64,000 nt of DNA, taken from contig NZ_CP152052.1 in the NCBI RefSeq assembly GCF_038637725.1, positions 2,091,501 through 2,155,500 of the forward strand. The letters are read 5' to 3'. Shown in pieces: positions 1 through 64,000 of the stretch (its first letter is position 1; each line of letters opens with the position of its first letter). Source of the DNA: Psychrobacillus sp. FSL H8-0483 (GTDB lineage: Bacteria; Bacillota; Bacilli; Bacillales_A; Planococcaceae). The position numbers and the translations under genes are program-made. The notes beneath the pieces are model-generated. The model worked only from the letters and a program-made list of their open reading frames with translations. It was not told where the DNA came from and ran no database searches.

Positions 1-387
1 TTCTGCTTGTATATGCAAATTCTTATAAGCGGTGAAATGACGAAACATCTGATATCGTATGTTCTCTTTAGATTGAACGGCTAATCGAACATTTTCAATG
101 ACCGTAAGATTGGGAAATACATTGGTAATTTGAAAGGACCTACCTAGTCCTTTTCTTGTACGCTCAACGGAAGAATATTTAGCCATAGATTCTCCTCTAA
201 AAAAAACATCTCCCTCTGTAGGTTTTAGCTCCCCACTTATTAAATTGAAAAATGTCGTCTTCCCAGCCCCATTTGGCCCAATAATGGATTTGAAATGCTT
301 TTCGGGCATAACAAAGTTCACGTGATCTACAGCAGTTTGACCGCCAAACTTTATCGTTAAATTCTCGGTTTTTAGTATAGGTTCCAT
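1..387 (-). CDS. livG: Branched-chain amino acid-type ABC transporter ATPase (LivG-like), partial
   Basis: This is the N-terminal 129 codons of an ABC ATPase, cut off by the left edge of the window. Walker A (GPNGAGKTT) lies near residues 37-45 and is followed by a Q-loop region (GRSFQITNVFPNLTV) typical of LivG, the cytoplasmic ATPase of the hydrophobic amino acid uptake family. The ATG at 385-387 follows AAAGGAG at good spacing. The gene follows the lipoprotein gene at 533-1804 on the same strand, so permeases (LivH/LivM) and LivF probably lie beyond the edge. The substrate cannot be told from this part; urea and short-chain amide importers share the same architecture. Confidence 0.88.
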   Translation of the reverse strand, partial: MEPILKTENLTIKFGGQTAVDHVNFVMPEKHFKSIIGPNGAGKTTFFNLISGELKPTEGDVFFRGESMAKYSSVERTRKGLGRSFQITNVFPNLTVIENVRLAVQSKENIRYQMFRHFTAYKNLHIQAE

Positions 388-404
388 CAAATAAACTCCT
401 TTCA

Positions 405-478
405 TCTGTCGCTCTCCATACCATAGAGAGATCTATAATATGGAGAGTGACAGACCTAAATAAATTAGGTCGTCACTC
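405..478 (-). other. Two overlapping, mutually exclusive stem-loops between binding-protein and ATPase genes
   Basis: Bases 445-478 form a 14-bp stem (GAGTGAC/GTCACTC plus GACCTAA/TTAGGTC, one bulged base, 5-nt loop). Bases 405-420 pair with 439-454 in a 16-bp stem with one mismatch. The segment 445-454 belongs to both stems, so in the minus-strand transcript only one can form at a time. Neither is followed by a convincing U-run. Such hairpins between a binding-protein gene and its transporter genes often lower downstream expression; a switching role is inference. Confidence 0.5.
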
Positions 479-532
479 AAAATTACAAGTTTTTAAGGTA
501 TTCTTGGTTGCCGCTCTTAATAAGTCAACGTC

Positions 533-1804
533 TTACTTATTGTTTAAAATCGGTGGTTCAGTTTCTTCCGGGGACAACTCTCTAATTAGAACTGGTACTG
601 GATAAGGAACCCCGTCTTGTTTTTCTAATTTTATGGAATAAAGGGTTTGCAGTGCTTGATGATCTTCTGGTCGGAAAGTCATTTTTCCTTTTGGTGTTTC
701 AAATGAAAGACCTTCCATTATTTTGATCAGTTCCGTTCCATCTGCATTACCTTCTGATTTTTTCAGTGCCTCTACAATTGCAATAGCCGCTGACATTCCA
801 CCTGGAGTGAATAAGTCAGGCACTGCACCGTCGAAACGTTTTTTATGTTCGTCTACTAACCAATCATTAATTTTATTTTTTGGTAGCGTATGATAATAGA
901 CGGAGAAGCCTTCCATTCCAACTAATGGCTCCATAATAGAAAGTGCCGGAATATCAGGTGCTCCTGTAGAAATTTTGATCCCTTTTTCTTGCAATTTTAA
1001 GTCTGCAATTTGGTTCCAAGGAGAATTTGCTCCTGCCCAAATGACAAATAGATAGTCCGGTTTTTCTTGGATGATTTTTTGTAAATTAGATGTGAAATCA
1101 GTCGCTGCTGGATCAGCAAATTCCTCCAGTACCACTTCTGCTCCTAACTTTTCTGCAGCCGTTTTAAATGCAGCTACGCCGTCCCAACCAAAGGAATAAT
1201 CTGGTGCAAATGTTGCAATTTTCACTCCTGGTTTTGCAATTGCCGCAGCACCTGCTACTGCATCTTGTGAAGAGTTACGTCCTGTTCTAAAAATATACGG
1301 ATTAAATTCTGAACCTGTAATACTATCTGCAACAGCAGGTTCAACTACCATAATCTTTTTATACTCTTCCGCTAGTGGAAGAACAGCTAATGTATCACCT
1401 GAACTCGAAGAACCTACTAGAAAATCAACCTCATCTTCTTCTAGTAACTTAGTTGCCTTTTGTACAGCAACTTCTGGTTTTGTTTCAGTATCTTCAAATA
1501 CAACTTCAATTTTCTTACCTGCGACTTCCATTGTTCCGTTAGTCGCGTATTCAAGACCTAATTCAAATCCATTTTTTGTTTGTTTTCCATAAGATTCTAG
1601 CGCTCCAGTTAAAGATGCAAGCACACCGATTTTAATCGTACCTGCTTCTTCTGTCACTTCACTTGAAACAGGAGTTGTCTCTTCCGTTGTTTCTTCCGTA
1701 GTTTGCTCTTCCTCTTTCGGTGTAGTTACAGCTTTTTCACTACAAGCCGCACTGAAAATCAAAACAAACAAAAGCGTCAGCAGTAATCCCAATTTTTTTG
1801 TCAT
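533..1804 (-). CDS. ABC transporter substrate-binding lipoprotein (LivJ/Peripla_BP_6 family)
   Basis: The 423-aa protein begins with a lipoprotein signal peptide ending in SAAC (Cys21 is the predicted lipidated residue). A Thr/Glu-rich linker (about residues 28-55) follows, then a type I periplasmic-binding fold starting at IKIGVLASLTGALESYG. That opening and the GSSSSGDTLAVLPLAEEY region are typical of branched-chain amino acid or amide receptors. The family captures amino acids, urea or amides outside the membrane and delivers them to Liv-type permeases. It lies just upstream of the LivG-like ATPase. A perfect cre box lies 22 bp before the start, implying CcpA catabolite control, and a BTAD regulator gene lies upstream on the same strand. 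The substrate is not assignable from sequence alone. Confidence 0.88.
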   Translation of the reverse strand: MTKKLGLLLTLLFVLIFSAACSEKAVTTPKEEEQTTEETTEETTPVSSEVTEEAGTIKIGVLASLTGALESYGKQTKNGFELGLEYATNGTMEVAGKKIEVVFEDTETKPEVAVQKATKLLEEDEVDFLVGSSSSGDTLAVLPLAEEYKKIMVVEPAVADSITGSEFNPYIFRTGRNSSQDAVAGAAAIAKPGVKIATFAPDYSFGWDGVAAFKTAAEKLGAEVVLEEFADPAATDFTSNLQKIIQEKPDYLFVIWAGANSPWNQIADLKLQEKGIKISTGAPDIPALSIMEPLVGMEGFSVYYHTLPKNKINDWLVDEHKKRFDGAVPDLFTPGGMSAAIAIVEALKKSEGNADGTELIKIMEGLSFETPKGKMTFRPEDHQALQTLYSIKLEKQDGVPYPVPVLIRELSPEETEPPILNNK

Positions 1805-1826
1805 GTAAATCCCCCTTCTAACATTT

Positions 1827-1840
1827 TGTAAGCGTTCTCA
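1827..1840 (-). promoter_or_regulatory. cre box (CcpA site) upstream of the binding-protein gene
   Basis: TGTAAGCGTTCTCA matches the catabolite-responsive element consensus TGWAANCGNTNWCA at every defined position. It lies between the ribosome-binding site of the lipoprotein gene and the upstream direct repeats, a position expected to affect transcription of the importer. Confidence 0.7.
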
Positions 1841-1856
1841 TGCTTCTACCCAATGG

Positions 1857-1890
1857 TACAAAAGAGTAGTTACAAAAGAGTTACAAAAAC
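1857..1890. promoter_or_regulatory. Phased direct repeats, candidate operator
   Basis: The motif TACAAAAGAG occurs at 1857-1866 and 1871-1880, and TACAAAAAC at 1882-1890. The last two are offset by 11 bp, about one helical turn; the first two by 14 bp. SARP/BTAD-family activators are known to bind direct repeats at roughly one-turn spacing, and a BTAD regulator gene lies next to this site. Binding by that protein is inference. Confidence 0.4.
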
Positions 1891-1906
1891 CCCCTTATGT
1901 AAATCT

Positions 1907-1930
1907 TTTGCGACGAGCTTAGCGCAGGAG
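1907..1930 (+). repeat. Single copy of the 'TTTGCGACGAGCTT..GCGCAGGAG' repeat
   Basis: This 24-bp sequence differs by one base (a TAGC versus TTGC variant) from the unit that is tandemly repeated three times at 12861-12952. It lies in the gap between the importer and regulator genes and marks a dispersed intergenic repeat family. Confidence 0.65.
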
Positions 1931-1967
1931 TGAAAGGTTGTATATTAAGTAGTTAGACAAAAGAACT

Positions 1968-1997
1968 CAAAAAGAGCAGAAAGAAAATTCTCTCTGC
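1968..1997 (-). terminator. Rho-independent terminator of the BTAD regulator gene
   Basis: On the minus strand GCAGAGAGA pairs with TCTTTCTGC (one G-U) around a 4-nt loop and is followed by CTCTTTTT. It directly follows the regulator gene, so the importer downstream probably has its own promoter. Confidence 0.65.
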
Positions 1998-1999
1998 AC

Positions 2000-4900
2000 T
2001 CATCCATAACTCCTAATCATTTCATACATTTGTATCGTTGTATTCATCGGTTCGATGTTTAATTCTGCTTCTAATACAGCAACACATCGTTCATACCATT
2101 TTACCGCTTGCGTTCTGTTTTGCTGCTGATAAAATGCATACATCATCAGTCGGTAAGCTTCTTCCCACGTAGATTCTATTTTTAAAAGTTTTTGTGCATA
2201 GAAAATTGTTTTCTCAAATTCTTTTAATCTGGTATATGTTTGAGCCAATCGTTCTAAGGCCATTACATATTGTTGTTGCGCTTTTTCTCGCTCATGTAAT
2301 ATCCAATCGATTGTAGACTTATCTTCTAGCAGTTCGCCTTTATATGCTTTAACCGCTTTTAATAACAGTTCCTTACATACATGAGGATCTTTCTCTTCTA
2401 AGCCTTTTTCTACACACGTTTGAAAAGCTTCTAAATCACTTTCAATAATTGCATCTGGATTTAGACGGTACATGGACTGCTTTCGAATAATAAAATAAGA
2501 TTCTTCTCTTGCTATACGATTAGGTTCAAGTACTTTTAATAAGGAGTTAAGTGCAACTTTAAAATCTCGATTCATCGTCTTTTCGTCGCTTTCCTCCCAT
2601 AATGCACGCATTAACTCTTCCTTAGGTACAAAGCGTTTTTTTTGCAAGTAAAGATACGTTAGTAATTCTTTCGATTTATCCCTTTGCCATTTTCGTTCAT
2701 TGATTTCTTGATTGCCCATAAAAAGTGAAAATGGACCAAGCAATTGAAGCCTCAGCTGATACCCAGGATAGGTGATATGTGGTTTAATATTTAACCGATT
2801 TGCAAGTACTTGGACTTGACTATTGCTTGGTAATAACTCACAAGCTTTTTGTATTACCGGATAAATCATCTGTAAGTCAACTGGACCAAAGACAGTTTTG
2901 TTTTGAAGAAAAAATAATAAATCATGGCGTAGACATATCTCTACAAACCTTTGTGCATGATCTATAAAAGATGCATCCTCCAGTAAACGAGTGTACATAC
3001 ACATTAACCAATAATTCGATATCATTTCCCCATACACATCGCCATTACTCGTAAAAAAGTCATTTGCTTCGCGACTTGTTAGTACTGCTTTTTCTAAAAG
3101 ATCATTTTCAAAATAAACAATTGTCAAACCTAGTAAGATATAAGCAGAAAGCCAGTAATCATTACTTTTAATCGTTTCACGCAACCCTTGTTCTCCGTAT
3201 GAAATCGCTTCTTGAACTCGCCCTTGTCTCGACTTTAATATAGAGAGGCCCATATATGGCTCTGCCTTTGCTCTCGAAACGTTTAACTCGTCCATAAGTT
3301 GAATAGCCTTGAGATAGCACGTTTCAGGAGTTTCCAAGTCGAATGGGTCAACTAATATTTCTGCATGACCTTTTCGGGTCCACCCTACCGCTTCTACAAA
3401 GCCTGACTTTTCTTTGATTCCCATCTCAATTCCTCTCATAGCAGACCGTTTTGCTGCATCGATATTACCAGTAAGCGAATAGATAAAGGAGAGTAGTACA
3501 TCTGTTTCCCGGTGAGAATCCGGTAAACCTACATCATCTCGAATGCGAGTTTCTAGCACTTGCTCTGCTTCATCTAACATACCAGTCCGCAAAAATATTC
3601 GTGCGTCTAGGTTACCTTCTTTTAATATAGCGGCATCTAACTGTTCCTGTATGACCCAATCCTTTGCATCATTTGCCTTCCCAAGATTCACTAAGTTTTC
3701 AGCTAGTAGCCTTTTTAAAAACATTCTTTCTGCAAAGTTATCCTGACTTTTATCAGCCCATTTGATTGCTTCTTCTAAATAAGGTTTTGCAAGTGCTGGT
3801 TGGATTGTATCCAAATAAATATGTGCAAGCCCTGCATTTGATCTGCTGACAAACAAAATATCTTCTTTTCCTGTAGCTAAAGCTAAACAAGTCTCATATG
3901 ACTTTCTTGCTTTCTCATAATAGGCTCTGTAACGATGACATTCGCCTTCAAAATAATATAACTCGTAAAATTGTTCTCTTGTTTGAAGAGAAAAGTTGTC
4001 TTTCATTAAATCTAATAGCCAGTCAAACTGTCCAGCCTGAATCATAGAATTAGCTGATAGGACGAGCATTTGACCAAGAAATAATTCGTCATTTGCTTTA
4101 ACAGCATGATAGATTGATTGAACTAAATTATGTTGTTCTTTAAAATAATGTGCTGCTTGTTTTTGCATGTCATAGTATAGCTGTTTATCCTTTTGTAGCC
4201 ATTTCGTTTCTAAAAACTGTTGAAACAACGCATGAAACCGGTATGCATTCGTACCGCTTAAAGATTGTATAAATGCATGACTACTTGTTAATCTTTCTAA
4301 ATGTTGGACCTCTGCTTCTCCAAAAAAGTCTCTAATTTCTTGGAATGTAAACAATGGGAAAATACTGAAGTTTAATAAGGATTGCTGGTCTTCTGCAGAC
4401 ATTAATAAAAATACTTCCTCGGACAAATACGAAAACAAATCTTTTAAAGCTGGATCAATTAATTGTGTAATTTGCTTATTCGTCTCAGTTACCTGTAGCG
4501 CTATTAAATGAATAGCAATTGCCCATCCTTCTGTTAAATTCATTATTTTTGCAGCTTCTTCACTTGAAATCGTTTTATCAAAATAATCTTCGAAAAACAC
4601 TTGGATTTCCTCTTCCGAAAACATGAAATCTGCTTCTTTTAATTCAACTAGTTGTCCACCTAACTTTAGTTTTAATAAAATAGACCATTTTGGCCGTATG
4701 CGTGAAGCAACGACTAAATGTATATTGGGTGGTAGAAACTCGATAATTTTCTCCACTATATAATTTATGTGAAATACGTGATCGACAAGATGAAAATCAT
4801 CTAGCACAATTGAAAATGGATTATCGATGCTTGCAAGTTCATTACTAAATAAGGAGTACCATCGTGTTAATTCGGTCTCTTTTGGATACATAGAGAGTAA

Positions 4901-5206
4901 ATCTTTATCCATGAGAGTCTTGCCAAAAGTAGGAATTACTTTTTGTATACTTTGAACTAAATGCCTTATAAAAGGGAGAATATCATCATCTTCTTCAGTA
5001 ATCGTATACCATGAGAACAATTCTTTAGAATCTGTAAAATATTGTGCGAGTGCAGAACTTTTACCAAAACCCGCACCACTATGTAAAAGGGAAAGTTTCT
5101 TATCCACATTAGATTTTAACTTCTTAATTAAGGATGATCTTCTCATATAATAAGAAGATGGGATAGGTGGGGTTAGTTTTGACATAATAATTGTAGTATT
5201 TACCAT
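2000..5206 (-). CDS. Large STAND ATPase transcription regulator with C-terminal BTAD (SARP-like) domain
   Basis: This 1068-aa protein has a MalT-like STAND NTPase at the N terminus, with a P-loop at SGAGFGKSS (about residues 43-51) and a Walker B-like IVLDDFH near 136-142. The middle is a long TPR-like helical repeat region. From about residue 815 an OmpR-type winged helix (LQLLGPFSLF, then KSKELLTYLYLQKKRFVPKEEL) and a BTAD domain follow. Such proteins sense a ligand through the helical array and activate transcription on oligomerisation. The ATG is preceded by GGAGGTGAAG. It lies upstream of the importer on the same strand but ends in its own terminator, so control of the adjacent importer is plausible but not shown. 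Confidence 0.85.
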   Translation of the reverse strand: MVNTTIIMSKLTPPIPSSYYMRRSSLIKKLKSNVDKKLSLLHSGAGFGKSSALAQYFTDSKELFSWYTITEEDDDILPFIRHLVQSIQKVIPTFGKTLMDKDLLSMYPKETELTRWYSLFSNELASIDNPFSIVLDDFHLVDHVFHINYIVEKIIEFLPPNIHLVVASRIRPKWSILLKLKLGGQLVELKEADFMFSEEEIQVFFEDYFDKTISSEEAAKIMNLTEGWAIAIHLIALQVTETNKQITQLIDPALKDLFSYLSEEVFLLMSAEDQQSLLNFSIFPLFTFQEIRDFFGEAEVQHLERLTSSHAFIQSLSGTNAYRFHALFQQFLETKWLQKDKQLYYDMQKQAAHYFKEQHNLVQSIYHAVKANDELFLGQMLVLSANSMIQAGQFDWLLDLMKDNFSLQTREQFYELYYFEGECHRYRAYYEKARKSYETCLALATGKEDILFVSRSNAGLAHIYLDTIQPALAKPYLEEAIKWADKSQDNFAERMFLKRLLAENLVNLGKANDAKDWVIQEQLDAAILKEGNLDARIFLRTGMLDEAEQVLETRIRDDVGLPDSHRETDVLLSFIYSLTGNIDAAKRSAMRGIEMGIKEKSGFVEAVGWTRKGHAEILVDPFDLETPETCYLKAIQLMDELNVSRAKAEPYMGLSILKSRQGRVQEAISYGEQGLRETIKSNDYWLSAYILLGLTIVYFENDLLEKAVLTSREANDFFTSNGDVYGEMISNYWLMCMYTRLLEDASFIDHAQRFVEICLRHDLLFFLQNKTVFGPVDLQMIYPVIQKACELLPSNSQVQVLANRLNIKPHITYPGYQLRLQLLGPFSLFMGNQEINERKWQRDKSKELLTYLYLQKKRFVPKEELMRALWEESDEKTMNRDFKVALNSLLKVLEPNRIAREESYFIIRKQSMYRLNPDAIIESDLEAFQTCVEKGLEEKDPHVCKELLLKAVKAYKGELLEDKSTIDWILHEREKAQQQYVMALERLAQTYTRLKEFEKTIFYAQKLLKIESTWEEAYRLMMYAFYQQQNRTQAVKWYERCVAVLEAELNIEPMNTTIQMYEMIRSYG

Positions 5207-5319
5207 ACTTCACCTCCATCTACAAAATTAGTTAAACATATCGTATCATATTAATATTCAAAATTGAATGCAAATTCAGATTTATTTACACGTTACACGA
5301 ACATGTTGTTACCCGTCGA

Positions 5320-5430
5320 AAATCCGCACTCTTTCCGCGGACGAACTGCTAAACCACCTAACTCGCAAGCTCGTTTAAGGGGTTCTTGGGAGTCCGTTTT
5401 TCCTCAGGAGTATAGCGGAGTTTCTTCACA
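5320..5430. repeat. Degenerate 'CTTTCCGCGG' Bacillales intergenic repeat
   Basis: The stretch starting AATCCGCACTCTTTCCGCGG and ending near GGAGTATAGCGGAG is a diverged copy of the GC-rich, imperfectly palindromic element seen more completely at 25611-25750 and inside 12674-13197. It is richer in GC than its surroundings. A 60-codon frame across it looks fortuitous. Confidence 0.55.
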
Positions 5431-5558
5431 AAATATGCTTCTATAAATAACAACCTAACTTACCAAAGCAAAAGTATTAATTATATTAAGGGAGTTTTAT
5501 CTGATTGTTGAAAATGTTATACTATTATAAGAAATATATGACAAGAGAGGAAGATTAG

Positions 5559-6101
5559 ATGGAGTTTCCTATACTAGATACAGAACGTTTGAAGTTAATA
5601 GAGATTAAGGAAGATCACGCATCTAGGATTTATTCAATCTTTTCAAACAAAGAAGTGATTAAATTTTACGGTATGTCCCCTTTTACCGAGGAAGAACAAG
5701 CTGTAAATTTAATTAAAACTTTTTCCACTAATTTTCAACAAAGAAGATCTATGCGTTGGGGAATCGTACGAAAAGATACTTCTCAATTTGTTGGGACGGT
5801 TGGGTTAAATAATCTCCTGATCTCAAACAAGCGTACAGAAATAGGATATGAGCTTTCACCAGAGCATTGGAGAAAAGGGATTATTAGTGAGGCTGTAGAA
5901 GCCGTTATTCAATATTGTTTTGAAGAGTTAGATATATATCGTATAGGAGCGGTTACATTTCCAGAAAACGAAGCATCCTATAAACTTCTACTAAAATTAG
6001 GTTTTCAAAAAGAGGGTTTGTTAAGAGGATATCTATATCAAGACAATCAATCACATGATGCATTCGTTTTTTCATTAATAAGACCTGATTGGGTTAAATG
6101 A
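5559..6101 (+). CDS. GNAT family N-acetyltransferase (RimJ/RimL-like)
   Basis: The 180-aa protein shows the RimJ/RimL layout: it starts FPILDTERLKLIEI, has the central strand GIVRKDTSQFVGTVGLNN, the acetyl-CoA motif A region GYELSPEHWRKGIISEAV (about residues 97-114) and a C-terminal ENEASYKLLLKLGFQKEGLLR. This group acetylates N-terminal or side-chain amines of ribosomal proteins or small molecules. The ATG follows AGAGAGGAAG. It is monocistronic. The substrate is unknown. Confidence 0.85.
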   Translation: MEFPILDTERLKLIEIKEDHASRIYSIFSNKEVIKFYGMSPFTEEEQAVNLIKTFSTNFQQRRSMRWGIVRKDTSQFVGTVGLNNLLISNKRTEIGYELSPEHWRKGIISEAVEAVIQYCFEELDIYRIGAVTFPENEASYKLLLKLGFQKEGLLRGYLYQDNQSHDAFVFSLIRPDWVK

Positions 6102-6159
6102 TCATTATGTTGTAACTCGTTGAGTAAAGGTGTTTTTTGTTCTATAAAAAGGACCTACA

Positions 6160-6250
6160 GATTGGTTAATACAAACGCCTAGATATCGAAGTTTTTAATA
6201 AAGAAGAGTACGAAGCTAAATAGTTAAAAAGATTAGAAGGATTTTTATAG
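6160..6250 (+). pseudogene. Possible 3' remnant of a decayed gene
   Basis: A short plus-strand frame reads YKRLDIEVFNKEEYEAK, meets a TAG, then continues in frame with LKRLEGFL before a second stop, immediately followed by a terminator hairpin. The protein-like composition and the terminator suggest the end of a former gene. The family was not identified. Confidence 0.25.
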
Positions 6251-6279
6251 ACGTAATCTATTGCTGATTACGTCTTTTT
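6250..6279 (+). terminator. Rho-independent terminator
   Basis: GACGTAAT (6250-6257) pairs with ATTACGTC (6267-6274) around a 9-nt loop and is followed by TTTTT. It would end the GNAT transcript, and perhaps formerly the decayed gene before it. Confidence 0.65.
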
Positions 6280-6324
6280 ACTTTGTATACTTCTTTGGAT
6301 ATTCCAAAATCGTTTTTCTTATTT

Positions 6325-6531
6325 TTATGCTCTTTTTAAATAAATTACTAGTTCCTGCTTGTACACATCATCTTCTATGTAGTGATCTAAATTGTGGAAA
6401 TCATACTTGAAGTGACCACTCGGAAATGTTACACTCTCTCCTTGCGCAGCAGCTAAAATACCCGCTACATCATTTGACACCAGTTGAAAAAGCTCCTGTC
6501 CATCTTCAGTTAAAACAAATACTATTTGCAT
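6325..6531 (-). CDS. Uncharacterised small protein, 68 aa
   Basis: A short soluble protein (MQIVFVLTEDGQELFQLV...) without membrane segments, cysteines or a motif I recognise. The start is well supported by GGAGGTGTGACAAA before ATG. Acidic residues dominate the C-terminal half (DHYIEDDVYKQELVIYLKRA). It stands alone downstream of the aconitase terminator. No function is offered. Confidence 0.65.
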   Translation of the reverse strand: MQIVFVLTEDGQELFQLVSNDVAGILAAAQGESVTFPSGHFKYDFHNLDHYIEDDVYKQELVIYLKRA

Positions 6532-6705
6532 TTTGTCACACCTCCTTCACCATTATACCTGTAATAATATAGACAGTCGCTAACAAAAAAGCATGTTATA
6601 CTGTTTCTTAATATTACTAGTTGTATCAGTGTATGTACATAAAATTAAGATAAAGCTAAAAATTCCTTTAGTTCAGCTTAAACTGTTCTAAAAATAGCTA
6701 TACGC

Positions 6706-6742
6706 AAAAAAAGGACCTAATTCACTTAGAATTAGGTCCTTT
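6706..6742 (-). terminator. Terminator of acnA
   Basis: AAAGGACCTAATTC (6710-6723) pairs with GAATTAGGTCCTTT (6729-6742) across a 5-nt loop. On the minus strand the hairpin is followed by a run of seven T. Confidence 0.85.
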
Positions 6743-6751
6743 CCTGTTGAC

Positions 6752-9460
6752 TTATGCTTCTAGCATTTTGTTACGTAATACCATTTGAAGGATACCACCG
6801 TGACGGTAGTAATCTACTTCTACTTCTGAGTCGAAACGAGCAAGCACGTCGAATACTTTTACAGAACCGTCTTCTGCTTTAGCTGTTACTTTTAAGATGT
6901 CGCGAGGTTTAACACCTTCTGCAATGTTTACACTGATTTCTTCTTTACCAGTTAAGCCAAGTGTTTCAGCATTTTCACCTGGTAAGAAATTAAGTGGTAA
7001 AACACCCATCATTACTAGGTTTGAACGGTGAATACGCTCAAAACTTTCCGTAATAACTGCTTTAATGCCTAAAAGGTTCGTTCCTTTAGCTGCCCAGTCA
7101 CGAGATGATCCCATTCCGTAATCTTTCCCGCCAATTACTACTAATCCAGTACCTTCTTCTTGATACTTCATTGCTGCATCATAGATAGACATAATTTCGC
7201 CAGTTGGCCAGTAAGTAGTGTATCCACCTTCTGTACCAGGAGCAACTTGGTTACGGATACGGATGTTTGCAAATGTACCGCGCATCATTACTTCATGGTT
7301 ACCACGTCGTGAACCATAAGAGTTAAAGTCACGAATTTCTACGCCATTTTCGCGCAAGTATTTACCTGCAGGAGTATCTTTACCAATCGCACCAGCTGGT
7401 GAAATATGGTCAGTCGTAATAGAATCACCGAATTTCGCCACAACACGAAGGCCAGCAAGCGTTTGGATATCACCAGGCTCTTTAGATAGTCCTTGGAAGA
7501 ATGGTGGGTTTTGAATGTAAGTTGATTTATCATTGAATGAATATAGAGATTCAGTTGATGTTTCAATTGCATTCCACGCTTCATTCTCATCAAATACACG
7601 TGCATATTCTTTTTGGAATAATTCACGAGTAACAACTGTTGAAAGCACTTCGTTTACTTCTTCTGTAGATGGCCAGATATCAGCAAAGAATACTTCGTTG
7701 CCATCTTTGTCTGTACCAAATGAATCTTTTTGTAAGTCGATATCTACTGTACCAGCAAGAGCATAAGCAACAACTAGTGGTGGTGATGCTAAGTAGTTCG
7801 CTTTTACAAGTGGATGTACACGACCTTCAAAGTTACGGTTACCAGAAAGAACTGAAGTTACGAATAAATCTTTCTCAATGATTGCTTTTTCAATTTCAGG
7901 AAGTAATGGACCGGAGTTACCGATACATGTTGTACAGCCGTATCCTACAGTATTGAAGCCAATTTCATCCAAGTATTTGTTTAATCCTGAATCTTGTAAA
8001 TAACCAGTAACAACTTTAGAACCAGGTGCTAAAGATGTTTTTACGTAAGCAGGAACAGTTAATCCTTTTTCAACTGCTTTCTTCGCAACTAAACCAGCAG
8101 CTAACATAACATACGGGTTAGATGTGTTTGTACATGAAGTGATTGCAGCGATAGCTACAGCACCAGTTGGAATCACAACATCTTGATCCGCAAATTTAGC
8201 AGTTGCAGTTTTATCGAATTCTTTTTCTGATAAACCGAAACCTTGTGTACCTTGTGGAGCAACAACTGCTTCATGGTAACGAGCTTTCATATCAGTAAGT
8301 GGGATTAAATCTTGTGGACGTTTTGGTCCAGAAAGGTTTGCTACGATATCTCCAAGATTAATTTCCACTACATTTGTATAAACAGGTTCTAGAGTTGGAT
8401 CAAAGAACATATCATTTGCTTTTAAGTAAGCTTCTACTACAGCAATATGTTCTTCGTCTCGTCCAGTTAGACGTAAATAGTTGATAGATTCTTCATCGAT
8501 TGCAAAATATCCACATGTAGCACCATACTCAGGAGCCATGTTAGCAATTGTCGCACGGTCAGCTAATGGTAACTTAGATACTCCAGGTCCGAAGAACTCA
8601 ACAAATTTACCAACAACACCTTGTTGACGTAAAACTTGTGTCACTTTAAGTGCTAAGTCAGTTGCAGTTGTTCCGTTTGGAAGATCTCCAACTAATTTAA
8701 CTCCGATTACTTCAGGAATTGGGAAGTATGAAGGTTGACCAAGCATTCCAGCTTCTGCTTCGATACCACCTACACCCCATCCAAGTACACCAAGACCGTT
8801 GATCATCGTTGTATGAGAGTCAGTACCTACTACTGAATCTGGGAATGTTTCTAATGTTCCATCAGCACTTTCGTTCACATGAACGATTGGAGCTAAATAC
8901 TCTAGATTTACTTGATGAACGATACCAGTTGCTGGTGGTACAGCACGGAAATTATCATAAGATGTTTGAGCCCATTTCAAGAAATTATAGCGCTCTGCAT
9001 TACGTTCGAACTCAAGGTCCATATTTGCTTGTAGTGCACTAGCAGTACCGTATTTATCTACTTGTACAGAGTGGTCGATAACAAGGTCAACTGGAATAGC
9101 AGGGTTGATTTTGTCTGGATTTCCTCCCATTTCGTTCATTGCTGAACGTAAAGAAGCTAAATCTACTACTACTGGTACTCCAGTAAAGTCTTGTAGTACA
9201 ACGCGTGAAGGTTTAAATGGCACTTCTGCTTCTGGGTCTGCATCTTTCCCCCATTTTGCTAGTTGTTCAACGTGCTCATCTTTAATCACATAACCATCAT
9301 GTTGACGTAATACAGATTCTAATAAAACTTTAATTGAATATGGAAGGCGTGATACATTTGCGATTCCCGCTTCTTCCAATGCAGCTAAACGGTAATAGTT
9401 ATATTCTTTACCATTTAGTGAAAAAGAAGTCCGGCTGTTGTGTAAGCTACTCTTTGCCAT
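6752..9460 (-). CDS. acnA: Aconitate hydratase AcnA (CitB)
   Basis: This 902-aa cytoplasmic TCA-cycle enzyme isomerises citrate to isocitrate with a [4Fe-4S] cluster. The cluster ligands are visible as Cys443 ([10 protein letters not shown]) and Cys509/Cys512 ([12 protein letters not shown]). Length and the C-terminal swivel domain ([19 protein letters not shown]) match AcnA/IRP-type aconitases, which can also bind RNA when the cluster is lost. The ATG follows AGGAGGAATATAA. It has a good SigA promoter (TTTACT-17-TATGAT, 9521-9549) and a CcpC-like dyad at 9566-9580. Transcription ends at 6706-6742. Confidence 0.97.
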
Positions 9461-9520
9461 TTATATTCCTCCTAATATCTATTGAAAAGACTCTTTACAA
9501 GCGACTTTTCTCCAATAATT

Positions 9521-9549
9521 ATCATACGTGAATATCCTCGATAAGTAAA
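9521..9549 (-). promoter_or_regulatory. Predicted SigA promoter of acnA
   Basis: On the minus strand TTTACT (9544-9549) and TATGAT (9521-9526) are separated by exactly 17 bp, placing the transcription start near 9514, about 55 nt before the ATG. Confidence 0.55.
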
Positions 9550-9565
9550 TTACATTAAAATTATT

Positions 9566-9580
9566 ATAAGTCATAATTAT
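9566..9580. promoter_or_regulatory. Candidate CcpC operator (ATAA-N7-TTAT)
   Basis: ATAAGTCATAATTAT fits the ATAA-N7-TTAT dyad bound by CcpC, the citrate-responsive repressor of aconitase and citrate synthase genes in Bacillus. It is centred about 59 bp upstream of the predicted start, near the position of the site in the B. subtilis citB promoter. It overlaps the last codons of the neighbouring DinB-like gene. Confidence 0.5.
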
Positions 9581-10080
9581 TTCTTATGACTTTGAACGAT
9601 TTTGATCGTTTTTTCTAATTGCTTAGTATGTCTTTTTTCATGTAATCCTACAAATGCGAACCATTGTATAAGTGGAACCTGTCCAAAAAGAGGATGCTTC
9701 ATTGATTTAGTTTTAAATGTATTTAGATCTGTAGAGGCATATAAAGAAAGAAGCTCCGCTCTAGCATCATCTAGTAGAGCTTTCATTTCATCTTTTGTTT
9801 GATATTCCCCTGAAGGTACAATATAGCTAGGTGCTTTTACTTTTACTACACGAATTGTGATAAGTTGAATTGGTTTTTTCATTGCATGAGGACTTGAAGG
9901 ATTTGCAAGTTGAAATTTAATACCTTTTGTTATCATTTTTTCCAATCTGACTAAGTGCTCGATGATTTCTTTCGGAGACCAAGAAGTTAGGTTCGGTTTT
10001 TCGTTGAATTGTTGATCAGTTAATAAATCAACTTGCTGAAATAGTTCTGTTCTAATTTTATTATTTTTCTCTAAAAACAA
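9577..10080 (-). CDS. DinB/YfiT-like putative metalloenzyme
   Basis: The 167-aa protein has the DinB_2 four-helix layout: an early LTDQQFNEKPNLTSWSPKEIIEHLV and a late GLHEKRHTKQLEK. The histidines of EHL, GLHEKRH and the C-terminal H are the likely metal triad of this superfamily, which includes thiol transferases and stress-induced proteins of unknown role. The start is TTG, preceded by GGAGGATTTAT. The gene reads towards acnA, and its end overlaps the putative CcpC operator. Confidence 0.8.
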   Translation of the reverse strand: MFLEKNNKIRTELFQQVDLLTDQQFNEKPNLTSWSPKEIIEHLVRLEKMITKGIKFQLANPSSPHAMKKPIQLITIRVVKVKAPSYIVPSGEYQTKDEMKALLDDARAELLSLYASTDLNTFKTKSMKHPLFGQVPLIQWFAFVGLHEKRHTKQLEKTIKIVQSHKK

Positions 10081-10213
10081 ATAAATCCTCCACTCGTTTC
10101 TGTTTATCCTACCTATACTCTACAGTTCTTTTAAACATTCCACTTTCTAAGAACATATTTTCTTTTACTAAATAATATGCGACAATATATTATTGGAAAG
10201 GAAGTTTTACATA

Positions 10214-11320
10214 ATGAATACATTTAGTATGAATACAATAAATGACCCATGGGAAGCTTATCGAGATATAGAGACACACGGAAAGCTTACATTATCCAAT
10301 ATAGAATTCACAACGACAACGCTTTGTAATATGCGATGTGCGCATTGTGCTGTTGGTTATACACTTCAACCAAAAGATCCAATCGCACTGCCAATAGAGT
10401 TAATCATTCAACGACTAGAGGAAATCCCCCATTTAAGGACGATTAGTATAACGGGTGGAGAACCGATGCTATCGAAAAAGTCCGTTACTAACTACGTGCT
10501 CCCACTATTAAAATACGCACATAGTCGTGGTGTCCGCACACAAATGAATTCAAACCTAACATTAGATCCGGACAGATACTTACTCATTGCACCTTATTTA
10601 GATGTCTTACATATATCGCATAACTGGGGTACGATTGATGAATTTGTTGAAACTGGCTTTGCCATGATGGAAAGAAAGCCTACATATGAGCAACGTGCTA
10701 GTCTATTCCAGCGAATGATAGACAACAGTCGCATGCTTTCAGAAGCTGGTGTAATGGTTTCAGCTGAAACAATGCTGAACAAAAAGACACTGCCTTATTT
10801 AGAACATATTCATAAACAAGTAGTAGAAGAAATGAAATGTGCACGCCATGAGATTCACCCTATGTACCCATCTGATTTTGCTTCTGCTCTAACAACTCTA
10901 ACACTAGAAGAAACTCAGGTTGCTATTCAAAATATTTTAGATTTCCGAAACGATAATGTATGGATGTTGTTTGGCACACTCCCTTTTTATCCTTGTAGTA
11001 CGAATGAAAAAAGTTTACAGCTTTTAGACCGACTTCGCAATGCTAAAAATGTGTCAACTCGAAATGATCCAGATGGACGCTCTCGCTTAAATGTTAATAT
11101 TTTCACTGGCCAAGTAATTGTTACTGATTTTGGGGATGCACCGCAACTAGGAAATATTCAAACAGATACTCTTCCTACCATCTTTGATAAATGGTTAGCT
11201 TCTCCTCTGTCTAACTCTCTTAATTGCCATTGCCCAGCAGTAAAATGTTTAGGTCCGAACATATTAGTGAAAAATATGTATTATAAAGATGATACATTTG
11301 TTAGTAATACCGTGAAATAA
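10214..11320 (+). CDS. yfkAB: Radical SAM/CxCxxxxC motif protein YfkAB
   Basis: The 368-aa protein carries the radical SAM cluster CNMRCAHC (Cys38, Cys42, Cys45 from the chosen start), the SAM-binding GGEP (ITGGEPML), and a C-terminal CHCPAVKC (Cys338, Cys340, Cys345). This matches the CxCxxxxC signature that defines YfkAB of Bacillus. The reaction is unknown; the second cysteine cluster suggests an auxiliary Fe-S site or a substrate clamp. I chose the ATG at 10214 because GGAAAGGAAG sits about 10 bases before it. The in-frame TTG at 10193 has no ribosome-binding site and would make GGAAAGG coding. The gene is monocistronic with a strong terminator. Confidence 0.87.
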   Translation: MNTFSMNTINDPWEAYRDIETHGKLTLSNIEFTTTTLCNMRCAHCAVGYTLQPKDPIALPIELIIQRLEEIPHLRTISITGGEPMLSKKSVTNYVLPLLKYAHSRGVRTQMNSNLTLDPDRYLLIAPYLDVLHISHNWGTIDEFVETGFAMMERKPTYEQRASLFQRMIDNSRMLSEAGVMVSAETMLNKKTLPYLEHIHKQVVEEMKCARHEIHPMYPSDFASALTTLTLEETQVAIQNILDFRNDNVWMLFGTLPFYPCSTNEKSLQLLDRLRNAKNVSTRNDPDGRSRLNVNIFTGQVIVTDFGDAPQLGNIQTDTLPTIFDKWLASPLSNSLNCHCPAVKCLGPNILVKNMYYKDDTFVSNTVK

Positions 11321-11321
11321 A

Positions 11322-11364
11322 AAAATGAAATCGAATGTCGAAAAGGCATTCGGTTTCATTTTTT
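11322..11364 (+). terminator. Terminator of yfkAB
   Basis: AAAATGAAATCGAATG pairs with CATTCGGTTTCATTTT around a short loop and is followed by further T. It starts directly after the stop codon. Confidence 0.85.
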
Positions 11365-11402
11365 ATATAGTCGCTGTTTGATTACATTGTTGTTATTTGA
11401 TT

Positions 11403-11440
11403 GAATCCGCTTGCTTTCCGCGGATAACATGCAAGAAACA
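11403..11440. repeat. Fragment of the 'CTTTCCGCGG' repeat
   Basis: The sequence ATCCGCTTGCTTTCCGCGG matches the left end of the dispersed GC-rich element found elsewhere in the window, but the remainder is missing. Confidence 0.4.
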
Positions 11441-11517
11441 ACCGTAAAATATAGTAGCGCCTTTACATATATCCTTTTATGTAATTAGAGGCAGCTACAA
11501 ACTGCCTCGTTATATTT

Positions 11518-11625
11518 CTAATGTACGGAATAGAATTCAATTGCAACATTCATAATGAGTATTGTATTGAGAATGACAAACCATACCGCTTGTTTATTTA
11601 ACTTTTTGGTTGCTTGAATGTCCAT
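11518..11625 (-). CDS. 35-aa single-pass membrane protein
   Basis: A short gene encodes a protein with a charged N terminus (MDIQATKKLNKQ), one predicted transmembrane helix (AVWFVILNTILIMNVAIEF) and a short tail. The ATG follows GGGGTGGAGAAG, a near-perfect ribosome-binding site at correct spacing. The gene lies in an otherwise empty 440-bp gap. A hairpin GAGGCAG/CTGCCTC at 11487-11509 follows it but lacks a U-run. Function is unknown; proteins of this size often modulate membrane complexes, but nothing here identifies a partner. Confidence 0.62.
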   Translation of the reverse strand: MDIQATKKLNKQAVWFVILNTILIMNVAIEFYSVH

Positions 11626-11766
11626 CTTCTCCACCCCTTTTTTATTATTATAAATCCTTTTGATATAAAATACAAAATATTTTTAAAATTCTAAATATAT
11701 CATTTTACTAGCTTATTTTTGAAATTAAATCATACTAAAGAAATGGGTAAAGGGAATTGATTATTT

Positions 11767-12313
11767 GTGAAAAAAGCTTTACTTGTTATCGACTATACTG
11801 TGGACTTTGTGAGTGAGAATGGTGCATTGACTTGTGGGGAGCCTAGACAGTTAATTGAAGCGTACATTGTTTCTTTAATCGAATGAATTTTTAGCAAATG
11901 ATGATGCAGTTATTTTCCCAGTCGATTTACATGAAAAAAATGATCCATTTCATCCGGAAACGAAACTATTTCCTTCTCATAATATTCGCAACACACCAGG
12001 ACGTGCATTATATGGAGAACTAAAAAATGTGTATGATGAACATATGGATTCCATTATTTGGCTTGATAAGACTCGTTATAGTTCATTTACCGGAACGAAT
12101 TTGCATCAATTGATGAGAGAACGTCATGTTGATGAGGTGCATCTTGTGGGGGTGTGTACGGATATTTGTATCTTACATATAACAGTGGATGCATATAATT
12201 TAGGATTTTCCATAGTTATTCATGAAAAAGGAGTCGCAAGCTTTAATCCTCAAGGTCACGAGTGGACGTTAGATCATTTTGCCAATGCTTTAGGGGCTAC
12301 CGTAATTAAATAA
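11767..12313 (+). pseudogene. Frameshifted isochorismatase-like cysteine hydrolase (nicotinamidase-type)
   Basis: A GTG start gives VKKALLVIDYTVDFVSENGA and runs to a TGA at 11884-11886. The homologous frame resumes one base later (from 11885, EFLANDDAVIFPVDLHEKND) and continues to the stop at 12311-12313. Together they make one complete cysteine hydrolase of about 182 aa, with the aspartate near the N terminus, the lysine of LDKTRYSSFTGT and the catalytic cysteine of VGVCTDICI. The nicotinamidase/isochorismatase family hydrolyses amides or enol ethers. Because all catalytic residues survive, the +1 shift may be very recent or a sequencing error. Without the shift the product would be only 39 aa. 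Confidence 0.75.
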
Positions 12314-12324
12314 TAATAGGGAAT

Positions 12325-12350
12325 GTTTAATCTGTCTCCCGGATGGTTAT
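12325..12350 (+). promoter_or_regulatory. Candidate SigB (general stress) promoter
   Basis: GTTTAA (12325-12330) and GGTTAT (12345-12350) are separated by 14 bp. This fits the SigB consensus GTTTAA-N12-15-GGGWAW with one mismatch. It lies 46 bp before the stress-type membrane protein gene. Confidence 0.45.
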
Positions 12351-12395
12351 ATAAAGAGTATCAAGTCATTAAACACTCTGAAGGAGATGGGAAAT

Positions 12396-12644
12396 ATGGG
12401 ATTCATTATGTATTTAATTATTGGTGGTATTATCGGATGGTTAGCAGGACTTATATTAGGTAAAGACATTCCGGGTGGTATTATTGGTAATATTATCGCA
12501 GGTATTGTTGGGGCTTGGATTGGAGGATTAATCTTCCCATCTATGGGACCTGTCATTTGGGATATGCCAATTATTCCAGCATTAATCGGTTCGATCATTT
12601 TGGTAGCAATTTTAAGCTTAATCTTAAAGTCAATGCGTAAATAA
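12396..12644 (+). CDS. GlsB/YeaQ/YmgE family stress membrane protein
   Basis: This 82-aa, glycine-rich protein is composed almost wholly of three hydrophobic helices (LIIGGIIGWLAGLILG, GIIGNIIAGIVGAWIGGLI, and a C-terminal helix). That is typical of the transglycosylase-associated/GlsB family induced by general stress in many bacteria; the biochemical role is unknown. The ATG at 12396 is preferred over an in-frame ATG nine bases upstream, because GAAGGAG lies right against the upstream one and at ideal distance from this one. A SigB-like promoter upstream fits stress induction. Confidence 0.85.
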   Translation: MGFIMYLIIGGIIGWLAGLILGKDIPGGIIGNIIAGIVGAWIGGLIFPSMGPVIWDMPIIPALIGSIILVAILSLILKSMRK

Positions 12645-12860
12645 AGTTATCTTAAATACAACTAAATAAATCAAAAAGGGGCTGTCTCTAAAGTCATACA
12701 TTGACTGTGAGATGGACCCTTTTCCAATGTATTGATTTCCGTTCCAGACGGACGCTTTCCGCGGGCATGGCTTCAGTCTCCTCAGGCCAACACGATGTTG
12801 GTCACGAAGGCGTTGAGGCCCACAGGATGTGGGTCATGCAATCGTTGCCGCAAAAGTTCT

Positions 12861-12952
12861 TTTGCGACGAGCTATGCGCAGGAGCACAGAACTTTTGCGA
12901 CGAGCTTTGCGCAGGAGCATATAACTTTTGCGACGAGCTTCCCGCAGGAGCA
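12861..12952. repeat. Three tandem copies of a 33-bp repeat
   Basis: Copies of TTTGCGACGAGCTNNNCGCAGGAGCA begin at 12861, 12894 and 12927, an exact 33-bp period. A single copy occurs at 1907-1930. As 33 bp is 11 codons, one frame yields a repeating peptide, but there is no ribosome-binding site and the unit also occurs singly in a non-coding gap. Confidence 0.75.
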
Positions 12953-13122
12953 GGACGCGGCGAACTTAGATTGCCTTCCATTTGAGGTGGCGTTCTTAGC
13001 CTTCGTTCCTTTGTTCGCTCCTGCGGGGCCTTCAGCTTATGCACCTGCCGCTTCGCTTTCGGTGCAGAAAACATCTGCTATTCCAGCTGGAGTCGCCGTC
13101 TTTCACTACTATCAATTCCCTA

Positions 13123-13163
13123 CAAAAAACAGGTGTAGAAAAAGACTCGTTTTTCTACACCTG
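13123..13163 (-). terminator. Strong terminator downstream of the lytic transglycosylase gene
   Basis: CAGGTGTAGAAAAA (13130-13143) pairs with TTTTTCTACACCTG (13150-13163) around a 6-nt loop. On the minus strand it is followed by TTTTTTG. It lies within the composite repeat, 33 bp past the gene's stop codon, so the repeat has been recruited for transcription termination. Confidence 0.8.
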
Positions 13164-13195
13164 CTTCAATTTATGGGCTTATTGGACAGCCCCTT

Positions 13196-13867
13196 TTATT
13201 CTGTTTTCTTCGCTGTTACTGCTTGAATTGCTTCTAGTTGGTTTTCGTATAAATGATAAAAATGAAGCACGTCTTTAACATATTTATCGCTGTGATTATA
13301 ATTGAATATAGCTTTTTCTATCTCTCCATCTGCTGCGCCACTAGCGGCCAAATAGTTAGCTGCACTATAAATAGCATCCTCTAAGTCATAAGGATCGGCT
13401 TTCCCATCGCCATTTGCATCAACTCCATACCCTCCGTACTGAGCGATGATGTCAGGGTTCACTTTATCTTTTTCTGGTATGTCTCCTACACCAAGCCCAC
13501 TACAGCTAGGATGCGACCAACCGACGAACGTACAGGGCATGAATTGCATATGCCCTTCTGCTCCAACAGGAGAAAGAAGCGGATCCATTGTTGAAAATCT
13601 TGTTTCAATACGGTGGTGAGCTGCAAGCAATGTCCATGGAACTCCGTATTGCTCTTCTGCATTCTTGTAAATGGCAATGTATTCTTTTGGTACATCAAGT
13701 TTATACTTGCTTTCCTGGATAGCTTCTGCCCATTCCTGGACAGCCGGTATTTTTTGAAGCTCATGCCAGCCTATAATCGCTAATATATACACGGTAATAG
13801 TAAAGGGAAGAAGCAATATAATTATCCAAAGCTTTGTTTTGTACGACTTATTATTTGTTGATTTCAT
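13196..13867 (-). CDS. Membrane-anchored lytic transglycosylase (SLT/lysozyme-like)
   Basis: The 223-aa protein has one N-terminal membrane helix (LWIIILLLPFTITVYILAII, about residues 13-32) and an extracytoplasmic lysozyme-like domain. The motif PWTLLAAHHRIETRF holds the likely catalytic glutamate (in IET), followed by SPVGAEGHMQFMPCTF, DANGDGKADPYDLEDAIYSAANYLAASG and a C-terminal FNYNHSDKYVKDVL. This order is that of transglycosylases that cleave peptidoglycan. Its stop codon overlaps the terminal inverted repeat of the neighbouring element, so its 3' end may have been reshaped by insertion. The biological role (wall turnover or spore-related) is not determined. Confidence 0.8.
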   Translation of the reverse strand: MKSTNNKSYKTKLWIIILLLPFTITVYILAIIGWHELQKIPAVQEWAEAIQESKYKLDVPKEYIAIYKNAEEQYGVPWTLLAAHHRIETRFSTMDPLLSPVGAEGHMQFMPCTFVGWSHPSCSGLGVGDIPEKDKVNPDIIAQYGGYGVDANGDGKADPYDLEDAIYSAANYLAASGAADGEIEKAIFNYNHSDKYVKDVLHFYHLYENQLEAIQAVTAKKTE

Positions 13868-13893
13868 ACTACATTGTTCACCTATTCCATTTA

Positions 13894-15396
13894 TTACTTT
13901 TTGTATTCGATTAACAGATTTTCAACTGACAATGGTTTACTAAAAAAATAACCTTGTAAGTAATGACAATCTAATTCTTTTAAACAATTTACTTGAAGAA
14001 CATTTTCGACACCTTCTGCTAATATTTTTAGTTTTAAGTTATGTCCAAGTGAAATAATGGATTGCACAATTGCTTTTGTCCGAACATTATGAATAGATTG
14101 TGTGAAGCTTTGATCAATTTTAATCATATTTACTGGAAGGAGTTCTAAATACTTGAACGATGAATAACCCGTTCCAAAATCATCAATGGCAATTTGAAAT
14201 CCTAAGTCCTTCAATTCTTGCAAGGATTCAATAACAAAGTCTGTGTATTCCATGATAATCGACTCAGTGATCTCCAATACAATTTTACTTGGATGGATAT
14301 TCGTTTCTTCTAGTATTTCCTTTGTCCGTGCAATATAATCCATTTGGTAAAATTGTCTAGCAGATACATTGACACTAAATAGTAATTCCTTATTAATTAC
14401 TTCTTCAATTATGGGGATTTGCTTGCATGTTTCGCGCAATACAAAGTCACCAATTTTAATAATAAGTCCACTTTTTTCAGCAATAGGAATAAACTCTCCA
14501 GGTGAAATAAATTGATCGTCATGCTTCCAACGAATGAGCGATTCCAATCCAATGATTTCCTGTGTATTTGTTAATATTTGCGGTTGAAAATTTAGTAGCA
14601 ATTCGTTATTTTCCAATGCATCCTTTAAGCCTTCCTCTAAATACAGCTCCCTATTTGCTAGGTCAGACAAATGTTTTCGATAAGGTACATGGGTTGATCC
14701 CACTGATTTCTTGGCTTCCTCTGCCGCTATTTCCGCAAATCTTAATAGTTCAGAGGCTACTGTCGAATCATGGGGATATTGAACGGATCCTATACTAATG
14801 GAATTAATAATCTCTTTTCCGTAAATTTGTAAAGGTACTGCAGAATCCGAAAAAACATCATCGATAAATATTGCTATTTCATCATCTGTTCTATTTTTCA
14901 ATAAGATAATAAATTCATCAGCAACCCACCGTGCAACTACATCTTGAGGCTTAATATACTGATTAGTGCGCAGTCGATTGGACACTTGAATTAAGACGGA
15001 GTCTCCGCTCTCATGCCCGTATAAGTCATTGATCATTTTAAAGCGGTCAAAATCTATAAAAAGTAAGTGAAATTTTTCTTTATTGGAAATAAAATCGGAT
15101 AGGGTAGTCTGTAAAGAACTTCTATTTTGTAGGCCAGTTAAATCATCTTCATATTCTTTCAATAACAAGTCATTTTGGGCGCTCCATAATTGTTTCATTA
15201 AATACAGAAGTAAAAGTGCACTTAAAGCAATAAAAATATAGCTCTTTATATCCGCAGTTGTGTTTCCATCTGGGAAATATTGAAATAATGTGTCTGAAAA
15301 TAGAAACCATAATAGACTAGTAACGGCGTAAATAATAACGATACGAAACGATATATTTCGATAAGTTTTCTTTAAAGACACACGTACACCACCCAT
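13894..15396 (-). CDS. GGDEF-EAL protein with degenerate cyclase site, probable c-di-GMP phosphodiesterase
   Basis: The 500-aa protein has two N-terminal membrane helices (about 18-36 and 52-69), a GGDEF domain (about 80-235) and an EAL domain (about 250-495). The cyclase signature is degenerate: RWVADEF at 156-162 replaces RxGGDEF, so synthesis is unlikely and GTP sensing is possible. EAL motifs are intact apart from ESL for EAL (285-287): NVSARQF, EITES, DDFGTGYSS (405-413), KIDQSF, AEGVE (460-464) and QGYFFSKP. Hydrolysis of c-di-GMP to pGpG at the membrane is therefore the likely activity. The ATG used lacks a clear ribosome-binding site; a GTG at 15381 preceded by GGGTGGTG is an alternative. 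Confidence 0.88.
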   Translation of the reverse strand: MGGVRVSLKKTYRNISFRIVIIYAVTSLLWFLFSDTLFQYFPDGNTTADIKSYIFIALSALLLLYLMKQLWSAQNDLLLKEYEDDLTGLQNRSSLQTTLSDFISNKEKFHLLFIDFDRFKMINDLYGHESGDSVLIQVSNRLRTNQYIKPQDVVARWVADEFIILLKNRTDDEIAIFIDDVFSDSAVPLQIYGKEIINSISIGSVQYPHDSTVASELLRFAEIAAEEAKKSVGSTHVPYRKHLSDLANRELYLEEGLKDALENNELLLNFQPQILTNTQEIIGLESLIRWKHDDQFISPGEFIPIAEKSGLIIKIGDFVLRETCKQIPIIEEVINKELLFSVNVSARQFYQMDYIARTKEILEETNIHPSKIVLEITESIIMEYTDFVIESLQELKDLGFQIAIDDFGTGYSSFKYLELLPVNMIKIDQSFTQSIHNVRTKAIVQSIISLGHNLKLKILAEGVENVLQVNCLKELDCHYLQGYFFSKPLSVENLLIEYKK

Positions 15397-15513
15397 CTAT
15401 ATCTCTAAGAAAACAATAGCATAATTTGTCTATAAACAGTAGAGTAAAATTTAAATATTCGCTATACAATCGCTTTACTTTTTTGTAGTATGACTTTATG
15501 GAGGTGAGCGCAT

Positions 15514-15891
15514 TTGTGGAAAGACTTTAAAGAGTTTGCGTTTAAAGGGAATGTACTAGACTTAGCGGTAGCTGTTGTCATTGGAGCAGCATTTGGCAAA
15601 ATTGTGACATCATTAGTGGAAAACATCATTATGCCTATTGTCGGCATTCTCCTTAATGGAGTAGATTTTACTACTTTAGCTTACAAGAAAATATTATACG
15701 GTAATTTTATTCAATCCGTGTTTGATTTTATCGTAATCGCATTTTCTATTTTCTTGTTTATTCGACTATTGTCTAAATTTAAACGAAAAGAAGAAGTTGT
15801 GGAGGTAATTGAGGAGACGCCCACGGTAGATGCAAAAGAAGCATTACTGGAAGAGATTAGAGACTTACTGAAAAAGCAAAATAACATGTAA
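15514..15891 (+). CDS. mscL: Large-conductance mechanosensitive channel MscL
   Basis: The 125-aa protein carries the MscL fingerprint: N-terminal FKEFAFKGNVLDLAVAVVIG, first helix with the GAAFGKIV constriction, MPIVGILLNGVDF periplasmic start, second helix FDFIVIAFSIFLFIRLL, and a charged cytoplasmic C-terminal bundle (EEIRDLLKKQ). The homopentamer opens on membrane tension to release osmolytes in hypo-osmotic shock. The start is TTG, supported by GGAGGTGAGCGCAT. A terminator follows closely; the gene is monocistronic. Confidence 0.96.
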   Translation: MWKDFKEFAFKGNVLDLAVAVVIGAAFGKIVTSLVENIIMPIVGILLNGVDFTTLAYKKILYGNFIQSVFDFIVIAFSIFLFIRLLSKFKRKEEVVEVIEETPTVDAKEALLEEIRDLLKKQNNM

Positions 15892-15938
15892 AAACCATAA
15901 ATGTAAGGACTTTGCAGGTCCATACACTTGCGGTTTTT
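15890..15938 (+). terminator. Probable terminator of mscL
   Basis: AAAACC (15891-15896) and inner GGAC pair with GTCC and GGTTTT (15932-15937), and the hairpin is followed by TTTTTT. The middle of the stem is imperfect. Confidence 0.6.
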
Positions 15939-15976
15939 TAAAAAAATTTGAATTATTCCCATTCATCCATTTTATG

Positions 15977-16021
15977 AAAAAAAAGCCTGTTCCCGATTAT
16001 TTTAACCGAGGATAGGCTTTT
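15977..16021 (-). terminator. Terminator of the sco gene
   Basis: AAAAGCCTRTTCC-type arms (15981 onward and up to 16021) form a stem, and on the minus strand a run of eight T follows. It lies four bases past the stop codon. Confidence 0.75.
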
Positions 16022-16024
16022 CAT

Positions 16025-16615
16025 TTATTTACCGTCTTCTATTAATGTTTCTACGTCCATAACGATTTCTTCTTTAGGAACATCTGTGTTCCCGTTATAA
16101 CTTTTCACCACAACACCATTTTGATCTACTAAGTAAAAAGATACTCCATGAATGACTTGGTTTGAATTAGGATCATTCTTTACTAATGTTTTAAATGACT
16201 TTTGAGCAAATTGTGAAATATGCTCTTGCGTGTAGCCGGTTAAAAGTTCCCATTTGCTTTCGTCCACTACATCGTAGTTTCCGATATACTCTTGAAGTTT
16301 TTCTGGTGTATCTACTTCTGGATCTACGCTAAATTCCACAATTTTATAATCTTCGACACCTTTTTCTTTTAACATGCTTTGAATATCGCTCATATTATAA
16401 GTCATTGGCGGACATACTGTCTCACAATTTGTGAAAATAAATGTAGCTAACCAAACCTGCCCTTTTAAGCTTTCTAAAGAAACTTCTTCCCCACGTTGGT
16501 TATCATACGTAAAATCTTCTATTTCCCAATTTGTTTGGGCTTCAAAATTTCCACTGCTGCCACAACCTGCGAGAACTACTAATGCTATTGCTAGCATTGC
16601 AAATAATTTTTTCAT
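16025..16615 (-). CDS. sco: SCO1/SenC family copper chaperone lipoprotein (BsSco/YpmQ type)
   Basis: The 196-aa protein starts with a lipoprotein signal (MKKLFAMLAIALVVLAGC, Cys18). It has a thioredoxin-like fold with the copper ligands CETVCPPM (CxxxCP) and the distal histidine in QVIHGVSFYLVD. Sco proteins deliver or reduce copper for the CuA site of cytochrome c oxidase on the outer face of the membrane. The ATG follows AGAGAGGTCTCAAT. It is monocistronic, near the Ccd cytochrome c maturation genes, which fits a respiratory-assembly neighbourhood. Confidence 0.92.
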   Translation of the reverse strand: MKKLFAMLAIALVVLAGCGSSGNFEAQTNWEIEDFTYDNQRGEEVSLESLKGQVWLATFIFTNCETVCPPMTYNMSDIQSMLKEKGVEDYKIVEFSVDPEVDTPEKLQEYIGNYDVVDESKWELLTGYTQEHISQFAQKSFKTLVKNDPNSNQVIHGVSFYLVDQNGVVVKSYNGNTDVPKEEIVMDVETLIEDGK

Positions 16616-16717
16616 ATTGAGACCTCTCTTTTTCTCTTCATAGCCTTATCTTATCGAAACAAGTTTGATCCTTCAACTAGATAGCCTCTTAGAATTCAAC
16701 AGTTTTGTGACTAGATT

Positions 16718-16840
16718 TTATTTTAGAGACAACAGTGCATTTTTAATTTCTTCCAGTTTGCTTTCCACACGGTGCATTAGATAAAATGACACGAATATTG
16801 GAAAGCCCACATCTTGAATGATAGAAAGCCACTGCTCCAT
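16718..16840 (-). CDS. yvrJ: YvrJ family small protein (40 aa)
   Basis: The 40-aa product (MEQWLSIIQDVGFPIFVSFY, then LMHRVESKLEEIKNALLSLK) matches the YvrJ family: short, amphipathic to membrane-inserted N-terminal half with the GFPI motif, then a charged helix beginning HRVESKL. AAAGGATGTGATTTAA precedes the ATG. It is the last gene of a three-gene cluster with DUF2922 and DUF1659 proteins, separated from them by a terminator-like hairpin that probably allows some read-through. Function is unknown. Confidence 0.8.
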   Translation of the reverse strand: MEQWLSIIQDVGFPIFVSFYLMHRVESKLEEIKNALLSLK

Positions 16841-16857
16841 TTAAATCACATCCTTTT

Positions 16858-16886
16858 AAAAAGACTCTCCAATTATTGGAGAGTCT
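16858..16886 (-). terminator. Terminator-like hairpin between DUF2922 and yvrJ genes
   Basis: AGACTCTCCAA (16862-16872) pairs with TTGGAGAGTCT (16876-16886) over a 3-nt loop, with TTTTT following on the minus strand. It lies just before the yvrJ ribosome-binding site, so partial termination would set a lower yvrJ level. Confidence 0.7.
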
Positions 16887-16892
16887 CAATTC

Positions 16893-17105
16893 TTAAATAA
16901 TTTCACTTATATTTCGTTCTACTACTTTTGCACTTTTTATGGATGTAAGTGCTGCTCCATCCACTTGAAACACATTACTAGTAATGATTACTTCCATACC
17001 AGTTTCTATTTCATCGCGCGTCAACGAATCCTTTGGTTCCTCAACCGTTAACATAACGCTCTTCCCGGCAGTTGTTCCAAATTGTAATTGTAAAGTTTTC
17101 GCCAT
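16893..17105 (-). CDS. DUF2922 domain protein (70 aa)
   Basis: The 70-aa protein (MAKTLQLQFGTTAGKSVMLT..., with VEEPKDSLTRDEIETGMEVI) is a typical DUF2922 member in length and sequence pattern. It is predicted soluble, beta-rich and cytoplasmic. The ATG follows GGAGGAACAGAC. It is 22 bp downstream of the DUF1659 gene, and the two were probably related by ancient duplication (both small beta proteins with an alternating strand pattern; inference). No function is known. Confidence 0.85.
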   Translation of the reverse strand: MAKTLQLQFGTTAGKSVMLTVEEPKDSLTRDEIETGMEVIITSNVFQVDGAALTSIKSAKVVERNISEII

Positions 17106-17127
17106 GTCTGTTCCTCCTTCATTTTAA

Positions 17128-17343
17128 TTAGTTTAAATTCGATGTTTCGATTTTTTCAGCACCAATGTACACACTGTTAGTAAAGCCTGAGATTGTAAGT
17201 GCAACTGTTTCTAATTGATCTGCTGTTGCAGCTCCTTGGACATTACGGTACGATTTCGACTTTGTTTTCATCTTTCCGTCTCCTGTTACCTCACCTTCGA
17301 AAATTAGTTTTAAAACTGCTTGTTTATGTTCCAGGTTCGCCAT
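17128..17343 (-). CDS. DUF1659 domain protein (71 aa)
   Basis: The protein (MANLEHKQAVLKLIFEGEVT...) fits DUF1659: KLIFEGEVTGDGKMKTKSKS, then YRNVQGAATADQLETVALTI. The start is the ATG at 17341-17343, because AAAGGAGGTGATACAT is ideally placed before it; an in-frame GTG nine bases earlier lies inside that ribosome-binding site. It is the first gene of the DUF1659-DUF2922-yvrJ unit, a combination I know to recur in Bacillaceae. Function is unknown. Confidence 0.85.
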   Translation of the reverse strand: MANLEHKQAVLKLIFEGEVTGDGKMKTKSKSYRNVQGAATADQLETVALTISGFTNSVYIGAEKIETSNLN

Positions 17344-17450
17344 ATGTATCACCTCCTTTCAACTACTAGATAGAAATTTTTTGATAGAAAGGATACATTC
17401 AAGGTGAAATATTTTTCAGAACAACTTATACTAAAGAGTAGGAGAATGAG

Positions 17451-17918
17451 GTGAATAGATTGTTAGAAGGTTGGTTTTTATGGTTTATACTCTTTTGGGT
17501 AGTAGTACTAGTTACATTGATGGGAATTGGCGGCTTCTTTATGTTCCGTAAGTTTTTAAAATCAATGCCAAAAGAAGACGGTAAATCGGATTTAGATTGG
17601 CAAGATTATTATGTCGACAAGACTATTCATTTATGGAATGAGGAACAAAAAGGTCTATTAAACGAGTTAGTGAGTCCTGTTCCAGAATTGTTTAGACCTG
17701 TTGCGAAACAAAAAATAGCGGGGAAAATTGGACAGTTGGCACTCGAAGAAGAAGCGACATCTATTACACGAGAGCTATTAATCCGTGGATACATCATAGC
17801 GACTCCAAAGCGTGACCATAAGTTTTTACGCAAGAAACTAGCAGAATTAAATATTGACGTTATACCGTACAATAAATACTTTGCTTTATCGGAAGACAAA
17901 AAAGCGAGCACCCTGTAA
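17451..17918 (+). CDS. yneK: DUF2621 membrane protein, YneK-like
   Basis: The 155-aa protein has one N-terminal transmembrane helix (WFLWFILFWVVVLVTLMGIG, about 8-27) followed by a soluble domain (LDWQDYYVDKTIHLWNEEQK; then PVAKQKIAGKIGQLALEE). It resembles YneK of B. subtilis, and its neighbours CcdC, CcdB and CcdA are the yne neighbours expected there. A GTG start preceded by AGGAGAATGAG is used; a TTG three codons on, after GAGGTGAATAGA, is an alternative. It converges on ccdC, sharing a bidirectional terminator that overlaps its stop codon. Function unknown. Confidence 0.78.
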   Translation: MNRLLEGWFLWFILFWVVVLVTLMGIGGFFMFRKFLKSMPKEDGKSDLDWQDYYVDKTIHLWNEEQKGLLNELVSPVPELFRPVAKQKIAGKIGQLALEEEATSITRELLIRGYIIATPKRDHKFLRKKLAELNIDVIPYNKYFALSEDKKASTL

Positions 17919-17932
17919 AGGTGCTCGCTTTT
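17900..17932. terminator. Bidirectional terminator between yneK and ccdC
   Basis: AAAAGCGAGCACC (17900-17912) pairs with GGTGCTCGCTTTT (17920-17932) with a 7-nt loop. A and T runs on both sides allow function in either direction. It overlaps the yneK stop codon. Confidence 0.85.
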
Positions 17933-17933
17933 A

Positions 17934-18422
17934 TTATTCAGTTACTTCTTTTTGTATTTTTTTAAATTGTAAATACATTGCAATTCTCCATGGAACAATC
18001 ATCCCGAATGCTAAAATCCAAAACATTCCACTAAGTGCTCCAACATCAATAGTTGAGCTCAGTACAATTTTCCCTATTACTCGGATGATTAACAATCCAA
18101 TTAATATAAAAACAAACGCTTTCGATTGTTTCAAATAAATGTTTCCATCTTTTCGCTCAAATTTGGATGTCCAAATAAGAACTACTGAAAATAATATCCC
18201 GACTCCAATTGCTTCTAAAAATTGCGCTCCCGTTACACGGAAAAACGGAAATACAAACATTACTGCACCTGTAGACATGAATACCGGTGGTAATAGGATT
18301 TTTTTGACGCTAGCAGGGTGCTTTGCAGCTTTTGCTCTTAAAGTCGTGACGACAATTCCCATTCCAATTGCCATGATAGTAGTTGCAATAATCATTACAT
18401 TAGGTGGAATTTTTTCAAACAT
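17934..18422 (-). CDS. ccdC: CcdC family membrane protein (YneJ)
   Basis: The 162-aa protein has about five transmembrane helices. It begins MFEKIPPNVMIIATTIMAIG and includes AKHPASVKKILLPPVFMSTG and a cytoplasmic tail FKKIQKEVTE. The pattern matches CcdC (DUF1453) of Bacillus, encoded with CcdA and the response regulator CcdB; its role in cytochrome c maturation is not clear and it appears dispensable in B. subtilis. It lies 45 bp after the response-regulator gene in the order ccdA-ccdB-ccdC. Confidence 0.88.
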   Translation of the reverse strand: MFEKIPPNVMIIATTIMAIGMGIVVTTLRAKAAKHPASVKKILLPPVFMSTGAVMFVFPFFRVTGAQFLEAIGVGILFSVVLIWTSKFERKDGNIYLKQSKAFVFILIGLLIIRVIGKIVLSSTIDVGALSGMFWILAFGMIVPWRIAMYLQFKKIQKEVTE

Positions 18423-18467
18423 ACGTATTCTCCATATCTTTTATTTCTATTTTTAGACCGGTTATTC

Positions 18468-18830
18468 CTAGTCAGAAGTAACATTTTGTAAAACATGCAC
18501 AATTTGATCAGGGTCAAATGGTTTAGTAATAAAATCTTTCGCTCCATACTCAAGTGCGTCTACAATAAGCTTTTGCTGACCAAGAGCCGTGACCATGACA
18601 ATTTTCGCATCTGGGTACTCAGCAATAATTGCTTTCACGGCCTCGATTCCTGTCATACGTGGCATGGTAATATCCATAGTCACTACATCAGGTAATAGTT
18701 TTCTATACATATCAATTGCTTCTAGTCCATTGCTTGCTTCGCCAACTACCTCAAACTGTTGATTTTCAAGCATTCTCTTAATTGTGGAACGCATGAAAAC
18801 TGCATCATCCACTACTAATACTGTGGGCAT
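18468..18830 (-). CDS. ccdB: Single-domain CheY-like response regulator (CcdB/YneI)
   Basis: The 120-aa receiver-only protein has the acidic pair Asp8-Asp9 (VLVVDDAVFMRST), phosphoacceptor Asp53 (VVTMDITMP), the conserved Thr/Ala of MVTALG and Lys of ITKPFDPDQ. There is no output domain. The ATG at 18830 is chosen because GGAGGGAGTCATGACT precedes it; in-frame upstream codons overlap that site. CheY is very similar, but placement between ccdA and ccdC identifies it as CcdB. Confidence 0.88.
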   Translation of the reverse strand: MPTVLVVDDAVFMRSTIKRMLENQQFEVVGEASNGLEAIDMYRKLLPDVVTMDITMPRMTGIEAVKAIIAEYPDAKIVMVTALGQQKLIVDALEYGAKDFITKPFDPDQIVHVLQNVTSD

Positions 18831-18848
18831 AGTCATGACTCCCTCCAA

Positions 18849-19559
18849 TTAAAATCCAGTAAAGTCTCCAAAAAACGGACTTAACATACGAATAATAAAT
18901 GATAGCCCATCAAAAAATAATAGAACACCAAGGGCGATCATAAAGTATCCACCAATCTTCACGATCAAATTGCTATTTTTACGAATCCAATTCAGTCGTG
19001 TCACAAAGAATGATAACACGAAAAATGGAATAGCGAAACCTAATACATATGCAAGCATATACCATACGCCTGCTCCTGGATTTGCTCCTGCCATTACTAA
19101 TACAGCAGCTAAAATCGGACCTGTACAAGGTTGCCAACCAGCTGCAAATGCCATTCCGATTAATGTTGTTCCAAAAAAGCCAGATGGACGATTTTTAAAC
19201 TCCAAACGTTTTTCTTTCATGAGGAATTCAGGTTTAAATACACCTACCACAATTAGTCCAAACACAATAATGAAAATTGCGCCAACTTGACGAATTAAAT
19301 CGTCGTATTGAATAAAGAATGTCCCAACTAAAGATGTTGCAAACCCTAATGCAACAAAAATAATAGAAAACCCTAATAAGAAGAATAATGTATGAAGCAT
19401 TCCTCTTTTTTGCATTAACTTTTTATCTGTTTTAATTTCTTCTAGCGACATTCCTGTTATATAAGATAAAAATGCAGGATATAATGGTAGCGTACAAGGG
19501 GAAATAAAACTTAGAAACCCTGCACCAAACGCCAGTAGCAAGTTTATATCTGTACTCAC
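18849..19559 (-). CDS. ccdA: Cytochrome c biogenesis protein CcdA
   Basis: The 236-aa protein has six transmembrane helices and the two conserved thiols in [19 protein letters not shown] and [15 protein letters not shown]. CcdA passes reducing equivalents from cytoplasmic thioredoxin across the membrane to keep apocytochrome c cysteines reduced for haem attachment, and also serves spore-coat or cortex thiol proteins (StoA). The start is GTG, supported by AGGAAGACTGCC. It opens the ccdA-ccdB-ccdC operon; the stop codon abuts the ccdB ribosome-binding site. Confidence 0.95.
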
Positions 19560-19743
19560 GGCAGTCTTCCTTTCCGAATTACTGTCCCTATCGTATCAAA
19601 TTTTTGGCATTTTGACTCTACTAATGCTTGTGACAGCTTTTCGAATCTTTTTATCTTATAAACTACGCCTTGTATACTGGTAATTGCGCACACATCTTAA
19701 AAACTGAATGGTTTACATGTGATAAATATAAGTTATAGCAATG

Positions 19744-21528
19744 TTAAGCAATTACTTCGACGACGCTGTTCTGCAATAAGTACATCTTATGGTATAAGCC
19801 TTTTTCGTTTAGTAATTCCTGATGTGTGCCTCGCTCGACGATTTCTCCGTGATGTAAAACGAGGATGAGTTCCGCATCTTGAATGGTACTCAAACGATGG
19901 GCAATGGCAATCGTTGTACGGCCCTGTCTCATTTTCTCTAAACTACTTTGAATCGCTACTTCAGTTTCGGTATCAATATTTGCCGTTGCTTCATCTAAGA
20001 CTAAGATTTTCGGATTAGTAGCTATTGTACGTGCAAACGCAACAAGCTGTCTTTGCCCGCTAGAGAAAGTTGAGCCTCTCTCTGTTACTTTTTGCTTGTA
20101 CGTTTCCGGTAGTTTTTCGATAAAATTGTTCGCTTGCACAAATTCCGCTGCTGCTCGTACTTCTTCATCTGTCATATCTTTCGCGTGTAATCGTATATTG
20201 CTTTCGATATCCCCGTAGAATAAAAACGGATCTTGTAGAACGAGCCCCACTTTTTCTCGAATTTCCTTTGTCTCAAAATCTTTTACGGATTGTCCATCAA
20301 TTTTAATATCGCCTTGCTCGAATTCATAAAAACGCATAAGCAAGTTAATAATCGAACTTTTCCCGCTACCCGTATGGCCTACTAATGCAACCGTTTGACC
20401 TGGCTCTGCAGTAAACGAAATATTTTTTAACACATCCGTTCTTCCATCATACGAAAACGTCACATTTTGAAATTCAATTTTCCCTTGATCAATTTTAGCA
20501 TCTACTACATTGTTTTGATTAGGAGCTAAATCTGTTTCATCCAGTAACTTGAATACCCGAGAAGCGGCAACAATTGCTTGCTGGAAGATGGATAGTCGCT
20601 GCATCACTTGATTTATTGGCTCAAAGAAGCGATCAATATAGGTAACAAATGCATAAATGACCCCAACCTCTACCACATTGTTCATCGATGTAATACCAAA
20701 ATAGCTAAGCACCATAATAATTGCAAGCGCGTAAACCAAATCGATTGCTGGGCGAAGCAATAGACTATCGAGCTTAATATTTCGTCTTCCTGCCTTCCAG
20801 TGAGTATCATTAATTTCATTGAATTCGTCTTGCAGACGATCTTCTTGCCTGAATGCTTGAATCATGGTCATCCCTTGTAGCGATTCCGCAAGTTTCGCAT
20901 TTAATTGACTCAGTCGTTCACGCAAATCTTGGTAAACAACAGAACTATACTTTCTATATGTTCGAATAACCATAAACATGATTGGCAATAAAACCGTCGC
21001 TAGTAACGCCAATTTCACGTTTAAAATGAACATAGCAATGTAGACACCAATTATTAAAAATCCACTTTGCACAAATCCTACTAACACACTAACGAACATA
21101 TCTTTAATCGCTTCTGTATCATTAGTGACACGTGACACGATACTTCCCGCCGGCGTCTTATCAAAATAACGCATTCCAAGCTTGTGCACCTTTGTAAAAA
21201 CATCGATACGCATTTGTTGAATAATTTTCAGTGCAATTTCCTGAAACTTCATCAATTGAAAATAACTTACGATGACATTTCCAACTTGGATGAAAATGTA
21301 TCCAAGCGCTAAACCTACTAATGGGCCTGTTGGAAAATTTCGTGGTGTTAAATAATCGTCCATAAACGTTTTAATCAAATACGGACCGAGAATATCCCCT
21401 ATCACCGTAATAATTAGTAAAATTAACGCAATGGAAATAACTTTTTTATGTGGCTTTAAGTAGGTGAGCAGTCGTTTGAGAATTTGCCACTGCTCCTTAC
21501 CAGTTATCTGAGGCTGTTTTTCATTCAT
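19744..21528 (-). CDS. bmrD: ABC exporter half-transporter, BmrD/YheH-like (consensus ATPase site)
   Basis: The 594-aa protein has six transmembrane helices (residues about 30-310) and a C-terminal ATPase with Walker A GHTGSGKSS, signature TFSSGQRQLVAFART and Walker B LVLDEATANID, with the catalytic glutamate present. It overlaps the preceding half-transporter gene by ATGA, so the two are translationally coupled and probably form a heterodimeric multidrug exporter like BmrCD. It is shorter than B. subtilis BmrD (which has an extra extracytoplasmic insertion), so the symbol is by similarity only. Confidence 0.82.
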   Translation of the reverse strand: MNEKQPQITGKEQWQILKRLLTYLKPHKKVISIALILLIITVIGDILGPYLIKTFMDDYLTPRNFPTGPLVGLALGYIFIQVGNVIVSYFQLMKFQEIALKIIQQMRIDVFTKVHKLGMRYFDKTPAGSIVSRVTNDTEAIKDMFVSVLVGFVQSGFLIIGVYIAMFILNVKLALLATVLLPIMFMVIRTYRKYSSVVYQDLRERLSQLNAKLAESLQGMTMIQAFRQEDRLQDEFNEINDTHWKAGRRNIKLDSLLLRPAIDLVYALAIIMVLSYFGITSMNNVVEVGVIYAFVTYIDRFFEPINQVMQRLSIFQQAIVAASRVFKLLDETDLAPNQNNVVDAKIDQGKIEFQNVTFSYDGRTDVLKNISFTAEPGQTVALVGHTGSGKSSIINLLMRFYEFEQGDIKIDGQSVKDFETKEIREKVGLVLQDPFLFYGDIESNIRLHAKDMTDEEVRAAAEFVQANNFIEKLPETYKQKVTERGSTFSSGQRQLVAFARTIATNPKILVLDEATANIDTETEVAIQSSLEKMRQGRTTIAIAHRLSTIQDAELILVLHHGEIVERGTHQELLNEKGLYHKMYLLQNSVVEVIA

Positions 21529-23282
21529 AATGCTTCGCCCCCCTTTTCCACTATTGTTTCAAGTTGCTGTAATTGATACATTTCGTAATACATCCCTTTT
21601 AAATCCATTAATGCTTCATGCGAGCCTTTTTCGATAATTGTACCTTCACTCATAACGATTATTTGATGAGCATGTTGAATTGCACTTAAGCGGTGGGACG
21701 TAATAATCGTTGTTTCATCCGTACGGTTTTCTTTTAAAGCCTCTAAGATTGCTTCTTCTGTACGTGCGTCAACCGCCGATAGTGAGTCATCAAGAATAAG
21801 TAACTCGGGCTCCATCATTAGTGCACGGGCTATGGAAATACGTTGTTTTTGTCCACCTGATAATGATACTCCGCGTTCTCCGACAACGGTTTTATACCCA
21901 TCCGTGAACTGCAAAATGTCATCATGAATAGATGCAAGTTTCGCTGCTTTCTGCACCTGCTCCATCGTGGCTCCTGCATTTGCAAAAGCAATATTACCAG
22001 CTACCGTTGTTGAAAATAGGAAATGATCCTGTGGCACATACCCTATTGCTTCACGTAAGCTGCGCTTTTTATAGGCGTCAATTGTATGACTTCCGTAGAC
22101 AATTTCCCCTTTATACCCTTCAAATTCCCTCATTAATAATTTCAAGATGGCAGTTTTACCAGCACCAGTTTTTCCGACTATTCCTAAAGTTTCGCCACGT
22201 TTAAGCGTGAAATGAACATTATGCAAAGCTAATCGCTCATCACCAGGAAATTTAAATTCATCCAAATGAAATTGAATATCGCCTTCTGGCTTTTCATCAA
22301 GTGCTCCTACCTTGTCGTCAATTTCAACTTCTTCATCTAATAAATTATTGATACGGTCATAGGAAGCACGACCGCGTTCCACAATGTTAAATAGCCAACC
22401 GAAAGCTAGCATTGGCCAAACGAGTAGGCCTAGATACGATGTAAAAGCAAATAAATCCCCAATGGACATTTCCTCAGCTAAAATAAAGCGAGTTCCAAAC
22501 ACAATGGATAAGAAGAAACACATCCCAACAACTAACGAAATCGTTGGGTCAAATAGAGAATCCACTCTTGCTACGCGCATATTTTTATCAACAACCTCTT
22601 GAGAAAGCGCTACAAAGTGCTCTGTGTCTTCTTTTTCCTGTCCAAACGTTTTAATGACTTTTACTCCAGAAATACTTTCTTGGGCTTTATCATTTAAGTC
22701 GGAAAACGCCTCTTGTGCATAGCGAAAACGCTGGTGTAACAGTTTCCCATAATAGCTTGTTAAAATAGCCATTAACGGTAGTGGAATTAATGCGATTAAC
22801 GTCAGCTTCCAGTTAATCGTTATAGCCATAGCCGCAATAACAAATCCACCCGTAGTTAAAGAATCGACGAGTGTTAAAACTCCAGCACCAGCCGTTTGTT
22901 GAACAGCAGATAAATCATTCGTTGCGTGCGCCATTAGGTCTCCTACACGCTTCTTTTGATAAAACGAAGGTGCCATTTTTGTAAAATGATGAAACAATCT
23001 TTCTCTTAACTGTCTTGCTAGAAAAATAGCTGAACCAAAAATCATGATGCGCCAGTAGTAGCGTACAATGTACATACCAATAGCGGTCACTGCTAAAATG
23101 GAAAGCCATTTAGTTAAAAATCCAGCGGTTAGTGTCCCGAGACTGATTTCATCTACGACCAACCCAATAATTTTTGGCGGGAGCAGCTGTAAAAATGCTA
23201 CAAACATAAGCATAAAAATCCCCACTAAATACTGCTTTTTCCTTTGTTTAAAAAACCAACCTAAATCCAAAAATACTCTCAC
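21525..23282 (-). CDS. bmrC: ABC exporter half-transporter, BmrC/YheI-like (degenerate catalytic site)
   Basis: The 585-aa protein has the length and sequence pattern of BmrC, with six transmembrane helices then an ATPase: Walker A GKTGAGKTA, signature VSLSGGQKQRISIARAL and Walker B LLILDDSLSAVD. Aspartate replaces the catalytic glutamate after the Walker B Asp, the hallmark of the degenerate site in asymmetric heterodimeric exporters. It starts with GTG after GTGGAGGAAAAAAA. It is first in a two-gene operon. I saw no leader peptide of the BmrB kind upstream. Confidence 0.85.
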   Translation of the reverse strand: MRVFLDLGWFFKQRKKQYLVGIFMLMFVAFLQLLPPKIIGLVVDEISLGTLTAGFLTKWLSILAVTAIGMYIVRYYWRIMIFGSAIFLARQLRERLFHHFTKMAPSFYQKKRVGDLMAHATNDLSAVQQTAGAGVLTLVDSLTTGGFVIAAMAITINWKLTLIALIPLPLMAILTSYYGKLLHQRFRYAQEAFSDLNDKAQESISGVKVIKTFGQEKEDTEHFVALSQEVVDKNMRVARVDSLFDPTISLVVGMCFFLSIVFGTRFILAEEMSIGDLFAFTSYLGLLVWPMLAFGWLFNIVERGRASYDRINNLLDEEVEIDDKVGALDEKPEGDIQFHLDEFKFPGDERLALHNVHFTLKRGETLGIVGKTGAGKTAILKLLMREFEGYKGEIVYGSHTIDAYKKRSLREAIGYVPQDHFLFSTTVAGNIAFANAGATMEQVQKAAKLASIHDDILQFTDGYKTVVGERGVSLSGGQKQRISIARALMMEPELLILDDSLSAVDARTEEAILEALKENRTDETTIITSHRLSAIQHAHQIIVMSEGTIIEKGSHEALMDLKGMYYEMYQLQQLETIVEKGGEAL

Positions 23283-23411
23283 TTTTTTTCCTCCACAATA
23301 TAAATTAAGACTTTACTATTTTAGCAAAAGTTTGAACATTGCGAAAGATACGAAAGCAAAATAATTCGGCATCTGAAATATTTTATGGCAAAACATGAGC
23401 TATAAAATGTA

Positions 23412-23432
23412 GAGGGGCTGCCAAAAAGTAAT
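23412..23432 (+). repeat. Fragment similar to the end of the composite repeat
   Basis: GAGGGGCTGCCAAAAAGTAA resembles the left end of the 12674-13197 element (AAGGGGCTGTCTCTAAAGTC). The rest of the 330-bp gap between bmrC and serC holds only the serC promoter region (a TATAAT at 23568-23573 without a good -35). Confidence 0.3.
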
Positions 23433-23614
23433 ACCTTCTCTCATGTTTGAAGATATCCTGGAGTTTGAACTGGGAGTAAAAGCACCTCTAAATTAATGCC
23501 TGTTAACACTTTATTCACCTTTTTAAAAAAATTTTGCGAATTTTAATGTCTTACGTGTAAAACAGTATATAATAGAAAAATAAAATCCATCTACATAGAT
23601 TAGGAGTGTTCAAT

Positions 23615-24712
23615 TTGAATGAAGCAAATCTACGTGCATATAATTTTAACGCAGGTCCTTCTGCTCTTCCGCTAGAAGTACTAGAAAAAGCACAATCAGA
23701 ACTAACTAATTTCCGTGGCACAGGCATGTCCATCATGGAGATGAGTCATCGCAGTGCAATTTTCGAAGAAATACATAACGGGGCAATCTCTCGCATGAGA
23801 AAACTCTTTTCTATTCCAGATCAATATGAAGTTCTTTTTCTTCAAGGTGGAGCAAGCCTTCAATTTTCAATGATTCCAATGAATTTCTTACAAGTCGGTC
23901 AACAAGCGGGTTATATCATGACAGGCTCTTGGTCAGAAAAAGCATTTAAAGAATCGAAACTATTTGGCGAACCTTACGAGGTAGTAAGTACAAAAGAAAA
24001 CAAATACCGTAACATTCCTGCATTAGAAGATATCCAAATTAATGAGGACGACGCTTTTATTCATCTAACATCTAATAATACAATTTACGGAACTCAGTGG
24101 TCAGCGTTTCCTGACACAGGTGATATTCCATTGATTGCAGATATGTCTAGTGATATTATGTCTAAACCAGTTGATATCAATAAATTCGGCATGATCTATG
24201 CTGGAGCACAGAAAAACCTTGGTCCATCTGGTGTAACAGTCGTTATTGTACGTAAAGATTTACTTGAAAAAGCTAATATGGATATCCCAACTATCTTAAA
24301 ATACAGCACACATGCAGATAACAATTCCTTGTACAACACTCCACCTACATTCGGTATTTACATGCTAGGAGAAGTACTTAATTGGATGGAAGCAAAAGGT
24401 GGATTAGAGGCAATTGCTAAAAACAATGAGGAGAAAGCGAAAGTCATCTATGATGCTATTGATCATAGCAATGGTTTTTACACAGGACATGCAACACCTG
24501 AAAGCCGTTCATTGATGAACATCACATTCCGAGTTGCGGATGAAACATTAGAAAAACTATTTTTAACGGAAGCAGAAGAAGCTGGTTTTGTCGGATTAAA
24601 TGGACATCGCTCAGTCGGTGGTTGCCGAGCTTCCACTTATAATGCAGTACCATTAGAAGCATGCCAAGCACTAGGCGACTTCATGGTTCAATTTCAAAAG
24701 AAACACAGTTAA
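23615..24712 (+). CDS. serC: Phosphoserine aminotransferase SerC
   Basis: This 365-aa PLP enzyme converts 3-phosphohydroxypyruvate to phosphoserine in serine synthesis (and serves pyridoxine synthesis in some bacteria). Motifs include YNFNAGPSALP at the N terminus, LFLQGGASLQFSMIPMN, the PLP lysine in GAQKNLGPSG, and the C-terminal NGHRSVGGCRAS. The start is TTG at 23615, at ideal distance from TAGGAG; an upstream in-frame GTG lies inside that ribosome-binding site. It stands alone, with a strong terminator. Confidence 0.96.
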   Translation: MNEANLRAYNFNAGPSALPLEVLEKAQSELTNFRGTGMSIMEMSHRSAIFEEIHNGAISRMRKLFSIPDQYEVLFLQGGASLQFSMIPMNFLQVGQQAGYIMTGSWSEKAFKESKLFGEPYEVVSTKENKYRNIPALEDIQINEDDAFIHLTSNNTIYGTQWSAFPDTGDIPLIADMSSDIMSKPVDINKFGMIYAGAQKNLGPSGVTVVIVRKDLLEKANMDIPTILKYSTHADNNSLYNTPPTFGIYMLGEVLNWMEAKGGLEAIAKNNEEKAKVIYDAIDHSNGFYTGHATPESRSLMNITFRVADETLEKLFLTEAEEAGFVGLNGHRSVGGCRASTYNAVPLEACQALGDFMVQFQKKHS

Positions 24713-24720
24713 TGCATTAG

Positions 24721-24766
24721 AAAAGCCTTACCATTCAATCACCTCTGAATGGTAAGGCTTTTTCAA
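24721..24766 (+). terminator. Terminator of serC
   Basis: AAAAGCCTTACCATTCA (24721-24737) pairs perfectly with TGAATGGTAAGGCTTTT (24746-24762) over an 8-nt loop, followed by T. Confidence 0.9.
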
Positions 24767-24839
24767 TTTGTAGAAATGCAGAGACGCCATTTCGTTACAT
24801 TTTTATGCTTTCTCAAATGAATTAAAGCCCTCTGAATTA

Positions 24840-25577
24840 TTAAATCAAATCATTTAAGAACGTAAGAATGTCTTTGTTCACGTCGTTAATGTCGGTTCCT
24901 AATGTCATCAAATGTGTAGAGTTCGGATATCCTTTCATTGTTTTTTTATTCGTCATAACACTTCGAAATAAAACCTTTGCACTCTCTGCATATAATGGTT
25001 CATCTAGTTCGCCATATAATATATTAATTGGGGAAGTAATGAGAGCTAAATTATCCATTGTTACATCAATTAGCTGTTGGAACTCGACTAATGAATCTAT
25101 TGACATATTTTGAAGAAGTTTCATTTCTAAATTTATTTGTTCTTCCTGTTTCCCTTCAAGTTTTTTATATCTTTTTGCGTAATGGAAGACACGCTTTTGT
25201 AGTACAGAAACTTCCCTATGTATTGGTACTGACATTGTCACAACACCATTTACGTCCAACTCTTGTCCAGCTTTTAATGCAAACACGCCACCAAGAGAAA
25301 GACCAATCACTGCTATTTTTTCAAAACCTTCATCTTTCAATAGCTGGTAACCGTTTAGTACATCCTGCCACCAATCTGATGGACTATATGTGATGAGTTC
25401 TTCTGCTGTTAAACCATGCCCACTATATAATGGTGCATAGCAAGAATAATTGTTCTTTTGCAAATATTTCCCTAACTTTTTTACATCCATAGTATTGCTT
25501 GTAAAAGAATGTAGTAGTAATACGGCTTTCTCTCCACCTTTATAGTAAAAAGGCTTAGGAGGTACTATTTTCATCAT
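24840..25577 (-). CDS. Carboxylesterase (Est30/YvaK-like alpha/beta hydrolase)
   Basis: The 245-aa cytoplasmic protein has the oxyanion loop LLLHSFTSNTMDVKKLG, nucleophile elbow GLSLGGVFAL (serine near residue 95), acid in YGELDEPLYAES and histidine in NSTHLMTLG. This arrangement matches the Est30/YvaK carboxylesterases that cleave short acyl esters. It starts MM; GGGAGGGATTCAAACA precedes the first ATG. It converges with serC and is monocistronic. Confidence 0.86.
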   Translation of the reverse strand: MMKIVPPKPFYYKGGEKAVLLLHSFTSNTMDVKKLGKYLQKNNYSCYAPLYSGHGLTAEELITYSPSDWWQDVLNGYQLLKDEGFEKIAVIGLSLGGVFALKAGQELDVNGVVTMSVPIHREVSVLQKRVFHYAKRYKKLEGKQEEQINLEMKLLQNMSIDSLVEFQQLIDVTMDNLALITSPINILYGELDEPLYAESAKVLFRSVMTNKKTMKGYPNSTHLMTLGTDINDVNKDILTFLNDLI

Positions 25578-25610
25578 TGTTTGAATCCCTCCCTTTTCAC
25601 TCTTATATGT

Positions 25611-25750
25611 AATAAAGTATAGTTGATTTTCGCTATAGGCGGACGCTTTCCGCGGGGTGAGCGATAAGCCATCACCTCAGCTCACGCTTCGTTTGTGATG
25701 TCTTATCTGTCTCACTCATCCCGCTGGAGTCGCCGCCTGCCGCTTCAATC
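25611..25750. repeat. Full copy of the 'GGACGCTTTCCGCGGGG' Bacillales repeat
   Basis: The element opens AATAAAGTATAGTTGATTTT, continues with GGCGGACGCTTTCCGCGGGG and TGAGCGATAAGCC, and closes with GCTGGAGTCGCCGCCTGCCG. The ends are imperfect inverted partners (GGCGGACG... / ...GTCGCCGCC). The first 57 bp recur with one mismatch at 32767-32823. Confidence 0.75.
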
Positions 25751-25826
25751 AACAAAGTGATAACTGTTCGTATTTTAATGACAAATTACTATTTATGAAA
25801 TTAACTCGATTCGTATCTTTTTCCTT

Positions 25827-26591
25827 TTATAGGAATGAAGTAAGCATTCGATCCCACAACGGCTTAATCTTTTCTGGGTGTGCTACCTCAGAGAAAATCC
25901 ATTCAGTTTCATGGAATAGTAGTTCACATATTAATTGGACTGCCTGTTTATGTTTTTGTGGTGTTATGTTTTCGTAAATCTGCTTTGCTTGCCGGACGAT
26001 TCCTTCGCGGAGGGAGATTTCCAATGTTTTCAATCCCAATTGAGCTCTGTCCGAATGATAGCGATGCAGTAATATCTTTGATAGATGTGTCATGACATGG
26101 TGTAGCATACTAACTGACCATATATCATTTCCTCGAGCAGATGATTTTTTATACTGGAAAAGGAACCATGCGACATCATCGACCGCGTCTTGAAACTCAT
26201 GGTCAGATAATTTTAGGTTTTGGGTTTGTTTGTATTTCTCCAATTTAAAGTTTGGATCGTATAAGACTTTCATAAAATCCTTTTCGATATATGTATTTTC
26301 TGTCACTGTAAAAAGGTCAATATGCACTAAATTTTCATAGACCGCAAGAATCTGTGGAGCCACAATAAAGATATCATCATGAAATAGTAATTGGTTATAG
26401 GATTCTAAATGTTGAAGCCTACTTTCAAGGAATTCTTCTTCATCTTCCTCATTCACTAAGCAATACAAATCGATATCCGAATGCTCGTCCTGTTCGCCAC
26501 GCCCTATTGAGCCTTTTATAAAAATCGCTTGAACCTTTTTGTCCAGCTTAAGACTATTTACAATTGCCTCTATTGCATCATCTAAAATCAT
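25827..26591 (-). CDS. Nucleotidyltransferase domain protein
   Basis: The 254-aa protein has the Pol-beta-type nucleotidyltransferase motif GSIGRGEQDEHSDIDLY (Gly27-Ser28, Asp39 and Asp41 as metal ligands) with a third acidic residue in LVHIDLF, then a helical C-terminal domain. Relatives include aminoglycoside adenylyltransferases and uncharacterised NTases; resistance is not implied. AAGGAGGAATCGCG precedes the ATG. A 30-codon frame upstream overlaps its start by ATGA. Confidence 0.8.
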   Translation of the reverse strand: MILDDAIEAIVNSLKLDKKVQAIFIKGSIGRGEQDEHSDIDLYCLVNEEDEEEFLESRLQHLESYNQLLFHDDIFIVAPQILAVYENLVHIDLFTVTENTYIEKDFMKVLYDPNFKLEKYKQTQNLKLSDHEFQDAVDDVAWFLFQYKKSSARGNDIWSVSMLHHVMTHLSKILLHRYHSDRAQLGLKTLEISLREGIVRQAKQIYENITPQKHKQAVQLICELLFHETEWIFSEVAHPEKIKPLWDRMLTSFL

Positions 26592-26680
26592 CGCGATTCC
26601 TCCTTAACTTCTTTATATTCGATAATTCTGCTTGTACCTACTCTATAAAATAACCACCCATATATAAATTGCTTCGACAT
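26588..26680 (-). CDS. Possible 30-aa upstream ORF coupled to the nucleotidyltransferase gene
   Basis: An ATG frame encodes MSKQFIYGWLFYRVGTSRII plus EYKEVKEESR, ending in a TGA that overlaps the downstream ATG. The downstream ribosome-binding site lies inside this frame, a layout typical of translational coupling. Its own ribosome-binding site is weak (TTGGATTT). It may be a leader peptide, a tiny protein, or chance. Confidence 0.3.
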   Translation of the reverse strand: MSKQFIYGWLFYRVGTSRIIEYKEVKEESR

Positions 26681-26818
26681 AAATCCAAAAAACACCTTTT
26701 TATTCCATCAGTAAACTCACCTTTAGCTCTAGAAGAAAATCTACGAATAATAAGTTTTTTTAAAACATCGTTGCATACCCTGTTGTTTTGCTCTTGTTTT
26801 CCTTATTACGCACCTTGT

Positions 26819-26847
26819 TTGACAAATGTATAAACACAAGGTATTAT
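26819..26847 (+). promoter_or_regulatory. SigA promoter of the cold-shock gene
   Basis: TTGACA (26819-26824) and TATTAT (26842-26847) are separated by exactly 17 bp. The transcription start near 26854 gives a leader of about 146 nt, as expected for cold-shock mRNAs. Confidence 0.8.
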
Positions 26848-26882
26848 TAGGATAATAATTAAATTGCTTAAATAGAAACATG

Positions 26883-26952
26883 AATTCACATATTACAAAA
26901 AGTAATCGTGTTCGTTCGGTACTTTTTATAATATGTGAATTTTTTTATCTTT
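26883..26952 (+). promoter_or_regulatory. Long hairpin plus U-tract in the cold-shock gene leader
   Basis: AATTCACATATTACAAAAAG... (26883-26904) pairs with 26920-26941 in a 22-bp stem with one mismatch, followed by TTTTTTATC. It lies between promoter and start codon, so it looks like an intrinsic terminator within the leader: an attenuator or RNA thermosensor candidate. Confidence 0.6.
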
Positions 26953-26999
26953 TGAAGAAATTATATATTATTATAACATTATATTTGGAGGTTTTTTAC

Positions 27000-27200
27000 A
27001 TGACACAAGGTACAGTAAAATGGTTTAACGCAGAAAAAGGTTTTGGATTTATCGAAGTTGAAGGCGGAAACGACGTATTCGCTCACTTCTCAGCTATTCA
27101 AGGTGAAGGTTTCAAATCACTTGACGAAGGTCAAAAAGTGGAATTTGAAGTGGAAGACGGTCAACGTGGACCACAAGCTGTTAACATTACAAAACTTTAA
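27000..27200 (+). CDS. csp: Cold-shock protein (CspA/CspB family)
   Basis: The 66-aa OB-fold RNA chaperone has RNP1 (KGFGFIEV) and RNP2 (VFAHFSAI), spanning [20 protein letters not shown] to PQAVNITKL. It binds single-stranded RNA to prevent secondary structure in the cold. The ATG at 27000 follows TTGGAGGTTTTTTAC; the longer upstream open frame is leader RNA. It has its own promoter and a strong terminator, with a long structured 5' leader that suggests post-transcriptional control. Confidence 0.97.
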
Positions 27201-27225
27201 TTCCTCGGAATTAGGTTAATGAATT

Positions 27226-27254
27226 AGAGACATCCATAAAGGGTGTCTCTTTTT
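27226..27254 (+). terminator. Terminator of the cold-shock gene
   Basis: AGAGACATCC (27226-27235) pairs with GGGTGTCTCT (27241-27250), with one G-U pair, followed by TTTT. Confidence 0.85.
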
Positions 27255-27354
27255 GTTGGTGTTTTATTTGTTCGCAATGGGTTCATTGCTGTGTTCGATA
27301 TCAATTTACTATTCACCTAAGTGAAATATGGTACTTCTACTGCTTTTGGTTTGT

Positions 27355-27738
27355 TCATTTAATGATCCCGTAAATTAAATAAATCATCCACGTTGCAATG
27401 GCTGCCCAAAGGAAAAGGATGATGCCCCCTGCAATCCAGTTTTTCGGCTTACCTTGCTTCATGAGCTCTGCTGCTTTTAATTCACATTCAGCAAGAACAT
27501 TTTTTGGAATCATTCGTAGAGCAAAATAAATGCCTATTGGCAGAAGAATGACATCATCCAAGTATCCGAGTACTGGGATAAAGTCGGGGATGAGGTCAAT
27601 CGGACTGAATGCATATGCGACAATAAAGGCTGTGAACAATTTTGCTGACAGTGGTACTCGTTTATCTTTAGAAGCTAAATATAAGATGAAAATAGAACGC
27701 TTTACCCTCTTTGCCCACTGTTTTATGTTGTTCCACAT
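27355..27738 (-). CDS. ykvA: YkvA family (DUF1232) membrane protein
   Basis: The 127-aa protein contains the DUF1232 signature: KDKRVPLSAKLFTAFIVAYA then SPIDLIPDFIPVLGYLDDVI, followed by two hydrophobic helices at the C terminus (NWIAGGIILFLWAAIATWMI). DUF1232 proteins are common in bacteria, small and membrane-associated, without known function. It is separated by about 100 bp from the kinase-like gene upstream on the same strand. Confidence 0.85.
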   Translation of the reverse strand: MWNNIKQWAKRVKRSIFILYLASKDKRVPLSAKLFTAFIVAYAFSPIDLIPDFIPVLGYLDDVILLPIGIYFALRMIPKNVLAECELKAAELMKQGKPKNWIAGGIILFLWAAIATWMIYLIYGIIK

Positions 27739-27846
27739 CCTGGCTTACCCTCACTTCATTAATTTTTCTTATTTACACTCTCGCGGAGTTCCAATTAGAT
27801 CTTATAGGTCAAATCATTGTATGTATTTTCATGGTTTCTCTATGTA

Positions 27847-28449
27847 TTACTCTTTCCCACAGGAATGGCACCGTACCAACGAATCAGCCTCACCGTACAT
27901 TCGAATTTCTTTCACAATCCCACACTTGTCACAAGCCAGAACATCTATTTGTGGAACATCCCCATTTTCCGCAGCTGGGACCCAAGCGTCTTCATATAGT
28001 TTTTTGCTCATGCCATAGTCGATGAATACCAGCTCACTCTTCTCATTTAACCCGTAATTGCTGCTATCTTTTATGTTGAATATATCGAACTTTTCGTCTA
28101 ACAGTTCGACGCACTCCTTATATTTGTTCGGAAACTTCCGGAAATCAGACTGTTCAGGAATATCGTATCTACTTTGATGATCCATCATCGGCAATTCCGG
28201 GAAATATTGCTGTATACAAATTTCCTCATCTACATAATAAGTTGGAGCAAAAAGTTCCCCAAACCCATTTGCTTGCATATACTCATATATTTCAAGCTCT
28301 CTTATGGATTGTTGATGCCCTATGCTATGGAGATTCACCTTTACCACATAATCTTTCCACCTGTACACTTTTCTTGTTGAACCAATGCCGACAAAATGGT
28401 CTTCCGTACACATGACTGCTTTATTTTCCACTATCTCGGTAATTATCAT
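27847..28449 (-). CDS. Kinase-fold-like protein with C-terminal zinc ribbon
   Basis: The 200-aa protein has a region like a truncated protein-kinase fold: GIGSTRKVYRWKDYVVKVNL (glycine loop and VKV lysine), a hydrophobic hinge, and SELVFIDYGMSK, where FIDYG may be a DFG equivalent. The usual HRD catalytic loop is not obvious. The C terminus adds CDKC and CHSC pairs, a likely zinc ribbon. The ATG at 28449 follows GGGGAGAGAATA and overlaps the end of the GNAT gene by 29 bp, indicating co-translation. The substrate is unknown; it may bind nucleotide without catalysis. Confidence 0.6.
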   Translation of the reverse strand: MIITEIVENKAVMCTEDHFVGIGSTRKVYRWKDYVVKVNLHSIGHQQSIRELEIYEYMQANGFGELFAPTYYVDEEICIQQYFPELPMMDHQSRYDIPEQSDFRKFPNKYKECVELLDEKFDIFNIKDSSNYGLNEKSELVFIDYGMSKKLYEDAWVPAAENGDVPQIDVLACDKCGIVKEIRMYGEADSLVRCHSCGKE

Positions 28450-28864
28450 TATTCTCTCCCCTGTTATATTCACACCAAAATCGCTCCACTCCTGCATATT
28501 TCTCACCTAAACTTGTGATATCGAATCCATAGCTTTTATAAAATTCCACCGCTTCTAGATCGGTTTCTGCGGCTATTCGTTGGAGCGAATGTCTCTCCAA
28601 AATAAAGGCAATCATTCTTTTCCCGATTCCTTGGCCTCTCTTAGATGGGGACACCGCGATATGCTTGATTTCACAGCAATAAGTTTCTGTAAAATGGATC
28701 CCTATACAGCCAATGAAGTGTTTGTTTTCTTCTAGGGCATATAGTTTTCTACTTTCTTCACGTTGATACTTATCGTATTCTTCTACAACTCGATAGCTAG
28801 AAGTGGCATAGTATAATAATTCTTCTATGGATGAAGCTATTGACCTCGCGCATATTTCTATCAT
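28421..28864 (-). CDS. GNAT family N-acetyltransferase
   Basis: The 147-aa protein shows the core GNAT motifs: HIAVSPSKRGQGIGKRMIAF (motif A, acetyl-CoA pyrophosphate loop RGQGIG) and AVEFYKSYGFDI (motif B). The N-terminal half is variable, so the acceptor is not predictable. Its 3' end overlaps the kinase-like gene, suggesting the two work together or were acquired together. Confidence 0.82.
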   Translation of the reverse strand: MIEICARSIASSIEELLYYATSSYRVVEEYDKYQREESRKLYALEENKHFIGCIGIHFTETYCCEIKHIAVSPSKRGQGIGKRMIAFILERHSLQRIAAETDLEAVEFYKSYGFDITSLGEKYAGVERFWCEYNRGENNDNYRDSGK

Positions 28865-28890
28865 GCATACACCTACTTTGCATTATTTCC

Positions 28891-29193
28891 TTACAGAATG
28901 TTAGAATCCGTGGGCCTTACTTCTCTATTTCTTATAAATCCAAGTATAAAGAAATTAATCCAAGTATTTATCGGAATAAAAAGCATTACTATAACTAATC
29001 CACTCGTCTCTTTAAGAAAGACTTGAGCGTCTATCTTGTATAGGAACGCTGACGTTACACCTAATAATACTGTATTTATAAAAAATCCTGTCACCATCCC
29101 CCACCATCTATTCCATTTTTTTAGTACCCAAATAGAAACGAGAATAGAAATGATAAGAGAAAGTATTAGAATAAGGAATAAAATGTAATTCAA
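28891..29193 (-). CDS. Uncharacterised three-helix membrane protein
   Basis: The 100-aa protein has three hydrophobic segments: LFLILILSLIISILVSIWVL, GMVTGFFINTVLLGVTSAFL and LVIVMLFIPINTWINFFILG. There is a short basic loop (KKWNRWW) and a charged tail. No family was recognised. The ATG is preceded by AGAGGGAGTGATGGGTC. It lies 26 bp before the GNAT gene on the same strand and may share its transcript. Confidence 0.6.
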   Translation of the reverse strand: MNYILFLILILSLIISILVSIWVLKKWNRWWGMVTGFFINTVLLGVTSAFLYKIDAQVFLKETSGLVIVMLFIPINTWINFFILGFIRNREVRPTDSNIL

Positions 29194-29294
29194 GACCCAT
29201 CACTCCCTCTAAAATCATTTACAAATATATTTGTTCCTCTCACTCTTTTATATATATATTCTCTTTTGATCTTTAACATGGAGGAGTACTATAC

Positions 29295-29326
29295 AAAAAA
29301 ACCGATCGTCCGGAACGTTCGGTTTT
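29295..29326 (-). terminator. Terminator downstream of the DinB-like gene
   Basis: AAAACCGA (29298-29305) pairs with TCGGTTTT (29319-29326), with inner complementary bases; on the minus strand TTTTTTT follows. Confidence 0.75.
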
Positions 29327-29408
29327 AGTTTTCTATTATAATTAGGTCCACTGCTTCGAAGGTATTCAGAAGACACTTACTAAATTAAGTTTATCACGTA
29401 GATTAAAC

Positions 29409-29882
29409 TTATTTAACAGAAATAGATTGATATATTCTTTTAATCGTTTCTATATGCAGTGCTTCATGGTAAAAACTAAAGAGAAATGTTTCTCCAACCG
29501 TATTAAATGTGATCCCTGCACGGTTTGTAAATGGGGTTGGCAGCTTTTTGTGCAAATTTCCTTGATGGGATTGTCTGATTCTTGATTTTTGTTCGGATAA
29601 AACCGAAGAAATCTCTGCTAATGAAGGAGGAGTTCCTTTCCATTCAGAAGGTTTCGTTCCTGCACTAAAAAATTCTTCATATTGAATGGGTAGACTCATC
29701 TGTTCACCTAACACTCCATAAACGAGTTTTTCTTGTATGAATGCAATATGGCCAAAATTCCAGTGAATGTTATTATTAAATCCTTTTGGTACAATATTCG
29801 CAATCTCTTCTGATATTTTTTTAATGGACTGCTCCGTTATTCCTCGTACAGTTTCCATGTGTTGAAAAATAGTTTGTTCCAA
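29409..29882 (-). CDS. DinB superfamily protein
   Basis: The 157-aa protein has the DinB_2 layout: NIHWNFGHIAFIQEKLVYGV (His 39 and 45 region) and the C-terminal SFYHEALHIETIKRIYQSI, whose histidines would complete a metal site. Relatives include bacillithiol transferases and damage-inducible proteins of unknown role. The start is TTG after GGAGGGATTTAG. A terminator lies downstream. It is unrelated in detail to the other DinB-type gene at 9577. Confidence 0.8.
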   Translation of the reverse strand: MEQTIFQHMETVRGITEQSIKKISEEIANIVPKGFNNNIHWNFGHIAFIQEKLVYGVLGEQMSLPIQYEEFFSAGTKPSEWKGTPPSLAEISSVLSEQKSRIRQSHQGNLHKKLPTPFTNRAGITFNTVGETFLFSFYHEALHIETIKRIYQSISVK

Positions 29883-29996
29883 CTAAATCCCTCCTCTTCT
29901 TTCATTTCCATTTAAGTGATTTCTAAGGATTCAATCACCTTATTTTCCCCTCCTCTCTTACTTCGATAAACTTTTACATTTCCCTTTAATTTCTAC

Positions 29997-31250
29997 TTAC
30001 TTTTTATGCCCTCCAAGTAAGCCCGCACGTTTTCTGGCGGTTCCAGCTTCTGTATAGGACACTGCACGCAAGATCGCAGTAGAGCCATACTTACTTCGGA
30101 GGTAATCCATTGTTTTTCCTAATTTTCGTTCTTTCCATTTATTATCTTCAAACAAACTTAGCTGCATCGAATGCTCGGGTTCTAGATTGGTGATGGAAAT
30201 GGATATTCTTCGAACGGGTCGACGGTCATAAAACTCGTCAAAGATTTGTTCGCATACTTTATAGAGTGTCATCGTTGCATTCGTTGGTTCATCAATGGAA
30301 CGCGAACGACTAAATCCTCCGCCAAATGCATCTTTACTATAGCCAATCGTAAGGTGAATGGTTCTTCCCACCATTTCGGCTTCACGCGCGCGTCTAGCAA
30401 CGTCCTCACACATTTCAAGTAAAACAGCCATCACTTCTCTTTTCGTGCAGTAATCACGAAACAGTATTTGCCCTTTTCCATAACTAATCTGTCCGTCTAC
30501 AATGGGTGCCCCAAGCTTGGATAAGTCGATACCCCACGCATGATGATATAGTTGATTTCCCATGACACCAAACTTTTCTTCTAGCATCGCAAGGGGTGTC
30601 TTCGCTAGCTGTCCTACGCTAAAAATGCCCATATTATTTAATGTTTTTTCTAAACGAGAGCCAATACCCCACATATCACTTAGTGGTGAGACCGGCCATA
30701 GCTTTGTTTGAACATCTTCATACGTCCACTTAGCAAACCCAGTTTTTTTCGCTTCTAGGTCAAGCGCCAGTTTAGCCATGAGCATATTTGGTCCCATTCC
30801 AACTGCACACGGCAATTGGAATTGATAATGTAACCCATCTTGTATATGTTTGATTGTTTTTTCTATTGGTCCCCAAAGCTTTTCCGTTCCACCTAAATCG
30901 GCAAAGCATTCGTCCACACTGTACACATGAATGGATTCACTAGGTACGAATTGATTTAAGTAGCGCACAATTTCCAGGGACACTCGAACAAAAAACTCCA
31001 TTTTGGGCTCGATTAAACGAATGGAAGGATGATTTGGTATTTCAAATAATCGAGTTCCTGTTTTCACGCCAAATTCCTTTTTCATTCTGGGAGAAGCAGC
31101 AAGTACAATACTCCCCTTTTGCTCTAAATTTCCAATCACAGCAATTGGTGTATTCATCACATCCAGCCCAGCGTCCGCAGCTGCACAGCTCGCGAAAAAG
31201 CTGCGCATATCAATGCATATAATTTTTCGATTTTCTAACCCTTCGTACAT
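29997..31250 (-). CDS. uvrX: Y-family DNA polymerase, UvrX/YqjW type
   Basis: The 417-aa protein has the Y-family palm motifs ICIDMRSFFASCAAADAGLD (first catalytic Asp) and YSVDECFADLG (SVDE catalytic pair). A helix-hairpin-helix region (SDMWGIGSRLEKTLNNMGIF) and a C-terminal LQLSLFEDNKW, which resembles a beta-clamp-binding motif, follow. These polymerases copy damaged DNA with low fidelity in the SOS response. Two SOS boxes at 31270-31309 overlap its promoter. GGAGGAGTAAATA precedes the ATG. B. subtilis YqjW and the SP-beta protein UvrX are the closest known types. Confidence 0.92.
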   Translation of the reverse strand: MYEGLENRKIICIDMRSFFASCAAADAGLDVMNTPIAVIGNLEQKGSIVLAASPRMKKEFGVKTGTRLFEIPNHPSIRLIEPKMEFFVRVSLEIVRYLNQFVPSESIHVYSVDECFADLGGTEKLWGPIEKTIKHIQDGLHYQFQLPCAVGMGPNMLMAKLALDLEAKKTGFAKWTYEDVQTKLWPVSPLSDMWGIGSRLEKTLNNMGIFSVGQLAKTPLAMLEEKFGVMGNQLYHHAWGIDLSKLGAPIVDGQISYGKGQILFRDYCTKREVMAVLLEMCEDVARRAREAEMVGRTIHLTIGYSKDAFGGGFSRSRSIDEPTNATMTLYKVCEQIFDEFYDRRPVRRISISITNLEPEHSMQLSLFEDNKWKERKLGKTMDYLRSKYGSTAILRAVSYTEAGTARKRAGLLGGHKK

Positions 31251-31269
31251 ATTATTTACTCCTCCATCA

Positions 31270-31309
31270 GGAACGTTTGTTCTTATAGTATATTACGAAC
31301 ACTAGTTCT
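31270..31309 (-). promoter_or_regulatory. Two LexA (DinR) boxes over the uvrX promoter
   Basis: CGAACACTAGTTCT (31296-31309) and GGAACGTTTGTTCT (31270-31283) match CGAAC-N4-GTTCG with one and two mismatches. They flank a minus-strand -10 TATACT, with TTGTAT 18 bp upstream: one box lies in the spacer, the other just downstream of the -10. That is the expected layout for LexA repression. Confidence 0.75.
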
Positions 31310-31474
31310 TATACAATGGAAAATAATTGTTTTTTATTAGAATCACTAACCAAACAGCTACATTTCTTTGAGATATGTAAAACAAGAAATCATCATAATA
31401 TATCCTATTGATCACTACTAATAAGTAAATAGAAACCTTTACTGGCTAATAACAAGAGGAAAGTAGGATAAAAT

Positions 31475-31812
31475 ATGATCATTCATGCCGTAAAATCTAG
31501 GGAGTCTTTATATACAATAAGTAGAAGCTAAATGTATCTCTACGATTTTTGGGGGATAGGTAAATCGCAGTGGAAACTGCAATGAAGTGCCAAGCACCAA
31601 TACAATATTCAGTGGAATATCAATCTCCATTTTTCGATATTAATGAACAAGGACAACAACATGAGGTGTGGTTTGAAGATGTAAGAAGTATCAGTAAAAA
31701 AATGAGATTAGTTCGTGAATACGGTTTACAAGGAATAGGTGCATGGCAATTATCAATTATTTTCCCACAAGGTGTTTGGCTTTTAACGAATTTCTTTACG
31801 ATTAATAACTAA
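31475..31812 (+). pseudogene. Internally deleted LysM-GH18 spore cortex hydrolase (YaaH/SleL-like)
   Basis: After GAGGAAAGTAGGATAAAAT, an ATG at 31475 gives MIIHAVKSRESLYTISRS, a LysM N terminus, then a stop at 31529-31531. Forty bases later, sequence matching the C terminus of YaaH/SleL-type GH18 enzymes resumes: APIQYSVEYQSPFFDINEQG, HEVWFEDVRSISKKM, LVREYGLQGIGAWQL and the end LLTNFFTINN. About 300 central codons, including the catalytic region, are missing. It is a remnant of a spore germination or cortex-lytic hydrolase, next to another sporulation-linked gene (cdaS). Confidence 0.7.
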
Positions 31813-31848
31813 TAAAACAGTCAAGTTTTTGTACTGTTACTAAAAAGT

Positions 31849-32472
31849 TCAAACGAATGAGCTAGCAGTACTAATCGGTTGGAGTTTCCCGTCTATTGCA
31901 AAAGAAATAATGCCTGTCTCTTCAGAAACAACAAGAACTATTGCATCACTCTGTTCTGTTAAACCTAATGCGGCTCGGTGGCGGGTACCTAATTTCTTTT
32001 TATTCGACCCTATCTTAGATAAGGGAAGAATATTTGCTGCGGAAAATATTTGATTCGCCCTTACTAGTACAGCACCATCATGAAGTGGGTTTCCAGGATA
32101 AAAAATGGATTCCAATAGTGCATGTGTCAATGTTGCACCAATAGGAGTACCACCTCGAATGAATGAATCCACCTCATTTTCACGCTCAATCACAATTAAT
32201 GCTCCATGTCTTTGATGAGAGAGATGTTGAATACAAGTAGATATATCCAAGTATTTGTCAGTAAAGGGAGACAAATAATTATTTAGATAAAAAGACGCTG
32301 CCACCATTTCTACTTGTTCAAATTTATCCTTGAGCTCCTTCAGTTCACCCAAAACACAATAGCTATCTTTTTCTAATGTTTTTAAACCTTTATTTATTTC
32401 AAACGAAATATCTTCAAGTCCTTGTGTTAATTGCTGTTTTAGTGGTGAAAAGTCAAATGTTCCTTGGGGCAT
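31849..32472 (-). CDS. cdaS: Sporulation-type diadenylate cyclase CdaS
   Basis: The 207-aa protein, equal in length to B. subtilis CdaS (YojJ), has an N-terminal helical autoinhibitory region and a DisA_N domain with GNPLHDGAVLV (DGA at 132-134) and LGTRHRAALGLTEQSD (RHR at 164-166). It makes cyclic di-AMP from two ATP. CdaS is expressed in the forespore and affects germination. The ATG at 32472 follows GAAAGAGGTGTTACTGCA; upstream in-frame codons lack a ribosome-binding site. I could not fit a clear forespore sigma-factor promoter. Confidence 0.92.
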   Translation of the reverse strand: MPQGTFDFSPLKQQLTQGLEDISFEINKGLKTLEKDSYCVLGELKELKDKFEQVEMVAASFYLNNYLSPFTDKYLDISTCIQHLSHQRHGALIVIERENEVDSFIRGGTPIGATLTHALLESIFYPGNPLHDGAVLVRANQIFSAANILPLSKIGSNKKKLGTRHRAALGLTEQSDAIVLVVSEETGIISFAIDGKLQPISTASSFV

Positions 32473-32978
32473 TGCAGTAACACCTCTTTCAATAATGTTA
32501 AAATTATACAACTTATTTATACGTCCGTAGAGCATAATACCTTAATAATTTCCCCAAAACTTTGTGAAACATACTTTTTTCGGAAGAGTTTTCTCCTTAT
32601 CCATATCCACGCAAAAAGCATGCATCATGAACGGACAAGCCTAATCCGTTATTGCACAGCTTGCAAAGAATTTTGCATATTCAAACGAATCAATTTCAAA
32701 ATTCCAATTTACATAAAAAACACGAACAATACCAAAGGAAACTAAAGAAATATATATTTTAAGCGAAATAAAGTATAGTTGATTTCCGCTATAGGCGGAC
32801 GCTTTCCGCGGGGTGAGCGATAAATGGTCGTATACATATCTACTCTGCATAAAAGGAATTTATTTTGGTGAATAATGTTTTTTATTAGAAATAAACGGAT
32901 GAACAAAACCATTTGTATAATAAGTGAGACCAATTCAGAAACACCCGCAACCAATTTAAAAAACTGTAGGCGAAATGC
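32473..32978. other. Intergenic region with no recognisable gene
   Basis: This 506-bp gap holds a truncated dispersed repeat (32767-32823) and the start of a terminator at its right end. Small open frames on both strands lack ribosome-binding sites and protein-like composition. Confidence 0.5.
32767..32823. repeat. Truncated copy of the 25611-25750 repeat
   Basis: Its 57 bp match 25611-25667 with a single mismatch, then the similarity stops abruptly at GATAA. The right half, including the inverted end, is absent, pointing to a deletion or an insertion breakpoint at 32823. Confidence 0.75.
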
Positions 32979-32988
32979 CTACAGTTTT
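32960..32988 (-). terminator. Terminator of the permease pair
   Basis: AAACTGTAGGC pairs with GCCTACAGTTT over a 5-nt loop, followed on the minus strand by TTTTTAAA. It overlaps the stop codon of the second permease gene. Confidence 0.8.
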
Positions 32989-34007
32989 GTTTCATTCTTA
33001 TGAAGAAGCTGCATTTTTTCATGTAATTGCTTTTTATTCCACTCGATTGTATCATTCGACACAAACGCGACTCTCTTCCGCTTTGGAATTTTCACTTGGC
33101 CACTCACTGCTCTCGTATACCCTTCAATCATTGTAGCAACTGCTAAGATGAGAAGTGCGAAACAGATAGCTGGAGCAAGCGGAAGCCACGGAACTCCTTG
33201 CAAATAACGAAACGACGAACCAAAAAGTCCAGCCCATTCATAGGCAATCGATTTCGGTGGATCCCCAAACATCGGGTCATAACTAACTTTCGTTCCTCCA
33301 ATAAATAATTGGAGAAGCCCTAAATGCGTAAACACGACCAACGTTTCCACTACCTGCTGACCGTATAAGACAAATAATTTCTCACGCATCATTGGAAATA
33401 GATGACGGGTAATAATTCGACGTCGACTAGCACCAAGCGTTCTCGAAGCTAAAATATATTCCTGATGATATAGTAAATTCGCTTCATTACCAATTAAAGA
33501 TGCAACAATAGGCACTGTAATAATCGCCATTAACACCACTTGAATAACAATGCGTTCCCAAACAGTCGTGGAGAACCCTTCCATTGGCTGCCATAAAACG
33601 GGATACAACATCAGATAGGCAAAAATAGTCATCGGTACATAATGAAGTGGATCAATGAAGCTATTAATCAATGAACGTTTCTTTTGCCAATACGTCCCTA
33701 TCGCAAATCCAAGTGGTACTGCAATAAACATACGAACTGCTGCAACACCCATTGCAGCTATAATCGTATACTTCGCACCGAGCATAATTTTTGCAAGCAT
33801 ATCATACCCGTACTGGTCGGTTCCAAATGGATGCATCCAACTTGGTGACAAAGGAGCTGCCTCTACTACACGACCATTTTCATACAGAAAATACGTTTGT
33901 TTCGGATCCGGTCCAAAAATCCATTCAAAAACAAAGCTTCCTATTAAAAAGAATGCTAGAATGATGAAGCCGAAAACAAAATAAGGTTGCCTCCAAACAG
34001 ATTTCAT
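32979..34007 (-). CDS. ABC transporter permease (OppC/DppC-like)
   Basis: The 342-aa protein has about six transmembrane helices, an N-terminal OppC-like start (QPYFVFGFIILAFFLIGSFV), HPFGTDQYGYDMLAKIMLGA as in DppC/OppC, and the coupling-helix EAA-type loop EYILASRTLGASRRRIITRH. The ATG at 34007 overlaps the stop of the partner permease (ATGA) and has GGGGAGGTGCTGTTGG before it, so the longer upstream frame is not used. Such permeases import peptides or nickel, but no ATPase or binding protein is encoded nearby. Confidence 0.85.
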   Translation of the reverse strand: MKSVWRQPYFVFGFIILAFFLIGSFVFEWIFGPDPKQTYFLYENGRVVEAAPLSPSWMHPFGTDQYGYDMLAKIMLGAKYTIIAAMGVAAVRMFIAVPLGFAIGTYWQKKRSLINSFIDPLHYVPMTIFAYLMLYPVLWQPMEGFSTTVWERIVIQVVLMAIITVPIVASLIGNEANLLYHQEYILASRTLGASRRRIITRHLFPMMREKLFVLYGQQVVETLVVFTHLGLLQLFIGGTKVSYDPMFGDPPKSIAYEWAGLFGSSFRYLQGVPWLPLAPAICFALLILAVATMIEGYTRAVSGQVKIPKRKRVAFVSNDTIEWNKKQLHEKMQLLHKNETKL

Positions 34008-34846
34008 CCAACAGCACCTCCCCGGTTCAACCGTCGTAGGAAGTACCACTCACCCAAGCTATACAATAAGAAGACAGGTAAGAAAAAACTACAAACAGTA
34101 ATTAAAAACGTCTCTCCTGACAAGTTACTACTTAAGTGAAACATAATACCAGGCATATTGAACATTCGTTCTAAGATGAATAGATTCGAAAGCATAAACC
34201 ACATTGTCTTTTTCGATTGAAAAAATATACTAATAATGGCATTTCGGAAAATATGTATGAGTAAAATAATCAACTTACTAAAACCAAGAGAATTGGCAAG
34301 TTCTACATACATCTTTCTTTCTTCTGCTTCAAACGTCAGCATGCTTAAACGATACAGCTGAATCATTGGCAAAATCATTAAACAAAAAACAGGCAGCAAA
34401 TAAATCTTTTCTCCACCGGTCACCGCAATCTTTGAAATGAAAATACCCGTATTTTTGTGAACCATAATTACGGTTAACTGCACAAGTAAAATAACTAAAA
34501 TATCTGGGAAGGATTCCAAAAAGAAAAAGAAGGTTTTAATTCGCTGTCTTGTTCGTTCTTTAAACAACATCGTCATAATCGTAAATAGAAGTGCCAAAAA
34601 AATCGCAACGATAAGTGCAAGAAACAATATTTCAAGTGAGTAAATGATATACGCTCCAATATGATTACCGTAATGTTGGTCGAGAAAATCCTCAACAGGA
34701 AATAAAACAAGTAAATGCTGTCCATATTCCTTCCACCAAAATTCTCCGTGCTGAAAACCAGTGATTAATATAGGCAAACCACTAATTAACAAAATACCGA
34801 CGAATGCGACAACTAATTGAAGCACCCAATTCAAAAATCCTTTCAC
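34004..34846 (-). CDS. ABC transporter permease (OppB-like, divergent)
   Basis: The 280-aa protein has about six transmembrane helices, including FLNWVLQLVVAFVGILLISG and LEILFLALIVAIFLALLFTI, and an EAA-type loop YVELANSLGFSKLIILLIHI. It is divergent from typical OppB and shorter. It starts with GTG after GGGGGATTTTTT. It is coupled to the OppC-like gene by a 4-bp overlap; together they make an orphan permease pair relying on an ATPase and receptor encoded elsewhere. Confidence 0.75.
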   Translation of the reverse strand: MKGFLNWVLQLVVAFVGILLISGLPILITGFQHGEFWWKEYGQHLLVLFPVEDFLDQHYGNHIGAYIIYSLEILFLALIVAIFLALLFTIMTMLFKERTRQRIKTFFFFLESFPDILVILLVQLTVIMVHKNTGIFISKIAVTGGEKIYLLPVFCLMILPMIQLYRLSMLTFEAEERKMYVELANSLGFSKLIILLIHIFRNAIISIFFQSKKTMWFMLSNLFILERMFNMPGIMFHLSSNLSGETFLITVCSFFLPVFLLYSLGEWYFLRRLNRGGAVG

Positions 34847-34982
34847 AAAAAATCCCCCTACTATCTAAAAATTAAGATGAAATTATCATAACATAGTAAT
34901 TCATGAAAAATATAGAATTTTTAGTAGATTCGAAAATTAGTGTGGAGTGAATTGGGGGTCTCCAAGCCATTATTATTGGTCG

Positions 34983-35011
34983 AAAAAAAGACAGGCTAAT
35001 TTCAGCCTGTC
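34983..35011 (-). terminator. Terminator of the riboflavin operon
   Basis: GACAGGCT (34990-34997) pairs with AGCCTGTC (35004-35011) over a 6-nt loop, and on the minus strand TTTTTTT follows. Confidence 0.85.
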
Positions 35012-35043
35012 CATAAACGTATACAAACTTATTTACTTTATTA

Positions 35044-35508
35044 TTAGAATAACTTATTCAAATTCGCCATTTCAATTGCAGATACCGCAGCATCATAGCC
35101 TTTGTTTCCTGATTTTGTACCAGAGCGTTCAATGGCTTGTTCAATTGTTTCCGTCGTTACAATGCCGAACATAACAGGAACACCAGTTGATAACCCTACA
35201 CTAGCAATACCTTTTGCTGCTTCGTTACATACATAATCATAGTGTGTAGTAGAGCCGCGAATAACGGTACCTAAACCAATAATAGCATCATATTTTTTGG
35301 ATTCTGCCATTTTTTTCGTCATAAAAGGTACTTCAAATACACCAGGTACCCATGCAACATCAATGTTTTCTTCGGATACGCCGTGGCGTTTCAAACCATC
35401 CATTGCACCGTCCAATAATTTACCTGTTAAAAACTCATTAAATCTTCCTACCACTACACCAATTTTTAAATCTGTTCCAATTAATTGCGCTTCAAATACT
35501 TTTCCCAT
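35044..35508 (-). CDS. ribH: 6,7-dimethyl-8-ribityllumazine synthase RibH
   Basis: The 154-aa protein condenses 5-amino-6-ribitylaminouracil with 3,4-dihydroxy-2-butanone 4-phosphate, the penultimate riboflavin step, in an icosahedral capsid. Motifs are [55 protein letters not shown] (with the catalytic His) and [31 protein letters not shown] precedes the ATG. It is the last gene of ribE-ribB-ribH. Confidence 0.96.
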
Positions 35509-35582
35509 TCTTCATCTCTCCTAAGTTTTAATTTGTTAACATCTATTATTCTTCAAAAAATGTCGTTCGAATAAGCGACGCA

Positions 35583-36203
35583 TTAGGCTTTAGTTGTTTG
35601 TTCTTGTTCATATCTATAGTTAACCAATGCTTCAATTGTCACAAACTTCAATCCATGAAATTCAGCAATTTTCTTTAATTCTGGAACTCTCGCCATTTCA
35701 CCGTTCTCACTCATTATTTCGCAAATGACACCAGCAGGTTGAACCCCGCAAATTTTTGCAAAATCAACTGCAGCCTCTGTATGACCTCGCCTTTCAAGTA
35801 CACCGTTATCCTTTGCAACAAGTGGGAATACATGACCAGGACGGCGAAAATCTGTACTTACTGATGCTGCATTTACCAGTTGTAAAGTCGTTTCTGAACG
35901 CTCAAATGCACTAATACCTGTTTCCGTCGTCTTATAATCCACACTTACCGTAAAGGCAGTTTGGTGATTGTCCGTATTATGAGCGACCATCGGATACAAG
36001 TCGAGACGATCCGCTATTTTTTTCGTAATAGGCGTGCAAATTAAACCACGACCATATGTAGCCATAAAGTTAATATTTTCTGGGGTTGCGGAATCAGCCA
36101 GTACCAGAAAATCCCCCTCATTTTCACGATTCTCATCATCTACCACGATAATGATCTTACCTCTTTTTAAATCTTCAATTGCTTCTTCAATTGTATTGAA
36201 CAT
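35583..36203 (-). CDS. ribB: 3,4-dihydroxy-2-butanone-4-phosphate synthase RibB, stand-alone
   Basis: The 206-aa protein contains a full RibB domain: [17 protein letters not shown] (metal-binding Glu pair), [53 protein letters not shown] and [14 protein letters not shown]. It makes the four-carbon unit from ribulose 5-phosphate. In Bacillus this domain is normally the N-terminal half of RibBA; here the protein stops right at the interdomain linker ([19 protein letters not shown]) and no GTP cyclohydrolase II domain follows. It starts 20 bp after ribE. Confidence 0.94.
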
Positions 36204-36223
36204 ACGTAAAACACCGCCTCTTA

Positions 36224-36862
36224 TTAAAATCCGTTTTGTCTTAAAAAATCCATTGAAATCGATGAATTCTCTTGTTTTCGCTCTAGTTGGTTAATAACAT
36301 ACTTGCCAAGTAAATCATTTTCAATGTTCACCGTATCATGCTCTCTTTTGATCCCTAAAATGGTCTCGCTGAATGTAACTGGAATGAGTGAAACAGTCAG
36401 TTGCGTAGGTTGAACATCAAAAATAGTTAAACTAATACCATCAATCGCGACCGAACCTTTTAGCATACAGTATTTACTTAGTTCTTTACTGACACCAATA
36501 TCCACGTATACCGCGTTTTCTAGTTTTCTTTTTCTCAAAATTACACCCGTTCCATCCACATGGCCCGAAACAAAATGACCGCCAAATCGTCCATTTGCTG
36601 GCATTGCACGTTCCAAATTAACAACATGTCCTATTTGCAAGGATCGAATATTTGTAGCCTTTACCGTTTCTGGCATGACATCAACGGTGAATAGGTTATT
36701 CGAAAATGATATAACGGTTAAACAAACACCATTAACTGCAATACTGTCTCCCAAATGGATGTCTTCTACAATCTTTTTGGATTCTAATGTTAACTGCATG
36801 CTATTTGCTCCGCTTTTCATTGCTTTAACCTTGCCTAAATCTTCTACAATTCCTGTGAACAT
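36224..36862 (-). CDS. ribE: Riboflavin synthase alpha subunit RibE
   Basis: The 212-aa protein has two tandem lumazine-binding domains: [36 protein letters not shown], then [20 protein letters not shown] and [15 protein letters not shown]. It dismutates two lumazines to riboflavin and the RibD-family product's successor substrate. The ATG at 36862 follows GAGGTGATGCAA; the few in-frame codons upstream are not needed. It is the first gene of the operon, directly behind two FMN riboswitches. Confidence 0.95.
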
Positions 36863-36977
36863 TTGCATCACCTCGTTTCGCATTCAATTAGATTTCAAGT
36901 ATTCCTTCTTCATTCAGTAGTTTTGAAACTCACCAACTTCAAAAGAATGAACTACTTGAAATTCATTCGGGTTTACT

Positions 36978-37012
36978 CAAAAATAAAACCCCTTAGAGAA
37001 TAATCTAAGGGG
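36978..37012 (-). terminator. Riboswitch-controlled terminator, proximal unit
   Basis: CCCCTTAGA (36989-36997) pairs with TCTAAGGGG (37004-37012) over a 6-nt loop; on the minus strand TTTTATTTTT follows. It lies between the proximal FMN aptamer and ribE, as the off-state terminator. Confidence 0.85.
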
Positions 37013-37095
37013 TGGTTAGGAAATCTATGTTGGAAGCATCGACAAATAAACCTTTTGAAGTGTATTTTCTCCACAAGGAAATAAGCTTGCTCGCA

Positions 37096-37221
37096 CATCC
37101 TTCTCCCATCCAGACTATACTGTCGGCTTTGGATTTACACCAAATCCTGCCTTATAAAAGGCTCACGGGCTTAGAATTTCTTCATCACCGTCGATTGGAA
37201 ATTTCACCCGACCCCGAAGGA
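37096..37221 (-). ncRNA. FMN riboswitch (RFN element), proximal copy
   Basis: The minus-strand RNA carries the RFN core: CCTTCGGGGTCGGGTGAAAT at the 5' end, then CGACGGTGATGAAG, AAGCCCGTGAGCC, GGATTTGGTGTAAATCC, AAGCCGACAGTATAGTCTGG and GGGAGAAGGATG. FMN binding should favour the downstream terminator at 36978-37012 and shut off ribE-ribB-ribH. Confidence 0.96.
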
Positions 37222-37252
37222 GTGCTCATATGAAATTTTGTTCGGTTTTACT

Positions 37253-37289
37253 CAAAAATAAAACCCCATAGATAATGTTCTCTACGGGG
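37253..37289 (-). terminator. Riboswitch-controlled terminator, distal unit
   Basis: CCCCATAGA (37264-37272) pairs with TCTACGGGG (37281-37289); the mismatch at DNA level is a G-U pair in the minus-strand RNA. TTTTATTTTT follows, as in the proximal unit. Confidence 0.8.
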
Positions 37290-37371
37290 GATCTGGAAAT
37301 TATGTATGAAGCATCGACAAATAAACCTTTTGGAGTGTATTTTTCTCCATAAGGAAATAAGCTTACTCGTA

Positions 37372-37497
37372 CATCCTTCTCCCATCCAGACTATACTGTC
37401 GGCTTTGGATTTACACCAAATCCTGCCTTAAAAAAGGCTCACGGGCTTAGAATTTCTTCATCACCGTCGATTGGGAATTTCACCCGACCCCGAAGGA
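37372..37497 (-). ncRNA. FMN riboswitch (RFN element), distal copy
   Basis: This aptamer is almost identical to the proximal copy: I count two base differences across about 126 nt, and it lies 276 bp further upstream. It has its own terminator at 37253-37289, so the leader contains two complete aptamer-terminator units in series. Confidence 0.96.
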
Positions 37498-37903
37498 CTA
37501 TTCATCTATAAAATTTAATATAGCACTTTTATGATAAAAAATCATCTCTAAAGTATTAAAATGCATAAAAACTATTAATCAATCATTTTTTTCTCATGAA
37601 TTCTCTCAAATGGAATGTTTAGCTCACGTATTTTTTGATCTATTCGAATGCTTATTCCCTCTATTAATTGGCCATTTTTCTTGAGCTACAATTCCTTCCC
37701 ATCTGAAAAATAAAATACATAAAAACGCTGGACATCCTCATTTTCTAAGCATCAAAATAATGAATACTATCAATGTCTACCCAAGAATAGCTATCGAAGA
37801 ATTTTACTTATTTTAATGTGTCAGAAGGTAATAATTTTTTTATGGAGAATAAATAAAAGATGGCTGTTTTTCTATAGCCGATATTTTAGGAAGGGGTGAC
37901 GTT
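37498..37903. other. Intergenic region upstream of the riboflavin leader
   Basis: Apart from the presumed rib promoter just above 37500 (AT-rich; a minus-strand TATATT is present, but no convincing -35), I see nothing that I can name in these 400 bp. Confidence 0.4.
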
Positions 37904-37957
37904 TTGAAAAATAGAGAATGTCAAATTAACATGCTGATGAGAGGGTTTATCTCTTAA
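37904..37957 (+). CDS. Possible 17-aa leader peptide before the phosphotransferase gene
   Basis: AAGGGGTGACGTT precedes a TTG that opens a short frame, MKNRECQINMLMRGFIS, ending 44 bp before the downstream ATG. Its 3' part contains TGAGAGG (37938-37944), complementary to CCTCTCA (37970-37976), which can alternatively pair with the downstream ribosome-binding site GGGAGG (37985-37990). The layout resembles translational attenuation, but the stems are short. Confidence 0.35.
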   Translation: MKNRECQINMLMRGFIS

Positions 37958-38001
37958 TGGGGGTTTATTCCTCTCAAAGGTAATGGGAGGAAAAATAAAA
38001 G

Positions 38002-38991
38002 ATGATGAATTTAGGAATCATGGTAAGAGGATTATCTGCCAACACTGTTGCCCAGAAACTTATTCAATTTTGGGAACATGACGCGGGTACTTTAAAAGTT
38101 TGGCGCGCAAGTTCAAACTTTGTGTATGCTTTTGAACATAATCAAGTTCCATACTTTTTACGATTTAGTTTTGAACAAGATAATTCCATTGAACAAATAA
38201 AAGCCGAGCTAGAGTTCATGCACTATTTACAGTCCAACAAATTTCCATGTGTATCACCAATTCCCTCCATAAGTGGTGAACTAATCGAAACAATAGAGAC
38301 TCAACACGGGACATATATTGCGGTAGTCTTTAGTGCTGCAAACGGAACCAATCTAGACTCCGAAACAATCACCGAAAATCAGATGGAGGAATGGGGAAAA
38401 TCCCTTGCATCTCTTCATTGTTTGTCTAGGAATTTCGAGCCTGTATCTGAAAGAAGAAAGAGTTGGTTGGACAAAGTAGAGTTTATGGAAAACGTGTTTC
38501 AAAAGCACCCGCAGGAACAAGAAGCACTTCAGGAACTAAGTACGGTGAGTTCCTGGCTTCAATCATTACCTACTACAAGTGACGTACATGGTTTAATACA
38601 TTACGATTTTGAATTGGATAATATGTTTTATAAAGAGAATGAGGATCATAGTTTCATTATCATCGACTTTGACGATGCCATGTATCATTGGTATGCACTA
38701 GATATTGTTTCGGCTCTTGATGATTTTATTGATAATGACAATCTCCATTCAGATTTATTGGTTCAGTCTTTTTTGAACGGGTATGGCTCTGTATCTGCTA
38801 TAGAAAACGATGTAGTGAATCAGTTTAAACAGTTTCAAAGATACGCAAAACTATATAAGTTTGCGAGATTGTTATCGTCATTAGATTATGGGGAAATTAA
38901 TGAAAAGCCACCTTGGCTGGATGAATTAAGGGGAAAATTAATTCGTGTCTCAGATGAATTGAGAAAAAGCTTTCAAAAATCGATAAACTAA
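38002..38991 (+). CDS. Aminoglycoside phosphotransferase (APH)-fold kinase
   Basis: The 329-aa protein has the APH/choline kinase fold: nucleotide loop WRASSNFVYAFEHNQVPYFL, Brenner-type catalytic loop LIHYDFELDNMFY (HxDxxxxN) and metal-binding IIIDFDDAMYHW. Family members phosphorylate antibiotics, choline, homoserine or other small hydroxyl compounds; the sequence is closer to uncharacterised Bacillus kinases than to a known resistance enzyme, so resistance should not be assumed. GGGAGG lies 11 bases before the first of two ATGs. A terminator follows at 39193. Confidence 0.82.
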   Translation: MMNLGIMVRGLSANTVAQKLIQFWEHDAGTLKVWRASSNFVYAFEHNQVPYFLRFSFEQDNSIEQIKAELEFMHYLQSNKFPCVSPIPSISGELIETIETQHGTYIAVVFSAANGTNLDSETITENQMEEWGKSLASLHCLSRNFEPVSERRKSWLDKVEFMENVFQKHPQEQEALQELSTVSSWLQSLPTTSDVHGLIHYDFELDNMFYKENEDHSFIIIDFDDAMYHWYALDIVSALDDFIDNDNLHSDLLVQSFLNGYGSVSAIENDVVNQFKQFQRYAKLYKFARLLSSLDYGEINEKPPWLDELRGKLIRVSDELRKSFQKSIN

Positions 38992-39039
38992 AAACCTCTG
39001 ATCGCTGACATTTATAAATAGAAAGGATTGTACTATTTA

Positions 39040-39165
39040 ATTCAAAGAACAACAACTATGAATTAGATGATAAGAAATTATATAGATTAAGATGCAGATA
39101 AAATTGCAGAATTTGATTTCTTGTCCATGCTTGCATATCAATACAACAAAGACTACTTTTATTAA
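39040..39165 (+). pseudogene. Possible fragment of a decayed small gene
   Basis: A frame reads YELDDKKLYRLR, and after a shift the next reads DADKIAEFDFLSMLAYQYNK then DYFY before a stop. The composition looks protein-like but has no start or ribosome-binding site. The family was not recognised. Confidence 0.2.
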
Positions 39166-39192
39166 ACATCATGCAGTTATCCATTAAACATA

Positions 39193-39239
39193 AAAGAGTT
39201 ATCTCAAAGTCTTTTCAAAGACAATGTAGATAACTCTTT
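39193..39239 (+). terminator. Terminator between the phosphotransferase and pirin genes
   Basis: AAAGAGTTATCT (39193-39204) pairs with AGATAACTCTTT (39228-39239), with an inner GTCTT/AAGAC hairpin. It ends with a short T stretch. Confidence 0.65.
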
Positions 39240-39281
39240 CTATTCATTCGTAAAGTGAAACTTTATATTGCGCCGAAAACT

Positions 39282-40133
39282 TTATTGGTTTTGTGTAATA
39301 AATTTGCCGTTTCTATAATCCGCATAAGCTTGCGTTATTTCTTCTTCTGTATTCATAACAAATGGACCTCTTGCAACTACCGGCTCCATCAAGGGCTCAC
39401 CAGCAAATAATACTAAACGCAATTTTTCATTTGCAGTAACGTTTATACTACTCATGTCTGATTCATCGGCAGCTTCTAACCACAACGCTTGCCCTTTTTT
39501 AGCTTCCACTTTATTTTCCCCAAAAGTACCGCTACCTTCTAAAACATAAATAAAACCGTTGTAACTCCCTGGTAAGTCTTGACTGATTGAAAATCCACTT
39601 TCTACTACCATTTCTACAAATGTGATTGGCACATAATTGAGTGTATTAGACACAACATCCCCGGAAGAACCAGAATATACTCGTATCAAAGCACCTTCCT
39701 CTTGACGAACAGGCCTATCTTTTGCATGCATGTTTTGATAACGTGGCGCAGTCATTTTATCCTTACGCGGTAGGTTCACCCAAAGTTGAAGAAGATGGAC
39801 CATTTCCCCATCATCTGGTGATTCATTATGAACAACACCTCTTCCAGCAGTCATCCATTGCAAATCTCCTTTTTGCAATTTACCACCCCCACCAGTCGCG
39901 CTATCATAATGATTTATTGTCCCATCGATAACGAATGTCACCGTCTCCATACCACGGTGTGGGTGTACGTCGAATGCCCCTTTTTCAAATTTATCTTCCA
40001 TTAATAATAAGAAGGGATCGAAATCTTCCCAGTATCCAGGTTCCAGAACTGCTCCCGCACTATGAATATTACTAACTTTTAGTTCGTTTACTGTCCAAAC
40101 TTTTTGTATGTCACGAGGTTTCACATTATTCAT
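39282..40133 (-). CDS. Pirin family bicupin protein
   Basis: The 283-aa protein has the pirin metal site: His57 and His59 (FDVHPHRGMETVTFVIDG), His102 and Glu104 (GRGVVHNESP). The C-terminal cupin follows (GSYNGFIYVLEGSGTFGENK). Some pirins act as quercetin dioxygenases, others as transcription cofactors; which applies here is open. AAAGGAGGAATAGAGTAAGC precedes the ATG. A 20-bp palindrome fills the spacer of its predicted promoter, pointing to control by a local repressor. Confidence 0.92.
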   Translation of the reverse strand: MNNVKPRDIQKVWTVNELKVSNIHSAGAVLEPGYWEDFDPFLLLMEDKFEKGAFDVHPHRGMETVTFVIDGTINHYDSATGGGGKLQKGDLQWMTAGRGVVHNESPDDGEMVHLLQLWVNLPRKDKMTAPRYQNMHAKDRPVRQEEGALIRVYSGSSGDVVSNTLNYVPITFVEMVVESGFSISQDLPGSYNGFIYVLEGSGTFGENKVEAKKGQALWLEAADESDMSSINVTANEKLRLVLFAGEPLMEPVVARGPFVMNTEEEITQAYADYRNGKFITQNQ

Positions 40134-40212
40134 GCTTACTCTATTCCTCCTTTATTATGTTACTGTCATTATAATTTATAAGCAGTAATTTCAATAGTAC
40201 GCACTTTAAAGT

Positions 40213-40241
40213 ATTATAGTATACAAAAGTATACTAACTAA
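40213..40241 (-). promoter_or_regulatory. Pirin gene promoter with palindromic operator in the spacer
   Basis: On the minus strand TTAGTT-N17-TATAAT (40236-40241 and 40213-40218). The palindrome TAGTATAC-AAAA-GTATACTA (40217-40236) occupies the spacer, so a bound dimer would block polymerase. HxlR- or MarR-type regulators commonly control such genes; the cognate protein is not encoded next to it. Confidence 0.5.
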
Positions 40242-40265
40242 CTGAACAACGCTAAGCTATCCATA

Positions 40266-41489
40266 TTAGGATGTAATATCATTATGAATAGGAGAGTCAT
40301 CCATAAACCGAAAATAAGGAAGCAGAATCCCTATTATAGAGACAGTACAAATAATGGAGCCAATTAAAAAGTAGAGTGGACGTATTCCCCACTGCTCACT
40401 TAAAATACCTCCAGCAAGTACTCCTAATGGCATTGTCCCTCTAATAATAAAAAGACGGACTGATGCTACTTTACCCATCATGTCATTTGGAACTGATTGC
40501 TGAAAAATGGTAATATTATGGACTCCAAAGAACGCCATAGCTATTCCTGCAACAGCCTCTGTAGTAATTGCAAAAATGATACTATCGTTAAAACCTAGTG
40601 AGATAAATGTCAGTCCTCCAATTACTAATGCCCCTAACATTAATACTCTACGACTCTTATAATTTATTTTACCTACTAATATGGATCCAATTACATACCC
40701 TAACGGAAAGCTTGCCATAAAGTATCCATATTCGGCATAACTTCCTGATAATTCCTGCGTAATATAAGGTAAAGTAACGACCATCGTCACCCCTACTCCA
40801 AACTGAACAAAAGCCAAAAAAATTCCTAACCAAACAATAGGCCGTTCGCTGAAAAAGTAAAATATTCCTTCCTTGAATTGTTCCAGCCAAGATTTTCGGA
40901 CACTTTGAGAGACCTTTTTCTCTTGTACAAAAAGTAAAAGTGCACCACTAGTCATAAGTGTGATACATACAAAAATCAGTGTAGGGATGACACCTGAATA
41001 CTCAATAACGACTCCACCTAAAATTGGTGCTAGGAAAGTCATTAGTCTCACCGTTCCGTCTATATACGCATTAGCTGTAGCCAATTGGTCGCTCGGAACA
41101 ATTGTAGGTGTGATTGCTTGATTGGCAGGTGTATAAATAGGTGTTATTAATCCCACTGCAATTTGAACCGCATAAATATGCCAAACTTCAAGATTTCCTG
41201 TAGCGAGTGAAACAAGTGGTATAAGGAATATGAAACCACGAGCCCATTGCGAAAATACCATAATCCACTTTCGACTCCATTTATCGATAAAAGGACCAAT
41301 AAATAATTGCAAAATGAGAGAAGGGATAAAATATAATAACCACATACTTCCTAGTGCCATCGTAGAATTAGTCAGTTGATAAATAAGAATAGAGTTGCAA
41401 AAAGTACCAAAAGCACCACCTAATTCAGAAATGACATTCCCAATCCATACAGTAAGAAACGGACGATTTTTTAATAAGTTTTCACTCAT
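40266..41489 (-). CDS. Major facilitator superfamily transporter
   Basis: The 407-aa protein has 12 predicted membrane helices and begins NRPFLTVWIGNVISELGGAF, like the MFS_3/enterobactin-type exporter group; the loop 2-3 motif is FIGPFIDKWSRKWIM. It overlaps the ArsR-type regulator gene by ATGA, so the two are co-translated, which suggests an exporter regulated by its own substrate. The substrate is unknown. Confidence 0.85.
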   Translation of the reverse strand: MSENLLKNRPFLTVWIGNVISELGGAFGTFCNSILIYQLTNSTMALGSMWLLYFIPSLILQLFIGPFIDKWSRKWIMVFSQWARGFIFLIPLVSLATGNLEVWHIYAVQIAVGLITPIYTPANQAITPTIVPSDQLATANAYIDGTVRLMTFLAPILGGVVIEYSGVIPTLIFVCITLMTSGALLLFVQEKKVSQSVRKSWLEQFKEGIFYFFSERPIVWLGIFLAFVQFGVGVTMVVTLPYITQELSGSYAEYGYFMASFPLGYVIGSILVGKINYKSRRVLMLGALVIGGLTFISLGFNDSIIFAITTEAVAGIAMAFFGVHNITIFQQSVPNDMMGKVASVRLFIIRGTMPLGVLAGGILSEQWGIRPLYFLIGSIICTVSIIGILLPYFRFMDDSPIHNDITS

Positions 41490-42529
41490 TGATTTAAATA
41501 AAGATCCAATTCTTTTGAGAGCATATCTATAGCTTTTCTTTTTAGAGAGTATTTTGCATCTAAAATCTCCACTAATTTTGCTGCTCTCAGAATTTTAAGA
41601 TGATGATGGATAGTAGATTTGCCAATATCTAATTGCTCGGTAATATCCTGCAATGTACGATCCTGCTCATAAAGTAATTTAACAATTCGTAGACGAACCT
41701 CATCGCCCAAAGCTTTATGCTTAAGTACTAATAAGTTATTAGGAGTATACCGGTCATTTGGAGTAATACTTTCATTTGCTACTGGATAATAAAAAACCTT
41801 TGTTCCTTCTATATCTGCCTCTATAGTCCATGGTCGATAGATGTATTGAGGGATTAACAGAACGTTATGAACACAAGGTTCTGGCATATATACTATACCC
41901 CCTGTTGCCCATTCGACCAATTCTTCTGAGGACATTTTGTCTATCATCTTGTTCCTCATCACATAATCAGTTTGCAAGATTGTATGAAGTTTCTTGGAAT
42001 CACTCTTTACAACTGCTTCATACCAACCGGTCATCACATTAATAAGATGCTCTTTTAAACGCTTTCCATTAGCTTGGCAAATGAATTCAATATAGCTAGG
42101 AAAAAATAAATGATCATTTGTAATTTTCATCATTTCCTTAATTGCCGATTCCTGACCTAATGATGCACTTCCCCTTAATTCTTGGTAACTTCTTCCGATA
42201 AACGGCAAACAAATAAATGTAAAGTCTCTCATTGAAAGATTCCGAATATAGGAAGTAAACTCTGTTAGATCAGTGAAATCTTTTTTATGGAGCAGTTGCA
42301 GTAAAGCTTTCCAAGTATTTTTGTTTCCTACAAAATCTAATTCAACTAAAAGTCCAGTTGGTAGAGATTCTTTTATTCCTTGCCAATATTCTACTGGTTT
42401 TTCTAATGTTTTAATAAGTGGTGTATTCGTTATTGCTGCTATCCCCAACGCACATTCCCACAATACTGAGTATTGCAATTGAACTTGATACGTTTCCCTC
42501 TTTCTACTTGTAGCACTTAAAACATCCAT
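41486..42529 (-). CDS. ArsR-type winged-helix regulator with large N-terminal domain
   Basis: The 347-aa protein carries an ArsR-like HTH at the C terminus: HKALGDEVRLRIVKLLYEQD, LQDITEQLDIGKSTIHHHLK and ILRAAKLVEI, about residues 265-330. The 260 residues in front are an unrecognised, probably ligand-sensing domain; no CxCxxD metal-binding motif is present. It is translationally coupled to the MFS gene, so it probably controls export of its ligand. The predicted promoter region has an imperfect dyad (AATGAT...ATCATT) at 42541-42570 that could be its operator. Confidence 0.82.
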   Translation of the reverse strand: MDVLSATSRKRETYQVQLQYSVLWECALGIAAITNTPLIKTLEKPVEYWQGIKESLPTGLLVELDFVGNKNTWKALLQLLHKKDFTDLTEFTSYIRNLSMRDFTFICLPFIGRSYQELRGSASLGQESAIKEMMKITNDHLFFPSYIEFICQANGKRLKEHLINVMTGWYEAVVKSDSKKLHTILQTDYVMRNKMIDKMSSEELVEWATGGIVYMPEPCVHNVLLIPQYIYRPWTIEADIEGTKVFYYPVANESITPNDRYTPNNLLVLKHKALGDEVRLRIVKLLYEQDRTLQDITEQLDIGKSTIHHHLKILRAAKLVEILDAKYSLKRKAIDMLSKELDLYLNQ

Positions 42530-42606
42530 CTCTTCACCCCAATGATTCGATATATTTAGAATGTATCATTTAAATATTATAGAATCAATAGAATTATTTG
42601 AAAATT

Positions 42607-42653
42607 AAAAAACTATAGAAAAATTCGTATAATTTACGATTTTCTACAGTTTA
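42607..42653 (-). terminator. Terminator at the end of the GalNAc cluster
   Basis: AAACTATAGAAAA (42611-42623) pairs with TTTTCTACAGTTT (42641-42653), with one mismatch; on the minus strand TTTTTTAA follows. Confidence 0.75.
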
Positions 42654-42660
42654 GTTTCAC

Positions 42661-43758
42661 TTATTTAATTCTTAGTTCTGATTCACTATCAAAAAAATGT
42701 GCTTTATTAAGATCAAACGCTAAATCTACTCTTTCTCCTGCATCCACGTTGAAACGTGAATCAACACGTGCAACAAAATCTTGACCAGCTACTTTAGAAT
42801 AAAGCATAATTTCTGATCCCGTTAATTCAGCAACTTCAATTAAGACATTAATTTTTGTTTCAGGCGAAAAATCAAGGAATAATGGTTCATCATGAATATC
42901 TTCTGGACGAATTCCAAGAATAATATCTTTACCAACATAACCTTGTTCACGAAGCAATTTCTGTTTCCCTTCAGGAACAAGAATTTTCAAATCTCCCATA
43001 ACAAAATAATTTCCTTCTAATTTACCATTCAAAAAGTTCATTGCAGGGGAACCGATAAATCCACCAACAAAAATATTGTTTGGCTCATCGTACACTTCTT
43101 TAGGTGCACCTATTTGCTGAATAAGTCCATCCTTCATCACAACGAGGCGCGTTGCCATTGTCATTGCTTCTGTTTGGTCATGGGTTACATAAATAGTAGT
43201 TGTTTGCAGTCGCTTATGCAGTTTTTGAATCTCAGTACGCATTTGAACTCGTAACTTAGCATCTAAGTTCGATAATGGCTCATCCATTAAAAATACTTCA
43301 GCATCTCGAACAATAGCTCTTCCTAAAGCAACACGTTGACGTTGACCACCCGAAAGAGCTTTTGGCTTACGAGTTAATAGATCCTCAAGCCCCAAAATTT
43401 TTGCAGCATTATCTACTCTTTTTTTGATTTCATCTTTTTTGAATTTACGAAGCTTCAGACCAAATGCCATATTATCGTAAACGTTCATATGTGGGTAAAG
43501 TGCATAGTTTTGGAATACCATTGCGATGTCTCGATCTTTTGGTGGCACATCGTTCACTCTTTTACCGCCGATGAAAAGATCTCCACCTGAGATTTCTTCC
43601 AAGCCAGCAATCATCCGAAGTGTCGTAGATTTTCCACAACCTGACGGACCAACTAATACTAAAAATTCCTTGTCTCTAATTTCCAAATTGAAATTATGAA
43701 CGGTAACAACATTTTTATCATAGATCTTTTGAATATTCTTTAATTGCAAATCTGCCAT
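42661..43758 (-). CDS. msmX: MsmX/UgpC-type sugar ABC transporter ATPase
   Basis: The 365-aa protein has Walker A GPSGCGKST (37-45), Q-loop FQNYALYPHMNVYDNMAFGL, signature ALSGGQRQRVALGRAI, Walker B VFLMDEPLSNLDAKLR, H-loop VTHDQTEAMTM and the C-terminal regulatory OB domain (GIRPEDI). MsmX-type ATPases power several sugar importers in Bacillus. It is the last gene of the cluster, with its own possible promoter and a near-cre site before it, so it may be shared with other importers. GGAGGGAATACA precedes the ATG. Confidence 0.93.
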   Translation of the reverse strand: MADLQLKNIQKIYDKNVVTVHNFNLEIRDKEFLVLVGPSGCGKSTTLRMIAGLEEISGGDLFIGGKRVNDVPPKDRDIAMVFQNYALYPHMNVYDNMAFGLKLRKFKKDEIKKRVDNAAKILGLEDLLTRKPKALSGGQRQRVALGRAIVRDAEVFLMDEPLSNLDAKLRVQMRTEIQKLHKRLQTTTIYVTHDQTEAMTMATRLVVMKDGLIQQIGAPKEVYDEPNNIFVGGFIGSPAMNFLNGKLEGNYFVMGDLKILVPEGKQKLLREQGYVGKDIILGIRPEDIHDEPLFLDFSPETKINVLIEVAELTGSEIMLYSKVAGQDFVARVDSRFNVDAGERVDLAFDLNKAHFFDSESELRIK

Positions 43759-43775
43759 TGTATTCCCTCCTAGTA

Positions 43776-43789
43776 TGTAAGTGCTTTCA
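43776..43789 (-). promoter_or_regulatory. Near-consensus cre site before msmX
   Basis: TGTAAGTGCTTTCA matches TGWAANCGNTNWCA with one mismatch (T for the central C). It lies 17 bp before the msmX start codon. CcpA control is plausible. Confidence 0.4.
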
Positions 43790-43798
43790 CTAACTAGT

Positions 43799-43811
43799 AA
43801 TAGTATACAAT
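43799..43811 (-). promoter_or_regulatory. 13-bp motif shared with the cluster promoter (msmX copy)
   Basis: AATAGTATACAAT occurs here and identically at 54161-54173. On the minus strand it contains a -10-like TATACT. It may be a promoter -10, an operator for the cluster's GntR regulator, or both. Confidence 0.4.
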
Positions 43812-43892
43812 AGTTAGACTATTTGAATAATGGTGAACATGCACAAAGATTCGGATTGTCTTCGTGCAAATTTACTTGTATACCGAACAGCG

Positions 43893-44786
43893 TTACTTTC
43901 TTGCTAATAACGCTAAGTATACTGTAATGGCCTGGTGAAATTGCCGGACATCTATGCCTGTTTTCTCAAAAAATCGATCCAAGCGATATTGTAAACTATT
44001 GCGGTGCATATGCAGTACCTTAGAAGTTTCCGATAAGTTTAAATTACACTGGACAAACGCTTCAATCATTTTTAGTGTTTCTTTGTCATCCCTATATTCT
44101 TGCAAAATCGTTTTACTAATATCAGAACGGAAATTTTGTTCTGTTTGGTTAATTAATAAATATGGAACTGCCTCAATATACGTAACAACCCTCTTATTTG
44201 AATTAATGAATACGCTTTTAGCAGCCGTTAATAATGAATTATAATGTTGGCTAACTCCTTCCAAACCTTTCCGATTAGGACCCACAAAGAAGTTGATATT
44301 GACATATAAATCACTCATTAAAACATCAATAATCTGCTCATAAGAAATACTTTCATCAAAAACGGTCTGTTCTTCAATAATGATCCCTTCATAACCATTG
44401 ACCCATAGGATGGGAACTGGTTTAGCAAAAAGTTCCTGGATCGCATTTTTAAAAACAATCGGATCGATTTCATTTTTTTTAATCGAAAAATAGACGAAAC
44501 GATAATGACTAGCCAATTTTAATTCAGAGTCAACATTTGATTCAGTGGAGTAAATGACTTTACTCCACTGCTGTTCTTCAGCAGTAAGTACATGGAAATG
44601 TATTTGATAAGGCAACAAAAAAGTAGCCAAAACGGATACATCTTTAGCCGTTAACTCCTCCTCATGAATGCCAATAATCTCATTGTCATCCATCACAAAC
44701 CATTTATATGTACGATCTAACTGATTCTGCCCTTCGGAATAACTAATCAGTGAAGGGTAGATTTTACGTAATTGATCAATCATCAT
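43893..44786 (-). CDS. PucR/CdaR-type helix-turn-helix regulator
   Basis: The 297-aa protein ends with a PucR-type HTH: MIEAFVQCNLNLSETSKVLH, then MHRNSLQYRLDRFFEKTGID, about residues 240-285. The front part is a probable sensor domain of the CdaR/GGDEF-like class. Its start overlaps the stop of nagA (ATGATG), so it is translated with the catabolic genes. Such regulators usually activate sugar, diacid or purine catabolic operons. With a GntR regulator in the same cluster, it may respond to a downstream intermediate. Confidence 0.82.
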   Translation of the reverse strand: MMIDQLRKIYPSLISYSEGQNQLDRTYKWFVMDDNEIIGIHEEELTAKDVSVLATFLLPYQIHFHVLTAEEQQWSKVIYSTESNVDSELKLASHYRFVYFSIKKNEIDPIVFKNAIQELFAKPVPILWVNGYEGIIIEEQTVFDESISYEQIIDVLMSDLYVNINFFVGPNRKGLEGVSQHYNSLLTAAKSVFINSNKRVVTYIEAVPYLLINQTEQNFRSDISKTILQEYRDDKETLKMIEAFVQCNLNLSETSKVLHMHRNSLQYRLDRFFEKTGIDVRQFHQAITVYLALLARK

Positions 44787-45976
44787 ACAAATGCCCCAAT
44801 ACGCTCATATGCAATTGAACCTCTACAAATTGTTAACTCCACTTCACCATCTCGACCTAGGACAACAATATCAGCATCCTTCCCAGCCTTTATTGAGCCT
44901 TTACGACCCGATAAACCTAAACGCTTTGCTTGATTGACCGAGGTGATTTGAATTTGTTCATGAATAGACAAGTTTAGCCACTTGGTAAGATTCAATCGAG
45001 CTTGATTCATCGTTACGATACTACCTGCTAAAGAACCACTCGCAGATAATACGCACGTTCCTTCACGCACCGTCACTTGCTGACCACCCAAATCATATTC
45101 TCCATCCGGCATGCCTTTTGCACGCATACCATCTGTAATGGCTAGGACATTTTCAAGCCCCTTCATCTTCACAATTAGCTTAAGTAAATCGGGATGAAAA
45201 TGAATACCATCTGGAATAATTTCAACATGAACGTCATCATGTAACAGCGCAGCTCCGACAACGCCTGGATCACGGTGATGCATACCCTTCATGCCGTTAA
45301 ACAAATGGGTTGCATGGCTGACTCCATGATCAATTGCATCCATTGTTTCACCATACGATGCATTGGTATGTCCCATTGATGCAATCACGCCGGTCTTTTT
45401 AAGCTCTGCTAACAATTCAAATTGATTGTCAAGTTCGGGAGCAAAGGTGATGATTTTAATTGTATTCCCAGATAACTCCTGCCATTCCCTAAAAACTTTA
45501 GAATTCGGCGGAATAATAGCACTTTCAGGTTGCGCACCTTTTTGTTTTTTATTTATAAATGGCCCTTCCAAATGAATTCCAAGCATTTCGGCTACGCCTA
45601 AACCACTGCTTTGCGCGCAGTAATTCTCCAGGCTTTTTAGTGTAACTGCAATATGCTCAATCGGATTTGTTATCGTCGTTGCCAAGAATGAAGTAGTTCC
45701 CTCTTTCGCTAAAGCCATCGCAATTCCTTCAAATGCTTCGTGACTACCATCCATAAAGTCATAACCTGCCGCACCGTGAACGTGAATATCTATCATGCCT
45801 GGCATCGCATATTGCTTTCCTGTACAATCGAATACTTGATCAGCATCAGAAAAAGATGGACAATTAGCCATTTCCCCGACAGACTCGATTTTGTCTGCTT
45901 TGATATGTATGAATCCTTGTTGCAAAATACTATCTTCCAATACAATAGTTGCATTTAGTAGAAACAAGTTTCTCAT
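44783..45976 (-). CDS. nagA: N-acetylhexosamine-6-phosphate deacetylase (NagA/AgaA)
   Basis: The 397-aa amidohydrolase has the metal motif MIDIHVHGAAGYDFMD (His65, His67), LEGPFINKKQKGAQPE, the histidines of SMGHTNASY and HATHLFNGM, and the catalytic Asp of LAITDGMRAKG. It deacetylates GlcNAc-6-P or GalNAc-6-P. The surrounding tagatose enzymes favour GalNAc-6-P as the physiological substrate, giving galactosamine-6-P for AgaS. It is 22 bp after the LacC-type kinase gene. Confidence 0.92.
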   Translation of the reverse strand: MRNLFLLNATIVLEDSILQQGFIHIKADKIESVGEMANCPSFSDADQVFDCTGKQYAMPGMIDIHVHGAAGYDFMDGSHEAFEGIAMALAKEGTTSFLATTITNPIEHIAVTLKSLENYCAQSSGLGVAEMLGIHLEGPFINKKQKGAQPESAIIPPNSKVFREWQELSGNTIKIITFAPELDNQFELLAELKKTGVIASMGHTNASYGETMDAIDHGVSHATHLFNGMKGMHHRDPGVVGAALLHDDVHVEIIPDGIHFHPDLLKLIVKMKGLENVLAITDGMRAKGMPDGEYDLGGQQVTVREGTCVLSASGSLAGSIVTMNQARLNLTKWLNLSIHEQIQITSVNQAKRLGLSGRKGSIKAGKDADIVVLGRDGEVELTICRGSIAYERIGAFV

Positions 45977-45998
45977 TAATAGCCTCCTCCTGTCTGAT

Positions 45999-46934
45999 TC
46001 ATCCCTTTATTTTTTCCACTTGCATTTGTTCAACAGCCCACTCTACTTTTTCTACATTTATATGCCCTGTCTTTTCTTCCATTGCATTGAGTACACCCAT
46101 AGACAGACCGAATTTAATCAAGTCTTCATCCATTAAACCACGAGCCAAGCCTGCTGCAAACCCCGCAACAACTGAATCTCCTGAACCCACTGGATTGATC
46201 GCTTCAATTTTCGGTGCTCTTGCCCTGTAAAAAGTATCACCCTGTTTGACAATTGCCCCATCAGCCCCAAGTGTTACAACAATCCAATAAATATCTGCAA
46301 ACAGCGATAATGCAAGTGTTGCCATAATTTGTGTTTCATCCAGAGCTTGTTCACCTACTAAATCTGCGAGTTCCTGCTCATTTGGCTTGATGAAATAAGG
46401 CTTATAACTACTTGTTAATATCGCATCTAACAACGCCCCATTTGAATCGAGTAACACCATCGCACCATTCTGCGTAGAGATTTTCACCATTTCTACATAG
46501 AAGTCAGCGGTTAGTCCTTTTGGTAAACTCCCCGATAGCGTCACGATATCAGCTAGATGAACGTAATCAGTGAATTTCTCTAAAAATAACATAGCTTCCT
46601 TGTCCACTATGACTGGTCCGCTCTCTAATATCTCCGTCTGTTTTCCTTCATGAATTACCGCTATACAATTGCGCGTCTCATCTGCGATTTGAACAAAAAA
46701 GTCTTGAATACCTAAGGACTCTATTTGTGTGCGGATAAAACCACCCAAACTGCCACCTAAAAATCCCGATGCAGCTACATCTTCGTCCAACAGCTGCAAA
46801 ACTCGAGCTACGTTCAATCCTTTTCCACCTGCTGTTTTAGACACATGATCCACTCGATTGACCGTATCTAAAAAGAAATGTTCCAGCTTATAACTAATGT
46901 CGACAGCTGGGTTTAATGTAATTGTTAAAATCAT
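45999..46934 (-). CDS. lacC: Tagatose-6-phosphate kinase (LacC/1-phosphofructokinase family)
   Basis: The 311-aa PfkB-family kinase has TLNPAVDISYKLEHFFLDTV, the substrate signature KTAGGKGLNVARVL, an Asn-rich IKPNEQELADLVG and the catalytic anion hole motif NPVGSGDSVVAGFAAGL (catalytic Asp in GSGDS). In this family LacC phosphorylates tagatose-6-P and FruK fructose-1-P; the AgaS and GatY-type neighbours point to tagatose-6-P. GTGGATTACTA precedes the ATG, close to a 10-bp intercistronic hairpin. Confidence 0.88.
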   Translation of the reverse strand: MILTITLNPAVDISYKLEHFFLDTVNRVDHVSKTAGGKGLNVARVLQLLDEDVAASGFLGGSLGGFIRTQIESLGIQDFFVQIADETRNCIAVIHEGKQTEILESGPVIVDKEAMLFLEKFTDYVHLADIVTLSGSLPKGLTADFYVEMVKISTQNGAMVLLDSNGALLDAILTSSYKPYFIKPNEQELADLVGEQALDETQIMATLALSLFADIYWIVVTLGADGAIVKQGDTFYRARAPKIEAINPVGSGDSVVAGFAAGLARGLMDEDLIKFGLSMGVLNAMEEKTGHINVEKVEWAVEQMQVEKIKG

Positions 46935-46965
46935 TAGTAATCCACCTTTTCTTATAGATAGTCAA

Positions 46966-46993
46966 ATGGAGTGGGAATAAAACCCCACTCCAT
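46966..46993 (-). other. Intercistronic hairpin between the aldolase and kinase genes
   Basis: ATGGAGTGGG (46966-46975) pairs with CCCACTCCAT (46984-46993), a perfect 10-bp stem. No U-run follows on the minus strand, so it probably stabilises or processes the mRNA rather than ending it. Confidence 0.6.
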
Positions 46994-47000
46994 CACATTG

Positions 47001-47900
<900 letters not shown>

Positions 47901-49076
47901 TTAATTTGGATAGTCGTAAATCGTTACACCTTTGACAACTCGACTAATTGCGCCATCTGGACTTGGATTATCCGGTGTAATCCCTAATTTAATCGATTTT
48001 TTCAACGCCAATGCTTGCGCAAAAATCACATATAAGACAGCCAGGTTAAAGTCATTACCAAGTGTTTCTGTTCCTGCATTCACCGTGACGACCCAATCCG
48101 CCAACTTCTCAACTTCTTCATCTTTTTTTTCTGTTAGTGCGACAATTTTCATACCCGATTTCGCTGCTGCTAATTCGCGTAAAATATCCAAGTCATACTT
48201 TCTAGTGTAAGGATTTTGCGACATAAATAGCGCTACCACTGATTTGTCATTCAAAATCGACTTAGGACCATGACGAAAACCAAGTGACGATTCATGAATC
48301 GCAACAACTTGCCCACCCGATAGTTCAAGCATTTTCAAAGCTGCTTCATGTGACAGTTGAGCAAGTGGACCTGAACCTAAATAGACAATTCGTTCGAATT
48401 CAAATCCAAGTACTGCATCAACCGAGTCACCAAGCTTGTCAATTAATGTCTGTGCACAATCAATCACTTGTTGGGCAACTGCTGGTGTGAAAACTTCTTC
48501 CGTAAATAACGCATAAGCAGCGATTATCATGCTTGTAAAACTGCTCGTCATCGCTAACGATTGGTCATTCGATTTTTCTGGCATAAGCAATGTCATACAA
48601 TTAGCATCACCTTGAATATTTTTTGCTAATTGTCCGTCCTTATTACAAGTAATAACTACTTGATAAAAGTCCTTCACAATCTGCTGTCCTAATGAAACGG
48701 TCGCAACACTTTCTGGACTGTTGCCAGAGCGTGCAAATGATACTAGGATTGTCGGTGTATCCTTATATAAGTAAGCCGTTGGATTTGAAACAATATCCGT
48801 TGTTGGAATAGATTCAAACTGAACATTCTTTCGATTATGTCTATATAATTCTGGAACTAATGTATCGCCCACAAATGCAGATGTACCCGCACCTGTTAAG
48901 ATAATACGCACATGATCATGCTTATTGTAAATAGAAGCTAGAAATTCTTTATATGTAGCTTGTTGTTCCAAAAAGTCCTTCATCAATTCCTGCCATACTA
49001 CTGGTTGGTGATGTATCTCCCTCGTCGTATGTTCCGCATTATTGTCGATAATTTGTTCTGGTGTTAGATTAAACAA
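47901..49076 (-). CDS. agaS: AgaS family galactosamine-6-phosphate deaminase/isomerase
   Basis: The 391-aa protein has two SIS domains: IILTGAGTSAFVGDTLVPEL (about 58-77) with VSFARSGNSPESVATV, and IVYLGSGPLAQLSHEAALKM (about 229-248) with VAIHESSLGFRHGPKSIL. AgaS converts galactosamine-6-P to tagatose-6-P and ammonia in N-acetylgalactosamine catabolism. The start is TTG, supported by GGAGGCGTAAAA. It is the diagnostic enzyme of the cluster, since GlcNAc pathways use NagB instead. Confidence 0.92.
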   Translation of the reverse strand: MFNLTPEQIIDNNAEHTTREIHHQPVVWQELMKDFLEQQATYKEFLASIYNKHDHVRIILTGAGTSAFVGDTLVPELYRHNRKNVQFESIPTTDIVSNPTAYLYKDTPTILVSFARSGNSPESVATVSLGQQIVKDFYQVVITCNKDGQLAKNIQGDANCMTLLMPEKSNDQSLAMTSSFTSMIIAAYALFTEEVFTPAVAQQVIDCAQTLIDKLGDSVDAVLGFEFERIVYLGSGPLAQLSHEAALKMLELSGGQVVAIHESSLGFRHGPKSILNDKSVVALFMSQNPYTRKYDLDILRELAAAKSGMKIVALTEKKDEEVEKLADWVVTVNAGTETLGNDFNLAVLYVIFAQALALKKSIKLGITPDNPSPDGAISRVVKGVTIYDYPN

Positions 49077-49179
49077 TTTTACGCCTCCGTTTTTTAAAAA
49101 ATTCTAATAGCGCCTGGTCATGTTGTCATAACCACTTATTTTTTTAAGAAACTCCAATTGGATATTTCGTACCTAGCAT

Positions 49180-50079
49180 CTAGCTCAATTCATCGCATTT
49201 AATAGAGACACTTGCCTTCATTGCTACACCAAAAAGGCCTGATTTTCCCTTCAATGTACTTAGCTCGATTCTAGTGGGCCAATTTTTCTGAAGTGGATGC
49301 TTGCACAATAATTGATAATGATCTTTGATAAGCTTAAAGAAACTTTCCTGATTATTAATGACCCCGCCTCCCAAGACAATCCTGTCTGGATCAAGAACGG
49401 CTGTCACATTAAAAATAGCAACGGCTAGTTGATAGGCTCTATCTTGAAAAAAAGAATCTAAATCCTTGTCGCCTTGCTCCCAACGTCTAAAAGCATCTGC
49501 TAACGTACTGTTGGGATCACCTAACTTCAGTGCTCTTTCCATTGCAGAGCCAGAAGCATAGTTTTCTAGTACTTGACCTTCATGAACAGGGAAAAAGCCA
49601 ATTTCACCCGCAAGTCCTAATCCTCGTAAGGGCTTTCCCTGATGAATAATGCTCGCGCAAATGCCAGTACTCACAGTGATATAGACAAATAGTTCATCTG
49701 TTAAGTTCCTAACTGACCATTCTCCCAATGCCGCCGCTACGACATCATGTTCAAAAGCTAACTGGTAGGTTGGAAATTCCTTTGCTAATCTATCACCCAC
49801 CGGAAAGTTCTCCCAAGGCAAATTATTTTGATAGATAGCCAAACCCTTCTCTGTATCTAATTGCCCTGGTATTGTAAGCCCTATGCCGGTAATTTGTTCT
49901 TTCGATAAATTTGCTTGGTCAATCGCCTCATGAATACTATCCAATAATGACACATACATATTGTCGGCACTTGACGTATCACTTTTTTTCTTGATCTCAG
50001 ACATCCAAACATTTTCTTTGTTTAGCACGCCTGCAGCTATTTTCGTTCCACCAATATCTACCGCTACAATATATTCCAC
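49180..50079 (-). CDS. ROK family sugar kinase, probable GalNAc kinase
   Basis: The 299-aa protein has the ATP motif VAVDIGGTKIAAGVL (Asp8), ITGIGLTIPGQLDTEKGL, the catalytic region FEHDVVAAALGEW and DPDRIVLGGGVINN. The usual ROK zinc motif CxCGxxGCxE is absent: the region reads EIGFFPVHEGQVLENYASGS, as in zinc-free ROK proteins. With an ABC importer delivering unphosphorylated sugar, this kinase would form GalNAc-6-P (AgaK role); this is inference from context. GTG start after AAGGAGTTGAAGAA. It lies 19 bp after the GntR gene. Confidence 0.82.
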   Translation of the reverse strand: MEYIVAVDIGGTKIAAGVLNKENVWMSEIKKKSDTSSADNMYVSLLDSIHEAIDQANLSKEQITGIGLTIPGQLDTEKGLAIYQNNLPWENFPVGDRLAKEFPTYQLAFEHDVVAAALGEWSVRNLTDELFVYITVSTGICASIIHQGKPLRGLGLAGEIGFFPVHEGQVLENYASGSAMERALKLGDPNSTLADAFRRWEQGDKDLDSFFQDRAYQLAVAIFNVTAVLDPDRIVLGGGVINNQESFFKLIKDHYQLLCKHPLQKNWPTRIELSTLKGKSGLFGVAMKASVSIKCDELS

Positions 50080-50098
50080 TTCTTCAACTCCTTAGAGA

Positions 50099-50827
50099 TT
50101 AAATCAGTTCTGTGTAAAATTTACAACGGTCACCACGCACAATGGACTTACAAAATTCTACTGGCACCTTCGATGGATCATAAGCAACCCGTTCGAGTAA
50201 TAACGCAGGTGAGCCTGGCTTTACTTCTAAATACGTAGCTTCTTCACTTATTAATATCGGTTCAAACGTTTCCTTGGCTGAATTTACAATAATATCGAAT
50301 TCATTTCTCAAAATATCATATAAAGGGATTTCACCAACTAATGACAACTTTTCAATATCTCTAATACACTTTTTAGGGAAATAAGAAGACTCCAATATAA
50401 TTGGCTCGTCCTTTACACAGCGTAGCCTTTGTAGCATAATCACTTCTTCACCTTTACTAATTTGAAGTGCTTTCGCTACCTTATGTGTCGCCTTTTCTAC
50501 CTTTATATTCAAAATAATATCTTTCGGCTTCAATCCCTTGTCTTTTAAAACCTGACTAAAGCTATAAAAAGCCGATAATGATTGTTCAATTTTCGGATAA
50601 CTTAAGAAAGTCCCTTTGCCTTGAATGCGATACAGGACGCCATCCTGTACTAAATCTTCAATCGCCTTTTTCGATGTATTGCGACTCACGTTAAATTGCT
50701 CGGACAATTGTTGCTCAGAATAAATCTTGTCTCCTGGACTCCAAACGCCTCTATCAATATTTTCAATAATAATATCCTTCAGTTGTTGATACAATGGCAC
50801 AAAGCTAGTCGTATCTAACTTCTCCAT
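50099..50827 (-). CDS. GntR/HutC family repressor with UTRA domain
   Basis: The 242-aa protein has an N-terminal GntR winged helix (PLYQQLKDIIIENIDRGVWS, SEQQLSEQFNVSRNTSKKAI, GVLYRIQGKGTFLSYP) and a C-terminal UTRA effector domain (SAFYSFSQVLKDKGLKPKDI to PVEFCKSIVRGDRCKFY). Relatives (NagR/YvoA, AgaR-type) release DNA when bound to amino-sugar phosphates. The ATG at 50827 follows GGTGGAGAAGGAT; a GTG four codons upstream lies in that site. Its position within the operon suggests autoregulation of the whole cluster. Confidence 0.9.
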   Translation of the reverse strand: MEKLDTTSFVPLYQQLKDIIIENIDRGVWSPGDKIYSEQQLSEQFNVSRNTSKKAIEDLVQDGVLYRIQGKGTFLSYPKIEQSLSAFYSFSQVLKDKGLKPKDIILNIKVEKATHKVAKALQISKGEEVIMLQRLRCVKDEPIILESSYFPKKCIRDIEKLSLVGEIPLYDILRNEFDIIVNSAKETFEPILISEEATYLEVKPGSPALLLERVAYDPSKVPVEFCKSIVRGDRCKFYTELI

Positions 50828-50846
50828 ATCCTTCTCCACCTTATAA

Positions 50847-51683
50847 TTATTTTCCGCTTCCGGCAGTCATTCCTTCTATAATTCTATCAGAAAGCCATAA
50901 AAAGAAAATCAGAATAGGGAATATAATAATAACAACCCCGGCGAACAAGCTAACCCAATCCGAATTGTATTGCATGGATTGATAGAACTGATATAAACCA
51001 ACCGATAATGTATATTGATCATTGACATTTATATAAGCTTTGGCTAATAAAAACTCATTCCACAAGGATACGGCATTTAAAATGGTCACAGTTATTAACC
51101 CTGGGCGTGCCATAGGCAACATGACTTTCCAAAATACTGTGTTTGCAGTAGCCCCGTCAATGGCAGCAGCTTCCTCAACCTCAGCAGGAAGCGTTTGGAA
51201 AAATCCTGTCAAAATAAAAATTGTAAATGGTAGTGACAATGCTACATATACAATAATAAGTCCCAAATGCGAATTGATTAACCCTGTTTTTAACAAAAGT
51301 AAATAAATAGGAATTAATACCGCTTGATACGGAATCCCAATCCCGATAACAAAAAGTAATGTTAAAGGCTCTTTCCAAAAGAATTTAAACCTTGAGAGTA
51401 CGTAAGCTGCCGGTGCACTTACTAAAACAATGCCTAGTACACTGACTGTCACAACGATGACACTGTTAAAGAAATATGATGCTAAATCAGATTGCACCCA
51501 TGCCGTATAGTAGTTGCCCCACTGCAATGTTTCTGGTAATTTCCAAAAACCATCAAATAGTTCTTGGTTCGTTTTTAGCGAGGCTAGTACTATCCAACCT
51601 AGAACAAATAAAATAAAGATAACCCAAATATATAAGAGGGCTTTACCGATAACTAGTAAAATACTTCGATCATTTGTTTTCAC
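50847..51683 (-). CDS. Sugar ABC transporter permease (MalG/AraQ type)
   Basis: The 278-aa protein has six membrane helices, opening SILLVIGKALLYIWVIFILF, with the EAA loop EVEEAAAIDGATANTVFWKV then MLPMARPGLITVTI. It is the MalG-type half of an importer for mono- or oligosaccharides. A GTG at 51683, eight bases after GAGAGG, is preferred to the TTG at 51692, which touches the ribosome-binding site. It lies 35 bp after the MalF-type gene. Confidence 0.92.
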   Translation of the reverse strand: MKTNDRSILLVIGKALLYIWVIFILFVLGWIVLASLKTNQELFDGFWKLPETLQWGNYYTAWVQSDLASYFFNSVIVVTVSVLGIVLVSAPAAYVLSRFKFFWKEPLTLLFVIGIGIPYQAVLIPIYLLLLKTGLINSHLGLIIVYVALSLPFTIFILTGFFQTLPAEVEEAAAIDGATANTVFWKVMLPMARPGLITVTILNAVSLWNEFLLAKAYINVNDQYTLSVGLYQFYQSMQYNSDWVSLFAGVVIIIFPILIFFLWLSDRIIEGMTAGSGK

Positions 51684-51718
51684 TTTATTCAACCTCTCTT
51701 TTTATTGACGAGTACAGG

Positions 51719-52600
51719 TTACAGTTCATATACTTCACGTTTAAACAACTTTCTTCCCGTGATAACAAAGATCAAAACAACTACAACCATTGATAAAGCA
51801 ACTGCACTCGAATAGCCTAGCTGGTAAATAGGTGTCCGCTGTCCAAATCCTAATATGTATTGATACATTGCTGTATTCCACATACGTGAAGGGGGTTCAG
51901 GCCCACCAAAGGCAAACAGGAAATCGAATAAACGAATAGCATTTATGCCCCATAATATAACCGCAATCGAAAAGACATCCCAGATTAGAGGAAGCGTCAC
52001 TTTCGTGAAAATCTTAAATGTTGAAGCACCTTCAATTCTTGCTGCCTCAAAATACGTATTTGGAATTTTATCAACTCCACCTAATAAGATGATTGCGTAA
52101 AATCCTGTGCTATACCAAACAATTGAAATAACTGCCGACATCATAATATTATCTGGACTTGTCCAGTTGACTGGGTCGATTCCAACTATTTTTAATACCG
52201 AGTTAAAAAATCCAATATCGTAGCGGTATAGGTAGTTCCATACAATCGCTAACGCAATTGGGGCGATAATATTTGGGAAGAAGATAATTGCACGCACAGC
52301 CTTTTTCGCCGTTACTCCTTGACTCATTAAGGAAGTAAATAGTAAGGCGATAAAAAAGACAAAGATTCCGCCAACAAGTAGTATGAGCATCATGTTTTTA
52401 AATGACTGCCAGTAGATTGGATCCTCAAAAATATTTAAGTAATTTTTAAGTCCAACAAAGTCCATATCCTTAGTAAACCCACTCCAATCGTGAAAGCTTA
52501 TCCAAAGACCATAGAGTGCAGGGCCGATAAAGAAAATAAGATATAAGGCCATAGCTGGAATTAAATATGGAATAATCAGTTTCTTTTTCTCGTTATTCAC
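51719..52600 (-). CDS. Sugar ABC transporter permease (MalF/UgpA type)
   Basis: The 293-aa protein has six membrane helices: LIPAMALYLIFFIGPALYGL, then LILLVGGIFVFFIALLFTSL and others, with the EAA loop TYFEAARIEGASTFKIFTKV and TLPLIWDVFSIAVIL. The start is GTG at 52600, because GGAGGGAAAGTA precedes it directly; the longer frame upstream crosses an intercistronic hairpin and has no ribosome-binding site. Confidence 0.92.
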   Translation of the reverse strand: MNNEKKKLIIPYLIPAMALYLIFFIGPALYGLWISFHDWSGFTKDMDFVGLKNYLNIFEDPIYWQSFKNMMLILLVGGIFVFFIALLFTSLMSQGVTAKKAVRAIIFFPNIIAPIALAIVWNYLYRYDIGFFNSVLKIVGIDPVNWTSPDNIMMSAVISIVWYSTGFYAIILLGGVDKIPNTYFEAARIEGASTFKIFTKVTLPLIWDVFSIAVILWGINAIRLFDFLFAFGGPEPPSRMWNTAMYQYILGFGQRTPIYQLGYSSAVALSMVVVVLIFVITGRKLFKREVYEL

Positions 52601-52639
52601 TACTTTCCCTCCTATATTTCCCCGGTAGATTAATAAGAG

Positions 52640-52664
52640 AAAACAGGGGGAATTCCCCTGTTTT
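52640..52664 (-). other. Intercistronic hairpin between binding-protein and permease genes
   Basis: AAAACAGGGG (52640-52649) pairs with CCCCTGTTTT (52655-52664), extended by outer GAGAA/TTCTC bases. It lies just after the lipoprotein stop codon and before the malF-type gene. Such hairpins give partial termination or 3' protection so that the receptor is made in excess. Confidence 0.7.
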
Positions 52665-52672
52665 TTCTCCAT

Positions 52673-53983
52673 TTATTGCTTAGACCAATACTTTTCTGTT
52701 TGGTCTTTAAGTTCTTGAACAAACTCTTCAGCCTTCATTTGGCCAAATATCAGCTTATCATCCAATGGAAGGAATACAGTTTTCCACCATTCTGGGTATT
52801 CTGCTTGTAAACCATCATATTCCGGATGATACGAGGAAGCGTTTACAATAGTTTCTCTGAAACTCGCTAATGCTTCTGGTGCTTCTAAATCTTTTCTTGT
52901 ACTAATATTACCTGTATCCGTAACAATTCCTTCTTGATAGCCCTTCTGCATAGCAAATGCCAAGAAATCTTGTACAGCTTCAACATTCGCACCCTTTGGA
53001 GCTACCCAACCAATCAAATATAATTCCGCTTGGTCGTAGCTACCCTTAGAACCATCAATTTCCGGGAATGGGAACGCACTATATGCAAAATCATCTGACG
53101 TGTATTGCTTCGTTTCACTAGACAACCAGCTTCCATTTAAAATCATAGCAGCATCGCCTTTTGCCCACGATGTTTGTGCTGCTGGATACTGACTGCCTTC
53201 ATATCCTGCTGCAAAATAATCTTTATCTACTAATTCCTGTAGCTTTTGAGCTGCCTCTAAATAACCAGGCTGTAACCATGTTTCACCCGTTTTGTCCCCA
53301 GCAGCTTCCAACAAAGCACCTGGTCCCAAAATCCGTTCTACTAACCAGTAATAGTAGTAAGCATTATAAAAATCGATATTACCATCTTGTGCAAATGGAG
53401 CAATGCCCTTACTCTTCATTTTTTCACTCACAGCAAGGAATTCATCCCATGTTTTTGGTGGTTCAATTCCATTTTCTTCAAACAAGTTTTTATTATAATG
53501 GAAGCCCGAACTAATGATTTCATATGGTATGAAATATGTCTTGCCTTCTTGCTCATAAAACGAAACTACATCATCAATAAATACTTCTTTAAAAACAGTT
53601 CCTTCATTTGGAATTTTCATAGAAAGCAAATTATCCAATGGTTCCGCTAGATCGCTTTTTAAAAGAGTTCCTGCCACTTCCGCACCTGACTGTTCTGTAA
53701 GGTCTGGAGCATCGCCGCCTAATGCTGCATTTCTAACATCAGACATAACTTGTCTACCCATCCACTGTACATCGATATCCACATTTTTATTTTCTTTTTC
53801 ATAAGCATCAATAATTCCTTGTAAAACAACTTGCTGTGGCTCCCCTGTGTTCCACATTGACCAATATTTAATTGTGACTTTTTCGTCCTTGCCACCTGAA
53901 GAAGATTCCTCATTACTGCATCCTGCCAATAGTAATATTCCAATTAACATGAATATACCTAATATCTTGATTTTTTTACTCAT
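52673..53983 (-). CDS. Sugar ABC transporter substrate-binding lipoprotein
   Basis: The 436-aa protein starts with a lipoprotein signal (ILGIFMLIGILLLAGC, Cys22) and a Ser/Glu linker, then a MalE-type (SBP_bac_1) receptor: VTIKYWSMWNTGEPQQVVLQ, PDLTEQSGAEVAGTLLKSDL, PYEIISSGFHYNKNLFEENG and AAMILNGSWLSSETKQY. It captures a sugar outside the membrane; context suggests N-acetylgalactosamine or a GalNAc-containing oligosaccharide. The ATG at 53983 follows GGGGTGAATGGT. It opens the cluster behind a good SigA promoter at 54164-54192. Confidence 0.93.
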   Translation of the reverse strand: MSKKIKILGIFMLIGILLLAGCSNEESSSGGKDEKVTIKYWSMWNTGEPQQVVLQGIIDAYEKENKNVDIDVQWMGRQVMSDVRNAALGGDAPDLTEQSGAEVAGTLLKSDLAEPLDNLLSMKIPNEGTVFKEVFIDDVVSFYEQEGKTYFIPYEIISSGFHYNKNLFEENGIEPPKTWDEFLAVSEKMKSKGIAPFAQDGNIDFYNAYYYYWLVERILGPGALLEAAGDKTGETWLQPGYLEAAQKLQELVDKDYFAAGYEGSQYPAAQTSWAKGDAAMILNGSWLSSETKQYTSDDFAYSAFPFPEIDGSKGSYDQAELYLIGWVAPKGANVEAVQDFLAFAMQKGYQEGIVTDTGNISTRKDLEAPEALASFRETIVNASSYHPEYDGLQAEYPEWWKTVFLPLDDKLIFGQMKAEEFVQELKDQTEKYWSKQ

Positions 53984-54160
53984 ACCATTCACCCCTTTTG
54001 AATTATCTTCTTCGAATTACTGAGTAGTATATCTCTCAAACTTCCATAGCCAAACGACGAAGTTACCTTGCATCTCTCTTCATCACTCATTTCAAAAAGA
54101 TAGATTTCAACCCCTTTCGCGATCAAACACTGCAGGTATTCAGAAGTTTCTGACTATAAA

Positions 54161-54173
54161 AATAGTATACAAT
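54161..54173 (-). promoter_or_regulatory. 13-bp motif shared with the msmX upstream region
   Basis: AATAGTATACAAT is identical to 43799-43811, the only other copy I noticed. It covers the -10 box of the cluster promoter, so a bound regulator would block transcription. Confidence 0.45.
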
Positions 54174-54192
54174 TGATAGGTTGATGGGTCAA
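54164..54192 (-). promoter_or_regulatory. SigA promoter of the GalNAc cluster
   Basis: On the minus strand TTGACC (54187-54192) and TATACT (54164-54169) are 17 bp apart. The transcript would start near 54157, giving a leader of about 170 nt. Confidence 0.65.
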
Positions 54193-54374
54193 CCCTGCAA
54201 CCAAAAAAATGAAATATTACTATATCAAGGTGCTTTTTCAGTATTTGTCCTTAACAAAATGAATGAAATAAAAGGCTTTAGTCAAAAATAAGGGCAAGGT
54301 ACAATCAGGGGATATGAACAGGAGTATAAAAAGTGGTGTAATATTGTTTGGTTATGTTATGAAAACCAGTTGCA

Positions 54375-54420
54375 TAAAAAAACTCTATGGAAGCTTATTT
54401 ATCAAGCTTTCATAGAGTTT
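54375..54420 (-). terminator. Terminator downstream of the oxidoreductase gene
   Basis: AAACTCTATGGAAGCTT (54380-54396) pairs with AAGCTTTCATAGAGTTT (54404-54420), with one G-U pair; on the minus strand TTTTTTT follows. Confidence 0.85.
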
Positions 54421-54425
54421 GTTCT

Positions 54426-54566
54426 TTAATTTGTACATACTTCCTTTACTTTCTCACACTTTGACGGATAATAAGCTTGGTCGAGATAACTATTTTGCTG
54501 AATTGGCTCGTTATTTATGTATAAATCTTTCCCTTGCACTGTTAAATTCGGCACTGCTCGTAACAC
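54426..54566 (-). CDS. Possible 46-aa ORF or gene remnant after the oxidoreductase gene
   Basis: A GTG frame (VLRAVPNLTVQGKDLYINNE and PIQQNSYLDQAYYPSKCEKV, then KEVCTN) starts 15 bp after the oxidoreductase stop, with AAGGAAATAAGAAAG before it, and ends just before a strong terminator. It may be a small co-translated protein or the 3' end of a larger lost gene. No family was recognised. Confidence 0.35.
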   Translation of the reverse strand: MLRAVPNLTVQGKDLYINNEPIQQNSYLDQAYYPSKCEKVKEVCTN

Positions 54567-54581
54567 CTTTCTTATTTCCTT

Positions 54582-55838
54582 TTAAAGAACTTCATTCGAA
54601 AAATTAGCGATTTGAATTACTTTACCATTCTGGCGTCTTGAAGCTTCAGCAGCAAATGCCAGTAAATGACTCTCAAGTGATACTGCAGCAGATGATCTGC
54701 TTTCATCTCCTGGATAGTTTCGTACTTCTTGCAAAAAGTCTCTGACGATCGCTTCATCTCCACCACCGTGACCGCTTTTCGGTTTACTTAAGTAGGTAAT
54801 CGTTTCATGTTTTGTTAAAAAGTCGAAAACGGAAATAGTATCTTCATCCATTTTCCCTCTAATTTCACCTTTTGTTCCCATGATTTGTACAATACGTGTT
54901 TGCTCCCGAGTGAATCCACACATACTAAATGTTGCAGTAGCACCGTTTTCGAATTCTAAATTCACTACTTGGTGATCGACAACATTATTATCTGAACGAT
55001 AAACACATTTTCCATAAGGAGTAGTATTTAGCGCGTGAATGATACCTTTACGTGAATGATCCATTGTGAACTTCTTCGCCCATCCTTTGCCTTCCCCTAA
55101 ATAATATTTTCCTGCATGAAATGCGCAATCATTTTCGATAGGACATCCATCCAAGCAGCGTAAAGGCCCATCTTTCGGTGCATTTGCCTCTTTAAAATGC
55201 ATTAAAGATCCAAAAGAGCTAACTTGCTTACATTTTTGATCCATCAAATACATTAATATATCCATATCATGGCATGACTTTTGCAAAATCATTGGACTAG
55301 ATACATCGCTATTATTCCAATTTCCTCGGACAAAACTGTGTGACATATGCATTACTTCCACATTTTCATTCAGTTGAATAGAGACAATATCTCCAATTTT
55401 CCCTTCCTTAATAATGGTTTTAATGTTTTGCCAAAATGGTGTATATCTAAGTACATGACAAATTGTCAGCAGTTTATTGTGCTTTTTCGCAATTTCCACC
55501 ATCGAAATACACTCTTTTGGATCAGGTGACATTGGTTTTTCCAGTAAAACATGATAGCCTTTTTCAATTGCTTTAATCGTTGGCTCATAATGCTCTCGAT
55601 CTAAAGTACAAATAAACGCTACTTCTGCCTCAATATCATCTTGTAACATTTCTTGCCAGGATTCATAACATTGTTCCTCCGAAAGAGCATATGATTTCGC
55701 AAATGCTTCTCTTCTTTCGCTATTTAACTCTGCAATAGCAACAAATTCTAATTCGTGTGGGTAGTCACTTGCATATGGTGCGTACGCCTTAGCACCTCTA
55801 TCACCTGCACCGATCAAGATAGCTTTTGTTTTTTTCAA
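54582..55838 (-). CDS. Gfo/Idh/MocA family NAD(P)-dependent oxidoreductase
   Basis: The 418-aa protein has an N-terminal Rossmann fold (KAILIGAGDRGAKAYAPYAS), the catalytic EKPMSP motif (GYHVLLEKPMSPDPKECI) and SCHDMDILMYLM, where the histidine fits the family's catalytic position. A cysteine cluster RCLDGCPIENDCAFHAGKYY (three Cys) is unusual and marks a subfamily. These enzymes oxidise sugars, inositols or their derivatives. It lies 40 bp after the phosphatase gene and is divergent in regulation from the GalNAc cluster, with its own terminator; a link to that pathway is possible but not shown. Confidence 0.85.
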   Translation of the reverse strand: MKKTKAILIGAGDRGAKAYAPYASDYPHELEFVAIAELNSERREAFAKSYALSEEQCYESWQEMLQDDIEAEVAFICTLDREHYEPTIKAIEKGYHVLLEKPMSPDPKECISMVEIAKKHNKLLTICHVLRYTPFWQNIKTIIKEGKIGDIVSIQLNENVEVMHMSHSFVRGNWNNSDVSSPMILQKSCHDMDILMYLMDQKCKQVSSFGSLMHFKEANAPKDGPLRCLDGCPIENDCAFHAGKYYLGEGKGWAKKFTMDHSRKGIIHALNTTPYGKCVYRSDNNVVDHQVVNLEFENGATATFSMCGFTREQTRIVQIMGTKGEIRGKMDEDTISVFDFLTKHETITYLSKPKSGHGGGDEAIVRDFLQEVRNYPGDESRSSAAVSLESHLLAFAAEASRRQNGKVIQIANFSNEVL

Positions 55839-55878
55839 TATTTTTTCCTCCTTTTATCTTCTAGTAACCAATTATTTT

Positions 55879-56973
55879 TTAATTCTCAACAAAGCAACTT
55901 TTCGGTATCCATCCAACTTCCCCATTCTCTCTCTTTACAAGAGCATATCCATCACAATGATTGTCAATAATCCGTACTTTTTCACCCTGTGTGACAGATG
56001 AAAAAGTTGTACTTAGATCTGTCTTGCACTGCATTGACTCTTCAGCAGCCATTAAATACTCATTTTTAATCCATTGCTCTATTCCTAAGTTACTATTTTT
56101 ACAAAGTGTAAAATACTCCTCTCTCTTAATTGTTTGCATATCGTAATTTGGATATGTCACAGTTCCAACGCGTTTCGTAAGATCGTTATGCTCTATTTGC
56201 ACAATCATTTCATGCGTCAACTCATCTACATATGTATAAGAATAGTTGTTACTTTCGATAATTAAAGCATTTAATTGTCCATCTTTTTTTATTTGATTTC
56301 CACCGTCTAAAGCAATTATTTTTTTATCGAAATCAATGACAGGATTATGTGAACTTATATGCGCTGCTCGATAATTAACGGCAGGCCAGTGTCCTACGAT
56401 AACGATTTTATTAGCTAAATGGGCTTTCTCATAAAATGCCTCAGTATGTAAAGCAAAGCTTTCTTCTGTTTCATGCCATTCTTCTATGTTTTCAATGCCC
56501 GCATGAATGATAATAAAATCATCTGTTTCATATGCAATTGGCAGTGATTCAATCCATTCCAATTCCTCATGAAAATATTGTCGGTAAAAATCACCTAACT
56601 CTTTTAGAGAGTTGAAATCATCTACTATTTTATCGTACTTTGCTAGCATTTCATGTAAAACGGAATTCCTTTGTCTGTTCATGTAAGGTATAATTCCTTT
56701 ACTTTCATTAAAAACAGAGCGGTGGAGAATGTCACAATTTCCTTTCGTTACGAAAACTTGATTGGATTGTTCTGATAACTCTTTTACAAACTCGACTACT
56801 TCTAAACTTTTTGGACCTTTTTCACAAAGATCTCCATTAATGAACAAATAATCTTCTGTTGTATAATGCAATTTGCTTAATATCTTTACAAATAGATTCA
56901 GGTTCGCATGTATGTCTGAAACAACAATAATTCGTTTGGATTTATCTAGTTCTAGTCGTCTTATATCAATCAT
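55879..56973 (-). CDS. Calcineurin-like (PPP-type) phosphoesterase with C-terminal SH3-like module
   Basis: The 364-aa protein has the metallophosphoesterase motifs VVSDIHANLNLF, FINGDLCEKGPKSLEVVEF, VTKGNCD (GNCD in place of GNHD/E), IIIHAGIE and IVGHWPAVNY. About 80 C-terminal residues end GEKVRIIDNHCDGYALVKRE and GEVGWIPKSCF, an SH3b-like pattern often used for binding. The fusion is uncommon. It may dephosphorylate proteins or nucleotides. It shares a transcript with the oxidoreductase gene. Confidence 0.8.
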   Translation of the reverse strand: MIDIRRLELDKSKRIIVVSDIHANLNLFVKILSKLHYTTEDYLFINGDLCEKGPKSLEVVEFVKELSEQSNQVFVTKGNCDILHRSVFNESKGIIPYMNRQRNSVLHEMLAKYDKIVDDFNSLKELGDFYRQYFHEELEWIESLPIAYETDDFIIIHAGIENIEEWHETEESFALHTEAFYEKAHLANKIVIVGHWPAVNYRAAHISSHNPVIDFDKKIIALDGGNQIKKDGQLNALIIESNNYSYTYVDELTHEMIVQIEHNDLTKRVGTVTYPNYDMQTIKREEYFTLCKNSNLGIEQWIKNEYLMAAEESMQCKTDLSTTFSSVTQGEKVRIIDNHCDGYALVKRENGEVGWIPKSCFVEN

Positions 56974-57114
56974 TAACTCATCTCCAGAATATTAGGTTAA
57001 TTTACTTTAAATGTTCTCTAGGTTATCTCGCAACTTACCCTAAATATACCATTTCCAAAGAACAATGGTAATCATTTCTTGCCTTAATAATTCATCCTGA
57101 CTAATAATTTGCAT

Positions 57115-57157
57115 AAAAAACCGTAAACAACTCACATTGATATGAGTGTTTACGGTT
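57115..57157 (-). terminator. Terminator of argGH
   Basis: AACCGTAAACA and ACTCA (57119-57134) pair with TGAGT and GTTTACGGTT (57143-57157); on the minus strand TTTTTTATG follows. Confidence 0.85.
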
Positions 57158-57161
57158 TGTA

Positions 57162-58535
57162 TTATGCTAAACGCTTTTTAGCTTCTTCTATTTGAATTGC
57201 TACTTGATCGAAGCCAGTTCCGCCAAGAGAATTTCTTCTTCCTACAGCAGCTAGTGGTGATAATACATCGTAAATATCAGACTGGATTAGGTTACTTGCT
57301 TCTTGTAGATCTACTAGTGGTAGGTCTAATAAGAAATAGCCACGTTGGATGCATAAGAATACTAGTTTCCCAGTCACTTCATGTGCTTCGCGGAATGGAA
57401 GTCCTTTTGCTGCAAGATAGTCTGCTAATTCGGTTGCATTAGAAAAGTCTTTGTGCACTGTATCGTGTAAACGCTCTGTATGAACAGTCATTGTGCGAAC
57501 CATGCCCTCAAATATTTTCAGTGAACCAACGATTGTATGAACAGTATCGAACATACCTTCTTTGTCCTCTTGCATGTCTTTGTTGTAAGCAAGTGGCAAT
57601 CCTTTAATGACAGTTAGTAGGCCCATTAGATTTCCATACACACGACCTGTTTTTCCGCGAATTAACTCGGCCATATCTGGGTTTTTCTTTTGTGGCATAA
57701 TACTGGAGCCTGTAGAGAAAGAATCATCTAGTTCAATAAAGTTAAATTCAGAGCTTGACCATAAAATGATTTCTTCTGCAAATCGGGATAAATGCGCCAT
57801 TAACATTGAAGAATTACTTAAAAATTCTACGATGAAATCGCGATCACTTACTGCGTCCATACTGTTTGCATAGACATTCGCAAAACCAAGATACTCGGCA
57901 GAAAGCTTACGATCGATAGGGAAAGTAGTTCCTGCTAGGGCACCTGCTCCTAGTGGTGAGATATCAATACGCTTAATCGAATCCGTAAAACGCTCTTTAT
58001 CTCGCTCTAACATCCAAAAATACGCCATTAAATGATGGGCAAACGAAATTGGTTGCGCACGTTGTAAATGTGTATAGCCAGGTGCAAGTGTTTCCACATG
58101 GGTTTCTGCTTGAGCTACTAGTGTTTGTTGGAAAAGCTCGATTAACTCAATGATTTCCCCTACTCTATTTTTTAAGAATAGATGCATATCCGTTGCTACT
58201 TGATCGTTACGGCTGCGACCAGTGTGCAATTTTCCACCGACAGGTCCGATTAAATCGATGAGCATTTTTTCTAAGTTTAGATGAATATCTTCATTCGCAA
58301 CTAAAAACTCTAATGCATTGTCTGCAGCTAGTTTCTTTAATTGTTCTAAACCGCCAAGAATTTGCTGCACATCTTCCTGGGGCAAAATACTACATGCCCC
58401 AAGCATCTTCACATGTGCTGCACTACCATCTAAATCTTCCATTACTAGTGTTTGATCGAAACTTATAGAAGCTCCAAATTCATCTACCCATTGTTCGGCA
58501 GATTTTTGGAATCTTCCTCCCCAAAGTTTAGTCAT
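57162..58535 (-). CDS. argH: Argininosuccinate lyase ArgH
   Basis: The 457-aa enzyme splits argininosuccinate to arginine and fumarate. Motifs are [20 protein letters not shown] at the N terminus, [51 protein letters not shown] and the family signature [12 protein letters not shown] with the catalytic serine. The ATG at 58535 overlaps the argG stop (ATGA) and follows AGAAGGTGAAAGC, so the longer upstream frame is part of argG. Confidence 0.97.
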
Positions 58536-59740
58536 GCTTTCACCTTCTCTGCTCCCTTGTTCACCATTGCGTGAACTTTTGTTGGAAGACCCCAAAGCTC
58601 GATAAACCCAACAGCTGAAGCATGGTTAAATTCATCCTCTTTTGTATAAGTAGCAAGTTTTTCATCATATAGAGAGTTCGGAGATTTACGTCCTTCAACA
58701 ATTGCATGGCCTTTGAATAGTTTCACACGAACTGTACCATTTACATATACTTGTGTTTCTTTTAAGAATCCTTCTAAAGCAGTTCTAAGTGGAGAGAACC
58801 AAAGTCCTTCGTAAATAAGCTCTGTTAATTTTTTCTCAATAACTGGTTTAAAGTGAGCTACTTCTTTTACTAATGTAATATCTTCTAATTCTTTATGTGC
58901 TTTGATTAATGTAAATGCACCTGGGATTTCGTAAACTTCACGTGATTTAATACCAACAAGACGGTTTTCCACGTGATCGACACGTCCAACTCCGTGCTTA
59001 CCTGCTAGATCATTCATTTTTAAGATTAATTCATACAATTTATATTCCACACCATTAAGTGCAACTGGAACACCATTTTTAAACTCGATTTCAACGATAT
59101 CTGCTGTATCAGGTGCATCTTCTATTGCAACAGTTAATTCATATGCTTCTTCTGGTGGAGCTGCCCACGGATCTTCTAAAATACCACATTCGTTTGCGCG
59201 GCCCCATAGATTTGCGTCAATAGAGAACGGGCTGTCTAAGTTAATCGGAATTGGAATATTTTTTTCTTTCGCGTAAGCAATTTCTTCCTCACGACTCCAG
59301 CTCCATTCACGAACTGGTGCAATTACCTCTAGACTTGGATTTAAAGCTTTAATAGAAACTTCGAAACGAACTTGATCATTTCCTTTACCTGTACAACCAT
59401 GTGCAACAGCAGTTGCTCCTGTTTGTTCAGCAATTTCTACTAGTTTTTTAGAAATTAAAGGACGTGATAATGCAGAAGCTAAAGGATATTTGTTTTCATA
59501 CCAAGTATGTGCTTGAAGTGAAATTAATGCATAATCATTCGCAAATTCTTCTCTTGCATCGATCATATAGCTTTCAATAGCTCCAACTTCAAGCGCTTTG
59601 TTTTTTACGAATTCTAGATCCTTACCTTCACCTACGTCTAAACAAACCGCTACAACATCATATCCTTCGTCTTTCAACCATGTAATGGCAACGGATGTAT
59701 CTAGTCCACCTGAATATGCTAAAACGACTTTTTTATTCAT
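58532..59740 (-). CDS. argG: Argininosuccinate synthase ArgG
   Basis: The 402-aa enzyme joins citrulline and aspartate with ATP. Motifs are [20 protein letters not shown] (PP-loop), [20 protein letters not shown], and [20 protein letters not shown]. The ATG at 59740 follows TGGAGGAATATAAG; in-frame upstream codons lie in leader sequence. argG and argH form a two-gene operon for the last two steps of arginine synthesis, probably under ArgR. Confidence 0.97.
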
Positions 59741-59791
59741 CTTATATTCCTCCAATGTATTTATATACGTTTTATTAGTATTAATATACAT

Positions 59792-59820
59792 AATGTATCA
59801 TGGAAAATGTATAAATACAA
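59792..59820 (-). promoter_or_regulatory. Predicted promoter of argGH with ArgR-box-like palindromes
   Basis: On the minus strand TTGTAT (59815-59820) and TACATT (59792-59797) are 17 bp apart. The -35 overlaps the palindrome TGTATAAATACA, which resembles half-sites of an ARG box but with a shorter centre than the usual TGAATN4ATTCA. Confidence 0.35.
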
Positions 59821-60013
59821 CTAATAATTTATTAAATATACAAATATATTGAAAAAGAATGACTAGCTTTGAATTTCGTTATTTTTTTCAAGAGAATCTT
59901 CTTCAGTCTGAGCTTCTTCGATTTCCTTTTCTTCTATATGAATATCCTCAGTTCACTATTGTTGATTGATATATCAAAAAACGTAATACTATTAAAAAAG
60001 GAGTGTTGAAGAA

Positions 60014-61039
60014 GTGTCTCATTTATTCTCGCCATTAAATATAAAAGGTTTAACATTAAAAAATCGAACAGTAATGGCACCGATGTGTCAGTATTCCGTT
60101 CAATCAAAGGATGGAAAGCCAAATGACTGGCATTTTGTTCACTATGTATCACGTGCAGTTGGTGGAACAGGATTAATCATCGTCGAAATGACGGATGTGG
60201 AACCAGATGGGCGAATCACAGATTACGATTTAGGTTTATGGTCCGATGAACATATTCCTGCATACGAAAGAATTGTAAAAGAGGTACATAAATATGAAGT
60301 CAAAATTGGGGTTCAAATTGCACATGCAGGTAGAAAAGCGCAAGATGCTATTCAACCAGTGGGTCCCTCCAACATTCCAGTGGAATCGAATGGCAAATGG
60401 AAAGAGCCAAGACCGTTAACAATAGATGAAATTAAAGAAATGATCAATAAATATAAAGACGCTGCAAGGAGAGCAGTTACAGCTGGATTCGATACAATTG
60501 AGCTTCACGGAGCACATGGCTATTTAATTCACCAATTCCACTCGCCTGCGATTAATAACAGAACGGATGAATACGGACAGGACTTGTCGAAGTTTGGAGT
60601 AGAAGTCATCCAAGCAGTACGTAGCGTTATGCCAGAAGAAATGCCCCTATTGCTCCGCATATCAGCAGTAGAGTATATAGACAATGGCTACGACCTCGAG
60701 CATTCTATAGAAATTGCGAAAAAATATAAAGAAGCTGGTGTGGATGTGTTCCATGTATCGAGTGGTGGAGAGGCAACTCCAGGTAAAGTAAAACCTGCAA
60801 ACACCCCTGGGTACCAAGTTCCATTTGCTCGTGCATACAAACAAGCACTAAATGTACCTATTATCGCAGTTGGAATACTAGAAAATCCGGATCTTGCAGA
60901 AAAAGTCATTGTCGAAGGAGATGCAGAACTAGTCGCAGTAGGGCGTGGCATGTTAAAAGATCCATATTGGGCACTTCATGCAGAAATAGCCATCACAGGC
61001 AAAGCAATACCTCCTACTCCTTATAAGAGAGGGTATTAA
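60014..61039 (+). CDS. namA: NADPH dehydrogenase NamA (YqjM-type old yellow enzyme)
   Basis: The 341-aa FMN enzyme has the YqjM-type motifs NRTVMAPMCQYSVQSKDGKP (Cys25, the redox-tuning cysteine), GVQIAHAGRKAQ, LHGAHGYLIHQFHSPAINNR (His pair that binds substrate) and VAVGRGMLKDPYWALHA. It reduces activated C=C bonds and nitro compounds and responds to electrophile stress. It starts with GTG, with GGAGTG upstream. It is monocistronic with a strong terminator. Confidence 0.95.
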   Translation: MSHLFSPLNIKGLTLKNRTVMAPMCQYSVQSKDGKPNDWHFVHYVSRAVGGTGLIIVEMTDVEPDGRITDYDLGLWSDEHIPAYERIVKEVHKYEVKIGVQIAHAGRKAQDAIQPVGPSNIPVESNGKWKEPRPLTIDEIKEMINKYKDAARRAVTAGFDTIELHGAHGYLIHQFHSPAINNRTDEYGQDLSKFGVEVIQAVRSVMPEEMPLLLRISAVEYIDNGYDLEHSIEIAKKYKEAGVDVFHVSSGGEATPGKVKPANTPGYQVPFARAYKQALNVPIIAVGILENPDLAEKVIVEGDAELVAVGRGMLKDPYWALHAEIAITGKAIPPTPYKRGY

Positions 61040-61518
61040 TTAACGTCAAATGGTTTATAGCTTGTGAAAAAAATTAGAATTGTATTAGTAACAGAAGAAA
61101 AAACGTATATTCCAAAAGGTAAACCACCCAATTGCTTCCTAGGCTTATGGGAGGTTTACCTTTTTTCGAAGCGGACCATTTAATCCCACTATAGACTTCC
61201 CTTTGATTGATCAATAACTTTAGATTATTTTTTCGTATTAGTTATCCGCATTAATTTGATAATCGGGTTTATTCTAATTTATCCTTAGAGTTAATAATGG
61301 ATCAATAGTTAATGCTTCGACACTGTTTAGAAAAAGACCTACTTTCCTAAAGTATTACCCCTGCCTATAATCCTATACATAAATTAATAGAAAATAACCA
61401 TATAAAATAGTTAGATGATTTTAATTAATTATTTTATTCCAAAACTTACCTGGTTACAAAGCATCATACTTAAGTTTATAGTTAATTTGGAAATAAAAAT
61501 GGAAAAAGGAGAGTTAAA
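61040..61518. other. Intergenic region without recognisable genes
   Basis: After the namA terminator this 480-bp AT-rich stretch shows no gene with a ribosome-binding site. A 39-codon frame starting GTG AAA AAA ATT runs straight through the terminator and is judged fortuitous. Confidence 0.5.
61114..61156 (+). terminator. Terminator of namA
   Basis: AAAAGGTAAACCACCCA pairs with TGGGAGGTTTACCTTTT (one mismatch) and is followed by TT. Confidence 0.8.
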
Positions 61519-61905
61519 ATGGCAAATAATACTAAAATCGCAGAAATAAAAGTGGAAGTTATCGTAACGGAAAATAATATTGAAAGCATCATGAACGCTG
61601 CCATAGAAGGAGGAATAGGTTATTGGGCACACCTAATTAAAACTGGGGAAAAGTGGGATTTGAAAACTAAAGGTCTATATACATATGAATGGGCAACTAA
61701 CTTGTTAATAAATGGGGAAACAATCGAATTTGTTGACCGAGAAAATGAAGAAAAATGTTGGTCTTTAAATTTGGAAAAATTACTTAAGGGAATTGAATTA
61801 AACTATAAAAATAGACCGCATGATACTAATATAGAAAATGCAAGTGAAACTACTGGAGACAGTATCATTCAATACGCATTATTTGAAAGAATTGTATACA
61901 GCTAA
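61519..61905 (+). CDS. Uncharacterised 128-aa protein of phage/mobile-element type
   Basis: The protein (IAEIKVEVIVTENNIESIMN, then AAIEGGIGYWAHLIKTGEKW) has an 'xAxEGGxxYW' pattern that I know from small proteins often encoded by phages and integrative elements; the function is not known. The acidic C terminus includes HDTNIENASETTGDSII. AAAAAGGAGAGTTAAA precedes the ATG. It stands alone between a 480-bp gap and a bidirectional terminator and may be a transferred gene. Confidence 0.65.
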   Translation: MANNTKIAEIKVEVIVTENNIESIMNAAIEGGIGYWAHLIKTGEKWDLKTKGLYTYEWATNLLINGETIEFVDRENEEKCWSLNLEKLLKGIELNYKNRPHDTNIENASETTGDSIIQYALFERIVYS

Positions 61906-61930
61906 TTAAGTTTCCATCTAATAGAAATAC

Positions 61931-61958
61931 AAAAAGCCCAGACATAGTTGGGCTTTTT
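61931..61958. terminator. Bidirectional terminator
   Basis: AAAAAGCCCA (61931-61940) pairs with TGGGCTTTTT (61949-61958) over an 8-nt loop. It serves the converging genes at 61519 and 61975. Confidence 0.85.
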
Positions 61959-61974
61959 GGGATAATATTTCATT

Positions 61975-62859
61975 TCAAAAATCTAAATTAGCCTTTAATA
62001 AAACAACTTTCCAGGCTTTGTAGAATTCTTCCACGGTAGAATACCTGCACCTTTTATCCTCTTCAACAGCCTTCACTGCTATTTCATACAGTTCTTGTCC
62101 TGCATCCCACTTTATAAAGGAACGGTCCAGCTCTCCACCTAACAGTCCAAATGCAATCGCACCCATGTTAAAGACATTTGTTCTTTCATCTATTACAGCA
62201 CCAAGCATAAATTCTTCTGGTGACATAAATCTGGAGGAACCCCAAAGTCTTCCCATAAAATTAATGAATGGCCTTTTCATATATAAATCAATATCACAAA
62301 TCTTTGTCATGTTATTTTTAAAGTCATATAAAATACTACCATCATAAAAATCAACAGCTACGTAGTTGTTCTTCTCAACATTTACATGGAATTCAAAGAT
62401 ACTATTTAATGATTTTATACGATATTCAATAGGCAGCTTCTTAAACCGATAAAATGGGGATTCTGGGTGATTATATTTCTGTGGTGGAGGGAAAGACCAG
62501 TGGGGGTGTAGACATTCCCCATCAAACCAGTCAAACACTAATGCATACCCTTTTTCAACCTCAAAGTATTCTACTAAATTTACTAAATGAGGATGATTCA
62601 GATCTTCATAAAGAGAAGTACAACTTTTTAATCTAGCGATAGCATCTTCTGGATAGCCAGAATACCTTAAAGTCTTTGCTCCTGCATACTTTACAAACCT
62701 TTTCAATCCATCTATTTCAATACCAAAACTAACATTCCCAGAATCTTGTTCGTCAAACACACAAAATACTTGACCTAATCTTGTAAGCCACTCAAAATCA
62801 TGTAGCTCTTTTAATTGAAACGATACTTTACCTAAAGTAATTGTTGGGAAATGATTCAT
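61975..62859 (-). CDS. Protein-kinase-fold protein, atypical
   Basis: The 294-aa protein has a kinase-like layout: VSFGIEIDGLKRFVKYAGAK (VKY as the ATP lysine), HPHLVNLVEYFEVEKGYALV, a catalytic-loop equivalent YVAVDFYDGSILYD (Asp kept, His of HRD replaced), CDIDLYM for DFG, and GSSRFMSPEEF for the APE region. A C-terminal helical lobe ends DKRCRYSTVEEFYKAWK, as in Ser/Thr kinases. Activity is uncertain because of the altered loops. The ATG at 62859 follows TTGGAGGTATTAT. Its target is unknown. Confidence 0.72.
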   Translation of the reverse strand: MNHFPTITLGKVSFQLKELHDFEWLTRLGQVFCVFDEQDSGNVSFGIEIDGLKRFVKYAGAKTLRYSGYPEDAIARLKSCTSLYEDLNHPHLVNLVEYFEVEKGYALVFDWFDGECLHPHWSFPPPQKYNHPESPFYRFKKLPIEYRIKSLNSIFEFHVNVEKNNYVAVDFYDGSILYDFKNNMTKICDIDLYMKRPFINFMGRLWGSSRFMSPEEFMLGAVIDERTNVFNMGAIAFGLLGGELDRSFIKWDAGQELYEIAVKAVEEDKRCRYSTVEEFYKAWKVVLLKANLDF

Positions 62860-62977
62860 ATAATACCTCCAAATATACATTTGTATTCTAACTTTAACTA
62901 TTTATTAGGAATTACATTTCATAGATGCCACGATAGGTATAGACGAAAATAATCGTTAATCGAAGAAACCATTAACT

Positions 62978-63865
62978 TTATGAGGCTTTTAAAAATCGTA
63001 ATACAATACTAACAAACTTGTCAGTTTCCTCTAACTCCGGAAAATGAGCGCTACTGTTAAACAAGTTCCATTCACTGTTTACAAGGTTTCTATAAATAAT
63101 TGTTGATATGGGAATCCCAGTATTCCTATCATGAACTCCAGTAATCACTAATGTCTGTTGGGTAATTTCTTGAAGACGCTCATATAATGGTACCTCTACT
63201 GGATTTTCCTGCAATGCAGCCAACATAAGACCGGTGTTATGCAAATTGCTATCCTTTACTAATCGACGGTACTTTTTAGCATTACCTTGATTCAAAAAAA
63301 ATAAGCGATCCACTGTTTCATTATCAACAATTCCCCATATTTGATTATATTTATCTTCAATTGAAGTATCTTTTTGAAGTATTTCTTCCATTTTATTTAC
63401 CAAAGGAAGATTTGCGACGGAAACGAAACCAGCTATTTGAATCATATATTGCGTCTTTAATGCCATTAAGCTTGGCCCAGATAAAATAATTTTGTTAATA
63501 ATAGTTGGAAGAGCATATGTAAATTCAAGAGCAAGCTCCCCTCCAAATGAGTAGCCTAATAAATCGATTTTTTTCACATCTATCCACTCAATTATTTTCT
63601 TGAAGTCATCAACTAATTCATTAATAGAATAAGCTTTATCAGAAAGTGGTTTTTCACTCCTACCACAACCACGCTGCTAGTAATATATGACGGTTCTTTC
63701 TTGAGAAAGAACAGGACCGGCAGTTCTTTCAAATGTATATAGGTTTCCTCCTGGACCCCCATGAATAATAAATAAAGGGATCGTACTATGTTCTTTTCCC
63801 TCCACTTTTATCCAGTGTTTTATTCCATTAATATCTACTAGGTACTCACCATTTTCAATTTTCAT
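62978..63865 (-). pseudogene. Alpha/beta hydrolase (proline iminopeptidase-type) interrupted by an amber codon
   Basis: One reading frame of 296 codons is broken by a single TAG at 63677-63679. Before it: IPLFIIHGGPGGNLYTFE (oxyanion HGGPG) to QERTVIYY; after it: QRGCGRSEKPLSDKAYSINE, nucleophile LLGYSFGGELALEF, acid GVHDRNTGIP and histidine SSAHFPELEE. Relatives read YYDQRGCGRS here, so the stop replaces one residue, probably Asp or Glu. Either the gene was recently inactivated or the base is a sequencing error; the rest is undamaged. AAAGAGAGGTATAT precedes the ATG. Confidence 0.85.
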
Positions 63866-63907
63866 ATATACCTCTCTTTAAGTCATTTCTGAATTCTGAT
63901 TAATCAT

Positions 63908-63998
63908 TTATCCAATAGTAATAATTTCATCCTTATAAGATTCTATATCGATTAAGGATTTCCCTTTATTGAATAAAAGCAGTAGCAGGGCGAATTAC
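63908..63998 (-). pseudogene. C-terminal gene fragment at the right edge
   Basis: A short minus-strand frame reads FALLLLLFNKGKSLIDIESY and KDEIITIG before a stop, and is preceded by a stop at the window edge in the same frame. It looks like the end of a decayed or frameshifted gene. No family is assigned. Confidence 0.2.
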
Positions 63999-64000
63999 CC

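What the first reader, a model, noticed from the sequence alone, without database searches (positions are those of the whole stretch)
36978..37497. Two nearly identical FMN riboswitches in tandem, each with its own terminator
Seen directly: RFN elements at 37096-37221 and 37372-37497 (276 bp apart, about two differences in 126 nt), each followed by a GGGG-stem terminator with the same TTTTATTTTT tail, all before ribE. Single RFN leaders are the rule. Two serial off-switches would give tighter repression and a steeper FMN response, as known for tandem TPP riboswitches. The near identity implies a recent duplication or gene conversion.
Basis: seen in the sequence. Interest (0 to 1): 0.72.

Follow-up and report, generated by a model that had tools for sequence, protein, structure and literature searches.

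The report
Two FMN riboswitches in series
Two complete copies of a vitamin-B2-sensing RNA switch sit one after the other before the riboflavin genes of a soil bacterium; this arrangement is already on record as a kind, but it turns out to be common in this bacterial family, where some relatives carry up to five copies.

Summary
Each has its own intrinsic terminator, then ribE-ribB-ribH follow. Best reading: two independent, serial FMN-off transcription attenuators.

It is no assembly accident. 17 of the 19 genomes of the genus (Psychrobacillus) that were searched carry 2-3 copies; the other 2 have no ribE match. Arrays occur in 13 of 19 family genera, against 1 of 24 same-class genomes of other families and 0 of 90 drawn phylum-wide. 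None of 27 ribU loci has one.

[quoted passage not shown] Relatives here go further: two quadruplets and one quintuplet. In one sister clade, platforms keep their place while aptamers are alike within a genome, which fits recombination through the aptamers. The modelled gain in steepness is modest (81-fold to 40-fold range); lower leak and EC50 gain more.

The parts
37370..37501 (-). FMN aptamer 1 (promoter-proximal)
   Evidence: RF00050, 116.3 bits, full length
37264..37289 (-). intrinsic terminator 1 (stem-loop; T tail runs on to 37254)
   Evidence: consensus scan; hairpin -15.2 kcal/mol
37094..37225 (-). FMN aptamer 2 (gene-proximal)
   Evidence: RF00050, 108.9 bits, full length
37199..37199 (-). 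private change C to T in P2 of aptamer 2 (G-C becomes G.U)
   Evidence: position 27 of the aptamer; the only one of 122 units compared with this P2 sequence
36988..37013 (-). intrinsic terminator 2 (stem-loop; T tail runs on to 36978)
   Evidence: consensus scan; hairpin -15.9 kcal/mol
37531..37559 (-). promoter-like site nearest upstream of aptamer 1 (TTAATA, 17, TATCAT; weak)
   Evidence: 9 of 12 consensus matches; 9 such sites found in the region on both strands, 4.5 expected; not evidence of function. No minus-strand promoter-like site of that scan lies between the two units
36224..36883 (-). ribE, riboflavin synthase
   Evidence: TIGR00187, 258.2 bits, cut-off 156.6
35583..36203 (-). ribB, DHBP synthase domain only, without the GTP cyclohydrolase II domain
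   Evidence: PF00926 over residues 6-196 of 206, the only Pfam family matched; TIGR00506
35044..35508 (-). ribH, lumazine synthase
   Evidence: TIGR00114, 193.2 bits

Best explanation
A tandem FMN riboswitch of the kind called pseudo-cooperative: two complete, independent transcription-attenuation off-switches in one leader RNA. RNA polymerase starts upstream of 37501 and meets unit 1. If FMN binds aptamer 1, its P1 helix is held and terminator 1 forms. Transcripts that escape meet unit 2 and face the same decision. Only RNAs that pass both reach ribE-ribB-ribH, so read-through is the product of the two. Shown here: two full aptamers, two terminators, gene order, occurrence in relatives. Inferred: FMN binding, termination, the antiterminator, and the use of one promoter. 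The copies have probably been kept alike by selection on the aptamers together with recombination between units, and relatives carry 3, 4 and 5 units.
For: Full-length RF00050 matches. A terminator after each, and after 122 of 123 units in 52 loci (window included; the miss is a unit cut by a run of N). In both window units the fold with P1 forced (terminator present) is 9.2 and 5.9 kcal/mol less stable than the free fold that breaks P1 (-67.7 against -76.9; -72.6 against -78.5), as expected if ligand pays for the off state. Over 122 units the terminator's 5' arm pairs upstream more than shuffled arms do, though the gap is small (mean 0.62 against 0.55; 92 of 122 units). Arrays of 2-3 in 17 of the 19 genus genomes searched, from separate assemblies. 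Arrays precede biosynthetic operons; 0 of 27 ribU loci have one.
Against: No expression or binding data. Aptamer 2 has a private G.U in P2 and scores 7.4 bits lower, so it may bind FMN less well. The antiterminator rests on single-sequence folds; the shuffled-arm contrast is small and the units are related. In the free MFE of unit 2 the terminator stays formed beside the P1-breaking helix, so its switch is less clear-cut than that of unit 1. A promoter between the units cannot be excluded by a consensus scan.
Confidence: 0.86

Rival explanations
1. Assembly or sequencing duplication: only one riboswitch really exists.
For: The two aptamers differ at only 2 of 126 positions; reads were not available.
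Against: The expression platforms differ clearly (80.7% identity over 105 nt), as do the terminator stems. 16 other genomes of the genus show two or three units in separate assemblies, as do many of the family.
Confidence: 0.01
2. A glycine-type cooperative pair: two aptamers that bind cooperatively and share one expression platform.
For: Two aptamers of one class in one leader.
Against: Each aptamer has its own terminator; so do 122 of 123 units compared. Spacing between units varies widely, 190-328 bp in the doublets of the genomes.
Confidence: 0.03
3. Only one unit works; the other is a decaying or redundant copy, or serves as a second, less sensitive threshold. In this window the candidate for drift is aptamer 2 with its G.U in P2.
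For: Private P2 change in aptamer 2, 1 of 122 units; in one relative (G066) the locus before ribE shows only two sub-threshold matches, 39.8 and 35.1 bits.
Against: All units in the 17 rib operons of the genus keep a full aptamer and a terminator.
Confidence: 0.1

Closest known systems
Tandem (pseudo-cooperative) FMN riboswitches, PMC9481103 (31 doublet and four triplet cases)
   Same: Two complete same-class riboswitches with no listed ORF on their strand between them before one operon; the gap between aptamers is 144 nt, under that survey's limit of 300 nt.
   Different: Nothing in the window differs in kind. In relatives there are arrays of 4 and 5, which that passage does not list. Whether these species were among its cases is unknown: its supplements were not open to me.
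Tandem TPP riboswitches (Bacillus anthracis; Welz and Breaker 2007, recalled and seen only in the reference list of PMC2258182)
   Same: Same serial logic: each aptamer with its own expression platform (PMC2258182, passage).
   Different: Other ligand; those were tested at the bench (recalled), this was not.
Tandem glycine riboswitches
   Same: Two aptamers of one class in one leader.
   Different: Glycine pairs share one expression platform (PMC2258182, passage); here each aptamer has a terminator.

Membership tests
FMN riboswitch (RF00050) | covariance-model match above the gathering score, full length | tested here: met
   116.3 and 108.9 bits against 66.2, model positions 1-138
FMN riboswitch (RF00050) | lies before riboflavin biosynthesis or transport genes | tested here: met
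   ribE-ribB-ribH downstream
FMN riboswitch (RF00050) | binds FMN | not testable with these tools
   no binding data
tandem pseudo-cooperative riboswitch | two or more complete riboswitches of one class with no ORF between them | tested here: met
   the one listed ORF of 60 aa or more that overlaps the array, 37012-37233, is on the opposite strand, lies mostly on aptamer 2 and has no Pfam match
tandem pseudo-cooperative riboswitch | each aptamer has its own expression platform | tested here: met
   two terminators
tandem pseudo-cooperative riboswitch | independent action giving a steeper dose-response | not testable with these tools
   model only
cooperative dual-aptamer riboswitch (glycine type) | two aptamers, one shared expression platform | tested here: not met
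   a terminator follows each aptamer

The most novel reading that the evidence does not exclude
In this family the FMN riboswitch is a copy-number-variable array that tunes riboflavin synthesis. Recombination runs mainly through the longest near-identical segment, the aptamer, so arrays grow and shrink as (aptamer + platform p1)n followed by aptamer + platform p2. Upstream units multiply, the gene-proximal platform mostly stays single, and aptamers are homogenised; now and then, as perhaps in the window itself, a whole unit is overwritten. Copy number, from 1 to at least 5, would act as an evolutionary setting for EC50 and leak. Arrays of four and five are longer than the FMN arrays reported in the 2022 survey. 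(Probability lowered from 0.4, because the window's own second platform is first-platform-like.)
Probability: 0.35. Interest if true: 0.52.

Novelty: new member of a known kind. Interest (0 to 1): 0.36.

Why it matters
As a kind it is on record. What the comparison adds is a natural series of 1, 2, 3, 4 and 5 FMN switches before riboflavin operons within one bacterial family. That series would let the predicted effect of serial switches (lower EC50, multiplied repression, limited gain in steepness) be tested directly. The contrast between aptamers and platforms in some clades gives a testable account of how riboswitch arrays grow. Riboflavin production and flavin-analogue sensitivity depend on FMN leaders of this kind (general knowledge, not tested here).

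Tried and rejected
Assembly duplication: rejected by the same arrangement in 16 other genomes of the genus.

Duplication very recent and private to this strain: not favoured, because two or three units are present in the other rib operons of the genus and the window's two platforms are only 80.7% identical. A later overwriting of unit 2 by unit 1 in this lineage is not excluded.

Glycine-like cooperative pair: rejected, two terminators.

Third FMN element as part of the same system: the genome's third match (C1:1574082) is a single leader before a 208-aa ECF transporter S component, which I call ribU. PF12822 passes its cut-off; the riboflavin-specific PF07155 does not (22.8 against 26.7 bits).

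An FMN switch before the separate ribA-ribD pair: none at gathering score in L116.

Idea that arrays always grow by copying the upstream unit: the last unit is the platform outlier in 13 of 17 arrays of three or more. Exceptions are Lederbergia citrisecunda, G097 and G124; the fourth miss, G112, turns into a hit if its unit cut by a run of N is left out. The arrays are not independent by descent. For G208 only the first of its two leaders was counted.

Gene conversion in the window's own clade: weak. Per column, aptamers within-genome 5, by position 9, crosswise 2; platforms 16, 38 and 17. The window against its seven relatives one by one, platforms summed: 13, 19 and 10.

One ancestral doublet for the whole family: not shown. 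Between 11 clade representatives, platforms as well as aptamers agree within genomes more than by position (428, 105, 111 and 839, 24, 18), which would also follow from separate duplications.

Literature: no paper on FMN arrays of four or more, or on recombination in riboswitch arrays, turned up in the listings. Searches returned mostly unrelated papers, so this is a weak negative.

Full report
What is there. On the minus strand the window carries, in order: FMN aptamer 1 (37501-37370), terminator 1 (37289-37264), FMN aptamer 2 (37225-37094), terminator 2 (37013-36988), ribE (36883-36224), ribB (36203-35583) and ribH (35508-35044). Both aptamers match RF00050 over its whole length, at 116.3 and 108.9 bits against a gathering score of 66.2. 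The two expression platforms are 80.7% identical over 105 nt, and both terminators run into the same T tail. The genome is one contig of 4.14 Mb with three FMN matches in all; the third is a single leader before an ECF transporter S component.

Which organism. Six contigs of the unnamed same-genus genomes have the same lengths as named records: Psychrobacillus soli, P. lasiicapitis, P. psychrotolerans, P. vulpis, Psychrobacillus sp. OK032, and one filed as Bacillus sp. FJAT-22090. I infer from this that the genus is Psychrobacillus.

How common. One search drew 61 genomes, 19 of them of the genus (window included). 17 of the 19 have tandem arrays before ribE: 14 doublets and 3 triplets (G004, G008, G009). 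The other two, G013 and G018, have one FMN element, before ribU, and no ribE match. Of the 18 representatives of other family genera, 6 have arrays: G022, G030, G032, G033, G035, G036. Of the 24 same-class genomes from other families, 1 does (G057). Of 90 other genomes drawn phylum-wide, 83 of which have a match, 0 do, read by eye from the position table; G038 is in both of these sets, and contig ends could hide a copy. In a family sample of 200 the position table was cut, so I asked again for the 11 new genomes with four or more matches and for 45 new three-match ones. All 11 and 43 of the 45 have arrays. These 56 were chosen for their high match counts; 24 more three-match genomes, and the new genomes with two or fewer matches, were not positioned. 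Taken together, 13 of 19 family genera hold at least one array.

Longer arrays. G136 has five complete FMN elements at 201-202 bp spacing before ribD-ribE-ribBA-ribH. G103 and G035 have four. G112 has three complete units and one cut by a run of N. G208 has a triplet plus, 5 kb on, a second leader of two full units and a partial one before a second ribD-ribE, a segmental duplication that could be an assembly effect. Every array that was read with its genes precedes ribE or ribD; of 27 distinct ribU loci, 0 have more than one FMN hit. For most of the doublets the genes were not read.

How it works. Terminators follow 122 of 123 units compared, in 52 loci that include the window and three single-unit loci. 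In both window units, forcing P1 costs 9.2 and 5.9 kcal/mol against the free fold, which breaks P1 and pairs aptamer strands with the platform. This is as expected for an off-switch in which FMN pays for P1; in unit 2, though, the terminator survives in the free fold. Over 122 units the terminator's 5' arm pairs upstream with mean probability 0.62, against 0.55 for shuffled arms, higher in 92 of 122: small, and the units are related. For n independent identical switches the read-through is (1/(1+x))^n. Two give an EC50 of 0.41 Kd and a 10-90% range of 40-fold instead of 81; five give 0.15 Kd and 27.5-fold. So extra units mainly lower the EC50 and the leak; steepness soon saturates. Extra units also cost expression when FMN is low, if unliganded read-through is below 1.

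Age and homogenisation. For pairs of genomes I counted sites where copies agree within a genome ('within'), by position ('pos'), or crosswise ('cross', which also needs two changes and so serves as a null for parallel change). First and last units were used. In the Psychrobacillus clade of G004, G005, G007, G008, G009 and G015 the counts over all 15 pairs are: aptamers within 43, pos 11, cross 6; platforms within 4, pos 454, cross 11. In three disjoint pairs: aptamers 10, 2, 0; platforms 1, 94, 0. There the doublet is older than the species, platforms keep their place and aptamers have been homogenised. In the window's clade of eight, all pairs: aptamers 43, 56, 4; platforms 51, 138, 39; four disjoint pairs: aptamers 8, 10, 0; platforms 7, 32, 3. 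In four Lederbergia-like loci the aptamers give 5, 1, 0. In five Lysinibacillus they go by position (4, 74, 1), against homogenisation there, and in three Neobacillus-like loci likewise (0, 6, 2). Between 11 clade representatives both parts go with the genome (aptamers 839, 24, 18; platforms 428, 105, 111), so one ancestral doublet for the family is not shown. In 13 of 17 arrays of three or more, the gene-proximal platform is the odd one out (14 of 17 without the unit cut by N). Recombination through the aptamers would produce this: it multiplies upstream units and leaves the last platform single.

The window itself departs from that rule. Its second platform is closer to the first platform than to the second of ten relatives in 9 of 10 comparisons (for example 0.771 against 0.600 for Neobacillus vireti, 0.714 against 0.575 for G003; the exception is G011, 0.759 against 0.761). 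So in this lineage unit 2 may have been overwritten or re-copied from unit 1. The two window platforms (0.807) are about as far apart as the window's first platform is from those of sister genomes (0.675-0.809, seven relatives), so this is not clearly recent.

A private detail. Aptamer 2 of the window has T for C in P2 (37199), turning a G-C pair into G.U. It is the only one of 122 units with that sequence. Three others fell outside the search pattern: G057_2 and G065_1 have changes on both sides of P2, and G002_1 has an extra GGGTG that misplaced the pattern. The change may lower FMN affinity.

Operon history. The ribE tree puts the genus in four places: the window's clade with Neobacillus vireti, N. 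novalis, Lederbergia and Rummeliibacillus; the G004-G015 clade; G002 with P. vulpis; and G001 with G030 (quick tree of 45 rows, SH-aLRT support, deep forks weak). This suggests exchange of the operon between genera, and all four versions in Psychrobacillus carry arrays. In this genome ribA and ribD form a separate pair near 2.385 Mb with no FMN element at gathering score in the 3.4 kb read, so two steps of the pathway appear to lie outside the switch.

What is known. PMC9481103 (passages; sections 5 and 28 read) names FMN among pseudo-cooperative tandem riboswitches, with 31 doublets and four triplets in RefSeq 80 plus environmental data. PMC2258182 (passages) says tandem TPP or AdoCbl arrangements are under 1% of leaders of those classes. 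The window is thus a new member of a known kind. The arrays of four and five, and the family-wide concentration, were not found in print in the listings; those searches are not exhaustive.

Noticed in passing
L152 (G136), 1524-2442: Five complete FMN aptamers in a row at 201-202 bp spacing before ribD-ribE-ribBA-ribH; quadruplets in L154 (G103) and L135 (G035).
   Followed up: yes
window 35583-36203; L116 261-2145: ribB here lacks the ribA domain; a free-standing ribA and ribD pair lies about 256 kb away with no FMN element at gathering score, so part of the pathway appears to escape the switch.
   Followed up: partly
G013 and G018 (L137, L138): Two genomes of the genus have the FMN-controlled ribU but no ribE match: perhaps riboflavin auxotrophs.
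   Followed up: partly
L036, L037, L038, L041-L044: ribE of Neobacillus vireti, N. novalis, Lederbergia and two Bacillus sp. is 76-88% identical to the window's, against 55-58% in the other Neobacillus listed; these operons also carry FMN doublets or a triplet. Looks like transfer of the operon with its leader.
   Followed up: partly
L153 (G208), 1538-8794: Leader, ribD, ribE and the start of ribB appear twice 5 kb apart, the second leader with a partial first unit; segmental duplication or assembly effect.
   Followed up: no
L163 (G066), flipped 1374-1660: Two sub-threshold FMN matches (39.8 and 35.1 bits) before ribE; nhmmer sees the 5' part of an aptamer and, further on, a 3' part: a decayed or split riboswitch.
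   Followed up: no
L164 (G130), 1643-2985: FMN element plus a ribD fragment duplicated 1058 bp upstream of the FMN-ribD operon.
   Followed up: no
window 38002-38991: Divergent neighbour: APH-family phosphotransferase (PF01636); its homoserine kinase matches stay far below cut-off.
   Followed up: no
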